Positions 1 through 64,000 of a DNA stretch of 64,000 bases are shown here, one piece after another (within the stretch, counting starts at the first letter, position 1; each line of letters opens with the position of its first letter). The DNA comes from Sinimarinibacterium flocculans (GTDB lineage Bacteria > Pseudomonadota > Gammaproteobacteria > Nevskiales > Nevskiaceae): assembly GCF_003201205.1 (NCBI RefSeq), contig NZ_QICN01000007.1:62001-126000 (forward strand). The letters run 5' to 3'. The notes beneath the pieces are model-generated. The model ran no database searches and had not been told where the DNA came from. It saw only the letters and a list, made by a program, of their open reading frames with translations. The position numbers and the translations under genes were made by a program.

Positions 1-199
1 GGTCGTAGAGCATGCGGTAGGGCTGCCGCAGCTCACGCTTCAGCGTCTTCATCACCGCAAGCAGCTTTGCCGCCGGCACCCACAGCGTCGGCATGCCGTC
101 GGCCGTCGCCTGTTCGACCAGCCCCTCGCCGGGGAAGCGCGCGTACAGCTCGCCGACGATGCCGGTCGGCTGCGCTTCCTGGAGGACGGCGCTAGACAT
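1..199 (-). CDS. nuoC: NADH-quinone oxidoreductase subunit C (or fused C/D), N-terminal fragment
   Basis: The first 66 residues of a NuoC-type protein are visible; the rest lies outside the window. The fragment begins [10 protein letters not shown] and reaches PYRMLYD, a conserved stretch early in the 30-kDa subunit of complex I. This peripheral-arm subunit helps connect the hydrogenase-like module to the NuoB N2 cluster. The ATG at 199 overlaps the end of nuoB by 8 nt, the usual coupling in nuoABC operons. Whether it is a separate nuoC or a fused nuoCD cannot be decided from this fragment. Confidence 0.85.
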
Positions 200-830
200 C
201 ATCCGGCGTCCTCAAGTCGGTCGCTGCCATGCGCTCTGCGTGCCTGGCGTCGCGCATCGACAGCGCCGGCATCTTGGTCACCCCCTGCGGACCGACCATC
301 CACGACAGCGGGCGGCGCTCGGACTGGATCGAGTTCTGCAGCAGGATCAGCGCCTGCAGGAAGGCCTCCGGACGCGGCGGACAGCCGGAGATGTAGACAT
401 CCACCGGCAGGATCTTGTCGACGCCCTGCACCACGGAGTAGATGTCGTACATGCCGCCCGAGTTGGCGCAGGACCCCATCGAGATCACCCACTTGGGTTC
501 CAGCATCTGCTCGTAGAGCAGCTTGATGACCGGGGCCATCTTCAGGAACGGCGTGCCGGAGATGACGATCACGTCGGACTGCCGCGGCGTCGCGCGGATC
601 ACCTCGGAGCCGAAGCGCGCGAGATCGTGCGTGCTGGTGAACGCGGTCGCCATCTCCACGTAGCAGCACGACAGGCCGAAGTTGAACGGCCACAGCGAGT
701 TCTTGCGCCCCCAGTTGACCGCGTGGTGGGCGAGATCCTCGAGCTTGCCGAGGAACACGCTCTTGCGGACCTGCTCGTCGAGCGACGGCGCCGCGCCCGG
801 ATCGTCCATGCGCTTGAGGCTGTAGTCCAT
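192..830 (-). CDS. nuoB: NADH-quinone oxidoreductase subunit B
   Basis: NuoB carries the terminal N2 [4Fe-4S] cluster of complex I that reduces quinone. The 212-residue protein has the tandem cysteines of the SCCYVEM motif at 55-56, a third in [12 protein letters not shown] at about 121 and a fourth in [11 protein letters not shown] at about 150, so the full ligand set is present. It starts 4 nt after the nuoA stop and overlaps nuoC by 8 nt, so all three are read as one minus-strand operon. The residues before about 30 are variable in this family, so the exact start is less certain than the rest. Confidence 0.97.
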
Positions 831-834
831 GACC

Positions 835-1221
835 CTAGTAGCGCCGGTCCGCAGGCTTCTGCGCCTTCGGCGCCCAGTCGAGCGCCCCGCAGCGCCACAG
901 GTAGACCAGCGCCGCCAGCAGGATGCCGAGGAAGACCATGATCTCGACGTAACCGGCCCAGCCGGCTTCGCGTGCGGCGACGCCCCAGGCCAGCACGTAG
1001 ACGACCTCGAGATCGAAGATCACGAACAGCATCGCGACGAGATAGAACTTCGCCGACAGCCGCAGGCGCGCACCGCCGGTGGAGACGATGCCGGATTCGT
1101 AGGGTTCGCGGCCGAAACGGGACGCAGCGGTCCTCTGCCCCAGGACCCAGGAGAGTCCCAGCATCACCGCACACAGTCCGAAGACGAGTGCCGCGTACAG
1201 CGCCAGCTGGCCAGGTTCCAT
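835..1221 (-). CDS. nuoA: NADH-quinone oxidoreductase subunit A
   Basis: Small membrane subunit of complex I, 128 residues with three predicted membrane helices. The conserved loop after helix 1 contains REPYESGI and is followed by [19 protein letters not shown], which is diagnostic of NuoA. The start was placed at 1221 ([10 protein letters not shown]) because an AGGAG lies 6 nt upstream. A longer in-frame start exists at 1257, but it adds a polar stretch without a ribosome binding site. It is the first gene of the minus-strand nuo operon and is divergent from the Mrp-type operon. Confidence 0.95.
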
Positions 1222-1327
1222 GGCTTGCTCCTCGCTGCGACGAACCGCCGAACACACGATGGCGCGCCTCGGCGCGCCGATCGAAGTTTTCCGTGTTCCG
1301 CCCGCCTATCTGAACCTCATGCGGCCA

Positions 1328-1344
1328 TGCACGTCAAATGTGCA
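1328..1344. promoter_or_regulatory. Inverted repeat in the nuoA/mrpE divergent intergenic region
   Basis: TGCAC, 7 nt, GTGCA: a perfect 5-bp inverted repeat with the outer architecture of an NtrC site (TGCAC-N7-GTGCA). The centre does not match the NtrC consensus well. It lies midway in the 217-bp region between two divergent respiratory or ion-transport operons. The rest of that region shows no gene and no clear sigma-70 promoter. An NtrC role is only a guess; other dyad-binding regulators are possible. Confidence 0.35.
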
Positions 1345-1438
1345 TCCGCCCAGCCATGGTGCATGCGTTGACGCTGCGCGCGCATTCGGCAACCATCCGG
1401 CATCTAGATCGCTAAAAACGCTCCTACAGAGTTCGCGG

Positions 1439-1912
1439 ATGACGCAGCTTGTGAATCTGACCGTGATGCTCGCCGCGTTCTGGCTGCTGCTCTCCGGACA
1501 CTACGCGCCGCTGTTCCTCGGCTTTGGCGCGTTCTCGGTGCTGCTGGTCGCGTGGCTGGCCCGACGGATCGACATCGCCGACGACGAGGCGCGCACGCTG
1601 AAGTGGCTGTTGCGCGTTCCGGGCTACTGGCTGTGGCTGTCGCTGCAGGTGATGCAGTCCGCATGGACCGTGGCGCGGCTGATCTGGACGCCCGGCGCCC
1701 GCATCGTTCCCGGTCTCGGCAAGGCCGGCGTGAGTGGGATGAGCGACGTGGAGCGCGCCGCCTACGCCAACTCGATCACGCTGACGCCCGGAACGCTGTC
1801 GATCACCGTCGACGAGCAGAGCATCGAGATCCACGCGCTGGATGCCGACACGCTACAGGCCATCGAGGCAGGCGACATGGAGCGGCGCCTGCGTCGCGCC
1901 GGACTGCACTGA
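1439..1912 (+). CDS. mrpE: Mrp-type Na+/H+ antiporter subunit E
   Basis: A 157-residue membrane protein with two N-terminal hydrophobic helices (AFWLLLSGHYAPLFLGFG), then the conserved RVPGYWLWLSLQVMQSAW stretch. The C-terminal cytoplasmic domain contains YANSITLTPGTLSITVD, characteristic of MrpE/MnhE/PhaE. It is a structural subunit of the Mrp cation/proton antiporter complex. It opens the plus-strand operon; the start at 1439 is the Met just before the first helix. The gene overlaps mrpF by one base (TGATG). Confidence 0.93.
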   Translation: MTQLVNLTVMLAAFWLLLSGHYAPLFLGFGAFSVLLVAWLARRIDIADDEARTLKWLLRVPGYWLWLSLQVMQSAWTVARLIWTPGARIVPGLGKAGVSGMSDVERAAYANSITLTPGTLSITVDEQSIEIHALDADTLQAIEAGDMERRLRRAGLH

Positions 1913-2199
1913 TGCTGCTCGCGGCGACGCTCGGCCTGCTCACCGCGATGCTGCTCGCGCTGGCGCGTGCCGTGCTCGGACCGACGCTCTACGATCGCAT
2001 CCTCGCCGTGAACAGCTTTGGCACCAAGACGGTGCTGTTCATCGCGGTCGCCGGCTTTCTCGCCGGCCGGCCGGACTTTCTCGACATCGCCCTGGTCTAC
2101 GCGCTGATCAACTTCATCGGCACCGTCGCCGTGCTCAAGCTCAGCCACTACGGCGAGTTCGGCGCCTCGGCCACCGGTGCGCACGGGGACGACCTGTGA
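1912..2199 (+). CDS. mrpF: Mrp-type Na+/H+ antiporter subunit F
   Basis: A 95-residue protein with three hydrophobic helices. It contains RAVLGPTLYDRILAVNSFGT and then DFLDIALVYALINFIGTVAV, the two signature segments of MrpF/MnhF/PhaF. It is a small membrane subunit of the multisubunit antiporter and sits between mrpE and mrpG in the canonical E-F-G order. Start and stop codons overlap those of both neighbours, implying translational coupling. Confidence 0.93.
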   Translation: MLLAATLGLLTAMLLALARAVLGPTLYDRILAVNSFGTKTVLFIAVAGFLAGRPDFLDIALVYALINFIGTVAVLKLSHYGEFGASATGAHGDDL

Positions 2200-2525
2200 G
2201 CACCCTGCACGTGGCGCTGCAGATCCTCTCCGATCTCGTGCTCGCGGCCGGCGTGCTGTTCGTGCTGACCGGCGCCGCCGGCCTGCACCGGCTGCCGGAG
2301 TTCTTCATGCGCACGCACGCCGCCAGCATCACCGACAGCGCCGGCGCCGGCCTGATCGTGCTCGGCCTGCTGCTGCGCACCGAGGAGTTCCCGACGGCGC
2401 TGCGGCTGGTGCTGATCGCCTTCTTCCTGATGTTCACCAGCCCCACGGCCTCGCATGCGCTGGCGCAGGCCGCGCTGGGCGACGGCTTCCGGCCCCAGGG
2501 CATCCGCGGGCGCAAGACCTCATGA
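2196..2525 (+). CDS. mrpG: Mrp-type Na+/H+ antiporter subunit G
   Basis: A 109-residue membrane protein starting at a GTG that overlaps the mrpF stop (GTGA). It contains GAAGLHRLPEFFMRTHAAS and then ADSAGAGLIVLG-like sequence, typical of MrpG/MnhG/PhaG, with three hydrophobic segments. It is a small structural subunit of the antiporter. The GTG start is chosen because it sits at the overlap and keeps the expected MnhG N-terminus. Confidence 0.92.
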   Translation: MSTLHVALQILSDLVLAAGVLFVLTGAAGLHRLPEFFMRTHAASITDSAGAGLIVLGLLLRTEEFPTALRLVLIAFFLMFTSPTASHALAQAALGDGFRPQGIRGRKTS

Positions 2526-3514
2526 CCGGCTGGATGCTGATCGACATCGCGCTGTTCGCGATCCTGGTGGCAACCGGCATCGCCATCGCGCAGATCCGTC
2601 AGCTGTTCGCGGTGGCGATGCTGTCGGGCATCTTCAGCCTGACCAGCGCCTGCATCTTCGTGATGCAGGACGCCGTGGACGTCGCGTTCACCGAAGCTGC
2701 GGTCGGCGCCGGCATGACCACCGTGCTGTTCCTCGGCGCGCTCGCACTCACCCGCACCCGCGAAAAGGAGACGCCGCGTACGCGCAGCCTGCCGGCGCTG
2801 CTGGTGGCGGCTGCGACCGGTGCGGCGCTGGTCTACGCCAGCCAGGATCTGCCGGCCTTCGGCATTGCGGACTCGCCGGTGCAGACCCACCCGGTGACCG
2901 AGCGCTACCTCGTGACCTCCGCCGAGGAGATCGGCGTGCCCAACGTCGTCACCTCGGTCCTCGCCAGCTACCGCGGCTACGACACCTTCGGCGAGGTCGT
3001 CGTGATCTTCACCGCGGCGATCGCGGTGCTGATGCTGCTCGGTCACGGCGCGACGCGCGGCGTCGAGGAAGTGCCGCCGCCGATGCGCGACCGCCAACGC
3101 GTGCTGCGCGTCGTCGCCAAGCTGCTGATCCCGTACATCCTGCTGTTCGGCCTCTACGTGCAGTTCCACGGGGACTACGGCCCCGGCGGCGGCTTCCAGG
3201 CCGGCGTGATCTTCGCCGCCGGCGTGATCCTCTACGCACTGGTGTTCGGCCTCGACGCAGCGCGCAGCGGCGTGCCCATGCGCGTGCTGCGCCCGCTCGC
3301 CGCGACCGGCGTCGTCGTGTACGGCGGCGTGGGCGTCGCCACGCTGATGCTGGGCGGCAGCTTTCTCGACTACAACCGGCTCGCGCCGGACGATCCGGCC
3401 GCCGGCCAGCATCTGGGCATCCTGCTGGTGGAACTGGGCGTGGGCATCACCGTGACGGCGGCCATGATCATGCTGTTCTACAGCTTCGCCGGCCGCGGGG
3501 TGCGCCGCTCGTGA
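2522..3514 (+). CDS. mrpB: Fused MrpA C-terminal domain / MrpB antiporter subunit
   Basis: A 330-residue membrane protein joining two parts. Residues about 1-90 match the DUF4040/MbhD-type segment that forms the tail of MrpA (FAVAMLSGIFSLTSACIFVM, EAAVGAGMTTVLFLGALAL). After a linker with YRGYDTFGEVVVIFTAAIAV comes an MnhB domain from about residue 190 (LLFGLYVQFHGDYGPGGGFQ). No full-length MrpA exists in the operon, so this gene appears to carry the MrpA tail alone. The start overlaps mrpG (ATGA) and the end overlaps mrpC (GTGA). Confidence 0.9.
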   Translation: MTGWMLIDIALFAILVATGIAIAQIRQLFAVAMLSGIFSLTSACIFVMQDAVDVAFTEAAVGAGMTTVLFLGALALTRTREKETPRTRSLPALLVAAATGAALVYASQDLPAFGIADSPVQTHPVTERYLVTSAEEIGVPNVVTSVLASYRGYDTFGEVVVIFTAAIAVLMLLGHGATRGVEEVPPPMRDRQRVLRVVAKLLIPYILLFGLYVQFHGDYGPGGGFQAGVIFAAGVILYALVFGLDAARSGVPMRVLRPLAATGVVVYGGVGVATLMLGGSFLDYNRLAPDDPAAGQHLGILLVELGVGITVTAAMIMLFYSFAGRGVRRS

Positions 3515-3876
3515 GCCTGCTGAGCCACTACAACTACTGGATCGCGATGGCGCTGATGATGATCGGCCTCTACGTCGTCATGAGCCACGCCAACCTGGTC
3601 AAGAAGATGATCGGCCTGAACGTGTTCCAGGTCGCCGTGTTCATGCTGTTCATCAGCCTGGGCAAGGTGCGTGGCGGCACCGCACCGATCCTGGACCCGC
3701 AGTTCACCGTGTATTCGCATCCGCTGCCGCACGTGCTGATCCTCACCGCGATCGTCGTCGGCGTGGCCACGACGGCGCTGGGCCTGGCGCTCGCGGTGCG
3801 GGTTCACGAAGCCTACGGCACCACCGACGAGGACGACGCGCTGCGGCGCGACGCGGCGGAGACACCGCAGCGATGA
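3511..3876 (+). CDS. mrpC: Mrp-type Na+/H+ antiporter subunit C
   Basis: A 121-residue NuoK-like subunit with three membrane helices. It contains MMIGLYVVMSHANLVKKMIG, the NuoK/MnhC signature, and PLPHVLILTAIVVGVATTAL in the last helix. It is homologous to complex I NuoK and forms part of the proton path. Translation starts at a GTG overlapping the previous stop. The charged tail (DEDDALRRDAAE) overlaps the next start by ATGA. Confidence 0.94.
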   Translation: MSLLSHYNYWIAMALMMIGLYVVMSHANLVKKMIGLNVFQVAVFMLFISLGKVRGGTAPILDPQFTVYSHPLPHVLILTAIVVGVATTALGLALAVRVHEAYGTTDEDDALRRDAAETPQR

Positions 3877-5345
3877 CCGAACACCTGCCCGCGCTGCAGG
3901 TGGTGATCCCCCTGCTCGCCGCGCCACTGTGCGTGCTGCTGCGCAGGCCGGGCGCGGCCTGGGGCGTCTATGCCGCCACCGCGCTGGCGTCGTTGGCGAT
4001 CTCGCTGCTGCTGTTCGCGCGCACCTTCGACGGTGGCACCCTGCGCTACGCACTGGGCGGCTGGCCCGCGCCCTTCGGCATCGAGTACGTGGTCGATGCG
4101 GTGAACGTGCTGCCACTGCTGCTGGTCAGCGTGCTGGCGGTCGCCGTGGCGATCTATGCGCCGCGCGCCGTCGCCTCGGAGATCGAGCGCCCGCGCATCT
4201 ACCTCTACTACGCCTGCCTGTGCCTCTACCTGGCGGGCCTGCTGGGCATCGGCATCACCGGCGATGCCTTCAATGTCTTCGTGTTCCTGGAGATCTCCTC
4301 GCTCTCCGGCTACGCGCTCATTGCGATGGGCCGCCATCGCCGTGCGCTGCTCGCGGCGTTCCGTTATCTGGTGATGGGCACGGTCGGCGGCACCTTCGTG
4401 CTGATCGGCATCGGCCTGCTGTACGCGCTGACCGGTTCGCTGAACATGGCCGACCTTGCCGAGCGCGTGCCGCCGCTGTACGACAACCGTGCGCTGCATG
4501 CGGCGCTGGGCTTCATTGCCGTGGGCCTGGCGATCAAGGCCGCGGTCTTTCCGCTGCACGCCTGGCAGCCGGACGCCTATGCCGAATCTTCGAGCGCGGC
4601 CAGCATCATCCTCGCCGGCGCCGGCGCCAAGATCGCGCTCTACGCCTTCATGCGTTACGCCTACGGCATCTTCGGCGGCGAGCTCGTGGCCGAGGTGCTG
4701 CCGCTGGGGCGGGTGCTGCTGCTGCTGGGCGTTGTCGGCATGGTGCTGGGCTCGGCCGTCGCCTGCTTCCAGACCGACGTGCGCCGCCTGCTGGCCTGGT
4801 CGAGCATCGGCCAGATCGGCTACATCGTCGTCGGCATCGGCCTCGCCGATCCGGCCGGCCTGCGCGCCGCGTTCCTGCACCTGTTCAACCACGGCCTGAT
4901 CAAGGGCGGGCTGTTCGCCGTCGTCGGCATCGTGCTGCTGCGAACGGGCGGCACGTCGCTCGATCACTTCGCCGGCCTCGCGCGGCGCATGCCCGGGACC
5001 TTCGCGACGCTGCTGCTCGGCGGGCTCGGCCTGATCGGCGTGCCGCTGACCGCGGGCTTCGTCAGCAAGTGGGCGCTGGCACAGGCGCTGATCGGCGCCC
5101 AACAGTGGTGGGTGCTGGCGGCGATGCTGGCCAGCTCGCTGCTCGCCCTAGTCTACGTCGGCAGGATCATCGAGACCGCATGGTTCCGTGAACCCCCCGG
5201 TGGCAAGGCCGCGCCGGCCGCACCCGGCATGAGCGCGACCGTCTGGATGCTCGCGCTGCTGACGCTGTGGATCGCGGTCGACAGTTCCGCCATTGCCGGC
5301 GTCGCCAGCCACGCCGCGCAGACCCTGCTCGGAGGCGCGCCATGA
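3873..5345 (+). CDS. mrpD: Mrp-type antiporter subunit D, copy 1 (NuoN/M-like)
   Basis: A 490-residue polytopic protein with about 14 helices of the proton-conducting NuoL/M/N family. The essential helix-5 glutamate is in FNVFVFLEISSLSGYAL (about residue 140), and the helix-7 lysine is in GLAIKAAVFPLHAWQPDAY (about 222). It is the first of three such subunits in this operon and the one placed where MrpD normally follows MrpC. It couples proton movement to cation exchange in the complex. Confidence 0.93.
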   Translation: MTEHLPALQVVIPLLAAPLCVLLRRPGAAWGVYAATALASLAISLLLFARTFDGGTLRYALGGWPAPFGIEYVVDAVNVLPLLLVSVLAVAVAIYAPRAVASEIERPRIYLYYACLCLYLAGLLGIGITGDAFNVFVFLEISSLSGYALIAMGRHRRALLAAFRYLVMGTVGGTFVLIGIGLLYALTGSLNMADLAERVPPLYDNRALHAALGFIAVGLAIKAAVFPLHAWQPDAYAESSSAASIILAGAGAKIALYAFMRYAYGIFGGELVAEVLPLGRVLLLLGVVGMVLGSAVACFQTDVRRLLAWSSIGQIGYIVVGIGLADPAGLRAAFLHLFNHGLIKGGLFAVVGIVLLRTGGTSLDHFAGLARRMPGTFATLLLGGLGLIGVPLTAGFVSKWALAQALIGAQQWWVLAAMLASSLLALVYVGRIIETAWFREPPGGKAAPAAPGMSATVWMLALLTLWIAVDSSAIAGVASHAAQTLLGGAP

Positions 5346-6850
5346 AGGCGGAGCTGATGCTGCTGGCGATGGCGCTGCCGCTCTGCGGCGCCGCCGGCCT
5401 GCTGCTGCTGCGCAAGCAGCCGAACCTGCGCGAAGCGGCGACGCTGGTGGCCGGCGTGGCGCTGGCCGCGCTGGTCGTCAGCCTGTGGCCCTACGTCGAC
5501 GAGCGTCCGCGGCTGGAACTCTGGACCTGGATGCCGGGCCTGTCCTTCGCCTTCGAGATGGAGCCGCTGGGCCTGCTGTTCGCCAGCGTCGCCGGCTGCC
5601 TGTGGCCGGTCACCTCGGTATACGCGATCGGCTACATGCGTGCGGCGGAGGAGAAGAACCAGACGCGCTTCTATTTCTGCTTCGCCATCGCGATCTTCGC
5701 GGCGATGGTGATCGCCTTCGCCGGCAACGGCCTGACCCTGTTCGTCGGCTACGAGGTCCTGACCCTCGCCACCTGGCCGCTGGTCGCGCACAAGGGCACG
5801 CCGGAAGCGCGCAAGGGCGCCCGCATCTACCTGATCACCCTGCTGGTCACGTCCATCGGCCTGCTGCTGCCGGCGCTGGTGTGGACCTATGCGCTCACCG
5901 GCACGCTGGAGTTCCGCGACGGCGGAATCCTCGCCGGACATGCGTCGCCACAGGTGCTCGGCATTCTTTACGCGCTGTTCCTGTTCGGCATCGGCAAGGC
6001 GGCGCTGATGCCCTTCCATCGCTGGCTGCCGTCGGCGATGGTCGCGCCGACGCCGGTTTCCGCGCTGCTGCATGCAGTAGCGGTGGTGAAGGCCGGCGTG
6101 TTCACGGTGATGAAGGTCACCATCTACTTCTTCGGCATGGACGCGATGCGCTTTTCGGCGGTGGGCCAGCCCATGGCCTGGGTCGCGGCCTTCACCATCG
6201 TCGTCGCCGCCATCATCGCGATCCGCCAGGACAACCTGAAGGCGCGACTGGCGTACTCCACGGTGAGCCAGCTCAGCTACATCGTGCTCGGCGCCGCACT
6301 GGCCTCGCAGGACGCGCTGATCGAGGGTGCGCTGCACATCGTCACCCACGCCGCCGGCAAGATCACCCTGTTCTTCTGCGCGGGTGCGATCTACGTCGCC
6401 GCGCACAAGACCAAGGTGAGCGAGCTCGACGGCCTCGGCCCGCAGATGCCGTTCACCTTCGCCGCGTTCACGCTCGCCGGTATGTCGATCATCGGCCTGC
6501 CGCCGCTGGCCGGCAGCTGGGACAAGCTGCTGCTGATGGAAGGCGCGGTCGAAGCCGGCACGCCGGTGATGATGGGCGTACTGCTGGTCAGCTCGCTGCT
6601 CGGCATCGCCTACCTGATGCCGATTCCCATCCGGGCGTTCTTCATGCCCGAGCGTGGCGCGCCGGCAGCCGCCGACGACCCGTCCGGCGAGGCGCGCGCC
6701 GCGCGCACCCGCAAAATCCGGGAGGCCCCGTGGGCCTGCGTCGTGCCCCTGTGCCTGACCGCCCTGGCCTGCTTCTTCCTGTTCTTCTTCGAAGACCAGC
6801 TCGTCGAACCGCTCGCCCACCGCCTCGGCTACGGATGGCGCCTCGAATGA
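5342..6850 (+). CDS. Mrp-type antiporter subunit D-like, copy 2
   Basis: A 502-residue antiporter-family membrane protein. It has the helix-5 glutamate (LTLFVGYEVLTLATWPLVAH), the helix-7 lysine (FGIGKAALMPFHRWLPSAM) and the later LLHAVAVVKAGVFTVMKVT segment typical of NuoL/M/N. It diverges from copy 1, so it is not a recent tandem duplicate. Because the operon has no MrpA, this subunit or copy 3 probably takes the place of the MrpA antiporter core. It is coupled to its neighbours by ATGA overlaps. Confidence 0.9.
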   Translation: MKAELMLLAMALPLCGAAGLLLLRKQPNLREAATLVAGVALAALVVSLWPYVDERPRLELWTWMPGLSFAFEMEPLGLLFASVAGCLWPVTSVYAIGYMRAAEEKNQTRFYFCFAIAIFAAMVIAFAGNGLTLFVGYEVLTLATWPLVAHKGTPEARKGARIYLITLLVTSIGLLLPALVWTYALTGTLEFRDGGILAGHASPQVLGILYALFLFGIGKAALMPFHRWLPSAMVAPTPVSALLHAVAVVKAGVFTVMKVTIYFFGMDAMRFSAVGQPMAWVAAFTIVVAAIIAIRQDNLKARLAYSTVSQLSYIVLGAALASQDALIEGALHIVTHAAGKITLFFCAGAIYVAAHKTKVSELDGLGPQMPFTFAAFTLAGMSIIGLPPLAGSWDKLLLMEGAVEAGTPVMMGVLLVSSLLGIAYLMPIPIRAFFMPERGAPAAADDPSGEARAARTRKIREAPWACVVPLCLTALACFFLFFFEDQLVEPLAHRLGYGWRLE

Positions 6851-7119
6851 ACGACGACAACGACCGCTGGCTCGACCGCCCGCGCAACGTCACGCGCCTG
6901 GTCTACGGCCTGTACGCGCTGTGCGCGGCGCTGCTGCTCGCCGACCTGATCTACGAGAAGCACGGGCACTTCGCGTTCGAGCACTGGTTCGGCTTCTTCG
7001 CATTCTTCGGCTTCGGCGCCTACGTGTTCATCGTACTGAGCGCCAAGGGGCTGCGGCGGCTGATCAAGCGCCCGGAAGACTATTACGAGCGGCGCGGCAA
7101 GGGAGACAGCGATGACTGA
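6847..7119 (+). CDS. Small two-helix membrane protein of the Mrp-type operon
   Basis: A 90-residue protein with two hydrophobic segments (YGLYALCAALLLADLIY and HWFGFFAFFGFGAYVFIV), then a basic segment ending RRLIKRPEDYYERRGKGD. I do not recognise a named family. Its placement between two antiporter subunits, with overlaps of 4 and 8 nt, indicates that it belongs to the complex or its assembly. The aromatic-rich second helix and charged tail are its main visible features. Confidence 0.8.
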   Translation: MNDDNDRWLDRPRNVTRLVYGLYALCAALLLADLIYEKHGHFAFEHWFGFFAFFGFGAYVFIVLSAKGLRRLIKRPEDYYERRGKGDSDD

Positions 7120-8809
7120 AGCGCTGCTCAATCCTGCGTTGCTGATGATCGGCGGCGGCCTGCTGCTGCCGCTGCTGCGCGACTGGCCGCGCAAGCTGTT
7201 CATGCTGCTGCTGCCGGCAGCCAGCCTCGCCGTGCTGATCGCCCTGCCCGACGGCGATGGCGGCGCGATCCAATTCTTCGGCATGACGATGGAGACGATC
7301 CGGGTCGACCGGCTGTCGTTCATCTTTGCCGTGATCTTCCACATCGCCGCCTGGCTCGCGGTGATCTACGCGCTGCACCTTAAGGACACGCTGCAGCACG
7401 TGGCCGCGACGGTCTATGCCGGCGCCGCGATCGGGGCCGTGCTCGCCGGCGATCTCGTCACGCTGATGCTTTACTGGGAGCTGACGGCGCTGTCGTCGGT
7501 GTTCCTGATCTGGGCGCGGCGCACCGAGCGCGCCTATCGCGTGGGCATGCGCTACCTGATCATCCAGGTCGGTTCCGGCGTGCTGCTGATCGCCGGCATC
7601 GCCGTGCGCTACGTGGCCACCGGCAGCGTCGACTTCGAGCGCATGGAGCTGGCCGAGCCGGGGGCACTGCTGATCTTCCTGGCCTTCGGCATCAAGTGCG
7701 CCTTCCCGCTGATGCACAACTGGCTGCAGGACGCCTACCCCGAGGCCACCGTCACCGGCACCGTCGTGCTGTCGGCGTTCACGACCAAGCTCGCGGTGTA
7801 CGCGCTCGCGCGCGGCTTCCCCGGCACGGAAGAGCTGATCTGGATCGGCGCGGCGATGACCCTGTTCCCGATCTTCTTTGCCGTCATCGAGAACGACCTG
7901 CGCCGCGTGCTGGCCTACAGCCTCAACAACCAGCTCGGCTTCATGGTCTGCGGCATCGGCGTCGGCACCGAGCTGGCCATCAACGGCGCCGCCGCGCACG
8001 CCTTCGCGCACATCCTCTACAAGTCGCTGCTGTTCATGGCCATGGGTGCGGTGCTGTACCGCGTCGGCACGATCAAGGCCTCGGAACTTGGCGGCCTGTA
8101 CAAGTCGATGCCGTGGACTGCGGCGTTCTGCATCGTCGGCTCGATGTCCATCTCCGCATTCCCGCTGCTGTCCGGCTTCGTCACTAAGTCGATGATCCTG
8201 ACCGCGGTTGCCGAGGAGCACCTGTGGGTCGTCTGGCTGATGCTGCTGTTCGCGTCCGCCGGCGTGCTCGACCACTCCGGCATCAAGATTCCGTTCTTCA
8301 GCTTCTTCGCCCACGACTCCGGCAAGCGCTGCGACGAGGCGCCGCTGAACATGCTGCTCGCCATGGGCTTCACCGCGGTGCTGTGCATAGCCATCGGCCT
8401 GTACCCCGCGCCGCTGTACGCGCTGCTGCCGTTTGACATCGACTACAACGCCTACACGACCACGCACGTCATCACGCAGCTGCAACTGCTGCTGTTCGCC
8501 GCCGCCGGCTTCGCCGTGCTCTACCGCCGCGGCTGGTACCCGCCCGAGATTCCGTCGCTGAACCTCGACGTCGACTGGACCTACCGCCGCTTCGCCCCGG
8601 CCGTCTGGGATAGCGCCCTGCGCCTGCTCGCCACCGGCCGCGACCGCGTGCTGATGCCGCTGTCATCGTTCGCGCTGCGCTCGGCGACCCGCGCCAGTAC
8701 CGCGCTGCGTCCGAACGGTCGCATCGCCGACGCCTGGACCACCGGGACCATGGTGCTGTGGACAGCGGTGCTGCTCGGGCTGTTCCTGTTGGCAAGTCTG
8801 ATGCGGTAG
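7112..8809 (+). CDS. Mrp-type antiporter subunit D-like, copy 3
   Basis: A 565-residue member of the NuoL/M/N proton-conducting family, the longest of the three in this operon. The helix-5 glutamate is in VTLMLYWELTALSSVFLIWA and the helix-7 lysine in AFGIKCAFPLMHNWLQDAYP, followed by VVLSAFTTKLAVYALARG. The extra C-terminal part holds a further hydrophobic stretch near the end (TGTMVLWTAVLLGLFLLASL). It closes the operon; the next gene starts 83 bp later with its own promoter. Confidence 0.9.
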   Translation: MTEALLNPALLMIGGGLLLPLLRDWPRKLFMLLLPAASLAVLIALPDGDGGAIQFFGMTMETIRVDRLSFIFAVIFHIAAWLAVIYALHLKDTLQHVAATVYAGAAIGAVLAGDLVTLMLYWELTALSSVFLIWARRTERAYRVGMRYLIIQVGSGVLLIAGIAVRYVATGSVDFERMELAEPGALLIFLAFGIKCAFPLMHNWLQDAYPEATVTGTVVLSAFTTKLAVYALARGFPGTEELIWIGAAMTLFPIFFAVIENDLRRVLAYSLNNQLGFMVCGIGVGTELAINGAAAHAFAHILYKSLLFMAMGAVLYRVGTIKASELGGLYKSMPWTAAFCIVGSMSISAFPLLSGFVTKSMILTAVAEEHLWVVWLMLLFASAGVLDHSGIKIPFFSFFAHDSGKRCDEAPLNMLLAMGFTAVLCIAIGLYPAPLYALLPFDIDYNAYTTTHVITQLQLLLFAAAGFAVLYRRGWYPPEIPSLNLDVDWTYRRFAPAVWDSALRLLATGRDRVLMPLSSFALRSATRASTALRPNGRIADAWTTGTMVLWTAVLLGLFLLASLMR

Positions 8810-8858
8810 TCGAGATTCGAGCCGCAGCTCCGGGGAAGTCGGCCGGCGAACAGGCCGG

Positions 8859-8880
8859 GTGTATACTGATGTGTATATAC
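8859..8880 (+). promoter_or_regulatory. vapBC promoter/operator
   Basis: GTGTATAC at 8859 and GTGTATAT at 8871 form a 12-bp-spaced direct repeat. The second copy is part of the palindrome GTATATAC at 8873-8880. A good -10 box, TATACT, lies inside it at 8862-8867. Overlap of a repeated palindromic motif with the -10 is what autoregulated VapB or VapBC complexes usually bind. The -35 is weak. Confidence 0.55.
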
Positions 8881-8892
8881 GCGGAGCCTGTC

Positions 8893-9123
8893 ATGACCAT
8901 TGCTAGAGTCTTCAAGTCCGGAAACAGCCAGGCGGTGAGGCTGCCCAAGCAGTTTCGTCTCGACGCACCGGAGGTCGAGATCTTCCGTCGCGGGGACGAG
9001 ATTGTGCTGAAGGCCAGGCGGAAGGGCATGGCCAGCGCGTTTCATCTTCTCGCCGGCATGCCGGACGATTTCTTCCAGGACGGCCGCGACGATCCGCCGC
9101 CGCAGAAGAGAAAGGGGCTTTGA
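8893..9123 (+). CDS. vapB: VapB-type antitoxin (AbrB/MazE fold)
   Basis: A 76-residue antitoxin. The N-terminal half, MTIARVFKSGNSQAVRLPKQ, is the swapped-hairpin DNA-binding domain of the VapB/MazE/SpoVT family. The C-terminal half (FHLLAGMPDDFFQDG) should wrap around the toxin. The start at 8893 has a GGAG 7 nt upstream. It precedes vapC by one base and sits behind an operator-like repeat, so the pair is probably autoregulated. It lies between the antiporter operon and rimK with no other mobile signs. Confidence 0.9.
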   Translation: MTIARVFKSGNSQAVRLPKQFRLDAPEVEIFRRGDEIVLKARRKGMASAFHLLAGMPDDFFQDGRDDPPPQKRKGL

Positions 9124-9124
9124 G

Positions 9125-9535
9125 GTGGCCCGCTTCCTGCTCGACACCAACATCTGCATCTACATCCGGCAGAAGCGTCCTCCGGAAGTTCTGGCGCGTT
9201 TCGAGAAGCTCAAAGCAGGCGATGCGGTTCTATCCGTCGTGACCTACGGCGAGCTTTTGTATGGCGCGCACAAGAGCAAGCAGCGCGAGATCGCGCTGGC
9301 ACGGCTGGCAGACCTCGTATCGCTGTTGCCGGTTCTGGAGATGCCCTCGGCTGCGGCAGCCGAGTACGGCGAAATTCGCGCGAACCTCGAACGCAAGGGC
9401 GAGAAAATCGGCGGCAACGATCTCTGGATCGCAGCCCATGCCAAGGCAGAAGGCTTGATTCTGGTCACGAACAATGAGCGCGAGTTCAAGCGCGTGCCCG
9501 GATTGAAGCTACAGAACTGGGCAGCGAGCAGCTGA
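9125..9535 (+). CDS. vapC: VapC-type PIN-domain ribonuclease toxin
   Basis: A 136-residue PIN-domain toxin. The acidic catalytic residues are visible in ARFLLDTNICIYI (Asp 6), VVTYGELLYGA (Glu about 39) and KIGGNDLWIAAHA (Asp about 98). VapC enzymes cleave RNA, often initiator tRNA, and are neutralised by VapB. The start is a GTG immediately after the antitoxin stop, with a GGGG-type ribosome binding site at the antitoxin end. The frame is intact, so the module looks functional. Confidence 0.92.
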   Translation: MARFLLDTNICIYIRQKRPPEVLARFEKLKAGDAVLSVVTYGELLYGAHKSKQREIALARLADLVSLLPVLEMPSAAAAEYGEIRANLERKGEKIGGNDLWIAAHAKAEGLILVTNNEREFKRVPGLKLQNWAASS

Positions 9536-9552
9536 CGTCGCGGGAACTCCTA

Positions 9553-10458
9553 CTAACCCGCGCCCCGCGTCCGCGTTCGATGCGGCCGAGCGTTCTGCTC
9601 GACGAACTCGATGATGCGGCCGGCGACGTCGACGCCCGAGGTCGCTTCGATCCCCTCCAGCCCCGGCGAGGCATTGACCTCGATCACCATCGACCCCTGC
9701 GGCGTGCGCAGCAAATCGACGCCGGCGACGTTGAGGCCGACGATGCGCGCCGCGCGCACGGCGGCACGACGCTCGTCCGTCGTCAGCTTGACCGGTTCGG
9801 CGCTGCCGCCGCGGTGCAGGTTGGCGCGAAAGTCGCCGGCTTTCGCCGTGCGCCGCATGGCGGCAACGACCTTGCCGCCGACCACGAGGGCGCGGATGTC
9901 GGCGTTGCCGGCCTCGGCGACGAACTGCTGGACGAGGAAGTAGGCATCGAGGCCACGGAAGGCGTCGATGACTGAGCGGGCCGCCTGCGGGTTCTCGGCA
10001 AGCACCACGCCCTGCCCCTGCGTGCCCTCGACGAGCTTGAGCACCAGCGGGGCGCCGCCGACCAGGCCGATGACGCCGTCGGTGTCGTCCGGCGAATGCG
10101 CGAAGGCCGTGGCCGGCATGCCGACGCCGCGACGGGCGAGCAGTTGCAGCGCGCGCAGCTTGTCGCGGGCCCGCGTGATCGCGACCGATTCGTTGAGCGT
10201 GTAGACGCCCATCATCTCGAACTGGCGCAACACGGCGGTGCCGTAGAAGGTCACCGAGGCGCCGATGCGCGGGATCACCGCGTCGAAGCCGGCAAGGCGA
10301 CGCTGGCCGTACCAGATCTCCGGCTTGCCGGGCTGCAGCTTCATGTAGCAGCGCAGCACGTCGATGATGCGCACCTGGTGGCCGCGCGCCTCGGCGGCCT
10401 GCTTGAGGCGCCGGGTCGAGTACAGGCGGCGGTTGCGCGACAGGATCGCGATTTTCAT
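9553..10458 (-). CDS. rimK: RimK-type alpha-L-glutamate ligase
   Basis: A 301-residue ATP-grasp ligase matching RimK, which adds glutamates to the C-terminus of ribosomal protein S6. Visible signatures are [18 protein letters not shown] at the N-terminus, the ATP-binding loop [16 protein letters not shown] (about 140) and the metal site [16 protein letters not shown] (about 265). Length equals the family norm. It is convergent with vapC, and its 5' flank holds a MITE-like inverted repeat beginning 16 bp upstream of the start codon. Confidence 0.93.
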
Positions 10459-10474
10459 CGGTCTTCCTGACTAC

Positions 10475-10607
10475 TAACGAACCTCAGCTGAGTGATAGCC
10501 GGGAGGACATAAGGCATTGTTCTGTAAGGCTACGTTGACCACGCTCCACTGGCGTCTGAGATTCGCGTCAATCCCGCGCCAGCGCTAACGTTGGCTGAGG
10601 TTCGTTA
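10475..10607. mobile_element. 133-bp MITE-like element with perfect terminal inverted repeats
   Basis: TAACGAACCTCAGC at 10475-10488 is repeated in exact inverse at 10594-10607. If TA is taken as the target duplication, the element is ACGAACCTCAGC ... GCTGAGGTTCGT flanked by TA on both sides, as left by IS630/Tc1-type transposition. The interior has no open frame. The left end also forms the palindrome CTCAGCTGAG (10483-10492). It fills most of the rimK upstream region and ends just before the promoter of the next gene. No transposase is present in the window. Confidence 0.55.
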
Positions 10608-10673
10608 ATAATCACGTCGGTCTTTGGAGTGGCGGCCCCTATAATCGGCCGTTCATGTGAAGGAGACTCGGCG

Positions 10674-10982
10674 ATGACGGCAACCGATTTCAAGAGCTTC
10701 GACGACTTCTATCCGTACTACCTCGAAGAGCACTCCAACCGCACCTGCCGGCGGCTGCACTTCATCGGCAGCAGCATCGGCATCGCGCTGCTGGTCGCGG
10801 CCGTGGTCACGCTCAATCCCTGGCTGCTGCTGCTCGGCCTGATCCAGGGCTATGCCTGGGCCTGGGTCGGGCACTTCTTCTTCGAGCACAACAAGCCCGC
10901 CACGTTCAAATACCCGTGGATGTCGTTCAAGGGCGACTGGAAGATGTGGTGGCAGATGCTCACCGGCCGCATCAAGTTCTGA
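10674..10982 (+). CDS. DUF962/Mpo1-like membrane protein
   Basis: A 102-residue protein of the DUF962 family related to yeast Mpo1, a dioxygenase acting in 2-hydroxy fatty acid oxidation. The conserved histidine segments are YYLEEHSNRTCRRLHFIG (residues about 14-31) and WVGHFFFEHNKPATFKYP (about 63-80), separated by one hydrophobic hairpin. The ATG has AAGGAGA upstream, and TATAAT lies at 10640-10645. The bacterial function is not established. The next gene follows after 2 nt. Confidence 0.85.
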   Translation: MTATDFKSFDDFYPYYLEEHSNRTCRRLHFIGSSIGIALLVAAVVTLNPWLLLLGLIQGYAWAWVGHFFFEHNKPATFKYPWMSFKGDWKMWWQMLTGRIKF

Positions 10983-10984
10983 AC

Positions 10985-11386
10985 ATGGCGGACCTCGACG
11001 GCCGCGGTCTGCTCAGCGGGCTGGCGGACGGCAGTCTGGAAGCGGGGCAGTTCGGCCATCGCGATCACGTGCGGGCCGCGTGGCAATGCCTGCGCGAGGA
11101 CCCGCTGCCGCAGGCCGCGCATCGCTTCTCCGGGCTGCTGCGCGACTTCGTCAAACGGGTGGGCGCCGAGGACAAGTACCACCACACGCTGACGCTGGCA
11201 CTGATGCACCTGATCGACGTGCGCCGCCGCGAGACGCCGGGCGACTGGGACGACTTCGTCCGCGCCTACCCGGAGCTGTTCCGCGACGCCCGCAAGCTCG
11301 TGGAGCAGCACTACGCGCCGGACCTGCTGGATTCCGCCGAGGCGCGCCGCGCCTTCGTCGAGCCCAACCGCGCACCGCTGCCCTGA
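10985..11386 (+). CDS. Conserved hypothetical protein
   Basis: A 133-residue soluble, His-rich protein I cannot assign. Visible features are FGHRDHVRAAWQCLRE near residue 25 and KYHHTLTLALMHLID near 65, followed by an acidic/aromatic C-terminal half with YPELFRDARKLVEQHY. The regularly spaced histidines might bind a metal, but this is only suggestion. It starts 2 nt after the DUF962 gene and is likely co-transcribed with it. The mnmG start is 50 bp downstream. Confidence 0.7.
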   Translation: MADLDGRGLLSGLADGSLEAGQFGHRDHVRAAWQCLREDPLPQAAHRFSGLLRDFVKRVGAEDKYHHTLTLALMHLIDVRRRETPGDWDDFVRAYPELFRDARKLVEQHYAPDLLDSAEARRAFVEPNRAPLP

Positions 11387-11436
11387 TCACTTTTTAGTCA
11401 GCCCGGCGTAGAATGCGCGCCCTCGCGGAGCAGGGC

Positions 11437-13320
<1,884 letters not shown>

Positions 13321-13379
13321 CACTCGCAGCGGGCGCGGCCGCGTTCATGATGGATTCAGCGCCGCGGTCTAATCTCAAG

Positions 13380-13576
13380 CTCATGCACACAGGACGTGTG
13401 CGCCGAGACAAGGGAGTGTCGATGCAGACCTAGCGTGTTGCCCCGGACGAGCCGCTGCCCCGCGCAGCCGCAGCACGCAGATCGAGCACCCTGACCGAGC
13501 CCCCCCCTGCCCCGCAGCCCCCCGCGGGGCAACCCCCGAGCCCTCCCGTTCCCCAAGCGGGAGGGCTCACCTTTTT
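13380..13576 (+). ncRNA. Possible small RNA transcription unit
   Basis: Between mnmG and the next gene lies a stretch with no real reading frame. A -10-like TCTAAT (13368-13373) has TTCATG 18 bp upstream. From about 13380 the RNA would fold GCACAC-AGGAC-GTGTGC (13385-13401), GACA-AGGGAG-TGTC (13407-13420), TGCCCCGC/GCGGGGCA (13508-13531) and a terminator. The AGGGAG is also a good ribosome binding site for a three-codon frame ATG CAG ACC TAG (13422-13433), so this could instead be a leader. GGA-loop hairpins resemble CsrA/RsmA targets. Expression is untested. Confidence 0.4.
13538..13576 (+). terminator. Strong Rho-independent terminator
   Basis: GAGCCCTCCCG (13538-13548) pairs perfectly with CGGGAGGGCTC (13558-13568) across a 9-nt loop, followed by a CTTTTT run. 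It ends transcription rightward, either from mnmG or from the small transcription unit just upstream. It lies 28 bp before the end of the convergent metallopeptidase gene. Confidence 0.85.
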
Positions 13577-13603
13577 GTGCCGCGCCTTTCGCCGATGGGC
13601 GTC

Positions 13604-14374
13604 TCAGGCGCGGCGCCGCGGCGGCAGATAATGCAGCAGTCGCGGCCCATGCTCGTTGAGCCAGCGCTTGTGGACTTCGAAGTCCGGCATCTGTCGCTCC
13701 ACCAGCGCCCAGAAGCGCGGCGAGTGGTCCATGTGCACGCGGTGACACAGCTCGTGGACGACCACGTAGCGGAACGCCGCCGCCGGCGCCATGACCAGGC
13801 GCCATGACAGCGAGATAGTCCCGTCCGGGCCGCAGCTTCCCCATTGCGTGCGCGGGTCGCGCACCAGCAGCGCGTGCCAGCGCACCCCCAGGCGCGCCGC
13901 CTCGGCGTCGAGCAACTGGCGCGCCAGCGTCTGAGCGCGGCGCATCAGCGCGTGCCGCAGCGCGCGCTCCAGCCGCGCCGGCTCGCGGCAGGTCGCGGGC
14001 GGGGCGAACACGGTGACGACCTCGGGTTCCAGGCGGACCTGTATCTGGCGCAGCGTCGCCGGCTCGATGCACACCGGCACCAGTTGCCCGCCGAACAGGA
14101 TCTCGTCGGTGCCGTCCCAGCGCGCGCGCGCCGGCACCGGCGCACGCACCTCCAGCTCGGCCAGCTTGTCGCGCACCCAGGCCTCGCGGGAATGCAGGAA
14201 GGCCAGGGCCTCGGCCCGCGGCACCCAGCGCGGATAGACGAGCACGACCTCGCGATCGGGGCGGACTTCGATGCGCAGATTGCGGGCACGCGCGCTGATG
14301 CGCTCGCGCAGCGCGTAGTCGGCGCGGAACAGATCGAGCTGGCTGTCCGCTGCTTGACAATCGCGGCCTGTCAT
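13604..14374 (-). CDS. YgjP/WLM-type (DUF45) metal-dependent hydrolase
   Basis: A protein of about 256 residues from the YgjP-like DUF45 family of zinc metallopeptidase-like proteins. Diagnostic are RTQWGSCGPDGTISLSWRL and the HExxH-like zinc site YVVVHELCHRVHMDHSPRFW near the C-terminus, with the third ligand expected in the DHSPRFW segment. Physiological substrates are unknown. I place the start at 14374 (MTGRDCQAAD); a longer frame up to 14467 runs into the DnaA-box region. It is convergent with the terminator after mnmG. Confidence 0.85.
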   Translation of the reverse strand: MTGRDCQAADSQLDLFRADYALRERISARARNLRIEVRPDREVVLVYPRWVPRAEALAFLHSREAWVRDKLAELEVRAPVPARARWDGTDEILFGGQLVPVCIEPATLRQIQVRLEPEVVTVFAPPATCREPARLERALRHALMRRAQTLARQLLDAEAARLGVRWHALLVRDPRTQWGSCGPDGTISLSWRLVMAPAAAFRYVVVHELCHRVHMDHSPRFWALVERQMPDFEVHKRWLNEHGPRLLHYLPPRRRA

Positions 14375-14457
14375 CTGCCGTCGCCGGTCGGTAATTTTTT
14401 GTTCATGCCCGGAGCCAAGCCCCGATCTTGCGGCGTTTGCTGCGCCGCACATCGGCC

Positions 14458-14492
14458 TTATCCACAAGCTTATCCCCGGTCGCTGTCGATAA
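14458..14492. promoter_or_regulatory. Cluster of DnaA-box-like sequences
   Basis: A perfect DnaA box TTATCCACA is at 14458-14466, a weaker TTATCCCCG at 14470-14478, and an inverted 8/9 match (TGTCGATAA, reverse TTATCGACA) at 14484-14492. They sit in the short region between the metallopeptidase and parB, beside mnmG. Genes of this set often flank oriC in gammaproteobacteria. The stretch is too short and too GC-rich to call an origin; a DnaA-regulated promoter or a titration site is equally possible. Confidence 0.5.
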
Positions 14493-14520
14493 ATGTTCAG
14501 CGCGCGTTGGGTTTCGTCGG

Positions 14521-15321
14521 TCAGCGCGCGGCATAGCCGATGCGCGCGAGCACGCCGTCGAGTTCGTCGAGCGAATGAAACCTGACGCGCAGTTCACCTT
14601 TGCCGGCCTTGTCCGCCTGCACCGTCACCGGGCAGGCAAGCAGATCGGACAGCTCGCGCTCCAGCACCTGCCAGTCGCCGGGCTTGCCCGGCTTGAAGAC
14701 GATCTTGCGCGCGCGGGCGGCGGCGAGCTTGCGCTCGAGCTGGCGCACCGACAGGCGGTGGCGGATGACCTCGTCGGCCCAGCGCAGCTGCTCGTCGAAG
14801 GCCAGCGCGGCAAGAATCTTGGCGTGCCCGGGGTTCAGGTGTCCCTCGTTGACCAGGGCCTGCACCGGTGGCGCGAGGTTGAGCAGGCGCAGATAGTTGC
14901 TCACGTACTCGCGCGACTTGCCGACGCGCTCGCCGATCTCCTCGTGCGTCAGCTCGAACAGCTCGCCCAGCCGCTTGAGGCCGGACGCGGTTTCCATCGG
15001 CGTGAGCGATTCGCGCTGCAGGTTCTCGATCAGGCCGATGACGAAGGCTTCGGTGTCCGACAGATCGTCGCGCACGATCGCCGGAATCTCGTGCAGGCCG
15101 GCCTGCTGGGCCGCGCGCCAGCGGCGCTCCCCGGCCAGCAGCTCGAAGCCCCACACGCGCGTGCGCAGCACCACGGGCTGCACCACGCCGGACTCGCGGA
15201 TGCTCTCGGCCAGTTCGGTGAGGGCTTCGGGATTGAAGTAGCGGCGCGCCTGCTGGCTGCCGGGCCGGATCAGATCGATCGGCACCTCGCGGACCTGACC
15301 GGCGGCCTTGTTGGACGTCAT
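14521..15321 (-). CDS. parB: ParB/Spo0J-family chromosome partitioning protein (orphan)
   Basis: A 266-residue ParB-family protein. The CTPase/nuclease-like N-terminal domain contains [34 protein letters not shown] (box II) and [17 protein letters not shown] KorB-type helix-turn-helix follows ([20 protein letters not shown]), then a C-terminal dimer domain. It lacks the basic N-terminal extension with the GLGRGLDALL-type motif that recruits ParA, and no parA is adjacent. The ATG at 15321 is preferred over a GTG two codons earlier. No 16-bp parS palindrome was seen in the window. Confidence 0.9.
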
Positions 15322-15422
15322 GCGCACATTGTACGGGCCCCGCCGGCACTCATCCGCCCGACGGCGGAGTCACGCAACGGCAACGTGGAATAATGCCGGC
15401 TCCTTCAAGAACATCTGCCGCC

Positions 15423-15974
15423 ATGGAAGAGCACTACCGCGCGATCATCGAGTCGGTCGGCGAGAACCCCGACCGCGAGGGCCTGCTGCGCACGCCGCAC
15501 CGCGCCGCGCGCGCGATGGAGTTCCTGACCCAGGGCTACGAGCAGGACCTGGGCGAGATCGTCAACGGCGCGGTGTTCGAGTCCGGCAACGACGAGATGG
15601 TCATCGTCAAGGACATCGAGCTGTATTCGCTGTGCGAGCACCACCTGCTGCCGTTCTTCGGCCGCGCGCATGTCGCCTACCTGCCCAGCGGCAAGGTCAT
15701 CGGCCTGTCGAAGATTCCGCGCATCGTCGACATGTACGCGCGCCGGCTGCAGATCCAGGAGAACCTGACGCAGCAGATCGGCCAGTCCATCGAGGAGGTG
15801 ACCGGTGCGGTGGGCGTCGCGGTCGTCATCGAGGCGAAGCATCTGTGCGCGATGATGCGCGGTGTCGAGAAGCAGAATTCGAGCATGATCACCTCGGTGA
15901 TGCTCGGCCGCTTCCGCGACGATCCGCGCACGCGCCAGGAATTCCTGGAGCTGATCCGCAGTTCCGGACGCTGA
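15423..15974 (+). CDS. folE: GTP cyclohydrolase I
   Basis: A 183-residue enzyme that converts GTP to dihydroneopterin triphosphate, the first step to folate. The zinc ligands are in [12 protein letters not shown] and [14 protein letters not shown], and the substrate loop is in [20 protein letters not shown] start at [10 protein letters not shown], where homology begins. An ATG ten codons earlier (15393) has a GGAA upstream and is a real alternative. It is divergent from parB. Dihydroneopterin aldolase (folB), a later step of the pathway, lies at 59217. Confidence 0.95.
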
Positions 15975-16029
15975 GCGCGCCGACGGCCGGGCATGCTCAG
16001 GCCGTTGAATCTGGCTAGAATTTGAGCTC

Positions 16030-16046
16030 GTCTGGTACGACGATTG
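16030..16046. promoter_or_regulatory. FadR-operator-like site upstream of the acyl-ACP desaturase
   Basis: TCTGGTACGAC (16031-16041) is identical to the left part and centre of the classical FadR operator of E. coli fadBA (ATCTGGTACGACCAGAT). The right half is degenerate (GATT instead of CAGAT). It lies 31-47 bp before the desaturase ATG and just downstream of a -10-like TAGAAT (16016-16021). Placement in front of a fatty-acid gene makes acyl-CoA-responsive control plausible. Whether this organism encodes FadR is unknown. Confidence 0.5.
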
Positions 16047-16076
16047 CGTATCGAATCCTGATGTCGAGGAACCGCC

Positions 16077-17072
16077 ATGCTGTCATCTGACAAGAATCCC
16101 GACCTCGGCGCCCAGCGCGATGTGCTGGACGCCGTCGCGCCGCAGGTTGCCGAGTTCATGCAGCGTCATCGCGACAGCCGCAAGCTGTGGATGCCCAGCG
16201 ACCTGCTGCCGGCACACGAGCAGAGCGACGCCGAGCACGACGCCGAGATCGCGGCGCTGCGCGAGCGCGCCCGCGGCCTGCCGGACAGTGTGCGCGTCGC
16301 GCTGGCGCTGAACCTGCTGACCGAGGAAGGTCTGCCGCACTTCCACCGACTGGTCGCGCAGTACATGGGCCACGACGGCGTCTGGGCCGAGTGGAACAAC
16401 CTGTGGACCGCCGAAGAGGATCGCCACGGCTGCATCCTGCGCGACTACGTGCGCGATGCCCGCCTGTTCGACATGCGCGCGCTCGAACAGATGCAGTACG
16501 AGTACATCGAGTCCGGCTTCAACCCGGAGTGGAAGGACGACCCCTACCGCCTGCTCGCGTACACCAGCCTGCAGGAGAAGGCGACGCAGACCTCGCACGC
16601 CAATGCCGGCCGCCTCGCCGGCCAGTACGAACCCAAGCTGCAGAAGATCCTCGCGCACATCTGCGCCGACGAGGCGCGGCACTACGCGTTCTACCGCGAC
16701 AGCTTCACCGCCGTGCTCAAGGCCGACACCAACCGCGCACTGGCGGCGCTGGCCTCGATCGCGCCGGCGCTGGCGATGCCAGGCCACAACATCGCCGGCT
16801 ACGCCCAGATGTCGGAGGTCGAGCGCCGCGCCGGCATCTACGGCCCACGCGAATACCTCCGGCTGATCGAGGACCTGCTCAAGCACTGGGCCATCGACAA
16901 GCTCGACGGCCTTTCCGCCGTCGGGCGCGCCGCGCAGGACAAGGTGATGCAACTGCCCAAGCGCCTGCAGCGCATGGCCGAGTACATCGAGTCCAAGGCG
17001 CACACGCGCAGCTTCTCGTTCGACTTCATCTACCAGCGCGCCTTCGAGATGGCCGCCGGCCGCGGCGGCTGA
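16077..17072 (+). CDS. Soluble acyl-ACP desaturase (ferritin-like diiron)
   Basis: A 331-residue member of the acyl-ACP desaturase family (fatty acid desaturase type 2). The diiron ligands are visible in NLLTEEGLPHFHRLV, the EExxH motif WTAEEDRHGCIL (about residue 115) and the second ExxH ADEARHYAFYRDS (about 200). It should introduce a cis double bond into ACP-bound acyl chains. The upstream FadR-like sequence fits fatty-acid control. A second, unrelated membrane desaturase is encoded at 21384, so the organism has two desaturation routes. Confidence 0.9.
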   Translation: MLSSDKNPDLGAQRDVLDAVAPQVAEFMQRHRDSRKLWMPSDLLPAHEQSDAEHDAEIAALRERARGLPDSVRVALALNLLTEEGLPHFHRLVAQYMGHDGVWAEWNNLWTAEEDRHGCILRDYVRDARLFDMRALEQMQYEYIESGFNPEWKDDPYRLLAYTSLQEKATQTSHANAGRLAGQYEPKLQKILAHICADEARHYAFYRDSFTAVLKADTNRALAALASIAPALAMPGHNIAGYAQMSEVERRAGIYGPREYLRLIEDLLKHWAIDKLDGLSAVGRAAQDKVMQLPKRLQRMAEYIESKAHTRSFSFDFIYQRAFEMAAGRGG

Positions 17073-17087
17073 GCGCCGGCCAGGAGG

Positions 17088-17109
17088 CTGGGCGGCAGGA
17101 ACCGCCCAG
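17088..17109. terminator. Bidirectional hairpin between convergent genes
   Basis: CTGGGCGG (17088-17095) pairs with CCGCCCAG (17102-17109) around a CAGGAA loop. It sits in the 41-bp gap between the convergent desaturase and acylphosphatase genes. There is no U tract on either side, so it may stabilise 3' ends rather than act as a classical terminator. Confidence 0.45.
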
Positions 17110-17113
17110 GCGC

Positions 17114-17389
17114 CTAGCGCAGCACCCGGAAACCGGGGCCGAGCGGCGGCGATTCCGCTGCCGCCCACGCCAGATCGTCGACCCGGGCCGCGGGCGGCCC
17201 GTGGCACAGCCACTCGCGCAGTCGTTCGAGTGCCTCCGCGGGGCCTGCGGCGACGCCCTCGACGCTGCCGTCGGCGCAGTTGCGCACCCAGCCCTCCACA
17301 CCGAGCCGCGTTGCCTCGTCGGCGGTCGACTGGCGGAAGTACACGCCCTGCACCCGTCCGCGCACCGTGAAGCGATATGATGCCGGCAT
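17114..17389 (-). CDS. acyP: Acylphosphatase
   Basis: A 91-residue acylphosphatase, which hydrolyses carboxyl-phosphate bonds. The phosphate-binding arginine is in YRFTVRGRVQGVYFRQST (about residue 18) and the catalytic asparagine in GVEGWVRNCADGSVEG (about 37). Length is typical. I chose the internal ATG at 17389 because it gives the canonical N-terminus; upstream in-frame sequence overlaps the divergent gene. It is convergent with the acyl-ACP desaturase. Confidence 0.93.
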   Translation of the reverse strand: MPASYRFTVRGRVQGVYFRQSTADEATRLGVEGWVRNCADGSVEGVAAGPAEALERLREWLCHGPPAARVDDLAWAAAESPPLGPGFRVLR

Positions 17390-17432
17390 CCGCTTTGATC
17401 TCCGACGAACCGGGCCCCACCCGAGCACATCC

Positions 17433-18110
17433 ATGTTAAGGCGAATCCGCCGGCGCATCGGCCGGCTTGTCTCCATGCCGGCGCCGCCGACCGTCGATGG
17501 TGCGCGTCAGCTTGCGTTCGCCGCGGAACTGCCGGTGGGCCAGGACCTGCCGCTGTGGCGCGTGCAGGTGCAGATGGTCAGCGAGCCGCATGCCGACGGC
17601 GAGCGCCTGCGGTTGCGCGCGCACCTGCAGACCAACTTCGCCAGCGCGCTGCGTCCTGCGCTGCAGCAGGATGCCGGGCACGCTACCCGCCCCGCGATCG
17701 GCAGCGACGGGCGCACGGCGCTGAGCCTGGCGCAACGCGCCGGTGGCGTGGTGCAACGCGTCGCCGCCCGGGCGCTGGACGTGCCGGCGCTGCGCACGCT
17801 TGCCGAACCGCTGCTGCAGCTCGATCTGAACAGCTGGGTCGAGGTCCAGGCGTCGACCGCATCACTCGCGGACGGCAGCCATCAGTTGCTGCCGCAACAG
17901 GACAAGCTCGCGGCGCTCGGCATCCGCCCGAAACGCGCGGCGGACCAGCCGGTGGCCGAGTCCTGGGCCGGCGAGGCGCCAGACGGGTTCGCACAGGTGT
18001 CGGTGCTGCAGATCGACAAGCGTCATCTTCCCGAACGGCTGCGCCAACAGATGGGCGAGCGCCCGTTCTCGCTCGCCGCAGCGATCGTCAATACCGCGCA
18101 ACAAAAGTAG
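17433..18110 (+). CDS. Hypothetical protein
   Basis: A 225-residue protein I do not recognise. It begins with a very basic segment (MLRRIRRRIGRLV), followed by DLPLWRVQVQMVSEPHADGE and LRLRAHLQTNFASALRPALQ, a likely mixed beta domain. The C-terminal half is helical and ends VSVLQIDKRHLPERLRQQMG. There is no signal peptide and no clear membrane segment. It is divergent from acyP and ends 3 nt before the MATE transporter start, suggesting co-transcription with that gene. A start at the internal Met 15 is also possible. Confidence 0.65.
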   Translation: MLRRIRRRIGRLVSMPAPPTVDGARQLAFAAELPVGQDLPLWRVQVQMVSEPHADGERLRLRAHLQTNFASALRPALQQDAGHATRPAIGSDGRTALSLAQRAGGVVQRVAARALDVPALRTLAEPLLQLDLNSWVEVQASTASLADGSHQLLPQQDKLAALGIRPKRAADQPVAESWAGEAPDGFAQVSVLQIDKRHLPERLRQQMGERPFSLAAAIVNTAQQK

Positions 18111-18113
18111 CGC

Positions 18114-19439
18114 GTGGATACGAGCGCGCGCAGGCGCGAGGTGCTGACGCTGTCGCTGCCGATCCTCGGCGGCATGCTGTCGCAGAACCTGCTGAACCTC
18201 GTCGACGCGTGGATGGTCGGCGACCTCGGCCCCGCCGCACTGGCGGCGACCGGCCTGGCGAGCTTCCTCAATTTCATGGCCGTGGCCTTCATCACCGGAT
18301 TCTCGCCGGCGGTGCAGGCGATTGCCGCACGCCGCATCGGCGAGAACCGCCACGACGAGGCGGCCGCGCCGCTCAATGGCGGCCTGCTGTTGTCGCTGGG
18401 ACTGGGCGTACCGCTCGCCGCAATGCTCGTGCTCGCGTCGCCGGCAATCTTCGCCGCCCTGGTCGATGACGCGGACGTGGTGCGCGAAGGCGTGCCCTAT
18501 CTGCAGTGGCGCCTGGTCGCCATCGCCGCCGTGGGCATGAACTTCTCGTTCCGCGGCTACTGGAGCGCGGCCAAGCTCACCGGCCTGTACCTGCGCACGC
18601 TGGTGACGATGCACGTGCTCAACGTGCTGTTCAGCTATGCGCTGATCCATGGACTGTTCGGCCTGCCGGCACTCGGCACCGCCGGCGCCGGACTCGGCAC
18701 GACGCTGGCGATCTTCGTCGGCACTGCGCTCTACCTGCGCCTGGGCCTGCTGCACGCACGCGCGCAGGGCTTCCTGCAGCGCCTGCCGACGGCCGAGCAG
18801 TTCCGCAGCCTGCTGGCCATCGGCCTGCCCTCGTCGGTGCAGCAACTGCTGTTCGCCAGCGGCTTTGCGGCGCTGTTCTGGATCGTCGGCCAGGTCGGCA
18901 CCGCGGAGCTGGCCGTTGCCAACGTGTTGACGACGGTCACGCTGACCGCCGTGCTCCCCGGCATCGCCCTGGGGATCGCCGCGGCCACGCTCTCGGCGCA
19001 GGCGCTCGGCCGGCGCGAACCCGAGCTGGCGCATCGCTGGGCCTGGGATGTCTATCGCACCGGCATCTGGATCTTCGTGGCACTTGCCGCGGCGATGCTG
19101 CTGCTGCCCGGACCGCTGCTCGCGGTATTCGTGCGCGATCCGGTCCTGGTCGACATCGGCGTACTGCCGCTGCGCCTGGTCGGTGCCACGATCCTGCTCG
19201 ACGGGCTCGGCCTGATCATGATGCAGGCCCTGCTCGGCGTCGGCGCAAGCCGGCTGGTGATGCTGGTCGCCACCGGCATGCAGTGGGGCCTGTTCCTGCC
19301 CGTCGCCTACCTGCTGGGCCCGGTGCTCGGTTACGGGCTGACCGCGATCTGGCTGGCGATGGGCAGCTATCGACTGCTGCAGGCCGGCATCTTCATCGTC
19401 GCCTGGCAGCGCCGGGACTGGGTGCGGATCACGGTCTAG
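18114..19439 (+). CDS. MATE-family multidrug efflux transporter
   Basis: A 441-residue protein with 12 predicted helices in two repeats. Each half opens with MATE signatures: LPILGGMLSQNLLNLVDAWM and, in the second half, GLPSSVQQLLFASGFAALFW. MATE proteins export cationic drugs or metabolites using sodium or proton gradients; the substrate here is unknown. Translation starts at a GTG 3 nt after the preceding gene. The HigBA module begins 52 bp after its stop. Confidence 0.92.
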   Translation: MDTSARRREVLTLSLPILGGMLSQNLLNLVDAWMVGDLGPAALAATGLASFLNFMAVAFITGFSPAVQAIAARRIGENRHDEAAAPLNGGLLLSLGLGVPLAAMLVLASPAIFAALVDDADVVREGVPYLQWRLVAIAAVGMNFSFRGYWSAAKLTGLYLRTLVTMHVLNVLFSYALIHGLFGLPALGTAGAGLGTTLAIFVGTALYLRLGLLHARAQGFLQRLPTAEQFRSLLAIGLPSSVQQLLFASGFAALFWIVGQVGTAELAVANVLTTVTLTAVLPGIALGIAAATLSAQALGRREPELAHRWAWDVYRTGIWIFVALAAAMLLLPGPLLAVFVRDPVLVDIGVLPLRLVGATILLDGLGLIMMQALLGVGASRLVMLVATGMQWGLFLPVAYLLGPVLGYGLTAIWLAMGSYRLLQAGIFIVAWQRRDWVRITV

Positions 19440-19456
19440 GACGTTACGGTACCTGT

Positions 19457-19485
19457 TTTACGGATTCCGTATCACGGAATATACT
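19457..19485 (+). promoter_or_regulatory. higBA promoter with operator
   Basis: A -35-like TTTACG (19457-19462) and a -10 TATACT (19480-19485) are 17 bp apart. Between them lies a perfect inverted repeat, ATTCCGT-ATC-ACGGAAT (19464-19480), a likely HigA/HigBA operator. The predicted start of transcription falls within about 2 nt of the higB ATG at 19491, so the toxin message may be leaderless. Confidence 0.6.
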
Positions 19486-19490
19486 GGGCC

Positions 19491-19769
19491 ATGATCCGCT
19501 CCTTCGCGTGCCGGGACACCGAAGCGCTGTTCAACAGCCGAGCCGTTGCGCGCTTCCGGAACATCGAACGGGCAGCCAGACGAAAGCTGCTGCAGATTCA
19601 TGCGAGCACCGCTCTGTCCGCTCTGCGCATTCCGCCCGGCAACCGGCTCGAAGTGCTCAAAGGCGATCGGAGCGGCCAGTACAGTATCCGCATTAACGAT
19701 CAGTGGCGGGTGTGCTTCATCTGGCGCGATCAGGGTGCTCATGACGTCGAGATCGTCGACTATCACTGA
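19491..19769 (+). CDS. higB: HigB/RelE-type mRNA interferase toxin
   Basis: A 92-residue toxin of the plasmid-maintenance HigB family. It contains the family N-terminus SFACRDTEALFN, the basic helix FRNIERAARRKLLQIHA and the catalytic sheet GQYSIRINDQWRVCFIWRD. HigB cleaves mRNA at the ribosome. Toxin-first order with HigA downstream is the normal higBA arrangement. No ribosome binding site is seen ahead of the ATG (TGGGCC), which fits leaderless translation. Confidence 0.93.
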   Translation: MIRSFACRDTEALFNSRAVARFRNIERAARRKLLQIHASTALSALRIPPGNRLEVLKGDRSGQYSIRINDQWRVCFIWRDQGAHDVEIVDYH

Positions 19770-19789
19770 GAGACGGGCTGAGAGACGGG
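19766..19789 (+). repeat. 12-bp tandem duplication at the higB/higA junction
   Basis: CTGAGAGACGGG occurs twice in direct tandem (19766-19777 and 19778-19789), followed by CTGA. The first copy includes the higB stop codon. The duplication lengthens the toxin-antitoxin spacer to 41 nt and creates further in-frame stops. Confidence 0.8.
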
Positions 19790-19810
19790 CTGAATAACGA
19801 GGACTTCGAC

Positions 19811-20116
19811 ATGGCCAAGATGCTGGATGAGATTCACCCGGGCGAGATTCTGCTCGAAGAGTTCATGAAACCGATGGGCATCACGGCACGCCAGCTGGCG
19901 GCGGATATCGACGTTTCACCGAGCCGCATCAGTGAGCTGGTCAATGGGATGCGCCCGGTGACGGCCGACACCGCGTTGAGGCTCGGGCTTTTCTTCGACA
20001 TGGACCCGCGCTACTGGATGAACCTGCAGACCGAATTCGATATGCGCGTGGCGCTACGCGAGAACAAGGCTCGCATCGCGGCCCGCGTGCGAACGTTCCG
20101 CGCTCAGGCAGCCTGA
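19811..20116 (+). CDS. higA: HigA-type antitoxin (XRE family)
   Basis: A 101-residue antitoxin of the HigA/VapI group. It starts with the typical EIHPGEILLEEFMKPMGIT and has a helix-turn-helix at about residues 26-60 (TARQLAADIDVSPSRISELV), ending in YWMNLQTEFDMRVALRENK. It should neutralise HigB and repress the operon through the inverted repeat in the higB promoter. A GGA lies 8 nt before the ATG. Confidence 0.93.
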   Translation: MAKMLDEIHPGEILLEEFMKPMGITARQLAADIDVSPSRISELVNGMRPVTADTALRLGLFFDMDPRYWMNLQTEFDMRVALRENKARIAARVRTFRAQAA

Positions 20117-20122
20117 CGACTG

Positions 20123-21383
20123 TCAGCGGCCGTCGGCCAGATTCACCGCGAGCAAGGCTTTCGAGCGGCGCCAGACGTCGCCGACGATGCCGATGGTCAC
20201 GACGCCGCCGAAGACCACCGACGGCACCGTGCCCATGAGGCGCGCGGCAAGCCCGGACTCGAAGGCGCCGATCTCGTTCGACGCCGAGATGAAGATGCTG
20301 TTGACCGCCTGGACCCGGCCGCGCAGATGGTCCGGCGGCGTGGTCTGCATGATGGTGTTTCGGATCACCACGCTGACGCTGTCGAAGGCGCCGGTCATGA
20401 ACAGGGCCGCGATCGACAGCCACCACAGCTCGGAGACCGCGAACACCAGCGTGGCGACGCCGAAGCCGAGCACCGCCAGCAGCATGTTGCGCCAGGCCTT
20501 CTCCAGCGGCGGCCACCAGGTGCAGGCGATGATCGTCAGCAGCGCGCCCACGGCCGGCGCAGCACGTAGCACGCCCAGCCCTTCGGGCCCGACCTCGAGG
20601 ATGTCCTCGGCGAAGATCGGCAGGATGGCGACCACGCCGCCGAACAGCACGGTGAGCATGTCCAGCGTGATCGCGTAAAGGATGATCGGTGTGCGCCGGA
20701 CGTAGCCGAGCCCCTCGCGCAGGCTGGCCCAGACCGTCTGCAGGCCGGCGGGGTCGGGCGACACCGGCCGCGGCCGGATACGCAGCAGCAGCACCTGCAC
20801 CGAGACGATCAGCGCCATGACCACGATCAGGCTGCCGGTCAGGCCGAGCGCCGCATAGGCGATGCCGCCGGCGACCGGTCCCAGGATCGCGGCCGCCTGC
20901 CAGAACGTGCCGCTCCAGGTGGCGCTGTTGCCGTAGATCGCACGCGGCACCAGGAACGGCCGCAGCGACGCCATCGCCGGCGAGTAGAAGCCGCGGGCAA
21001 AGCCGAGCACGCCGATCATCGCGTAGACCAGCCACAGCCACGCGGTCTGCGACAGGCGCTCGCGCAGCGGCGTCCACGCGATCAGCGCAAGCACCGCGGA
21101 GGCGATGAGCATGACGAGCAGCGCAAGCTGCATGATGCGGCGCTTGTCGAAACGGTCGGCGACGTGGCCGCCGAACAGCGCCAGCGCGATGAAGGGCACC
21201 GCTTCGGCCAGGCCGATCAGGCCCAGCGACAGCGGGTCGCGCGTGACCAGGTAGAGCTCATAGGCCAGCGCGATCTGCTGGATCATCAGCGCGCCGGTCA
21301 GCAAGAAGCTGCCGCAGATCAGTGCGACGAATTCCGGGTACCGCAGCGCCGCGTAGGGATCGCGGCGCGTGAACGGCTGCGGA

Positions 21384-21397
<14 letters not shown>
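20123..21397 (-). CDS. MFS transporter, probable CTG start
   Basis: A major facilitator protein with 10-12 helices. The family loop GGHVADRFDKRRIMQLAL lies between helices 2 and 3; this motif is typical of the EntS/enterobactin-exporter-like and macrolide-pump MFS group. The substrate is unknown. The only standard start, a TTG at 21304, would delete conserved N-terminal sequence (DPYAALRYPEFVALICGSF). The frame stays open upstream to a CTG at 21397 preceded by GGAG at 7 nt, overlapping the end of the desaturase gene. I therefore use the CTG, giving 424 residues; the TTG start remains possible. Confidence 0.82.
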
Positions 21398-22553
<1,156 letters not shown>

Positions 22554-22573
22554 GCGGGGCTCTGGCTGGACGG

Positions 22574-24172
22574 CTACAGCGTGCCGTGTTCCTTGGTATC
22601 GAGAAAGCGGACGTCGGGAAAGCGTTCCTGCGTCATGCTCAGATTGACGGCGCTGGACGCCAGATAAACGAGATCGCCGTAGTGGTCCTTGGCGACCCGG
22701 GTCTCGTTCTTGTCGACGAAGGCCTCGAGCTGCGTCGCGGTATCGGCCTCGATCCAGCGCGCGCAGTGCACCTGCACCGGCTCGAACACGCAATCCACGC
22801 CGTACTCGTCCTTGAGCCGATACTGCACGACGTCGAACTGCAGCACGCCGACGGCGCCGAGAATGATGTCGTTGTTGGAGACCGGACGGTAGACCTGCGT
22901 TGCGCCCTCCTCGGACAGCTGGTCGAGGCCCTTGTTCAGCTGCTTGGCCTTGAGCGGGTCCTTGAGGATCACGCGGCGGAACAGCTCCGGCGCGAAGTTG
23001 GGAATGCCGGTGAAGCGCAGGGTCTCGCCCTCGGAGAACGAGTCGCCGATGGCGATCGTGCCGTGATTGTGCAGACCGATGATGTCGCCCGGGTAGGCGG
23101 CATCCACCGTCTCGCGCTCGGAGGCCATGAAGGTCAGTGCGTTGGCAATGCGCACCGGCGCGTTCAGGCGCACGGAGTGCAGCAGCATGCCGCGGCGGTA
23201 GATCCCCGAACACACGCGCAGGAAGGCGACGCGATCGCGGTGCTTGGGGTCCATGTTCGCCTGGATCTTGAACACGAAACCGCTGAAACGCTCGCCGCCG
23301 GGCGGAACGGTCTGCTCGCCGCCGGCGACCAGCGCGGTACGTGGCAGCGGCGGCGGCGCCCACTGGGTGAAGCCGTTGAGCAGTTCGCGCACGCCGAAAT
23401 TGCTGATCGCCGAGCCGAAGAACACCGGCGTCTGCTTCGCCGCGCGGTACTGTTCGAGATCGAACTCGGTGCCGGCCATCTGCAGCAGCTCGATCTCGTC
23501 GCGCAGCGTCTGGTAGACGCTGCCGAAGCGCTCGGCCACCGCCGGGTTCATCAGGCCGTCGACGGTCTCGATCTCGGAGATGCGGTGCTTGTCGCCGGAA
23601 TACAGGTAGAAGCGGTCTTCGAGCAGGTGATAGACCCCCTTGAAGTCGCGCCCCATGCCGACCGGCCAGGTGATCGGCGTGCATTGCAGGCCCAGCACCT
23701 TCTCGACCTCGTCGAGCAGTTCCAGCGGCGGCCGGCCCTCGCGGTCGAGCTTGTTGACGAAGGTGACGATCGGCGTATCGCGCAGCCGGCAGACTTCCAT
23801 CAGCTTGATCGTGCGCGCCTCGACACCCTTGGCCGCGTCGATCACCATCAGCGCCGAGTCGACCGCGGTCAGCGTACGGTAGGTATCCTCGGAAAAGTCC
23901 TCGTGACCCGGCGTGTCGAGCAGGTTGACGATGCAGCCGTTGTACGGGAACTGCATCACCGAGGTCGTCACCGAGATGCCGCGCTGCTGTTCCAGCGCCA
24001 TCCAGTCCGAGGTGGCGTGACGGCTCGCCTTGCGGCCCTTGACCGTGCCCGCCATCTGGATCGCGCCGCCGAACAGCAACAGCTTTTCCGTCAGCGTGGT
24101 CTTGCCCGCGTCGGGATGGGAAATGATGGCGAACGTGCGGCGACGCGCCGCCTGTTCGGCGACTGCACTCAT
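22574..24172 (-). CDS. prfC: Peptide chain release factor 3
   Basis: A 532-residue translational GTPase, close to the 529 residues of E. coli RF3, which recycles RF1/RF2. The G1 motif is [19 protein letters not shown]3 is [18 protein letters not shown]4 is FVNKLDREG, and the switch region contains [18 protein letters not shown]. The start was set at 24172 ([10 protein letters not shown]); an ATG ten codons upstream is less like the family. It heads a likely unit with the two downstream minus-strand genes. Confidence 0.97.
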
Positions 24173-24260
24173 GACCAGAACCTGCTCCGGAAGGCCGCGC
24201 ATTCTACCGGAGACGCGTCGGTCAAGACGCGCCTACACTGGACGCCCCCCACCGCGGAAC

Positions 24261-25334
24261 ATGGACATGGCCGCGAAAACGACAAAGACGGTCGCGCCGC
24301 TGCTGCTGGGCCTGTGCCTCGCGGCCTGCGGCGGCGGCGGCGGCGGAGACGACGGCCCGCAGCCGACCGCCACACCGACGGCCAGCGCCACACCCGTGCC
24401 GACGACGGCCCCGACGCCCCTTCCGACCGCCGTCCCGACGCCGACGGCCACGCCCGTCGTCGGCAGCGACCTGAGCACGGTGCGCAGCGTCACGCTCGGC
24501 CAGCTCGAACACCGTTACCGGCTGTACGTGCCGGCGCGGCTGGTGTCGGCCGCCGACGTGCCGCTGGTGATCTCGCTGCACGGCGGCGGCACCGACGCCG
24601 CGAACCATGACGTCTTCACGCGACTGCGCCTCACCGCCGCGGCCCAGGGCTTCGCGCTGATGACGCCCGACGGCTACGGCCAGACCTGGAACGCGGGCAC
24701 CTGCTGCGCGCCGTCGTCGGCCTTCCGCATCGACCATGTCGGTGCGATCGACGCGATGCTCGACGATGTCGCCACCGTGATCGCCGTCGACGGCGACCGC
24801 GTCTTCGCGACGGGCCATTCCAACGGCGGCATGCTCGCGTACCGGCTGGCCTGCGAACTTTCGGAGCGCATCGCGGCGATCGCGCCCAACGCCGCCGTGA
24901 TGATGGACACCGATCTGGACACGACACCGCCCACGGAGGTCTACGCCTGACAGCCCACGCGCCCGGTGCCGGTGCTGCACATCCACGGCCTGGCGGACCG
25001 GTGCACGCCCTTCGAGGGCGGCGTCAGCGTCGGCGTCGCCGGCGGCACGCGCAAGTCGGCGGCCGAGACGATCGACTTCTGGGTGTCCAACAACCGCTGC
25101 ACGCTGGCGCCGCTGCTGGCCAGCTACAGCAACGGCGCCGCACGCTGCGAGCAGTACAGCCTGTGCCAGGCCGGCGCCAACGTCGAGTTGTGCACGATCG
25201 AGGGCGCCGGTCACATCTGGCCCGGCAACGGCTTCTCGCCGGCGGCCGGCGACGCCTGCGGCGGCACCGGCAGCGACGATCTCGACGCCAACGGCTACAT
25301 CTGGGAGTTCTTCCGCACGCACCCGCGGCGCTGA
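24261..25334 (+). pseudogene. LpqC-like esterase lipoprotein interrupted by one in-frame TGA
   Basis: One continuous frame encodes a polyhydroxybutyrate-depolymerase/LpqC-type esterase but is broken by TGA at 24948-24950. Before it: a lipoprotein signal with lipobox LAAC, a Pro/Thr-rich linker, the oxyanion loop SLHGGGTD and nucleophile motif GHSNGGML. After it, in the same frame: TRPVPVLHIHGLADRC with the expected Asp, and EGAGHIWPGNG with the catalytic His. The stop sits where relatives commonly have Cys, one base from TGC/TGT. A recent nonsense mutation is likeliest; readthrough or sequencing error cannot be excluded. The separate halves would lack a complete triad. Confidence 0.8.
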
Positions 25335-25344
25335 GCGCCGCCGC

Positions 25345-26463
25345 TCACCACGGCATCCACAGGCGCCACTGCAGCGACTCGTCGCGCCAGTCGTCCACAC
25401 CACTGCGCCAGTGGTAACTGAGCTGCAGCGTCGGCAGTTCGACCGGCCACTGCCGGGCGAGCCAGTCCGACAGGTCCAGGCTCAGCGCGAGATCCTCGGT
25501 CGGCACCGTGTGGTCGGGCAGGAACCAGTAGCGGTCGCCGGACTGCCACTGCGCGCTGAGCGCCACCGTGCCGATCTCGCGCCGAAGACGGGCTTCCATT
25601 GCCCAGTCGTCCGTACGGTCCGCCCCGGCGGTCTCCCGCCATGCCAGCCCGCTGTGCGCGGTCCAGGCGCCGATGCGCCGCTCGTGATCGAGCCCGACCT
25701 CCAGCGCCTGCGCCGCCGTGGCGACGTCGGTCGAGCCGGCCTCGACCGCCAGGACGCGCAAGCCCAGCCGGCGTCCGGCCGCCTGCCAGTGTGCGCCGGC
25801 GGACCAGGTCTGGGCGTCCGGGCCGAGGACGTCGCCGGGCATGCCGCTGACGCTGCAGGCCCGTCCGCCGAGTTCCGCGCGCCAAGCCGCGGACGACAGC
25901 GGCACCGCGAGGCGTGCATGCACCGGGCAGTCGAGCGCACTGCGCGCATCCCAGGGCAAGGCCGCGAGGTCCCACTGCAGCCGCACGTCGGCGAAGGCCG
26001 GCGCCCAGCGCAGATCGAATCCATGCCGGCGGGTCTCGATGTCAGTCTCGTCCAGCCACAGGCTCTCGCGCTCGTCACGCATCACCAGGGTCAGCGGCGC
26101 GGGGCCGGCCACGGGCAGCTGCAGACGCGCTTCCTGGCCGATGCGCTGCCGGCCCAGCGTCGTCGGCAGCAGATTGGCCCGCCAGCGATCGGCCTCGTCC
26201 GGCGTCAGCAGATCGCCCGTGTGCAGGATGTAACCCGACTTGAGACTGAGCAGGGCATCGATCGCCTGAAGCGAGACCTCGCCGGCAAAGACCGGCTGGT
26301 CGGCAACCGTCATCAGCGGCATGGCGGCATCGAGGCTCAGCGCCAGCTGCGTTCCGGGGATCGACCCGATGTCCAGTGGCTGCTCGAGCCGCAGGGCCGG
26401 CGGCGCCTGCGCGCATCCTGCGAGCCACAGCGCCACCAGGGCGCCAGCACCACGAGCGTGCAT
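25345..26463 (-). CDS. Putative outer-membrane lipoprotein next to the hvf cluster
   Basis: A 372-residue protein of unknown family. It has a lipoprotein signal (LVALWLAGCAQAPP) with lipobox LAGC. The rest is rich in short alternating strands with Trp and Arg (DLRWAPAFADVRLQWDLAAL, AHSGLAWRETAG, LQLSYHWRSGVDDW) and ends in LQWRLWMPW; a C-terminal aromatic and beta-rich content suggest an outer-membrane-associated beta structure. AAGGA precedes the ATG. It lies 91 nt after hvfC on the same strand and might handle the peptide or its metal; this is inference from position only. Confidence 0.7.
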   Translation of the reverse strand: MHARGAGALVALWLAGCAQAPPALRLEQPLDIGSIPGTQLALSLDAAMPLMTVADQPVFAGEVSLQAIDALLSLKSGYILHTGDLLTPDEADRWRANLLPTTLGRQRIGQEARLQLPVAGPAPLTLVMRDERESLWLDETDIETRRHGFDLRWAPAFADVRLQWDLAALPWDARSALDCPVHARLAVPLSSAAWRAELGGRACSVSGMPGDVLGPDAQTWSAGAHWQAAGRRLGLRVLAVEAGSTDVATAAQALEVGLDHERRIGAWTAHSGLAWRETAGADRTDDWAMEARLRREIGTVALSAQWQSGDRYWFLPDHTVPTEDLALSLDLSDWLARQWPVELPTLQLSYHWRSGVDDWRDESLQWRLWMPW

Positions 26464-26554
26464 CGTTCCTTGATCTGGACAGGCGCGCGGCATCCTGCCG
26501 ACGGCCGGGAAAACGTGAAGGTGTCAGGGTGTGACCGCCGAAGCGCGGCGCGGT

Positions 26555-27343
26555 TCAGCCGGCGACGGAGCGTCGGGTGCCCAGCAGGATGTCGCGCGTG
26601 CGCAACTGCTCGAAGATGCGTGCGCCCTCCGTCACGACCACCTCCGGCTGCGGATGCGCAAGCTCGCCGGCGATCTGCAGCAACAGTTCGCGCCCACTGG
26701 CCTGCGGCTGCGCTTCGATCAGCGCCGTCAGCCGGGCGGTGACGGCATTGATTTCCATGAAGCGCACGTTGTCGGCGCGGTCGCGGTTGACGATCAGCCA
26801 GGTCGGCGCGTCACCGGGCACCTGCGGCTGGAAGTCCGGCCCGATGCGGTGCACCGGAAACGTGTACCCCAGGGTCCATGCCAGCGGCGAAAGCACCGGC
26901 GGGGCGGCCAGGGGATCGCCATTCGGATCGGGCGCGTCGGGCCGTCGGGCCGGTGCGATCTCCAGCGGCGACACCGACAGCTCGAGCTCCACCCATTCGT
27001 AGTGCGCCAGCTCGCGCAGGAACGGCGGATCGTCGGCGTGCTCGCCGCGCTCGTCCTCGAGAAAGCGCAGGAACTCCTCCGGCACGCGGTGGAATTGCGG
27101 GGCGATGCTGCGGTGACGGGCGTAGAAATCGCGCACGCGCGCATGCCAGACGGCGTCGTCGGACAGCTTGCGCAGCACCGGGAAAGCCGCGGCGAGGCAG
27201 TTTTCGACGTTGTTGTAGAACAGCTCGCGGTAGATCTTCAGCCGCCGGTCCTCGATGTCGGCGACCTCGCAGCGCGACGGATCGCGCAGATGCGCCGCGA
27301 AAGCCTGCTGGCGGGCGCGAAAATCGATGCCCGCCTCAGGCAT
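26555..27343 (-). CDS. hvfC: HvfC-like DUF2063 RiPP maturation partner
   Basis: A 262-residue protein of the DUF2063 family (HvfC/BufC). The N-terminal domain has the signature [20 protein letters not shown], and [20 protein letters not shown] and [17 protein letters not shown] follow. In related clusters this protein partners the DUF692 oxidase, presenting the precursor to it. The reading frame overlaps hvfB by 8 nt, so the two are co-translated. The old DNA-binding annotation of this family is not supported by what is visible here. Confidence 0.9.
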
Positions 27344-28184
27344 TGACGGCCCGACCCGCCTGTCCGGCCTGCGCCTGCAGGCTGCGGATGTGATCGATCT
27401 CGCCCAGCAGGGTGTCCAGCGGCGGAATGTTGAAGTCGCGTTCGAGCAGCGTCGGCTGCACGCCGAAGCGCCCATAGGCCTCTTGCAGCAGGGTCCAGAC
27501 CGGGTCGATCACGCTGGCGCCGTGGGTGTCGACGCGCAGATCCTCGGCCTCGACGTAGTGCCCGGCGATGTGCATGTAGCGCACGCGCTCACGCGGCAGG
27601 GCGTCGAGGAAGCGCAGCGGGTCGTAGCGGTGATTGATGCTGTTGACGTAGACGTTGTTCACGTCGAGCAACAGGTCGCAGTCGGCGCGCTCGACCACGG
27701 CCTTGATGAACTCGATCTCGCTGAGCTCGGTGGCCAGCGGCGCGTAGTAGCTGGCGTTCTCGAGCGCGATGCGCCGTTCGAGAATGTCCTGCACGCGCCG
27801 CACGCGCGCCGCCACGTAGTCGACCGCCGCCTCGGTGAATGGGATCGGCATCAGGTCGTACAGGTGCCCGTCGTCGGAGCACCAGGTCAGGTGTTCGGTG
27901 TAGTCGGCGATGCCGTGGAGATCGAGAAACGCCTTGATCTCGCGAACGAACGCCTCGTCGAGCGGCGCGGGGGCGCCGATCGACAGCGATAGGCCGTGCG
28001 TGGCGAACGCGTAGCGTTCGGTCAGCGCACGGAATTGCCGGCCCAGCCGTCCGCCGATGCGCATCCAGTTCTCGGGGGCCACCTCGAGAAAATCGGCGCA
28101 GGCGCCTCGACGTTCGCCGAGCGGCGCAAGCAGTGCGCGACGCAGGCCGAGGCCCGCGCCGCGCACGCCGGCAACGGCCGTCAT
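27336..28184 (-). CDS. hvfB: HvfB-like DUF692 (MNIO) peptide-modifying oxidase
   Basis: A 282-residue TIM-barrel protein of the DUF692/MNIO family: multinuclear non-heme iron enzymes that oxidise cysteines of ribosomal peptides. Conserved segments with likely metal ligands are [62 protein letters not shown] and [15 protein letters not shown] start at 28184 ([10 protein letters not shown]); further upstream the frame reads backwards through the hvfA repeats and is spurious. It lies 31 nt after hvfA and overlaps hvfC by 8 nt. The substrate is very probably the EGKCG-repeat peptide. Confidence 0.93.
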
Positions 28185-28215
28185 GCGGACACGCGTTGCA
28201 CGATGCGGCGGGCGA

Positions 28216-28518
28216 TTACTCGCCCTTCTCGCCGCACTTGCCTTCGCCGCACTTGCCTTCGCCGCAGCTGCCTTCGGCCTTCTTCTCGCCGCACTTGCCC
28301 TCGCCACACTTGCCTTCGCCGCAGCTGCCTTCGGCCTTCTTCTCGCCGCACTTGCCTTCGCCGCACTTGGCTTCGCCCGACTTGTGATCGCCAGCCGAGG
28401 CGACCATGTAGCCGGCGCCGAGGTCCGAGGCCTGGAACACCGAGGCCTGCGCGGCCATGCCGGTCAGGGCAAAGGCGGCACCGAGCGCGGCGACGAGCGG
28501 TTTACGGTTGCTGTTCAT
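28216..28518 (-). CDS. hvfA: HvfA-like EGKCG-repeat RiPP precursor
   Basis: A 100-residue secreted precursor. Residues 1-25 are a Sec signal peptide ([19 protein letters not shown]). A short spacer leads to a Cys/Lys/Gly/Glu-only tail with eight cysteines: one EAKCG, five EGKCG and two EGSCG motifs. EGKCG is the motif modified by HvfB/HvfC in Haemophilus-type clusters, where the product binds copper. AAGGAG lies 6 nt before the ATG. The tail is built from a 57-bp tandem repeat, so its length probably varies between strains. The periplasmic metal-buffer role is inferred from the family. Confidence 0.92.
28225..28378 (-). repeat. 57-bp tandem repeat encoding EGKCG/EGSCG units
   Basis: Two complete 57-bp units (28225-28281 and 28282-28338) differ at only two bases; a third partial unit runs to about 28378. 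Each full unit encodes 19 residues holding two EGKCG, one EGSCG and an EKKA spacer. The two differences keep the protein sequence unchanged, so the peptide is under selection. Confidence 0.9.
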
Positions 28519-28543
28519 CTTGAATCTCCTTGAGGGGTTGCGC

Positions 28544-28566
28544 CCGGATGGCGAAATGCCGTCCGG
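28544..28566 (-). promoter_or_regulatory. Leader hairpin between hvfX and hvfA
   Basis: CCGGATGGC (28544-28552) and GCCGTCCGG (28558-28566) form a 9-bp stem with one G-U pair and a 5-nt loop. It lies 25 nt upstream of hvfA in the 97-nt gap after the DoxX gene. No U tract follows, so processing, stabilisation or attenuation between the two genes are all possible. No copper-responsive operator was recognised. Confidence 0.4.
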
Positions 28567-28615
28567 TAGTCACCGGGATGATCCGGCAGCCGCGCGGGCG
28601 CCGACGCGACTGCGG

Positions 28616-29218
28616 TTACTGCGGTACGGGCATGAGGCGCTTTCGGATCCAGTGGTCCACCGAAACATAGCGCCCGGCGCCGGTAAAGAACAACGACAAC
28701 AGCATGACAAGGTAGGTCGCGGCGAACTCGATGCCGTTGTTGAGCATCACCAGGCTGCCGTGCTCGGTGAGGTAACCGTAGTCGCCGTGCTGACGCAGCA
28801 GCGCCTTGGCCTGCACCAGCCGTTCGGTCGCCATCATGGTGCGATCGGTGGCGAACAGGCCCGATCCCTCTGCGATCGCGAGCCAGCCGTTGTCCCAGTG
28901 CACGGCGAAGACCGCCACCAGCATCGTCACCATCAGCGGGATCGCGACCCAGCGCACCGCCAGCCCGAGCAGCAGCAGCACGGCGCCGCCGAGTTCCGCC
29001 GCAGTGGCCAGCGCTGCGAGAACCGTCGGGAACGGCAGTCCCAGCCCCCAGTCGGGGTTGCCGAACCATTGCACGGTGCCGTCGAAGCCGGTCAGCTTGT
29101 TCCAGCCGGCCATCCAGAACACCGGCGCCAGATACAGGCGCAGCAGGAGCGGCGCGACGAAATCCGCCGCACGGCTGCGGTCGAGAACGGTCTGCAGGCG
29201 CAGCGCGGCTGCGAACAT
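28616..29218 (-). CDS. hvfX: DoxX-family membrane protein, HvfX-like
   Basis: A 200-residue DoxX/DoxD-type membrane protein with four predicted helices. Visible are LLLRLYLAPVFWMAGWNKL in helix 1, AELGGAVLLLLGLAVRWVA and the loop AVHWDNGWLAI. DoxX proteins accompany many MNIO RiPP clusters (called HvfX there). Here it is the promoter-proximal gene, whereas precursor-first order is more usual. The longer DNYGYLTEHG-like loop before the last helix suggests a periplasmic contact site. Function in copper handling or electron supply is inferred. Confidence 0.85.
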   Translation of the reverse strand: MFAAALRLQTVLDRSRAADFVAPLLLRLYLAPVFWMAGWNKLTGFDGTVQWFGNPDWGLGLPFPTVLAALATAAELGGAVLLLLGLAVRWVAIPLMVTMLVAVFAVHWDNGWLAIAEGSGLFATDRTMMATERLVQAKALLRQHGDYGYLTEHGSLVMLNNGIEFAATYLVMLLSLFFTGAGRYVSVDHWIRKRLMPVPQ

Positions 29219-29323
29219 GAAGCAATCCAGGGAGTGACGGGAGTCCGCATCCTAGCCAGCGCTTCGCATCGGCACCGCCACGCAGCGTCCGGGTTTCATG
29301 CCCGAAACGCCGGTGCCGGGGCT

Positions 29324-31387
29324 TCAGGCCGCCGCGGCGCGCGCCTCGAAGGTACGCGCCCACTCCACGAACTGGTCCTCGGGAATCGCGCGCGTGTAGA
29401 GGAAGCCCTGCTGGACCGAGCAGCCGAGGTCGCGCAGACGGCGTGCGTCCTCCTCGGTCTCCACGCCCTCGACGACCAGCGAGATGCCCAGGCGCGCGGC
29501 CAGTTCGCTCATCGAGCGGATGATCTCCGCCGCGCGCGTGTTCTGTGCCGCGGCGCGCACGACGATCGGATCGATCTTGATGCGGTCGATGCGGAACCGG
29601 TACAGGTGCGACAGCGACGAGTAGCCGGTACCGAAGTCGTCGAGGCACAGGCGCACGCCGCTGTCGCGCAGGGCATCGAGAATCTCCGCGCACTGGTCGA
29701 GATTGCCGATCAACGCGGTCTCGGTGATCTCCGCGATCAGGTGCGAAGGGTCGAGGCCGGCCTCGGTAAGGGCCTCGCGGCAGATGTGCAGGATGTGCGG
29801 CGACAGCAGCTTCGCCGAAAGGTTGAACGACACCGTCAGGTTGAAGCCGCGCTCCGACCAGCCGCGCACCGCGCGGCAGGCCTGGACGAGCACGTTGCGG
29901 GTCATCTCGCGAATGACCTCGGAACTCTCGGCGATCAGCATGAACTCGCCCGGCAGGACGACGCGTCCGTCGGGCTGGCGCCAGCGCACCAGCATCTCGG
30001 CGCCGACGACCTTGCCGCGCGCGGCGTCGATCACCGGCTGGAAGAACGGCACGAACTGGCCCTCGCGCAGGCCCAGGCGGATCTGCTCGGCCAGCGCCAG
30101 ATGCTTGCGCAGCCGGTGCGTATGCCCGCGCTCGCCGAAGTGCAGACTGCCGGGTTCCTGCGTCTGCGCGTGGCGCATCGCCTCGAGACTGACGTTGACG
30201 TACTCCTCGGCGTCGCGGGCATCGTCCGGATAGATCGCCGCACCCGCCGCGAGGCTCAGGATGAAGCGCTGGCCCTCGACCTCCAGCGGCGTACCGAGCC
30301 GCGAGAAAGCCTCCGCGGTGATGCGCTTGAGGTCGGCCCGGGTCACGGCCTCGGCAATGCCGCGGTCCACGAGCACACCGAGCACCTGGGGTTCGATCCT
30401 GAAGACGGAAACCGGCATCGGATCGAGCGCGTACAGACGCTGCGCCGCGGCGCGCATCACCGCCTCGGCAATGCGGAAGCCGAAGCCGCTGCGCAGCGTG
30501 TCGTAGGTTTCGATGCCGATCAGGATCAGGCCGTGCGTGCCGTCGATGGGCCGCAGACGGCGCACCTCGCGCAGTTCGGCATCTAGGCTGTTGCGGTTGG
30601 CGATGCCGGTGCCGGGGTCTTCATAGGCGATGCGGCGGATGTGTTCCGCCTGCGCCTGCAGCTTGTGGATCGCGCGCACGATGTCGCCGAACTCGTCGCC
30701 GGTTTCCTGCAGCATGCGGCTCGGCTGATGCCCGGTCAGCACCGCATTGAGACTGCCGGTGACCGCGCCGAGCGGGCGGATCAGACGCCGGTATGCCCAG
30801 ACGCTCAGGCCCAGCGTCAGCAGCAGGGCACCGCCGACGCTCGCGAGCGCGATGCCGATCTGCCCACGCAGGCGCGCAAAGCCGTCGAGCGCCGCCGCCA
30901 GCGCGCCGTTGTTGTTCTCGTCGACGAGCGCCGCGAGCGTGCGCGAGGCGCGGTACTGCAAGGCAAAGGTCAGGCCGACCAGTTGCTCGGCGGATTCCGG
31001 CGTCAACGGGCCCTGCAGCAGCAGCGCCCGGACGTTCAGGGCCGCATCGTCCAGGTCGCGCCGCAGGTTCGCGATCGCCTCGCCGTCGGCATCGGTGAAG
31101 AAGCGCAGCTGGCCGCGCACACCGTCGAGTTCCTGCTCCAGGCGCAGCAGCGTCGCCGATGGATCGCCGCCTTCGATCGCCAAGCGCCGCGCGCGCTCGG
31201 CCTGCGCATGGACCTCGACCAGAGCGTTGTCCATGACCACGGTCATCGCGATACGGTTCGCGCGGCCGCGCAGCTCCGGCTCCACGCTGCGGTCGGACCC
31301 CAGGGACGGCAGGATCAGCATGCCCGCCACGACTATGGCGAGATTCACCAGCACGATCACTGCGATGAACTTGGTCCGAACCGTCAT
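29324..31387 (-). CDS. HAMP-GGDEF(degenerate)-EAL cyclic-di-GMP phosphodiesterase
   Basis: A 687-residue inner-membrane protein. Helices near residues 7-29 and 180-198 bracket a periplasmic helical sensor, followed by a HAMP (RRLIRPLGAVTGSLNAVL). The GGDEF-like domain keeps DPGTGIANRNSLDAE but has lost the active GG(D/E)EF loop (VFRIEPQVLGVLV), so it should be non-catalytic. The EAL domain has AEMLVRW (EML instead of EAL), AEITETALI, LDDFGTGYSSLSHL, KIDPIVV, VEGVETEEDA and CSVQQGFLYTRAI, a complete metal/base set. Net activity is predicted to be c-di-GMP hydrolysis. Confidence 0.92.
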   Translation of the reverse strand: MTVRTKFIAVIVLVNLAIVVAGMLILPSLGSDRSVEPELRGRANRIAMTVVMDNALVEVHAQAERARRLAIEGGDPSATLLRLEQELDGVRGQLRFFTDADGEAIANLRRDLDDAALNVRALLLQGPLTPESAEQLVGLTFALQYRASRTLAALVDENNNGALAAALDGFARLRGQIGIALASVGGALLLTLGLSVWAYRRLIRPLGAVTGSLNAVLTGHQPSRMLQETGDEFGDIVRAIHKLQAQAEHIRRIAYEDPGTGIANRNSLDAELREVRRLRPIDGTHGLILIGIETYDTLRSGFGFRIAEAVMRAAAQRLYALDPMPVSVFRIEPQVLGVLVDRGIAEAVTRADLKRITAEAFSRLGTPLEVEGQRFILSLAAGAAIYPDDARDAEEYVNVSLEAMRHAQTQEPGSLHFGERGHTHRLRKHLALAEQIRLGLREGQFVPFFQPVIDAARGKVVGAEMLVRWRQPDGRVVLPGEFMLIAESSEVIREMTRNVLVQACRAVRGWSERGFNLTVSFNLSAKLLSPHILHICREALTEAGLDPSHLIAEITETALIGNLDQCAEILDALRDSGVRLCLDDFGTGYSSLSHLYRFRIDRIKIDPIVVRAAAQNTRAAEIIRSMSELAARLGISLVVEGVETEEDARRLRDLGCSVQQGFLYTRAIPEDQFVEWARTFEARAAAA

Positions 31388-31562
31388 ACCCGGCGTCCTA
31401 CGCCCGGCCGGACGAAGCCTACGCGCGGCCGGGCTACGCTCGCATTCTAGCCCCAGCCCGCCGGCGCAAGGCTGCGATTCGTCGCACGACGGCTCACGCC
31501 CGGCGCGCCGAGGCTACAATCCGTCGCCGGCCATGCGCCCGGCCGGCGACGCCGGATGCAAA

Positions 31563-31639
31563 GGGCCTATAGCTCAATCGGTTAGAGCAGAAGACTCATA
31601 ATCTTTTGGTTGCAGGTTCGAGTCCTGCTGGGCCCACCA
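31563..31639 (+). tRNA. tRNA with CAU anticodon, probably tRNA-Ile2 (alternatively elongator Met)
   Basis: A 77-nt cloverleaf: acceptor GGGCCTA/TGGGCCC, D-arm GCTC...GAGC, anticodon arm GAAGA-CTCATAA-TCTTT, T-arm GCAGG-TTCGAGT-CCTGC and an encoded CCA (31637-31639). The anticodon is CAU. C4-G69 and C5-G68 pairs and the TTTGGTTGC variable region resemble tRNA-Ile2, whose C34 is converted to lysidine by TilS, more than elongator tRNA-Met. A TACAAT -10-like box is at about 31514-31519. Confidence 0.9.
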
Positions 31640-31672
31640 TCCTGTCCGCGAACCCGTTTCGGCGGTTTTCGC

Positions 31673-32194
31673 TCAGGGCGCCGGGGTCGCGGCCTGACGC
31701 GTGTACAGCCCGTCGAACGCGGTGGTCCACTCGCCATCGGGGGGCGCGACCTGCCAGTGCTGACGCACCGTACCGTCCTCGTTCGGCGTCCAGGTGATGC
31801 GCTGGCGTTCGATGCGGCCGTCGGCCGCGGTTCTGTTGCCCTCCAGCACCATGCTGTCGCCGTCGAAACCGCCCTCGAGCAGCAACAGCAGGCCGGCGCT
31901 GTCGGTCCAGGTCTGATGCCATACCTTCCGGGTGGCGTCGTAGGTGTTCAGGCTCTCGCCGCTGTAGCCGCGACCGGTCGCATAGCGCTCGCGGATGACG
32001 CAGCCGCCGTGCAGGGACTCGATGCGATTGATGCCGGCGACGACGCCGTCGGGCGTGAGCACCCGCCATTCGCCGATCCAGAAATCGAACTGGCGGTGTT
32101 CGGGCGTGCTGCATGGTCCGCTCGCCCGGGCCACGCCGCCGGAAGCGGCAACCACGGCGACGATGGCCATGACGGCGCTGCGAATCAGGCTCAT
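31673..32194 (-). CDS. Secreted hypothetical protein (DUF1579-like)
   Basis: A 173-residue protein with a Sec signal peptide (VMAIVAVVAASGGVARASG). The mature part is an all-beta domain: EHRQFDFWIGEWRVLTPDG, GGCVIRERYATGRGYSGES, KVWHQTWTDSAGLLLLLEGG and ITWTPNEDGTVRQHWQV. The FDFWIGEW motif and the alternating Trp pattern are typical of DUF1579-like, calycin-type proteins of unknown ligand. GGGGAG lies upstream of the ATG. It converges on the tRNA gene, 33 bp apart. Confidence 0.75.
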   Translation of the reverse strand: MSLIRSAVMAIVAVVAASGGVARASGPCSTPEHRQFDFWIGEWRVLTPDGVVAGINRIESLHGGCVIRERYATGRGYSGESLNTYDATRKVWHQTWTDSAGLLLLLEGGFDGDSMVLEGNRTAADGRIERQRITWTPNEDGTVRQHWQVAPPDGEWTTAFDGLYTRQAATPAP

Positions 32195-32244
32195 GACGGC
32201 TCTCCCCTGGCCACCGAAACCGCCTTCATTCTGCGCGAAGCGGA

Positions 32245-32275
32245 GAAAAGAAAAAGGCGGGCACCTGGCCCGCCT
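32245..32275 (-). terminator. Rho-independent terminator of typA
   Basis: On the minus strand GGCGGGC and GCCCGCC (32256-32262 with 32268-32274) form a 7-bp stem, extended by an A-U pair, around a 5-nt loop and followed by TTTTTCTTTT. It lies 23 bp after the typA stop and upstream of the secreted-protein gene. Confidence 0.85.
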
Positions 32276-32297
32276 CTTCGCGATCGCACGATGGCCG

Positions 32298-34136
<1,839 letters not shown>

Positions 34137-34156
34137 GGGGGTACCAAATAGAAGGA

Positions 34157-34225
34157 CGGGGCGGCAGCGCCGCCCCGTTGAACAGTCGTGGCCATGGACG
34201 GCCACGCCTTGTACAGGATGTACAA
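34157..34225. promoter_or_regulatory. Three hairpins in the typA 5' region, two with GGA loops on the plus strand
   Basis: CGGGGCGGC/GCCGCCCCG (34157-34177, 9-bp perfect stem). CGTGGCC-ATGGAC-GGCCACG (34187-34206). After CC, TTGTAC-AGGAT-GTACAA (34209-34225). The last two share exact layout with the pair upstream of dnaG at 63359-63395, including AUGGAY and AGGAY loops. Those loops are on the plus strand, opposite to typA, so either the element is orientation-independent or an antisense RNA is made. Confidence 0.55.
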
Positions 34226-34297
34226 AAAGGCGCGGGATTCTAAGGCAGCCGCCCTTCGCCTGCATGACCGTCCGGCGGACAGGGCGCCTTCCGGCGG

Positions 34298-35845
34298 CTA
34301 CGCAGACTGGACCCGCGCCCTCCCGGATTCGACGACGAAGGCCGCCAGGGTGCTCACCGACGCCTGCGGATCGCCGGCATCGGAGATCGCGCGCATCGAC
34401 ACGTCGAGGCGCTCCGGCGTCAGCTCGCAGCGCACATAGCCGCGCGGACGGGCATCGAAGAACCGGACGTGCGGATTCTCCGCGAGCATCGCGGCGAAAC
34501 GGTCGTGCGGCGGCGGATGCGAGCTGATCGACGAGCCGACGAACTCGGTGGCGACGGGGTCGCGCTCGCCACCGGCACTCAGCTCGGTGGCCCAGAACGA
34601 GTGGATGTCGCCGCCGATCACGACCGGATTCGCGGTCCGGCGCTGCGCCAGGTGGCGCAGGATGCGCTCGCGGGCAGCCGGGTAGCCGTCCCAGCCGTCG
34701 GTCCAGACGCCGACCTCGGGCCCGGGCGTCTGGTCCAGCGGCGCCATCAGCATCGCCTGCGCGACCAGGTTCCAGCGCGCCGGACTGCCGGACAGGCCAT
34801 GCAGCAGCCAGTTTTCCTGGCGCGTGCCGAGCAGGCAGCGCGAGGGATCGAGCATCTGCGCGCAGGGCGCGACCACCCGGGCGCCGCCGCGCTCGGGCGT
34901 CGCGCAGGCCTGGTCATCGCGGTACTGGCGCGTATCGAGGACGTGGAACATCACCAGATCGCCGAAGCCGCGCCGCTGGAACAGCGGCAGCCGCGCGCCC
35001 TGCGGTCGCATCGCATTGCGCAGCGGCAGGTGCTCCCAGTAGGCCTGGTATGCCGCCGCGCGGCGCAGCAGGAATGCGTCGACCGGGTCGCGATCCTGGC
35101 TGTACGGGCCGGCGTAGTCGTTGTCGACCTCGTGATCGTCCCAGGTCACGAGCCAGGCACAGGCGGCATGGGCGGCCTGGAGATCGGGGTCGAGGCGGTA
35201 GCGGGCGTAGCGGTTGCGGTAGGCGTCCAGCGTCTGCGGCTCGCGGGCCGTCTCGTGCCGGCGCACGGCGCGCGGTGACGAGGTCTCGTAGATGTAGTCG
35301 CCCAGATGCAGGATCAGGTCGGGCGATTCCGCCGCCAGATGCCGCCACGCGGCGTAGTGGCCGTGCTCGTAGTGCTGGCAGGAGGCGTAGGCGAAGCGCA
35401 GCCGCTCGATCGCCGACCAGAGCACCGGCGCGGTGCGCGCACGGCCGACCGGGCTGATCGCGGCGCCGTAGCGGAAGCGGTACCAGTACCAGCGGTCGGG
35501 CTTCAGCCCTTCCACCTCGACATGCAGGCTGTGCGCCCACGCCGGTTCGGCGACGGCGGTGCCGGCGCTGGCGATCTTGCGAAAGGCCTCGTCCTCGGCC
35601 ACTTCCCAGACCACCTCGACCGGCACCGGATCCATGCCGCCGCCATCGAGCGGATTCGGCGCCAGCCGTGTCCAGATGACGAAGCCGTCGGCCACCGGAT
35701 CGCCGGCGGCGACGCCGAGCGAGAACGGGTCGATGTCCACGCGCACGGTCTGCGTCTTCATGCAGCCGGCGGCCGGCAGGCCGAGCAGGCCGGCCGACGC
35801 GAGCAGCACGCGGCGACGCTGCGGGTCTGTCGGAGGGCGGGCCAT
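34298..35845 (-). CDS. phoD: PhoD-family alkaline phosphatase/phosphodiesterase, Tat lipoprotein
   Basis: A 515-residue secreted phosphatase. The N-terminus has a twin-arginine signal ([20 protein letters not shown]) that ends in a lipobox. PhoD signatures are [48 protein letters not shown] and [14 protein letters not shown], which hold the metal ligands. It should release phosphate from mono- or diesters outside the inner membrane. It lies 41 bp downstream of purT on the same strand. A PhoX-like Tat protein at 52220 gives a second such enzyme. Confidence 0.92.
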
Positions 35846-35886
35846 GCCGTGCAGCGTGCCGGAGCGGGATGACGCGCGGATGGCGC

Positions 35887-37080
35887 TCAGCGCGCGCCGA
35901 CGGCAGCGGCGGCCGTGCGCGCCCGCGCGCGGGCGGCATCGACCGACGCGCCCAGCGCCAGCGCCACGCCCATGCGGCGGCGGCCGACGATCTCCGGCTT
36001 GCCGAACAGGCGCAGCGCGGTGTCGGGCTCGGTCAGCGCGGCGGCGACACCGTCGAACTGCGGTGCCTTGCGATCGCCTTCGAGCAGGATGGCGCAGGAC
36101 GCCGCGGGCCCGTGCTGCTGGATCGCCGGGACCGGCAGACCCAGGATCGCGCGTACGTGCAGCGCGAACTCGGACAGGTCCTGCGAGATCAGCGTGACCA
36201 GGCCGGTATCGTGAGGGCGCGGCGAGACCTCGGAGAAGATCGCCTCGTCGCCCCTGATGAACAGCTCGACGCCGAACAGGCCACGCCCGCCGAGCGCCCC
36301 GGTGATCTCGCGCGCGATGCGCTGCGAGGCCGCCAGCGCGGTGCCGCTCATCGGGTGCGGCTGCCAGGACTCGCGGTAGTCGCCGTCGATCTGCAGATGG
36401 CCGATGGGCTCGCAGAAGCTCGTGGTCACGGCACCTTTGCTGCCGGCGTGGCGCACGGTCAGCAATGTGATCTCGTAGTCGAAGTCGACGAAACCCTCGA
36501 CGATCACGCGCCCCGCGCCCGCCCTGCCGCCGGACTGGGCGTAGTCCCAGGCCTTCTGCACGTCCGCCTCGGTCTTCACCGTCGACTGGCCCTTGCCGGA
36601 CGACGACATCACCGGCTTGACCACGCACGGCAGGCCGATCTCGGCGATGGCCGCGCGGTACTCGTCGAGCGTGCCGGCGAAGCGGTAGCGCGAGGTCGGC
36701 AGCCGCAGTTCCTCGGCAGCGAGACGGCGGATGCCCTCGCGGTCCATCGTCAGGCGCGCCGCGCGCGCCGTCGGAATCACGGTGTAGCCCTCGGCTTCGA
36801 GCGCCAGCAGCGTCGGCGTGTGGATCGCCTCGATCTCGGGGACGATGAAGTGCGGCTTTTCCAGCTCGACGACGCGGCGCAACTCGGCGCCGTCGAGCAT
36901 GGCGATCACGTGGCTGCGGTGCGCGACCTGCATCGCCGGCGCATCCGCGTAGCGGTCGACGGCGATGCACTCGATGCCGAGACGCTGCGCCTCGATCACG
37001 ACTTCCTTGCCCAGTTCGCCGCTGCCGAGCAGCAGCAGGCGCGTGGCGTTGGCGGACAGCGGGGTGCCGATCGGGGTCAT
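35887..37080 (-). CDS. purT: Formate-dependent phosphoribosylglycinamide formyltransferase 2
   Basis: A 397-residue ATP-grasp enzyme that makes formyl-GAR from GAR, ATP and formate in purine synthesis, an alternative to folate-dependent PurN. Visible are [20 protein letters not shown], the GAR/ATP region [18 protein letters not shown], the loop [16 protein letters not shown] and the metal site [16 protein letters not shown]. Length matches E. coli PurT (392). It is divergent from pyk with a 108-bp spacer. Confidence 0.96.
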
Positions 37081-37188
37081 CGCTTCAGATTCCGGACGAG
37101 AGGTCCGCTACGGACCCCTGAATGAGGGATTCCACGCCATCCGGTGCAACGTGGCGCGGCATAGAATGATCGGACTCAAGGAACGCCC

Positions 37189-38643
37189 ATGCAACGCCGC
37201 ACGAAGATTCTGGCCACCCTCGGCCCCGCGACCGACGATCCCGACACGCTCAAGCGCATGATTGCCGCCGGAGTCGACGTCGTCCGGCTCAATTTCTCGC
37301 ACGGCAGCGCCGAGGATCACCAGCGCCGCGCCGAGCGCGTGCGCAAGGCGGCCCTGGAGCTGGGCGTGGACGTGGGCATTCTCGCCGACCTGCAGGGGCC
37401 GAAGATCCGCATCGAGTCCTTCGCCGACGGGCCGGTCGAGCTGCGCGAGAACGCTCGATTCACGCTCGACACCGCCCTGGGCGCCAATGCCGGCGACGCC
37501 TCCGTGGTCGGCTGCGCCTACAAGGAACTGCCGCAGGACGTCAGCGCCGGCGACACCCTGCTGCTCAACGACGGCGCGATCGCGCTGCGCGTCGAGCGCA
37601 TCGACGACACGCGCATCGAGTGCACGGTGCTGGTCGGCGGCGTGCTGTCGAACCGCAAGGGCATCAACAAGCAGGGCGGCGGCCTGTCGGCCTCGGCGCT
37701 GACGGACAAGGACCGCGCCGACATCCGCACCGCCGCGGCGATCGACGTCGATTTCGTCGCCGTGTCGTTCCCGCGCTCGGCGGCGGACATGGAACTGGCG
37801 CGCCAACTGGTGCGCGATGCCGGCAGCGACGCCGCGCTGGTCGCCAAGATCGAGCGCGCCGAGGCGCTGGGCGCACTGCGCGAACTGGTCGCGGCCAGCG
37901 ACGTGGTGATGGTGGCGCGCGGCGATCTCGGCGTGGAGATCGGCGATGCCGAGCTGCCGGGCTGGCAGAAGCGGATCATTGCCGAGACCCGCGAGCAGAA
38001 CAAGCTGGCGATCACGGCGACGCAGATGATGGAGTCGATGATCACCAACCCGATCCCGACGCGCGCCGAGGTGCTCGACGTGGCCAACGCGGTCATGGAC
38101 GGCACTGACGCGGTGATGCTGTCGGCCGAGACCGCGGCCGGCAAGTATCCGGTCAAGACCGTGCAGGCGATGGCGCGCGTCTGCCTGGGCGCCGAGTCGA
38201 GCATGCAGAACCTGCCGCAGCGCGACACCCGCCGCAGCACCCTGCACTTCCAGCGCACCGACGAGGCGATCGCGATGGCCACGGCCTGGGCGGCGCTGCA
38301 GATGCAGGCGCGCGCGATCGTCGCGCTGACCGAGTCCGGCGCCACCGCGCAGATGGCGTCGCGCACCGGCACCGCCATCCCGATCTACGCGCTGACCCGG
38401 CACGAGAAGACGCGCCGGCGCATGGCCCTGTGCCGCGGCGTCTACCCGGTGGCGTTCACGCCCAGCGAGTTCGGCGGCCCGACGCAGATCCGCGAGGCCA
38501 TCGACTCGCTGCGCTACCGCGGCGCGCTGGCCGCCGGCGACCGCGTGCTGCTGACCAAGGGCGACGGTGCCGGAACCGGCGGCACCAACACGATGAAGAT
38601 CATCCAGATCGAACCCGACGGCGCGGCGGACCAATCGGCGTAA
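37189..38643 (+). CDS. pyk: Pyruvate kinase
   Basis: A 484-residue type II-like pyruvate kinase, converting PEP and ADP to pyruvate and ATP. Key segments are RRTKILATLGPATDDP, VVRLNFSHGSAEDHQ, LADLQGPKIRIESF, the catalytic region LVAKIERAEAL and MVARGDLGVEIGDAELPGWQ, and the signature ITATQMMESMI with GTDAVMLSAETAAGKYPV. AAGGA lies 7 nt before the ATG and TAGAAT at about 37163. glpQ follows 33 bp downstream. Confidence 0.97.
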   Translation: MQRRTKILATLGPATDDPDTLKRMIAAGVDVVRLNFSHGSAEDHQRRAERVRKAALELGVDVGILADLQGPKIRIESFADGPVELRENARFTLDTALGANAGDASVVGCAYKELPQDVSAGDTLLLNDGAIALRVERIDDTRIECTVLVGGVLSNRKGINKQGGGLSASALTDKDRADIRTAAAIDVDFVAVSFPRSAADMELARQLVRDAGSDAALVAKIERAEALGALRELVAASDVVMVARGDLGVEIGDAELPGWQKRIIAETREQNKLAITATQMMESMITNPIPTRAEVLDVANAVMDGTDAVMLSAETAAGKYPVKTVQAMARVCLGAESSMQNLPQRDTRRSTLHFQRTDEAIAMATAWAALQMQARAIVALTESGATAQMASRTGTAIPIYALTRHEKTRRRMALCRGVYPVAFTPSEFGGPTQIREAIDSLRYRGALAAGDRVLLTKGDGAGTGGTNTMKIIQIEPDGAADQSA

Positions 38644-38676
38644 GCTGGGCGGACACGGTTTCCCCCGGGAGACGCC

Positions 38677-39399
38677 ATGACCACCGAGCCGCTTCCCCGC
38701 TTCACCGTCATCGGCCACCGCGGCGCGCGCGGCCACGCGCCGGAAAACACCCTGCTGTCGATCGATACGGCGATCCGCCTCGGCGCGGACTGGGTCGAGT
38801 TCGACGTGCAGCATCACGACGGCGAACTCTGGCTGATGCACGACCTCACGCTCGACCGCACCACCAACGGCCGCGGGCCGCTGCACGCCCATAGCGCCGA
38901 CAGCCTGCGCCGGCTCGATGCCGGCGGCGGCGAGATCATTCCGACGCTGCCGGAGGCGCTCGACCTCATCGAGCAGCGCGTCGGCGTCAATGTGGAACTG
39001 AAGTCCTGGAACGGCTGCGCCGCCGCCGTCGCCGCCTGCCTGCGCGACTACATCGCCGACGGCTGGCCGGCGGATCGCTTCCTGGTCTCGTCGTTCCACC
39101 TGCCCGAACTGTGGGAGTTCAAGCAGCTGCTGCCGGAGGTGCCGCTGGGTGCGCTGTACTGCGGGGTGCCGCTGGACTGGGCCGGCCTGGCTGCCGAACT
39201 CGGGGCGCAGACGCTGAACATCTCCGGCGAGTTCGTCGATGCACGCCTGATCGCCGACGCCCACGAACGCGGGCTGCGGCTCTACGTCTACACGGTCAAC
39301 GACGAGGCCGAGCTGTGGGCGCTGCGGCAGATGGGCGTGGACGGCGTGTTCTCGGACTATCCCGAGCGGGCGCTGGCCGTCGCCGGACCCGCGACGTAG
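38677..39399 (+). CDS. glpQ: Glycerophosphodiester phosphodiesterase
   Basis: A 240-residue cytoplasmic GDPD (UgpQ-like; no signal peptide). It hydrolyses glycerophosphodiesters to glycerol-3-phosphate. The catalytic histidines are in FTVIGHRGARGHAPENTLLS and LWLMHDLTLDRTTNG, with the metal acid in DWVEFDVQHHDGE. The fold ends with YVYTVNDEAELWALRQMGVD and VFSDYPERAL. GGGAGA precedes the ATG. It follows pyk closely and faces the phosphatase-like gene across a strong hairpin. Confidence 0.93.
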   Translation: MTTEPLPRFTVIGHRGARGHAPENTLLSIDTAIRLGADWVEFDVQHHDGELWLMHDLTLDRTTNGRGPLHAHSADSLRRLDAGGGEIIPTLPEALDLIEQRVGVNVELKSWNGCAAAVAACLRDYIADGWPADRFLVSSFHLPELWEFKQLLPEVPLGALYCGVPLDWAGLAAELGAQTLNISGEFVDARLIADAHERGLRLYVYTVNDEAELWALRQMGVDGVFSDYPERALAVAGPAT

Positions 39400-39431
39400 C
39401 GAACGCCCGGCCTGCCGCGGCCCGGCGTTCG
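39400..39431. terminator. Bidirectional hairpin between glpQ and the convergent gene
   Basis: CGAACGCC (39400-39407) pairs with GGCGTTCG (39424-39431), extended inwards by GG/CC. It lies immediately after the glpQ stop and 20 bp before the end of the convergent phosphatase-like gene. It has no U tract, so 3'-end protection or weak bidirectional termination is likely. Confidence 0.5.
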
Positions 39432-39451
39432 CAGACGATGGGGCGCAGTGC

Positions 39452-39895
39452 TCAGCGCTCGAGCAACTGCCGCACGCCGGCTTCCATGGCCTTGAGGCCG
39501 TGCGCGCGGCCCTCGGCCAGCGCGTCGTCGATGCTCTTGCCGTCGAGCCAGTGGGCCTTGAGCGCGAACAGTGCGCCGACGCGGTTGCTGCTCATGCAGT
39601 GCACCAGCACCGGACCGCCGGCGTCCGCTACGGCCTGCGCGAGCCGCTGTGCGTTCTCGCGCGTCAGATCGCCGCCGCCGGCGATGGGGATGTTCTCGTA
39701 GGCCAGGCCCAGCTCGGCGGCCAGCGCGGGTTCGTCGAAGCCGAGGTCCTCGCTGTGCGGACACAGGTTGACGACCTTGGCGAGTCCCTGCTCTTGCGCG
39801 CGCCTGAGCGCCTCGGCACTGGTCTTGCCGCCGGTCAGGACCTGCGCGGACGGCGCGGCGAAGAACGGGATGTCGAGCTGGATCGGGGTGCTCAT
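39452..39895 (-). CDS. Beta-lactamase-hydrolase-like (DUF442) dual-specificity phosphatase-type protein
   Basis: A 147-residue small phosphatase-fold protein. The active-site loop is PVLVHCMSSNRVGALFAL, a CX4R loop as in the BLH/DUF442 family rather than the classical CX5R. The preceding VVNLCPHSEDLGFDE and LGLAYENIPIAGGGDLTREN match the same family. In other bacteria BLH proteins pair with sulfide or persulfide enzymes, but none is adjacent here. The substrate is unknown. It is divergent from the thioredoxin gene. Confidence 0.85.
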   Translation of the reverse strand: MSTPIQLDIPFFAAPSAQVLTGGKTSAEALRRAQEQGLAKVVNLCPHSEDLGFDEPALAAELGLAYENIPIAGGGDLTRENAQRLAQAVADAGGPVLVHCMSSNRVGALFALKAHWLDGKSIDDALAEGRAHGLKAMEAGVRQLLER

Positions 39896-40006
39896 GGTCG
39901 TCGGGGCTCCGGATGACGGGGCTGCCGATTATCGCGCGCGGCGCCGACCTTGGGATCGCGGGCGGTTTCATGCTGCAATACCGGTCTGCCAACCTGCTCC
40001 CCGACC

Positions 40007-40861
40007 ATGGCCGAAACCCTTTTCGGCGCCGCACCCGGTGCCGGTTCCGCGAGCGCGGAGATCATCGACGTCACCGACTTCGCACGCGAAGTCATCGAGC
40101 GTTCGCAGCAGATTCCCGTGCTGGTCGACTTCTGGGCCGACTGGTGCGGACCGTGCAAGCAGCTCACGCCGATGATCGAGGCCGCGGTGCGGCGCTTCGC
40201 CGGCCGCGTGGTGCTCGCCAAGGTCGACACCGAGCGACACCAGCAGTGGGCGCAGCGCGCCGGCGTGCGCAGCATCCCCAACGTCAAGCTGATCATCGGC
40301 GGACGTGTCGTCGACGAATTCACCGGTGTCCAGCCGCAATCGACGATCGAGCAGTGGCTGGAACAGATGCTGCCGCCACCGCCGGTGGACGTCGTCGCCG
40401 AGGCCGATGCGCTGCTTGCGCAGGGACACGTCGAAGATGCGCGCGCCCTGCTGATGCAGGCGCTGCAGGACCCGCAGTCGCCGCCGGGCGTGCCGCTGCG
40501 GCTCGCGCGGCTGCTGCTGCTCGAGGACCCGCAGTCCGCGCTGGGGCTGATCGCGCAGATTCCGCCCGGCACGCGCGAGCACGACGACGCGCAGGCGATG
40601 CAGCGCGTGCTGGCGTTCATGCAGCTCTCGGCGGACGACCTCGAGGCCTCGCCGGCGAAGGCGCCCTACGTCGAGGCGGCGCGCCGGCTGTCGGAGGGGC
40701 AGATCGAAGCGGCGATGGACAGCCTGATCGATGCCGTGCGCGCCGACCGCAAGTTCAACGAGGATGCCGCACGCAAGCGGCTGATCGACCTCTTCGACTG
40801 GCTCGGTTCCGGCGACGAGCGCACCCGCGAGTACCGCCTGCGCCTCTACGACGTCCTCTGA
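40007..40861 (+). CDS. cnoX: CnoX/YbbN-type thioredoxin co-chaperone
   Basis: A 284-residue protein. Residues about 18-120 form a thioredoxin domain with DFWADWCGPCKQLTPMIEAA, keeping the redox pair WCGPC (46-50), and the cis-Pro region AGVRSIPNVKLII. The rest is a TPR-like helical repeat region (LLAQGHVEDARALLMQAL, ARRLSEGQIEAAMDSLIDAV) as in CnoX (YbbN), which guards GroEL clients from oxidation. The start at 40007 was chosen because the longer frame adds an unrelated N-terminus. Confidence 0.9.
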   Translation: MAETLFGAAPGAGSASAEIIDVTDFAREVIERSQQIPVLVDFWADWCGPCKQLTPMIEAAVRRFAGRVVLAKVDTERHQQWAQRAGVRSIPNVKLIIGGRVVDEFTGVQPQSTIEQWLEQMLPPPPVDVVAEADALLAQGHVEDARALLMQALQDPQSPPGVPLRLARLLLLEDPQSALGLIAQIPPGTREHDDAQAMQRVLAFMQLSADDLEASPAKAPYVEAARRLSEGQIEAAMDSLIDAVRADRKFNEDAARKRLIDLFDWLGSGDERTREYRLRLYDVL

Positions 40862-40869
40862 CCGGTCTC

Positions 40870-41463
40870 TCAGCGCAGGCGATGGACCGCGCGAAAGCGC
40901 GCGAGCGTCGCCTCGGGCGGTCCGGCGACGATCACCGTCTGCTGCTCGGGCCCCAGCGCGGCGAAGGTCTCGGTGGCAGTGACGCGGCCGTCGTGGCGGA
41001 ATGCCTGCAGCGTGGCCCAGTCGGAGAACACGTAGATGCGGCCGTCGCTGTGGATCTCGCCGTAGAAGCGGTCGGCATGCCCGCCGAGCCGGCCGTCGTA
41101 CATCTGCTGCGCCGCCCCCTGGTAACCCACGCGCCGCTCCTGCTCGCGCGCCTCGACCGGGTTCAGCGCGTACTGCACCGTCTGCCCCGGCGTGCCGGCG
41201 CCGACCGCGGTCACGGCCCGCTCGATGCGGCCGGTCCAGCGGAAGCGCTCGTATTCCGCGGCGTCGGCGAAGACCTGGATGCGGTCGTCGCCGTGGACTT
41301 CGACGTAGAAGCGGTTGTCGCGCGGCGCGGCAAGCTGGCCGGCTGCATGGGCCTGCTCGTACTCCGCTTCGTCGCCGGCGCCCATCCAGCCACCGTCGAC
41401 CGCGCAGCCGGCGAGCGTTCCCGCCAGCACCGCCAACCCCACCCTTCGCAGTCCCTGCCGCAT
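40870..41463 (-). CDS. Lipoprotein with internal duplication, unknown function
   Basis: A 197-residue predicted lipoprotein (GLAVLAGTLAGCAVDGG; lipobox LAGC). The mature part contains two copies of a module of about 40 residues: NRFYVEVHGDDRIQVFADAA with FRWTGRIERAVTAVG, and DRFYGEIHSDGRIYVFSDWA with FRHDGRVTATETFAALG. I do not recognise the family. The duplication suggests a two-module ligand or protein-binding domain. A start seven codons upstream (41484) is possible but would bury the signal peptide. It converges on cnoX with 8 bp between. Confidence 0.75.
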   Translation of the reverse strand: MRQGLRRVGLAVLAGTLAGCAVDGGWMGAGDEAEYEQAHAAGQLAAPRDNRFYVEVHGDDRIQVFADAAEYERFRWTGRIERAVTAVGAGTPGQTVQYALNPVEAREQERRVGYQGAAQQMYDGRLGGHADRFYGEIHSDGRIYVFSDWATLQAFRHDGRVTATETFAALGPEQQTVIVAGPPEATLARFRAVHRLR

Positions 41464-41534
41464 GTCGTCGCCATGATCCGCCATCGAAGCGGATGAACAT
41501 GCGCCCCGAATGTTGTCGCCCGGTGACGGTTTGG

Positions 41535-42386
41535 CTACAGCGCGGTGTCGAGCCAGCGCAGGGTGTCCGTCCAGAGGCTGTCGCGCATGCGCGGGTGGAA
41601 GTAGCCGAAGTGTCCGATGCGCCCTTCGCGCGGGCGGCCGATGTGGCGATGATCGGTGCGGGCCGCGGGGTAGCGCGCCAGCAGCGCCTCGACGGCAGGC
41701 CGCACCGCGTAGTCGTCGTCGGCGAAGGAATAGGCCAGCAGGGGCATGGCGAGCGTCGCGTAGCGCTGCGTGTCCAGGCCGTGCCGCGGATCGAAGAGAT
41801 ATCCGGGCGACAGGCCCCAGCGCGCCCAGTCGCGCATCGGACCGCTGGGCACGTCGATCGACGAGAAGCCGATGCGCCGCGCCGGAAACTGTTCGCGGCC
41901 GCGGCTGAGCAGGGGCACCAGCACGCGCCACAGCAGGCGCATGCGCAGCCGCGGCACGATCGGATACAGGCGCGGATCGGGGCATGACGCGCCGATCGCG
42001 ATCATCGCCGCCAGACTTTCGCTCTGCGGCGTGAGTCCCGGCAGCTGACCGCCGAGACTGTGCCCGACGAAGACGCGCTGCTGCGCCGGCGAGTGTTCCC
42101 ACAGCCAGCGCAGGGCCGCGTCCAGGTCCAGCCGCCCGGAGTCCGCGAGCCGCAGGCCCGCGCCGCGCTCCGCCCCTGCCGACTCGCCGACGCCGCGGTA
42201 GTCGATGCTGAGCACGTCGTAGCCGTGGCCGGCGAAGAACTGCGCATAGCGGTCGTAGAAACGTCGCGGAACGCCGAGCGCCGGCGCGATCAGCATCGCC
42301 GCCCGGGCGCCGCCGCAGAAGCGGCTGGCCGCCAGCTCGATACCGTCGTCGCAGGTGATTCGCAGGGGCGAAGGGTCGAAGGCCAT
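41535..42386 (-). CDS. Alpha/beta hydrolase
   Basis: A 283-residue cytoplasmic alpha/beta-hydrolase. The nucleophile elbow is QQRVFVGHSLGGQLPGLTP (Ser at about 111). An oxyanion strand precedes it (AMLIAPALGVPRRFYDRYAQ), followed by GYDVLSIDYRGVGES. The acid and histidine are plausible in LLAYSFADDDYAVRP and IGHFGYFHPRM near the C-terminus. The substrate is unknown. Its stop faces the lipoprotein gene start, and two small membrane proteins lie upstream on the same strand. Confidence 0.85.
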   Translation of the reverse strand: MAFDPSPLRITCDDGIELAASRFCGGARAAMLIAPALGVPRRFYDRYAQFFAGHGYDVLSIDYRGVGESAGAERGAGLRLADSGRLDLDAALRWLWEHSPAQQRVFVGHSLGGQLPGLTPQSESLAAMIAIGASCPDPRLYPIVPRLRMRLLWRVLVPLLSRGREQFPARRIGFSSIDVPSGPMRDWARWGLSPGYLFDPRHGLDTQRYATLAMPLLAYSFADDDYAVRPAVEALLARYPAARTDHRHIGRPREGRIGHFGYFHPRMRDSLWTDTLRWLDTAL

Positions 42387-42405
42387 CGTCGGTCCTCGGG
42401 AGCTT

Positions 42406-42786
42406 TCAGTATGCGATGGGGGTGCGCAGCCGTGCCAGCAGGAGCAGCAGCAGGGCCGCGGCAATCGGCACGTCGATCCAGGCGACGCGCCGCAACGGCG
42501 CGGCCAGCGCCGGTTCGGCAAAGGCCAGGACACAGTACCCCGCGGTGCTGACCAGACCGGCGAGCAGCATCGCCGTACGCAGGGGCGGCCAGAATGCCGC
42601 GGCGATCAGCCCGGCGCCGAGCAGGCCGAACAGCAGCGCGCGGTGCCGCATCAGCAACAACAGCTCGGGCTGCGCGATGGCGATGCCGTAGAGCTTCTCG
42701 AGTTGCGGCGCGCCGCGCAGGCCGACGGCGGGCAGCAGATGCGCCAGCCCGGCGACGACCAGCACGGCACGCGCAAGGATTTCCAT
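42406..42786 (-). CDS. Small four-helix membrane protein
   Basis: A 126-residue integral membrane protein with four helices. Motifs are VVAGLAHLLPAVGLRGAPQL, QPELLLLMRHRALLFGLLG and WIDVPIAAALLLLLLARL. Relatives are sometimes annotated as phosphopantetheine adenylyltransferase, which nothing in this sequence supports. The start overlaps the stop of the upstream DUF2834 gene, so both are co-translated, 19 bp ahead of the hydrolase. Confidence 0.75.
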   Translation of the reverse strand: MEILARAVLVVAGLAHLLPAVGLRGAPQLEKLYGIAIAQPELLLLMRHRALLFGLLGAGLIAAAFWPPLRTAMLLAGLVSTAGYCVLAFAEPALAAPLRRVAWIDVPIAAALLLLLLARLRTPIAY

Positions 42787-43109
42787 CAGGCAAGCACCGG
42801 CCGCGCGGCCGGACGGCTGCTCATCAGGCCGACCAGCAGGTAGAGCAGCGGGCCGAAGGAGCCGCCGAACACCGTCAGCAGCAGGTACGGCCAGACGGTG
42901 CGGCCGCTGCGACGCGCATCCGCGATCATCCAGGCCATCGCCAGCGTGCAGACGATGACCAGATCGGCGAGCACCTGCCAGCCGGCGCTGGAGGCGAACT
43001 GGTACTCGAACAGGCCGACGTAGCCGTACTCCATCATCGAGTAGACGGTCAGCGCGGCGAAGTCGAGCGTGATCAGGCCGAGGACGACAAGGGCAACAGT
43101 GCGATTCAT
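42786..43109 (-). CDS. DUF2834-family membrane protein
   Basis: A 107-residue protein with three helices. The family pattern is LADLVIVCTLAMAWMIADAR, followed by RSGRTVWPYLLLTVFGGSFG and PLLYLLVGL. Function is unknown. It heads a minus-strand unit with the four-helix protein and the hydrolase. It is divergent from an XRE regulator whose operator-like dyad lies in the shared 109-bp promoter region, so that regulator may control it. Confidence 0.8.
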   Translation of the reverse strand: MNRTVALVVLGLITLDFAALTVYSMMEYGYVGLFEYQFASSAGWQVLADLVIVCTLAMAWMIADARRSGRTVWPYLLLTVFGGSFGPLLYLLVGLMSSRPAARPVLA

Positions 43110-43176
43110 GACGGACTCCGTGGTCAAGCCTGCAATCGAGGCGGCGCCAAGGTGCCCGGCGCGGCGCATGCGGACA

Positions 43177-43193
43177 ATTACGCGGGAGGTAAT
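43177..43193. promoter_or_regulatory. Operator-like dyad between DUF2834 and XRE genes
   Basis: ATTAC-GCGGGAG-GTAAT is a perfect 5-bp inverted repeat centred between two divergent genes, one encoding an XRE/MmyB-like regulator. Dyads of the ATTAC...GTAAT type are common beside regulators of this group, so autoregulation and control of the neighbour are likely. The regulator's ATG is 26 bp away. Confidence 0.5.
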
Positions 43194-43218
43194 CGATTCG
43201 CCGCGCGCGTCTGCAACA

Positions 43219-44058
43219 ATGGCCGGCATGCAGACCGCGAGTCCCACCCACTCCGACGAAGCGCCCTTCGGCCGCATGCTGCGCGACTGCCGCCGCGCAC
43301 GGCGTCTGTCGCAGCTCGATCTCGCGCTCAACGCCGAGGTCTCGCAGCGCCACCTGAGTTTTCTCGAGTCCGGCCGCGCGCGTCCGAGCCGCGAGATGGT
43401 CGTGCAACTCGCGGTCGCGCTCGACCTGCCACTGCGCGAGCGCAACCGCCTGCTGCAGAGCGCCGGCTACGCCGGCCTCTACCCGCAGCGCCGGCTCGAG
43501 GCGGCGGACATGCAGCCGGTGCAGACCGCGCTGGACCTGCTGCTCAGCCATCACGAACCCTACCCGGCGATCGTCGTCGACCGCGCCTGGAATCTGGTCA
43601 GCGCCAACCCAGCGATGGGCCGCGTGCTCGCGATCCCCGGCGATCCGGAGGCGCGCTGGCGTGCCGTCTGCGGCGACGGGCCACGCAATGTGCTGAAGAT
43701 GACCTTCCACCCGGAGGGCCTGTGTCCGCTGATCGCCAACCTCGAGGAGATCGCGCCGCCGTTTCTCGCGCGTACCGCGCGCGAGGCCCTGGAACATCCG
43801 GAAGTGCAGGACGTGCTCGACGAGGTGCTGCGCTACCCCGGCCTGCCGTCGAAGCTACGCCACATCGATCTGGAAGCCAGCCGCCTGCCGGTGCTGCCGA
43901 TGCACTACCGCATCAACGGCATCGACCTGCGCCTGTTCACGATGATGACTACCTTCGGCACGCCGCAGGACGTCACTGCGGACGACCTGCGCGTGGAAAG
44001 CTTCTTCCCCGCCGATGACGGCAGCGCCGCCTTGCTCCGGGCGCTCGCCGGCACCTGA
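43219..44058 (+). CDS. XRE-family transcriptional regulator with MmyB-like ligand domain
   Basis: A protein of about 279 residues. The helix-turn-helix spans about 17-72 (LRDCRRARRLSQLDLALNAE, VSQRHLSFLESGRARPSREM). The C-terminal part matches the MmyB-like PAS-type ligand domain: PYPAIVVDRAWNLVSANPAM, then LPMHYRINGIDLRLFTMMTT and FGTPQDVTADDLRVESFFPA. Such regulators often control nearby oxidoreductase or membrane genes. An ATG at 43228 is an equal start candidate. The MAPEG gene follows with 16 bp spacing. Confidence 0.9.
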   Translation: MAGMQTASPTHSDEAPFGRMLRDCRRARRLSQLDLALNAEVSQRHLSFLESGRARPSREMVVQLAVALDLPLRERNRLLQSAGYAGLYPQRRLEAADMQPVQTALDLLLSHHEPYPAIVVDRAWNLVSANPAMGRVLAIPGDPEARWRAVCGDGPRNVLKMTFHPEGLCPLIANLEEIAPPFLARTAREALEHPEVQDVLDEVLRYPGLPSKLRHIDLEASRLPVLPMHYRINGIDLRLFTMMTTFGTPQDVTADDLRVESFFPADDGSAALLRALAGT

Positions 44059-44074
44059 ACCCCGGAGACCGGAT

Positions 44075-44494
44075 GTGGAAACCCCACTCGACTGGTTGGC
44101 CCTGTGCAGCGTGCTGCTGTTCGCGAAGATGTTCGCGATCTCGCTGGTGCAGGGTTGGCACCGCATCGGCCGGCGCCGTTTCGTCAATCCCGAGGATGCC
44201 GGCTTCGTCGGCGCCGCGCCGGCCGCGGAAGAGCTCGAAGCGGTGTCGCGCGCCGCACGCGCTTGGCGCAACGACCTGGAGAACATCACGCCGTTCTTCG
44301 CACTGGGCATCGTCTACGTGATGACCGGCGCCAGCCCCGCCGCGGCGATGCCGCTGTTCCTCACGTTCACGATCGCCCGCACCGTGCACACCGTCTGCTA
44401 TCTGGCGCAATGGCAGCCGTGGCGGACGATCGCTTACGCGGCGGGCATCGTCTGCCTGTTCTGGATGGGGGTGAATGTCCTGCGCACGCTGTAG
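44075..44494 (+). CDS. MAPEG-family membrane protein
   Basis: A 139-residue protein of the MAPEG superfamily (microsomal glutathione transferase-like) with four helices. Signature parts are LFAKMFAISLVQGWHRIGRR, RFVNPEDAGF, RAWRNDLENITPFFALGIVY and RTVHTVCYLAQWQPWRTIAY. The start is a GTG preceded by GGAG at 8 nt. It probably catalyses glutathione conjugation or reduction of lipophilic compounds. It is likely co-transcribed with the XRE gene. Confidence 0.88.
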   Translation: METPLDWLALCSVLLFAKMFAISLVQGWHRIGRRRFVNPEDAGFVGAAPAAEELEAVSRAARAWRNDLENITPFFALGIVYVMTGASPAAAMPLFLTFTIARTVHTVCYLAQWQPWRTIAYAAGIVCLFWMGVNVLRTL

Positions 44495-44512
44495 TCCAAG
44501 AAGCACGTGCGG

Positions 44513-44607
44513 GCCGTCCATGGCGCAACCTCGCGCGCCTGACTCCCCCCTGCCCGGCCATCCGTAGCCGAACGCTCAGCGGGGCGAACGTCCGCTGGAC
44601 GTACGCC
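44513..44607 (-). repeat. Dispersed hairpin element with two AYGGAY loops, copy 1
   Basis: Read on the minus strand: an imperfect 11-bp hairpin (44583-44607), CCGCTGAGCG, a hairpin with loop ACGGAT (44555-44570), about 30 nt, and GCC-ATGGAC-GGC (44513-44524). The same order occurs at 59110-59205. Paired AYGGAY loops are the hallmark of the TwoAYGGAY RNA motif as I recall it. It lies downstream of ntrC and its 121-bp repeats, at the 3' end of the MAPEG gene. Confidence 0.6.
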
Positions 44608-44617
44608 TAATCCGCTT

Positions 44618-44848
44618 CGCCCATCCCGAGCTCCTTGAAATGGCGCGTGAGCCCGCCGCCGCGCGTGCGAGGCGGTCCACACGACCGAATACGCTCACCC
44701 CGGCCCTGCGGTACGCGGATGCGCAGGCTAGTCGCCCTCGCCCATGCCGAGTTCCTTGAACTTGCGCGTGAGCCCGCCGCCTCGCGTGCGAGGCGGTTCA
44801 CACGACCGAATACGCTCACCCCAGCCCTGCGGCACGCGGATGCGCAGG
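44618..44848 (-). repeat. Tandem 121-bp repeats carrying copies of the ntrC 3' end
   Basis: Copies of the last coding segment of ntrC (encoding KELGMGEGD and similar) begin at 44618, 44739 and 44860, exactly 121 bp apart. The third is the real gene end; the two downstream are degenerate (KELGMGEAD, then KFKELGMGEGD). Each spacer holds a hairpin, perfect in the copy next to the gene (CCGCCTCG-CGTG-CGAGGCGG). No other gene is visible here; the interval 44495-44848 contains only this and the AYGGAY element. Confidence 0.9.
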
Positions 44849-46308
<1,460 letters not shown>

Positions 46309-46312
<4 letters not shown>

Positions 46313-47376
46313 GAGGATTCCAGGGGCATGAAAAGAGTGAAAATGGTGCTGCCCGGCCGACTCCGGCATTCGATCAGCCCTCCGTGGCTGTGCACCAGAT
46401 ACTGTGCAATCGGCAGGCCAAGCCCGGTGCCTTCGGCCCGGGTCGTGACCATCGGGTAGAAGATCTTCTCGGCCATCGACGGCGGGATGCCGGGCCCGTC
46501 GTCCTCGATGTCGATCTGCACCACCAGCTTGTGGCGCACGGCGCCGATCGTGAACTGGCGGCGGGTGCGGGTGCGCAGCACGATGTGACCGTCGGCCTCG
46601 ACCGCCTGCAACGCGTTGCGCACGATGTTCAGCACCGCCTGGATCAGCTGCTCGCGATCCGCGGTGAGTTCGGGGATGCTGGGGTCGTAGTCGCGCAGCA
46701 CCGCGACGTCCGCCTGCGCCTCGGCCTGCACCAGGCTGCGGACGTGCTCGAGCACCTCGTGCACGTTCAGCGCCGCCTTCTGCGGCAGCCGGTTCGGGCC
46801 GAGCATGCGGTTGACCAGGTTCTGCAGACGGTCCGCCTCGCGGATGATCACGCGCGTGTACTCGCGATGCCCGTCGTCGGGGTACTCGCGCTCCATCAGC
46901 TGCGCCGCACCGCGGATGCCGCCCAGCGGGTTCTTGATCTCGTGGGCGAGACCGCGGATCAGCTCGCGGCTGGCATCGAAGTGCGCCAGCAGCTGCTCGT
47001 CGCGGGCGATACGCAGATGACGGTCGAGCGACTGCAGCTCGATCAGCAGGCCCGGCTTGCGACCGCCGGCGAACGGCGTGACCGTCCAGTCCACCGTGAC
47101 CGCCGGGTCGCCGTTGCGGCGCAGCTCGGTCTCGCGCTCGATGAAGCCGGTCGCCGAGGCCTGCGCGCTGCGCAGGCGGTCCTCGTAGGGCTTGAGGTGG
47201 GGAATCGCATCGATCAGCGACGCGCCCAGTGCCATGCGCCGGGAGATGCCGAACAGGCTCTCGCAGGCCGAGTTGAGTGTCGTGACCCGCAGGCCGTCGT
47301 CCACGGTGACGATGGCCATGGTCAGGCCGTCGAGAACCTCCTCGGCCGTCACCCGGCTTCTGGGCACCAGTTTCAT
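46309..47376 (-). CDS. ntrB: Nitrogen regulation sensor kinase NtrB
   Basis: A 355-residue soluble histidine kinase (GlnL). A PAS domain spans about 10-110 (MAIVTVDDGLRVTTLNSACE). The phospho-His is in IRGLAHEIKNPLGGIRGAAQ (about 144), and the ATPase boxes are VLNIVRNALQA, IEDDGPGIPP and EGTGLGLPIAQYL. It phosphorylates or dephosphorylates NtrC under PII control. The pair is read as ntrBC. Confidence 0.97.
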
Positions 47377-47483
47377 GTTCCCGCCGACGCAAGATGCAGG
47401 CCACGCGCCCGCCCGGGCAGGCTAGACCATTCGCCGCTTTGATGCACCAACTCGGTGCGCATCAAGCTGGCGCAACTGCACCT

Positions 47484-47981
47484 TTATGGGGCGGCCACTC
47501 GGAACGTCATCTCCTCGGAACGCGCCAGTTCACGCCCCTGGCCGTCGAGCACGGCGACGGACAGCCGGTAGTCGCCGGGCGCGAGATCCGGCAGCAGGAT
47601 GCTCAGCTCGTCGGTCGGCGCCGCGACGATCGCGCGGCCGTCGAGCAGGTAGCGCAAGGCGAAACCGTCGACCAGCCCGGGCATCACGCTGGCGGCTGCC
47701 ACCATGCGCGAGCCGGTGCGCAGCACCTGCCCGGGGGTCGGCGACTCGATGCTCACCGCGAAGCGCGCCGCGGCGCGCAGTGCGGCGGCCGAATAGAAGC
47801 GGCGCCGCGCCCTGGTCGCCGGCAAGGGCCCCGACAGCGGTTCGAGCTGGATCGGCCGCGCATGCTTGTCCGGCGGCTTGTCGGTGTAACGCACCACCCC
47901 GTCCGGTCCGACGTGGCGATAGACGTCGTCGGCCGCGGCGACGCCGGACCACAGCAGGACGAGCGCGATCAGGACTCTCAT
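47484..47981 (-). CDS. DUF4124-domain periplasmic protein
   Basis: A 165-residue secreted protein. A signal peptide (LIALVLLWSGVAAADD) is followed by the DUF4124 core VYRHVGPDGVVRYTDKPPDK at about 20-40. The C-terminal part is an Ig-like domain (SPTPGQVLRTGSRMVAAASV, LAPGDYRLSVAVLDGQGREL). Such proteins commonly lie between glnA and ntrB in related genomes; function is unknown. Terminator-like structures separate it from glnA. Confidence 0.88.
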   Translation of the reverse strand: MRVLIALVLLWSGVAAADDVYRHVGPDGVVRYTDKPPDKHARPIQLEPLSGPLPATRARRRFYSAAALRAAARFAVSIESPTPGQVLRTGSRMVAAASVMPGLVDGFALRYLLDGRAIVAAPTDELSILLPDLAPGDYRLSVAVLDGQGRELARSEEMTFRVAAP

Positions 47982-48010
47982 GCGTGCAGCATAGGATCTC
48001 CACGCACCTG

Positions 48011-48047
48011 AAAAAAGAAACCCCGCCGAAGCGGGTGAGCCGGGGCT
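48011..48047 (-). terminator. Terminator-like hairpin upstream of the DUF4124 gene
   Basis: On the minus strand AGCCCCG and CGGGGTT (48041-48047 with 48019-48025) form a stem followed by TCTTTTTT. Its sequence GAAACCCCGCCGAAGCGG (48017-48034) is an exact copy of part of the glnA terminator at 48194-48211. Between the two lie a perfect dyad TCGTGAC-TCAAT-GTCACGA (48108-48126) and no gene. Confidence 0.6.
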
Positions 48048-48186
48048 TTCGCGAAGCGCCGCTTCGCGCCGGCGAACGGGTGGCCGTGGAGCGTTTGCCG
48101 TGGCGAGTCGTGACTCAATGTCACGAGGAGGTGAGCAAACGCCGCCCAGGGGCTCGCTCACTGGCGCGGCGTTGCGCCAAGGACGG

Positions 48187-48217
48187 CAAAAGAGAAACCC
48201 CGCCGAAGCGGGGTTTC
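48187..48217 (-). terminator. Rho-independent terminator of glnA
   Basis: On the minus strand GAAACCCCGC and GCGGGGTTTC (48194-48217) form a perfect 10-bp stem with a TTCG tetraloop, followed by TCTTTT. It starts 24 bp after the glnA stop. Confidence 0.9.
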
Positions 48218-48241
48218 CATGCAACTCGAAAGCACCAGCGA

Positions 48242-49651
<1,410 letters not shown>

Positions 49652-49707
49652 GGGCTTCTCCTAAGGAATAACGTGGTGGGTTCGCTGCGGGCCACCCCCG
49701 CTCAGCG

Positions 49708-49736
49708 TGCGCCAAAATGAAGCATGATCCATGCCA
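49708..49736 (-). promoter_or_regulatory. glnA: Sigma-54-like promoter and NtrC-like site of glnA
   Basis: On the minus strand TGGCATGGATCATGCT (49736-49721) has the GG-N10-GC spacing of a sigma-54 promoter and 14 of 16 consensus matches. TGCTTCATTTTGGCGCA (49724-49708) matches the NtrC consensus TGCACCAAAATGGTGCA at 14 of 17 positions in reverse complement. The two overlap at the -12 element, so bound NtrC would cover -13 to about +3. No second upstream NtrC site was seen. Confidence 0.65.
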
Positions 49737-49806
49737 TGCTCTGGGGCGCGGACCACGGAATCGCTCAGGCGGTGGGGCTGCGTATCCTAGCCCAGGACGC
49801 GGCGCC

Positions 49807-50457
49807 TCAGGCGCTCAGGATGCCGTCGCAGGCCGTCTGGTAGGCGGCCAGCACATTGTCCGGCCCGGTCATCGTCAGCCCGAGGTCGCGCAGCCGGCCA
49901 TCCTGCAGACCGTAGACCCAGCCGTGGACCGACAGCGACTGCCCGCGTGCCCAGGCGTCCTCGACGACCGTGGTCTGGCACACGTGCAGCACCTGCTCGA
50001 CGACGTTGAGTTCGCACAGCCGGTCGTGCCGGTCGCCATCGTCGGCCACGCGGTCCAGACGCTCCCGATGACGGTCGGCGACATCGCGGATGTGCCGCAG
50101 CCAGTTGTCGGCGACGCCGATCCGCGTCGCATGCAGCGCGGCATGCACACCCGAGCAACCGTAGTGGCCGACGACGAGGATGTGCCGGACCTTGAGCACT
50201 TCGACCGCGAACTGCATCACCGACAGGCAGTTGAAGTCGGTGTGAACGACGACGTTGGCGATGTTGCGATGGACGAACACCTCGCCCGGCGGCAGGCCGA
50301 GGAGCTGGTTCGCCGGCACCCGCGAATCGGCACAACCGATCCACAGGTACTGCGGACGCTGCCCGTCGGCGAGGCGACGGAAGAATTCGGGGTCCTCGGC
50401 GACGCGCTCGGCGGCCCAGGTCGCGTTCTGTTCGAAAAGATGGTCGAGTCGGTTCAT
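49807..50457 (-). CDS. can: Beta-class carbonic anhydrase
   Basis: A 216-residue beta-carbonic anhydrase close to E. coli Can (220). Zinc ligands and the Asp-Arg dyad are at the same positions: C42 and D44-R46 in [13 protein letters not shown]98 and C101 in [10 protein letters not shown]. It interconverts CO2 and bicarbonate. I start at 50457 ([10 protein letters not shown]). It is divergent from glyQ with an 87-bp shared promoter region, TATACT at 50512-50517 facing glyQ. Confidence 0.95.
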
Positions 50458-50544
50458 GGCGTCGGCACTATAAACAAACACTCTGCGATCGGGAGGACCG
50501 GTACCCGTTGCTATACTCCGCGCCCGCTTCGGGTGCGCCGCGCC

Positions 50545-51480
50545 ATGACTTCACAGGAACCCCTTTCCTTCCAGGACCTGATCCTCAAGCTGCAGGCCTT
50601 CTGGGCCGGGCATGGCTGCACGATCGTGCAGCCGATGGACATGGAGATGGGCGCCGGCACCTTTCACTGGGCCACCTTCCTGCGCGCGCTCGGACCCGAG
50701 CCCTGGAACACCGCCTACGTGCAGCCCAGCCGCCGCCCGACCGACGGCCGCTACGGCGACAACCCGAACCGGCTGCAGCACTACTACCAGTTCCAGGTGC
50801 TGATGAAGCCCTCGCCGCCGAACATCCAGGCGCTGTATCTGGATTCGCTGCGCATGCTCGGCTTCGATCCGCTGACGCACGACATCCGTTTCGTCGAGGA
50901 CAACTGGGAGTCGCCGACGCTCGGTGCCTGGGGGCTCGGCTGGGAGGTCTGGCTCAACGGCATGGAAGTCACCCAGTTCACCTACTTCCAGCAGGTCGGC
51001 GGCCTAGAATGCCGGCCGGTCGCCGGCGAGATCACCTACGGGCTCGAACGCCTGGCGATGTACATCCAGAAGAAGGAATCGGTCTACGACCTGGTCTGGT
51101 CCAGGCACCGTTCGCCGGAAGGGGGTGAGCGCATCGTCACCTACGGCGACGTCTACCACCAGAACGAGGTCGAACAGTCGACCTACAACTTCGAGCACGC
51201 CGACGTCGCCACCCTGTTCGCGCGCTTCGACAAGGCCGAGGCCGAGTGCCAGCACCTGCTCGCGCTGGCCACGCCGCTGCCGCTGCCGGCCTACGAACGC
51301 ACCATCCAGGCCTCGCATGCCTTCAACCTGCTCGACGCCCGCGGCGCGATCAGCGTCACCGAGCGCCAGGCCTACATCCTGCGCGTGCGCACGATGGCGC
51401 GCGCCTGCGCCGAGGCCTACTTCAAGGCCCGCGAGGCGCTGGGATTCCCGATGCTGCCGGATACAGCCAGGGCAGCGTAG
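50545..51480 (+). CDS. glyQ: Glycyl-tRNA synthetase alpha subunit
   Basis: A 311-residue catalytic alpha subunit of the heterotetrameric GlyRS. It has the class II signature region [40 protein letters not shown], then [16 protein letters not shown] and [15 protein letters not shown]-like sequence. The start at 50545 gives [13 protein letters not shown]. Unusually its partner glyS is not adjacent but 5 kb downstream. Confidence 0.97.
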
Positions 51481-51488
51481 GACCGGCC

Positions 51489-52121
51489 GTGATCCTCATC
51501 GGCATGTTCGATTCGCCGTTCGTGCGCCGCGTGGCGATCAGCATGCGGCTGCTCGGTCTGCCGTTCGAACACCGCAACTGGTCGGTCGGCCGGGACTTCG
51601 ACGCGATCCGTCACTACAACCCGCTCGGCCGCGTGCCGACGCTGGTGCTCGACGACGGCGAAACGCTGATCGAATCGTCCGTGATCCTGGACTACCTCGA
51701 TGAATGCGCCACGCCGGAGCGCGCGCTGCTGCCCGCTGCAGGCCCCGAACGCCGCCGCGCACTCAAGCTGATGGCCATCGCCATCGGCGGCGCCGAGAAA
51801 GGCGTGCTGCAACTCTACGAGCAGGCATTCCGCCCGCCCGAAAAGCGTCACGCCGGCTGGGTCGCACGCTGCCGCAGCCAGAGCGATGCGGCGCTCGACG
51901 AACTGGAGCGCGACGCCGCGACGCACGGCGGCGAATGGTTCGTCGGTGGACGCATGACGCAGGTCGACATCACCATTGCCTGCGTCACCACCTTTCTCAC
52001 CGACGCGCTGGCGCTCGATGCCTCCCGTCGGCCGGCGCTGATGCGTCGCGTCGCGCGCTGCGAGGCCCTGCCGGCGTTTCGCGAGATCCGCCTGCCGTTC
52101 GCAGCCCCGCAATCGACGTAG
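51489..52121 (+). CDS. Glutathione S-transferase family protein
   Basis: A 210-residue GST. The thioredoxin-like N-domain has MFDSPFVRRVAISMRLLGLP with the likely catalytic Ser/Arg at the start of helix 1, YNPLGRVPTLVLDDGETLIE (cis-Pro) and SSVILDYLDE. The helical C-domain contains GGEWFVGGRMTQVDITIACV. The start is a GTG 8 nt after the glyQ stop; an ATG five codons later is an alternative. It was probably inserted between glyQ and glyS. Confidence 0.92.
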   Translation: MILIGMFDSPFVRRVAISMRLLGLPFEHRNWSVGRDFDAIRHYNPLGRVPTLVLDDGETLIESSVILDYLDECATPERALLPAAGPERRRALKLMAIAIGGAEKGVLQLYEQAFRPPEKRHAGWVARCRSQSDAALDELERDAATHGGEWFVGGRMTQVDITIACVTTFLTDALALDASRRPALMRRVARCEALPAFREIRLPFAAPQST

Positions 52122-52219
52122 AAGACGCACGCAGCCGACTGCCGCGGCGTGACGTCATCATCGCGGTATCGGCGATCGGTATGCTTTCGCATCCACCGCT
52201 TCCCACCCAGGACCGACGC

Positions 52220-53605
52220 ATGAATCCCTTGCTCGCCCAGGCGATCCGCTCCGGCCATTCGCGCCGCGACTTCCTGCGCAACCTGCTGTTTGCCGCCGGC
52301 AGCGTCTCGACGGCATCGTGGCTCAGCGCCTGCGGCAGCAGCTCGCCGCTGAATTCGGTGGCGGCGCCCGGCCGCAGCCGCTTCGCCGACATCGGCCCGC
52401 TGCAGGCGCCGGATGCCAACGGCATCCAATTGCCGGCCGGCTTCACGTCGCGTGTCGTCGCCGTCGCCGGCGAGGCCCCGGTGCCGGGCAGCAGCTTCGT
52501 GTGGCACCGCGATCCCGACGGCGCCGGCAGCTTCGCGCTGGCCGACGGTGGCTGGCTGTACGTGTCCAATGCGGAGGTTCGCGACGCCACCAGCGGCGGG
52601 CTGATCGACCCCTTGCAGCCGATCCTGTCGCGCGAGACGGTCGCCGCCCTGGGCCTGCTGCGCGGCGGCGCGAGCGCGTTGCGCTTCGCGGCCGACGGCA
52701 CGCTGGTCGACGCCTACACGATCCTGCACGACACCACGACGAACTGCTCGGGCACCGCGACACCCTGGGGCACCTGGATCTGCGGCGAAGAGATCGCCGA
52801 CGGCTACATGTTCGAGTGCGACCCGCTGGGGACGAATCCGGACGGGCGGCGGCTCGACCTGTTCGGCCGCTTCGGCCATGAACAGGTCGCGATCGATGTC
52901 GCCGGCCGCGCGATCTACCACACCGAGGATTTCGGCGGCGACGACCGCTTCTACCGCAATGTCTTCACCGAAACCGACTGGCCGGCCGGCGGCCGCCCCG
53001 CCTTCAACGATGGCGTGCTGCAGGCGCTCGTCGTCGAGGGTGGTGTCGAAGCCGCACGCAACGGGCCGGCACCGATCCGCTGGGTCGATGTCGTCAACGA
53101 CGGGCGGCCGCAGCGCCAGGTCTACCTGCCGGAAACGACGATCTTCTCCGGCAACGAGGGCGTCTGGTTTCTCAAGGGCTTCGTGTTCTTCTCGTCGAAA
53201 GGCGACAACAACATCTGGGCGATCGACACGATCGGCAACACGATCGAGAGCATCTACTCGCCGGAGTCGCAGCCGATCGGCTCGCCGGTCGACCCGAACG
53301 AACCGCCGCTGCAGGGCGTCGACAACCTGTGCATGACCGACGACGGCGAGATGATCGTCGTCGAGGACGGCGGCGACATGCGCGCGATGGTGCTGCTGCC
53401 GGATCGCACGGTCGTTCCGCTGCTGCGCCTGCCGGACGAGACCGGCGGTTCGGAGGTCACCGGCCCGGCGTTCTCGCCGGACGGCCGCCGCTTCTACTGC
53501 AGCGCACAGCGCAACGGCCGCAACGGCGCGAGCGGCAACGGCATCACCTTCGAGATCACGATGCCGTTCGCGGTACGTGTGACGCGCCCGCTGGCCGGCG
53601 CCTGA
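52220..53605 (+). CDS. PhoX-like (DUF839) Tat-exported protein
   Basis: A 461-residue protein. The signal is twin-arginine (HSRRDFLRNLLFAAGSVS) with a lipobox-like LSAC. The mature part is a beta-propeller of the PhoX/DUF839 group: SFVWHRDPDGAGSFALADGG, GTWICGEEIADGYMFECDPL, YHTEDFGGDDRFYRN and TDDGEMIVVEDGGDM, rich in acidic metal sites. PhoX enzymes are calcium/iron alkaline phosphatases. Whether this one is a phosphatase is uncertain, as DUF839 also includes proteins of unknown activity. Confidence 0.85.
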   Translation: MNPLLAQAIRSGHSRRDFLRNLLFAAGSVSTASWLSACGSSSPLNSVAAPGRSRFADIGPLQAPDANGIQLPAGFTSRVVAVAGEAPVPGSSFVWHRDPDGAGSFALADGGWLYVSNAEVRDATSGGLIDPLQPILSRETVAALGLLRGGASALRFAADGTLVDAYTILHDTTTNCSGTATPWGTWICGEEIADGYMFECDPLGTNPDGRRLDLFGRFGHEQVAIDVAGRAIYHTEDFGGDDRFYRNVFTETDWPAGGRPAFNDGVLQALVVEGGVEAARNGPAPIRWVDVVNDGRPQRQVYLPETTIFSGNEGVWFLKGFVFFSSKGDNNIWAIDTIGNTIESIYSPESQPIGSPVDPNEPPLQGVDNLCMTDDGEMIVVEDGGDMRAMVLLPDRTVVPLLRLPDETGGSEVTGPAFSPDGRRFYCSAQRNGRNGASGNGITFEITMPFAVRVTRPLAGA

Positions 53606-53627
53606 ACCGGCCAGCGAGCGTCGCGCC

Positions 53628-54056
53628 TCAGACGACCACCACCTTCAGGCCATGCGCGATATTGCCGCGCGTGGCCTTGGAGTACGGGCAGAACTCGTGC
53701 GCGGCCGCGACGAGCCTGTCGGCGTCCGCCTGATCCAGCCCGCCGATCCACGCGGTGATGTCGGCCGTCAGGCCGAAGCCGGTGTCGTCGGTGCCGATGC
53801 CCACGGCAACCTCGATCTCGACCGAGCTGGGCTTGAGCTGCATCTTGCCGGCGAGAAAGTCGACGGCGCCGCCGAAGCAGGCCGCATAGCCGGCGGCAAA
53901 CAGATCTTCCGGCGTCGTCGTGCCCGGCTTGCCGGGCCCGCCCATGGCCTTGGGCACCGACAGGTCGGCCTTGACGATGCCGTCGCGCGACTCGGTGTGG
54001 CCGTTGCGGCCGCCACTGGCGACCGCGTGGGCGGTGTAGAGCACTTTGACTGCCAT
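53628..54056 (-). CDS. ohr: Organic hydroperoxide resistance protein (Ohr/OsmC family)
   Basis: A 142-residue thiol peroxidase. The reactive cysteines are in AAGYAACFGGAVDFLA (about 61) and AAHEFCPYSKATRGN (about 123). VLYTAHAVASGGRNGHTESR at the N-terminus is typical of Ohr. It reduces organic peroxides through lipoylated partners. It lies 23 bp after katG on the same strand, making a peroxide-defence pair. Confidence 0.95.
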   Translation of the reverse strand: MAVKVLYTAHAVASGGRNGHTESRDGIVKADLSVPKAMGGPGKPGTTTPEDLFAAGYAACFGGAVDFLAGKMQLKPSSVEIEVAVGIGTDDTGFGLTADITAWIGGLDQADADRLVAAAHEFCPYSKATRGNIAHGLKVVVV

Positions 54057-54079
54057 GTCGTTTCTCCTTCGCGGCCGTT

Positions 54080-56332
<2,253 letters not shown>

Positions 56333-56439
56333 TTACCGATCGATAGGCTGCGGCTGTTGTTTGCCGCTGCGCATGGTTGGCGAAATCGCCAGCGATCCCG
56401 GACACTACGCGCCCTTTGTGACCCGCCTGCTGTCCGCAC

Positions 56440-58491
56440 ATGTCCCGCGATCTGCTGCTCGAAATCGGCACCGAAGACCTGCCGGCCCGCTACGTCATGC
56501 CGCTCGCCGAAGCCTTGCGCGATGGCGTCGCCGGCGGCCTGGACAAGCGCGGACTCACGGGCGGGACGGCGCGGCTGTTCGCGACGCCGCGGCGCATCGC
56601 CGTGCTGATCGACGCCGTTCCCGAGCGCCAGCCCGACCAGACCCTCGAACGCCTCGGCCCGGCGCTGGCCGCTGCGCTCAAGGACGGCCAGCCGACGCCG
56701 GCCGCGCTGGGATTCGCCCGCTCCTGCGGGGTCGAGTTCGCGGCACTCGGCGAGAAGGACGGCAAGCTGCACTTCGTCAGGCAGGCGCCCGGCCGCACGA
56801 CCGCCGACCTGTTGCCGGAGATCTTCGAGGACACGCTCAAGGCGATGGATGCCCTGGTGCCCAAGCGCATGCGCTGGGGCGCGGGCGACGAAACCTTTGT
56901 GCGCCCGGTGCAGTGGCTGACCTGCCTGCTGGGCGACGAGGTCGTGCCGCTGGCGCGGTTCGGGCTGACCGCCGGCCGGCTCACCTACGGCCACCGCTTC
57001 CATGCGCCTGCCGCCATCACGCTGGATGCGCCCGCAGGCTACGAAGCGTCCCTGCGCGCCGCCCGGGTACTGGCTGATCCGGCTGTCCGCAAGCGTGAAT
57101 GCCGCCGCCAGATTGAGAACGAGGCACGCACCCTCGGCGGGCATGTGCGCATCACCGAAGATCTGCTCGACGAAGTCACCGCACTGGTCGAGTGGCCGGT
57201 GGCGATCACCGGGCATTTCGAGCCGCGCTTCCTCGAACTGCCGCCGGAGGTGATCGTCGCCACCGTCGAGACCAACCAGCGCTATTTCACTGTGTTCGAG
57301 GACGCGCAACAGACGCGGCTGACGCACGCCTTCATCACGCTGTCGAACATCGAGTCGCGCGATGTCGCGCAGGTGATCGCGGGCAACGAACGCGTCGTGC
57401 GACCGCGCCTCGCCGACGCGCTGTTCTTCTGGCAGCAGGATCTCAAGCAGCCGTTATCGGCGTACGTGGAGAACCTCGACAGCGTCACCTTCCAGAAGGA
57501 CCTCGGCAGCATCGGCGACAAGGCCGGCCGCATCCGTGCGCTGTCATCGACGATCGCCGGCGAGCTGGGCACCGACCGCGCCACCGTCGAGCGCGCCGCA
57601 ACGCTGTGCAAGGCCGACCTCGTCACCAAGATGGTCTACGAGTTCCCGGAACTGCAGGGACTGATGGGCGGCTACTACGCCGCGAAGTCCGGCAAATCCC
57701 CCGACGTGGCACAGGCCATCCGCGAGCATTACCTGCCGACCCAGCAGGGCACGCCGGTGCCGTCGACGCCGGCCGGCCGCATCCTCGCGCTTGCCGACAA
57801 GCTCGACAGCCTCGCCGGCATCTTCGCCATCGGCCAGAAGCCGACGGCGAGCAAGGACCCCTACGCCCTGCGCCGCGCGGCTCTGGGCGTGCTGCGCATC
57901 TGCCTGGAGGCCGAACTGCCGCTCGACCTGCGCGCCCTGCTCAAGGCCGCGCTCGATGCGCAGCCCGCCGGCAAGCGTGACGCCGCCACGCTCGACGAGC
58001 TGGTCGAGTTCGTGATGGAGCGGCTGCGCGCCTACCTCGTCGGCGGCGACATCACCGCGGAGATGTTCGAGTCGGTCCGCGCGATGCAGGTCGAACAGCC
58101 GCTGGATTTCCAGCGCCGCCTGGCTGCCGTGCGCGACTTCGTCGCCGATGCCGCGGCGCCCAACCTCGCCGCCGCGAACAAGCGCATCCGCAACATTCTC
58201 AAGCAGGCCGGCGACAGTGCCGGCAGCGTCGACCCGGCGAAGTTCGCGCACGACGCCGAACACGCACTGTTCTCGAAGCTCGGCGAGCTCGAAACACTCA
58301 ACGCGGCCACCCCCGACTACGGCGCACGGCTGATCCATCTGGCCGCCCTGCGCGAACCGGTCGACGCATTCTTCGACGGCGTGATGGTCAACGATCCCGA
58401 TGCCGCGGTCCGCAGCAACCGCTTGGCGCTGCTGGCGCGACTCGATCGCCTGTGCCGCTCGGTGGCCGATCTGTCCTGCCTGCCCGGCTGA
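56440..58491 (+). CDS. glyS: Glycyl-tRNA synthetase beta subunit
   Basis: A 683-residue beta subunit, matching the E. coli length (689). It begins RDLLLEIGTEDLPARYVMPL and contains KRMRWGAGDETFVRPVQWLT, VVRPRLADALFFWQQDLKQP, EFPELQGLMGGYYAAKSG and DPYALRRAALGVLRICLE. The partner glyQ ends 5 kb upstream, with katG and ohr inserted in the opposite orientation. gmhB follows 25 bp after. Confidence 0.97.
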   Translation: MSRDLLLEIGTEDLPARYVMPLAEALRDGVAGGLDKRGLTGGTARLFATPRRIAVLIDAVPERQPDQTLERLGPALAAALKDGQPTPAALGFARSCGVEFAALGEKDGKLHFVRQAPGRTTADLLPEIFEDTLKAMDALVPKRMRWGAGDETFVRPVQWLTCLLGDEVVPLARFGLTAGRLTYGHRFHAPAAITLDAPAGYEASLRAARVLADPAVRKRECRRQIENEARTLGGHVRITEDLLDEVTALVEWPVAITGHFEPRFLELPPEVIVATVETNQRYFTVFEDAQQTRLTHAFITLSNIESRDVAQVIAGNERVVRPRLADALFFWQQDLKQPLSAYVENLDSVTFQKDLGSIGDKAGRIRALSSTIAGELGTDRATVERAATLCKADLVTKMVYEFPELQGLMGGYYAAKSGKSPDVAQAIREHYLPTQQGTPVPSTPAGRILALADKLDSLAGIFAIGQKPTASKDPYALRRAALGVLRICLEAELPLDLRALLKAALDAQPAGKRDAATLDELVEFVMERLRAYLVGGDITAEMFESVRAMQVEQPLDFQRRLAAVRDFVADAAAPNLAAANKRIRNILKQAGDSAGSVDPAKFAHDAEHALFSKLGELETLNAATPDYGARLIHLAALREPVDAFFDGVMVNDPDAAVRSNRLALLARLDRLCRSVADLSCLPG

Positions 58492-58516
58492 ACTCACGGC
58501 GCGCTAGAGTCGCGAC

Positions 58517-59080
58517 ATGAAGATCGTGATTCTCGACCGCGATGGCGTCATCAACGAGGACTCGCCGGACTACATCAAGTCGTTGGCCGAGTGGCGTCCG
58601 GTTCCCGGCAGCCTGGAAGCGATCGCGCGGCTGTGCCAGTCGGGCTTTCGCGTCTTCGTCGCCACCAACCAGTCGGGGCTCGGGCAGGGGCTGTTCGACT
58701 ACGACGCGTTCAGCAGCATCCACGACCGCCTGCAGCAGCAGCTCGCCGAACTCGGGGGACGCATCGACGGCATCGCCTTCGCGCCGGACCATCCGGACGC
58801 ACCTACGGCGATGCGCAAGCCGGCGCCCGGCATGCTGCTGGATCTGGCGCGGCGCCTGAACGTGAGTGCGGACCTGATTCCGTTCGTGGGCGATTCCTGG
58901 CGGGACATCGAGGCCGCGCGCGCCGCCCGGGCGCAGCCGATCCTGGTGCGCACCGGCAACGGCCGACGGACCGAAACCCGGCACCAGGCCGAGTTGCGGG
59001 GCGTGGCGGTCTACGACGATCTCGCCGCCTACGCCGGCGCGCTGATCGCCGCACAACAGGCCTTGCCGCAGATCTCGTAA
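58517..59080 (+). CDS. gmhB: GmhB-like HAD phosphatase lacking the zinc-loop cysteines
   Basis: A 187-residue HAD phosphatase matching D-glycero-D-manno-heptose-1,7-bisphosphate 7-phosphatase, an LPS-core step. HAD motifs are VILDRDGVINED (Asp 7 and 9), FVATNQSGLGQG, MRKPAPGML and VGDSWRDIEAA. The usual zinc-binding Cys/His loop (CPHxP...CxCRKP) reads FAPDHPDAPTAMRKPAPG here, with all cysteines gone. The position after glyS agrees with GmhB in many gammaproteobacteria. Zinc-independent activity or another sugar phosphate is possible. Confidence 0.85.
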   Translation: MKIVILDRDGVINEDSPDYIKSLAEWRPVPGSLEAIARLCQSGFRVFVATNQSGLGQGLFDYDAFSSIHDRLQQQLAELGGRIDGIAFAPDHPDAPTAMRKPAPGMLLDLARRLNVSADLIPFVGDSWRDIEAARAARAQPILVRTGNGRRTETRHQAELRGVAVYDDLAAYAGALIAAQQALPQIS

Positions 59081-59109
59081 GCACGCACCTCGACCTGTCA
59101 CGCGCCGTG

Positions 59110-59205
59110 GCCATCCATGGCGCAGCCATGTTCTCTTCATCTAACCCCGGCCCGACCATCCATGGCCGGGCGTTCAGCGGCCGGTTCGTCCGCCGGACGA
59201 ACCGG
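59110..59205 (-). repeat. Dispersed hairpin element with two AYGGAY loops, copy 2
   Basis: On the minus strand: CCGGTTCGTCC-GGC-GGACGAACCGG (59205-59181, perfect 11 bp), CCGCTGAACG, CCCGGCC-ATGGAT-GGTCGGG (59170-59151) and GCC-ATGGAT-GGC (59121-59110). Order, spacing and connecting sequence match copy 1 at 44513-44607. It follows the folB stop at 59217 on the same strand and fills the gap to gmhB. Confidence 0.65.
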
Positions 59206-59216
59206 AAAGCCCCGCC

Positions 59217-59588
59217 TCACCCACAGGCCGAGAAGTCCTCGCGCACGCGTTCGATCGCCACCCCCACCTGCTTCACGTCCGGCACCGCGCCGGGCTTGTC
59301 GATGACCAGACGCAGGCGCTGGATCGGAAAGTCCTCGAACAGCTGCCGCGCGAGGCGTTCGGCCAGGGTCTCCAGCAGCGCCGGCTGCAAGGTCTTCGCG
59401 ATCCGCGTGACGGTTTCGGCCACGGCCGCGTAGTCGACGGCATCGCGCACGCGGTCGCTGGACGCGGCTTCGCGCGTATCCGCGCCGAGTTCCAGATCGA
59501 ACACCAGCGGCCGCTCGAGCTGCCGCTCCCAGGCATGAACGCCGATGACGGTTTCGACACGCAGCCCGCGGATGAAAATAGTGTCCAT
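59217..59588 (-). CDS. folB: Dihydroneopterin aldolase
   Basis: A 123-residue folate enzyme that splits dihydroneopterin. It has MDTIFIRGLRVETVIGVHAW with the substrate-binding region EAASSDRVRDAVDYAAVAET, then QPALLETLAERLARQLFEDF and LRLVIDKPGAVPDVKQVGV. The start at 59588 is 14 nt after the tsaD stop, the usual tsaD/folB neighbourhood. folE at 15423 encodes the pathway's first step. Confidence 0.94.
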   Translation of the reverse strand: MDTIFIRGLRVETVIGVHAWERQLERPLVFDLELGADTREAASSDRVRDAVDYAAVAETVTRIAKTLQPALLETLAERLARQLFEDFPIQRLRLVIDKPGAVPDVKQVGVAIERVREDFSACG

Positions 59589-59602
59589 GGTTCCTGCTCG
59601 GG

Positions 59603-60631
59603 TCAGGCTGCCGCGCGCGGCGGCGTCAGGGTATCCAGCGGCCAGCGCGGCGTCGTGAACAGGGCGCCACCCGCGGCCTGCCCGCCATGACGCCGCACCC
59701 AGCCGGCGTACGCGACCATCGCCGCGTTGTCGGTGCAGAACGCCTGTCGCGGAAAGTGCAGCGCGACACCCAGGTGCCGTGCACGCTCTGCCAGTTTTGC
59801 GCGCAGCCGGCGGTTGGCGCCGACGCCGCCGGCCACCACCAACCGGTCGAGCTTTGCCGCCTGCAGGGCGCGCTCGACCTTGATGACCAGGGTATCGGTG
59901 ACTGCCTCTTCGAAAGCACGTGCGAGGTCGGCCCGCGTCTGCGCATCGGCGTCGGGCGGCAGCGCGGTCAGCACCGCGGTCTTCAAGCCGCTGAAACTGA
60001 ACTCGAGGCCCGGGCGATCGGTCATCGGACGCGGAAAGCGGAACACGCCATCGCGACCGGATTCGGCCAGCTTCGCCAGTTCCGGCCCACCCGGATACGG
60101 CAGGCCGAGCAGCTTCGCCGTCTTGTCGAAGGCCTCGCCGACGGCATCGTCGAGGCTCTCGCCGAGCAGGGCGTACACACCGTACCCGCGGACGTCGACC
60201 AGCATCGTGTGACCGCCGGACACCAGCAGCGCGAGGAACGGAAAGCGCGGTGGCGGGTCCTCGAGCATCGGCGCCAGCAGGTGCGCCTCCATGTGATGAA
60301 CCGGAATCAGCGGCACACCGAGCGCGCTGGCGAGGCCGGCGGCGACCGACGCACCGACCATCAGTGCACCGATCAGGCCGGGGCCGGCCGTATAGGCCAC
60401 GCCGCCGAGATCCGCGGGGCTCACGCCCGCCTCGCCCAGCGCCGCGCGAATCAGACCGTTGATGCGGCTGACGTGATCGCGCGAGGCCAGTTCCGGCACG
60501 ACCCCGCCGTACTCCGCGTGCAGCCGCACCTGGCTGTGCAGCACGTGCGCGAGCAGGCCGCGTTCGCCGCAGTAGATCGCGGCAGCGGTTTCGTCGCAGG
60601 AGGTCTCGATACCGAGGATCGGGGCAGCCAT
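59603..60631 (-). CDS. tsaD: tRNA N6-threonylcarbamoyladenosine transferase TsaD
   Basis: A 342-residue Kae1/TsaD enzyme for t6A37 in ANN-decoding tRNAs. It has [20 protein letters not shown], the metal histidines in [14 protein letters not shown] (HMEAH), [16 protein letters not shown] and [12 protein letters not shown], ending [15 protein letters not shown]. It is divergent from rpsU across the GGDEF gene; tsaD next to rpsU/dnaG is a conserved order in proteobacteria. Confidence 0.97.
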
Positions 60632-60681
60632 GGGGGCATTCTAGGGCCTGCCGGAACAACGGCGGCCGGCGACGGGCGCGT

Positions 60682-62403
60682 TCAGCCCTGCCTGCGGATG
60701 GCCGACTCGGCCAGCACGACGCGGTCACGCCCCTGTTCTTTGGCGCGGTACAGCGCGCGGTCCGCCGCCTTCATCACCACCTCGGCGGTGGCGCCGTGAT
60801 CCGGGAACAGGCCGATGCCGCAGGACACCGTCACCGCGCCGATGCTGCGACCGTCGCAGTCGTGATGCAGGTCGCGGGCGGACCGGCAGATCACTTCCGC
60901 CAGTTCGAGTGCCCGCGATGCCGGTGCCCCGGGCAGCAGCAGCAGGAACTCTTCGCCGCCGTAGCGGCAGGCGATGTCGCTGCGACGCACACCGCCGACC
61001 AGCAACTGGGCGACGCGGCGGATCACGGCGTCGCCGCAGGCGTGGCCGAAACGGTCGTTGATCGACTTGAAGTGGTCGATGTCGACCATGATGATCGCCA
61101 GCGGCTCGCCGTTGCGGCGCGCACGCGCGAACTCGCGCTCGACCGCGTCTTCGAGGTGGCGGCGATTGAACAGCGCCGTCAGCGGATCGCGCAGCGCCTG
61201 TTCGCGCAGCATGTTCTGCAGCGCCTCCTCGGCCTGCTTGCGCGCCGAGATGTCCTCGATCTGGACGACGAAGTGGCGCGGTACGTCCCGTGCGTCCCGG
61301 ACCGCCGAAACGCTCAGGTTGACCCAGACGACGTGGCCGTCCTTGTGGAAGTAGCGCTTCTCCATCTGGTAGGACTGCAGCTCGCCGTTGGCCAGGCGCC
61401 GCACCTGCTCGGTATCCGCCTGCAGATCCTCGGGGTGCGAGATGCTCTGGTAGTCGGCGCTGAGCAACTCCGACTCCGGGTAACCGAAGATCCGGCACAG
61501 CGAGCCGTTGACGCGCAGCCAGTGCCCGTCCAGCGACACCAAACCCATGCCGATCGTCGCCGACTCGAAGGCGGAGCGGAACCGCTCCTCGCTCTCGCGC
61601 AGCGATTCCTGGGCAGCCAGCAGTGCGGCATTTGCCTGTTCGACCTCCCCCAGCATGCGGGCGGTCCGCGTCGCCAGCCGGCGGTCGAGCGAGGACGCCA
61701 CCAGCGTGGCGATCAGCAGGCTCAGGATCACGCTGCCCAGCGCGGCCGCCAGCCCCTCGGGACTCAGGCCGAGACCGCCCCCCGCCACCAGGCAGGTGCT
61801 GCCTTCGGCGAAGTTCGCTGCCGCCATGCCGGTGTAGTGCATGCCGGCGATAGCGCAGCCCATGACCAGCGCGCTGACCAGCTTGCCGGCCACGGCGAGA
61901 TGCGAAGTCGTCGAGCGCAGGGTGAACGCCAGCCACAGCGCCGCGGTGGCCGCGGCGATCGCGATGCCGATCGACGCGGCGAACCATCCCGGGTCGTATT
62001 CGATCGGTGGTGACATGCGCATCGCCGCCATGCCGGCGTAGTGCATCGCGGCGATGCCGCCGCCCATGATGATCCCGGCGCCGAGCAGACTCAGCGCGCC
62101 GAGCACGCGGCGGCTGGCGACACTCAGTGCGTAGCCGGAAGTCACCACCGCGATCAGCAGGGAGGCGGCGGTGATCCAGCCGTCATAGAAGACCGGGATC
62201 GGCAGCTCGAACGCCAGCATGCCGATGAAATGCATCGACCAGATGCCGGCCCCCATCGCGGCCGAACCGCCGAGCAGCCACAGTGTCGCGGTCCGGCCGC
62301 TGCTGTGGGTGACGCGACCCGCCAGATCGAGGGCCGTGTACGACGCCATCGTCGCGACGACGATGGAAAGCAGCACCAGGGTGTTGTCGTAGGTCGCTAT
62401 CAC
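60682..62403 (-). CDS. MHYT-PAS-GGDEF diguanylate cyclase
   Basis: A 573-residue membrane sensor. Seven helices form an MHYT domain with its repeated motif (SMHFIGM, AMHYAGM, GMHYTGM), proposed to sense O2, CO or NO through bound metal. A PAS domain follows (ESATIGMGLVSLDGHWLRVN). The GGDEF domain is intact: DPLTALFNRRHLEDAV and CRYGGEEFLLLLPG, with RRSD five residues before as an I-site for product inhibition. It should make c-di-GMP. I use a GTG at 62403; another GTG lies at 62472. It inserts between tsaD and rpsU. Confidence 0.92.
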   Translation of the reverse strand: MIATYDNTLVLLSIVVATMASYTALDLAGRVTHSSGRTATLWLLGGSAAMGAGIWSMHFIGMLAFELPIPVFYDGWITAASLLIAVVTSGYALSVASRRVLGALSLLGAGIIMGGGIAAMHYAGMAAMRMSPPIEYDPGWFAASIGIAIAAATAALWLAFTLRSTTSHLAVAGKLVSALVMGCAIAGMHYTGMAAANFAEGSTCLVAGGGLGLSPEGLAAALGSVILSLLIATLVASSLDRRLATRTARMLGEVEQANAALLAAQESLRESEERFRSAFESATIGMGLVSLDGHWLRVNGSLCRIFGYPESELLSADYQSISHPEDLQADTEQVRRLANGELQSYQMEKRYFHKDGHVVWVNLSVSAVRDARDVPRHFVVQIEDISARKQAEEALQNMLREQALRDPLTALFNRRHLEDAVEREFARARRNGEPLAIIMVDIDHFKSINDRFGHACGDAVIRRVAQLLVGGVRRSDIACRYGGEEFLLLLPGAPASRALELAEVICRSARDLHHDCDGRSIGAVTVSCGIGLFPDHGATAEVVMKAADRALYRAKEQGRDRVVLAESAIRRQG

Positions 62404-62573
62404 GGCGGGTTCGCCCGGAACAGGCCGACAGTCAATCACGACTGGCGGGCGACAGCCAGCGTCGCCGTGCACGACCCGCCGGGGCCGTATTGCACCGTCT
62501 TGGCGATCCCGCTAGAATCGCGGCCCTTTTTGGGTCGAATGGCCCTGCCCGATCACAAAGCGAGTAAGCGTTT

Positions 62574-62789
62574 ATGCCTTCTGTCCGCGTTCGCGAGAAC
62601 GAGCCTTTCGAAGTGGCCGTGCGCCGTTTCAAGCGCACCTGCGAAAAGGCCGGCGTCCTGACCGACCTGCGCAAGCACGAGTACTACGAGAAGCCGAGCC
62701 AGGAGCGCAAGCGCAAGCGCGCTGCCGCGGTCAAGCGCCAGGCAAAGAAGGTCCAGCGCGAATCGAACCGGCGGATTCGCCTGTTCTGA
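62574..62789 (+). CDS. rpsU: 30S ribosomal protein S21
   Basis: A 71-residue S21, identical in length to E. coli. It has [40 protein letters not shown] and the very basic tail [19 protein letters not shown]. It heads the macromolecular synthesis region with yqeY and dnaG. A terminator separates it from yqeY. Confidence 0.98.
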
Positions 62790-62843
62790 TCGGCGTCCTG
62801 CCCCGTTGCGGCCACCGGCCGCGACGGTTCAGACAAGAACAAC

Positions 62844-62871
62844 ACGCGGCTTCGGGCCGCGTTTTGTGTTT
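62844..62871 (+). terminator. Terminator after rpsU
   Basis: ACGCGGC (62844-62850) pairs with GCCGCGT (62856-62862) around TTCGG, followed by TTTTGTGTTT. It should attenuate transcription between rpsU and yqeY/dnaG, as in the E. coli rpsU-dnaG operon. Confidence 0.85.
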
Positions 62872-62885
62872 GTGGAGATAAAGCG

Positions 62886-63332
62886 ATGAGCGACCTCAAG
62901 ACCCGCATCACCGAAGACGTGAAGACCGCGATGCGCGCCGGCGACAAGCCGCGCCTGTCGGTCCTGCGCATGCTGCAGGCCGAGCTCAAGCAGCGCGAGG
63001 TCGTCGATGCCGTCGAGCTGACCGAGGCCGTGATCCACGCGGCCGTCGAGAAGATGGTCAAGCAGCGTCGTGACTCGGAGTCGCAGTTCCGCAACGCCAA
63101 TCGCACCGATCTCGCCGACAAGGAAGCCGCCGAGATCGCCGTACTGCTCGACTACCTGCCGCAACAGCTCAGCGAAACCGAGGTCGCCGCGCTGATCGAC
63201 CAGGCCATTGCCGAGACCGGCGCCGCGGGCGGCAAGGACATGGGCAAGGTCATGGGCTGGATCAAGCCCAAGGCCCAGGGTCGCACCGACATGGGCAAGC
63301 TGTCGGGCCTGATCAAAGCGAAACTCGGGTAG
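62886..63332 (+). CDS. yqeY: GatB/YqeY-domain protein
   Basis: A 148-residue helical protein of the GatB/YqeY family, related to the tail domain of the amidotransferase GatB. Characteristic parts are SDLKTRITEDVKTAMRAGDK, VEKMVKQRRDSESQFRNANR, EIAVLLDYLPQQLSE and MGKVMGWIKPKAQGRTDMGK. It probably binds tRNA. It sits between rpsU and dnaG as in many gammaproteobacteria. Confidence 0.95.
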   Translation: MSDLKTRITEDVKTAMRAGDKPRLSVLRMLQAELKQREVVDAVELTEAVIHAAVEKMVKQRRDSESQFRNANRTDLADKEAAEIAVLLDYLPQQLSETEVAALIDQAIAETGAAGGKDMGKVMGWIKPKAQGRTDMGKLSGLIKAKLG

Positions 63333-63358
63333 ATTGGGGCTCCGCTTGTTTTGAAAGT

Positions 63359-63395
63359 CGCCGCCATGGATGGCGGCGGCTTGTCAGGACGACAA
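63359..63395 (+). promoter_or_regulatory. dnaG: Double GGA-loop hairpin that sequesters the dnaG ribosome binding site
   Basis: CGCCGCC-ATGGAT-GGCGGCG (63359-63378), GC, then TTGTC-AGGAC-GACAA (63381-63395), directly followed by the dnaG ATG. The AGGA that serves as the Shine-Dalgarno is the loop of the second hairpin. The same two-hairpin arrangement occurs at 34187-34225. This is the layout used by CsrA/RsmA-type repressors, although no direct evidence for one exists here. Confidence 0.65.
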
Positions 63396-64000
63396 ATGTC
63401 CCGCATCCCCGACGCCTTCATCCACGACCTGCTCGCACGCACCGATATCGTCGAGCTGATCGGCGCGCGCATCGAGCTCAAGCGCGCCGGACGCGAGTTG
63501 CGCGGCCTGTCGCCGTTCACCAACGAGAAGACCCCCTCGTTCTACGTGAACCCGAACAAGCAGATGTTCTTCGACTTCAGCTCGGGCAAGAACGGCAACG
63601 CCATCGGCTTTCTAATGGAGTACGACCGCCTGAGTTTCGTCGAGGCGGTCGAGGATCTGGCGCAGCGCGCCGGCATCGAGGTGCCGCGCGAAGGCGGACA
63701 GGACGCCCGCGTGGTGATGGACGGACCGCTCGACGCACTCGCCGCCGCGCAGCGCTTCTTCCGCGAGCGCCTGCGCGAGGCGCCGCAGGCGATCGAGTAC
63801 CTCAAGAAACGTGGCGTCTCCGGCGACACGGCCAAGCACTTCGGCATCGGCTTCGCGCCCGACGGCTGGGACCACCTCACCCGCTTTCTCAAGGACACGC
63901 GCCACGCGATCGACGCCGGCCTGCTGATCGAGAAGGAGCAGGGAGGCGCCTACGACCGCTTTCGCAACCGCGTCACCTTCCCGATCCGCGATACCCGCGG
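63396..64000 (+). CDS. dnaG: DNA primase, N-terminal part, with zinc ligands replaced
   Basis: The first 201 residues of DnaG; the gene runs past the window. It begins MSRIPDAFIHDLLARTDIVE and includes GRELRGLSPFTNEKTPSFYV and NKQMFFDFSSGKNGNAIGFL. In canonical DnaG four ligands bind zinc (C40, H43, C61, C64 in E. coli). Here the aligned residues are Ser39, Thr42, Asp60 and Ser63, so the zinc site is gone although surrounding residues are conserved. The RNA polymerase core domain starts at about residue 120 (HFGIGFAPDGWDHL). Confidence 0.95.
   Translation, partial: MSRIPDAFIHDLLARTDIVELIGARIELKRAGRELRGLSPFTNEKTPSFYVNPNKQMFFDFSSGKNGNAIGFLMEYDRLSFVEAVEDLAQRAGIEVPREGGQDARVVMDGPLDALAAAQRFFRERLREAPQAIEYLKKRGVSGDTAKHFGIGFAPDGWDHLTRFLKDTRHAIDAGLLIEKEQGGAYDRFRNRVTFPIRDTR

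Follow-up and report, generated by a model that had tools for sequence, protein, structure and literature searches.

More than 20,000 examples of the captophorin-type class have been reported (PMC13097082), and the 5-thiooxazole signature of the class is a loss of 4 Da per Cys together with a 305-nm band. Close to the locus studied here stands fontiphorin, encoded by fonABC of Fontimonas thermophila, with an EGKCG-repeat precursor, a multinuclear non-haem iron oxidase (MNIO) and a DUF2063 partner; it is described as A, B and C only, with seven modified sites (PMC13097082). Fontimonas thermophila is placed in the NCBI family Nevskiaceae, as are the named relatives of our organism's family. The oxazolin operon of Haemophilus influenzae, hvfABC with hvfX (PMC13097082, PMC13419390), likewise has EGKCG repeats, with six core cysteines. 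In the heterologous fon and hvf systems the modified peptide was obtained from A, B and C only (PMC13097082). An MNIO, an RRE-type partner, a modified cysteine peptide and EGKCG repeats also characterize gonophorin (ngoABC, PMC13097082) and bulbicupramide (mmrABC, PMC12538549), both from other taxa. The bufferins Buf1 and Buf2 (PMC12452194) combine MNIO, DUF2063 and often DoxX with a Sec signal and copper buffering.

A captophorin-type cluster

In the window (the whole 64,000-nucleotide stretch of Sinimarinibacterium flocculans DNA that we analysed), a minus-strand run comprises hvfX, hvfA, hvfB and hvfC, followed by a lipoprotein gene (LIPO). The cluster begins with hvfX (28616..29218, 200 aa), a DoxX-family membrane protein, and 97 nt separate it from the precursor gene hvfA (28216..28518, 100 aa). 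After a further 31 nt comes hvfB (27336..28184, 282 aa), the MNIO (DUF692) gene, whose end overlaps by 8 nt (27336-27343) with hvfC (26555..27343, 262 aa), which encodes the DUF2063 partner with its recognition domain (PME1). A gap of 91 nt leads to LIPO (25345..26463, 372 aa). The locus is flanked upstream by a gene for a GGDEF/EAL protein (29324..31387, minus strand; Pfam EAL 222 bits, GGDEF 42 bits), a homologue of which lies in the equivalent position in five other genomes (G001, G003, G005, G006 and G007). On the other side lies prfC (22574..24202, minus strand; Pfam RF3_C 166 bits), encoding peptide chain release factor 3, which serves as a conserved locus anchor by its positions across 58 genomes of the family. 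Coordinates and profile matches thus bear out the one-strand set described in an earlier, sequence-only reading: an eight-cysteine precursor, an MNIO, an overlapping DUF2063 gene, a DoxX protein and a lipoprotein.

All four core proteins match curated Hvf models far beyond chance, the precursor through its repeat domain only. HvfB scored 429.8 bits against NCBIfam NF003818 (cut-off 360) and 339.6 bits against Pfam PF05114; HvfC scored 291.5 bits against NF050145 (cut-off 142) and also matched PF09836 and PF22106. The scores of HvfX were 240.8 bits against NF050144 (cut-off 80) and 88.5 bits against Pfam DoxX. HvfA matched the repeat domain NF050137 over two stretches with 43.0 bits (cut-off 19.5). 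Against the full-length equivalog model NF050188 it reached 53.5, under the cut-off of 95, as did a control relative with 41.3. These models support the sequence-only reading of the four genes as a probable Hvf-type modified-peptide system.

The same reading had labelled the cluster "Hvf/bufferin-type", and here only the first half holds. A bufferin (Buf1 or Buf2) system would share the MNIO, DUF2063 and DoxX genes, and the BufB model NF050167 does match the window MNIO, but at 263.2 bits, below its cut-off of 310, whereas the HvfB model is passed. The precursor families differ as well: HvfA carries EGKCG repeats and has no Pfam match at E <= 1, DUF2282 included. We therefore rejected a bufferin in the strict sense and regard this assignment as extremely improbable.

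Residues Arg15-Arg16 and Asp250-Phe251 of HvfB correspond to the selectivity and catalytic residues of FonB (Arg15, Arg16, the catalytic Asp and the next Phe). The closest solved structure to HvfB is 3bww (E 1e-72). For HvfC a single-sequence search returned no solved relative at E <= 0.001; 3DEE is named as a member of its family (PMC13097082). HvfB-type genes are present well outside the organism's family, and a search of plasmids with HvfB gave 351 records, every one below 60% identity.

Could the cluster be decayed or non-functional? An in-frame stop interrupts the neighbouring esterase gene, and close relatives have no hvf genes. On the other hand, no core reading frame is interrupted, all four genes overlap or lie close together and match curated models, and the key HvfB residues are conserved, so that we consider decay very unlikely.

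Precursor, gene order and a proposed pathway

HvfA has a signal-peptide-like N-terminus which, by eye, is charged, then hydrophobic, with an AQA/S pattern. All eight of its cysteines sit in xxxCG units, within a core array at residues 49-96 (28231..28374, minus strand) of five EGKCG, two EGSCG and one EAKCG. The 14 residues 47-60 recur unchanged as residues 67-80 of fontiphorin in the sequence given in PMC13097082, where they are the fragment solved by NMR. The window cluster differs from fon in its eight cysteines, of which two lie in EGSCG units, and in the DoxX gene that precedes hvfA; it shares all four gene families with the oxazolin operon, whose core cysteines are fewer. The EGSCG units had been regarded as unusual. 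They are uncommon, yet they are found elsewhere, and some substitutions there are tolerated.

The promoter-proximal position of DoxX, also singled out as odd, turned out to be the rule: HvfX precedes hvfA in 20 out of 20 loci of the family that have HvfX, and the reading of this order as unusual was rejected. Our home-made gene caller overlooked some genes in G+C-rich loci or called them wrongly, and for this reason gene order was established anew with tblastn. The three loci read outside the family have the orders A-B-C-X, A-B-X-C and no X.

From characterised relatives (for copper, PMC13097082 and PMC12452194) we infer the chemistry, export and copper role of the window cluster, which has their gene content, family membership, repeat anatomy and conserved enzyme residues in a gene order typical of its own family. 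By this analogy HvfC would bind the signal-peptide end of HvfA, and before the peptide leaves the cytoplasm HvfB with HvfC would oxidise the cysteine in every xxxCG unit to a 5-thiooxazole. The modified HvfA would then be exported by Sec and may tie up excess periplasmic copper, with HvfX as a probable inner-membrane accessory.

The lipoprotein and its distribution

The lipobox of LIPO, LAGC, is at residue 17; a start at 26493, where there is an in-frame ATG, would lengthen the protein by 10 residues. LIPO also contains a cysteine pair, Cys179-Cys203. Its structure model contains 18 strands (pLDDT 71.6, pTM 0.59), and the fold matches are outer-membrane barrels; because the scores are similar for unrelated barrels, they indicate the fold class only. 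The predicted overall fold resembles OprD/Occ porins, AlgE, chitoporin and siderophore receptors, from which LIPO differs in its N-terminal lipobox and in the lack of a sequence family match. Against the Pfam and NCBIfam models LIPO gave nothing at E <= 1, and at the same threshold none of 17 LIPO members matched a porin, with only weak unrelated matches. A sequence search for solved relatives returned three chance-level matches (best E 0.31), and an initial scan of the genome collection with the LIPO sequence found no relative. The earlier description of an unrecognised, beta-rich lipoprotein of outer-membrane type therefore agrees with the lipobox, the predicted barrel and the missing family match.

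Is LIPO a partner of the peptide? The sequence-only reading had suggested a receptor, exporter or anchor, with a lack of co-occurrence with hvf genes as the result that would speak against it. LIPO is present in 21 of the 58 genomes of the family, and hvf genes were found in 18 of these versus 19 of the 37 without LIPO (Fisher p 0.011). Tree-based tests of the association gave p values of 0.026 and 0.051; like the tree itself, they cover the genomes that have a long prfC sequence, which leaves out eight of the 58 (G035, G040, G044, G045, G047, G051, G054 and G056). With hvf in 18 out of 21 LIPO genomes an association thus remains, although a weak one.

In these counts hvf was scored as present on matches at E <= 1e-90 and also on fragments with 65% identity or more, and weaker MNIO matches in genomes of the family (29-50% identity) were scored as absence. 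Two genomes with split genes (G053 and G032) were counted as having hvf, and the broken LIPO gene of G011, in two frames, as present.

In the three LIPO genomes without hvf (G001, G003 and G040), neither an MNIO nor a DUF2063 match was found. G001 and G003, each 99% complete, keep the EAL-LIPO-prfC locus, and neither PF05114 nor PF09836 finds a match in them; G040 is 93% complete and its locus lies at a contig end. Conversely, 19 of the 37 hvf-bearing genomes of the family lack LIPO. In the midpoint-rooted prfC tree, G006 and G007, which have only hvf, are the sisters of G003, which has only LIPO, and sister genomes with the same locus carry hvf but no LIPO. Among 369 genomes of the bacterial class, LIPO was found in two, the window's own and one with a marginal 19-bit match; as at most five candidates were scored per genome, remote members beyond the family may have escaped this search.

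Gene neighbourhoods are mixed. LIPO lies less than 1.5 kb from prfC in 13 of the 21 genomes and less than 2 kb from hvfB in 10, while in 12 out of 19 hvf genomes without LIPO, hvf lies no more than 10 kb from prfC; both gene sets are thus common to the prfC locus. The immediate same-strand neighbour of LIPO is hvfC in six of the 21 (G000, G014, G025, G029, G037 and G041) and prfC in seven (G001, G003, G012, G039, G049, G050 and G053), so LIPO is not evidently more closely linked to prfC. In G014, G025, G029 and G041, LIPO is about 1 kb from hvfB and prfC is 6-30 kb away.

A consensus scan found no terminator or promoter in the 91-nt gap between hvfC and LIPO, and co-transcription of the two is therefore possible. 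Over 22400-29500 the same scan gave two terminator-like sites versus 2.7 expected and no promoter-like site versus 0.4 expected. The intergenic stretches fold strongly; they are G+C-rich, and the folding was computed without a shuffle control.

Pairwise dN/dS of LIPO did not discriminate, since values are spread in pairs with and without hvf: 0.53 for G001-G003, both without hvf; 0.74 (G012-G050), 0.38 (G017-G036), 0.17 (G017-G028) and 0.12 (G014-G025) for hvf-bearing pairs; and 0.04 for G028-G040, where G040 has no hvf. Relaxed selection after hvf loss, as a sign of dependence, was dropped on these grounds.

Partner or neighbour

LIPO could still be a family-specific outer-membrane accessory that exports, receives or anchors the modified peptide and that later took on a different use where hvf was lost. 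Besides the predicted barrel and the co-occurrence described above, its position argues for this: in the window and in three loci of the Hydrocarboniphaga type (L057, L060 and L062), LIPO is the next gene after hvfC, on the same strand and 71-91 nt behind it, and in two loci of another genus it follows at 391-403 nt. However, it is not linked to hvf in G011, is on a separate contig in G042, and lies 12-14 kb away on the opposite strand in G017, G028 and G036. No clear relative was found in the 368 other class genomes, with the scoring given above, whereas HvfB-type genes are also present well beyond the family. Nor did the heterologous systems need more than A, B and C, and G001 and G003 keep LIPO without hvf while 19 genomes have the reverse. 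We find such an accessory role unlikely. In a more specific form of the idea, the captophorin system of this family would have recruited a lipid-anchored barrel to hand on or retain the copper-loaded peptide at the outer membrane, and in a few lineages this barrel would have survived the loss of the peptide genes because it served another ligand; this seems to us quite unlikely.

A dedicated partnership was rejected as the main explanation because hvf-free genomes keep LIPO, hvf genomes occur without it, and both share the prfC locus. With considerable confidence, we regard hvfX-hvfA-hvfB-hvfC as an ordinary captophorin cluster of the HvfA/fontiphorin type and LIPO as a separate neighbour at the prfC locus, probably neither needed for the peptide nor dependent on it. 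LIPO would be a fast-evolving, lipid-anchored outer-membrane barrel of this chromosomal locus, and since relatives retain it after losing the peptide genes, it is most likely a mere genomic neighbour.

The window cluster is thus one more member of its class, close to the best-characterised example, and a conserved genomic neighbour is thereby not mistaken for a new component of the system. LIPO itself has no match among the described families of the searched libraries and may deserve investigation in its own right.

A captophorin gene set of the Hvf branch

Five genes lie on the reverse strand at 25345–29218, in the transcription order hvfX (DoxX, 28616–29218), hvfA (precursor of 100 residues, 28216–28518), hvfB (MNIO/DUF692, 27336–28184), hvfC (DUF2063, 26555–27343, overlapping hvfB by 8 nt) and, last, a gene for a lipoprotein of 372 residues (25345–26463). 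Translation gave eight cysteines in the precursor, each within an xxxCG unit (five EGKCG, two EGSCG and one EAKCG). Gene positions, strand and cysteine units all agree with the cluster as the sequence-only reading had located and described it.

Curated NCBIfam models identified the DoxX protein as HvfX (240.8 bits, cut-off 80), the MNIO protein as HvfB (429.8, cut-off 360) and the DUF2063 protein as HvfC (291.5, cut-off 142). The precursor is an HvfA-type repeat peptide, with a repeat domain scoring 43.0 bits (NCBIfam cut-off 19.5); the full-length HvfA model reached 53.5, under its cut-off of 95. The BufB model scored 263.2 on the MNIO protein, below its cut-off of 310, and therefore the set belongs to the EGKCG/HvfA branch. 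Thus, of the label "Hvf/bufferin-type", the Hvf part holds and the bufferin part, in the strict sense, does not.

A cluster of the same kind has been characterised in Fontimonas thermophila, where enzyme steering was attributed to Arg15 and Arg16 together with the catalytic Asp and a Phe immediately following it (PMC13097082). HvfB of the window has all of these FonB residues, and residues 47–60 of its HvfA are identical to the solved fragment of fontiphorin, the FonABC product (PMC13097082). NCBI taxonomy places both Fontimonas and Hydrocarboniphaga under Nevskiaceae. The core genes are well explained as a known kind of captophorin system, of which the window holds a further member.

By analogy with fontiphorin and oxazolin, its Haemophilus influenzae counterpart, HvfB and HvfC would turn cysteines into 5-thiooxazoles, at −4 Da apiece, and the modified peptide would reach the periplasm and bind copper. 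In the Haemophilus system, the Sec signal is reported to behave much as a leader peptide does (PMC13419390).

Gene order and precursor variants

The promoter-proximal position of DoxX had been taken as unusual. We recounted gene order by tblastn at the loci of each of the 37 family genomes scored as hvf-positive, window included, leaving out L113 with its more distant MNIO. HvfX was present in 20 loci, and in every one it precedes the hvfA situated ahead of hvfB; two loci, L073 and L140, carry an additional hvfA farther upstream. In the other 17 it was not found within 4 kb on the same strand (one of these, L108, ends at a contig end), and in L115 the recount did not find hvfC. Three loci outside the family read A-B-C-X, A-B-X-C and, in one case, lacked X, and a landscape paper describes such core genes as occurring "in various combinations" (PMC12452194). 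The HvfX-first order is a habit of this bacterial family.

The EGSCG units had also been called unusual. In 37 precursor frames of the fetched loci (window excluded, L079 precursor not caught), Cys is preceded by Lys in 167 of 198 xxxCG units and by Ser in 6, a few of the units being stray matches. The motif is thus uncommon but not unique: EGSCG occurs three times among these frames, always in the L083 precursor, from another family of the order. The main text of PMC13097082 does not mention EGSCG; it reports that FonBC tolerates Ala, Arg and Thr before Cys and that Phe and Glu severely impair processing. Given this tolerance and the rarity of Ser, the two EGSCG units are a minor variant and are probably modified.

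A separate observation concerns two-unit HvfA-like precursors ahead of hvfB in a Hydrocarboniphaga-type genus (L057, L061, L062, L112), a Nevskia-type genus (L082, L107) and the window's genus (L110, L111). They have just two xxxCG units, [ED]H[AS]CG followed by EG[GLM]CG, neither Cys being preceded by Lys. Scans of six of them (L057, L061, L062, L082, L111, L112) gave no score that reached the cut-off of an NCBIfam HvfA model, while the L050 precursor, a control, exceeded that of the HvfA repeat model. HvfB of L057, L110 and L111 has Ser in place of the Phe that makes contact with the residue preceding Cys; in L061, L062, L082, L107 and L112 the Phe is still there. These precursors may represent a distinct, under-annotated captophorin subtype.

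The lipoprotein and its surroundings

The description of the last gene product as a beta-rich outer-membrane-type lipoprotein is supported by a clean lipobox, 18 predicted strands across residues 39–369 and fold matches to barrels. It has no match in Pfam or NCBIfam, and 17 members gave weak unrelated matches only against family libraries. A structure model from eight sequences, of moderate confidence (pLDDT 71.6, pTM 0.59), resembles porins, siderophore receptors and further outer-membrane barrels (best Foldseek E 2.8e-05), with Z up to 16.5 and 6.9 Å over 278 residues. Since mitochondrial barrels also reach Z above 14, the model supports the barrel fold class but no finer assignment. Two cysteines, Cys179 and Cys203, are invariant across the 17 aligned members and, by residue counting on the model, face each other on adjacent strands, which makes a disulfide plausible. 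The protein evolves fast: between the window and the family genome G005, identity is 31%, against 76% in HvfB.

Other genes were observed around these loci. A PHB-depolymerase-type esterase gene in the window, 24261–25334 (+), has an in-frame TGA at 24948–24950; its homologue in the same place in G005 (L056:6792–7754) is intact, and the interrupted copy is either a pseudogene or a sequencing error. In two genera, a Wadjet-like set lies between the lipoprotein gene and prfC, the gene for peptide chain release factor 3 (L060:428–6415, L054:1748–6507 and, assigned by sequence likeness alone, L057:15680–18000). PADLOC recognised JetC-like genes in L054 and L060 and a JetD-like gene in L060; the two genes ahead in the set had no PADLOC model match at E <= 1e-5. 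In Nevskia-type genomes, hvfC and the lipoprotein gene are separated by a gene for a LigB-type ring-opening dioxygenase (L077:4654–5442, the one for which the LigB family match was run, L082:4838–5617, L108:1123–1917 and L119:8835–9668). Upstream of the gene for the flanking GGDEF/EAL protein, G001, G003 and G007, of the window's genus, encode a two-component-like pair and a small periplasmic-type protein (L048:3448–6220, L049:3748–6461, L111:460–3198), assigned by likeness except for the small protein of L048, which matches LTXXQ (CpxP-type) and Metal_resist.

Partner or neighbour

The sequence-only reading proposed the lipoprotein as a possible new hvf partner. Profile searches found it in 21 of 58 family genomes and in 2 of 369 class genomes, namely the window's own and one with a marginal 19-bit match. 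Within the family, 18 genomes have both lipoprotein and hvf, 3 the lipoprotein only, 19 hvf only and 18 neither (Fisher p 0.011, kinship ignored). A kinship-aware test, run on a prfC tree that covers 50 of these 58 genomes (17, 2, 18 and 13, respectively), gave simulation p values of 0.026 and 0.051. Co-occurrence therefore exists as a weak association, with hvf in 18 of the 21 lipoprotein genomes, but the two probably do not depend on each other.

A shared location at prfC is the likely reason for this association. Of the 21 lipoprotein genomes, 13 have prfC no more than 1.5 kb from the lipoprotein gene and 10 have hvfB no more than 2 kb from it, with hvfC in between. Its immediate same-strand neighbour is about evenly hvfC (6/21) or prfC (7/21). 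Among the 19 hvf genomes without the lipoprotein, 12 carry hvf no farther than 10 kb from prfC.

The cleanest evidence on the partner question comes from close relatives. In G001 and G003 (one genus, 99% complete), the block reads EAL protein–lipoprotein–prfC–desaturase–MFS, which is the window's block minus hvf and the esterase, and no MNIO or DUF2063 match was found anywhere in either genome. The reverse case is seen in G006 and G007, which the prfC tree places as sisters of G003: EAL protein–hvfABC–prfC, with no lipoprotein match in the profile search. The third lipoprotein genome without hvf, G040, is weak evidence because it is 93% complete and its locus is at a contig end. Lipoprotein and hvf are unlinked in G011 and G042, and in G017, G028 and G036 they lie 12–14 kb apart on opposite strands. 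Four genomes provide counter-evidence, however: G014, G025, G029 and G041 keep the lipoprotein gene beside hvf, with prfC 6–30 kb from it. In a narrow literature search, titles and abstract openings did not mention such a lipoprotein with hvf genes. With the lipoprotein present without hvf in G001 and G003, and hvf without the lipoprotein in 19 genomes, what had been proposed as a new partner most likely just neighbours the hvf genes.
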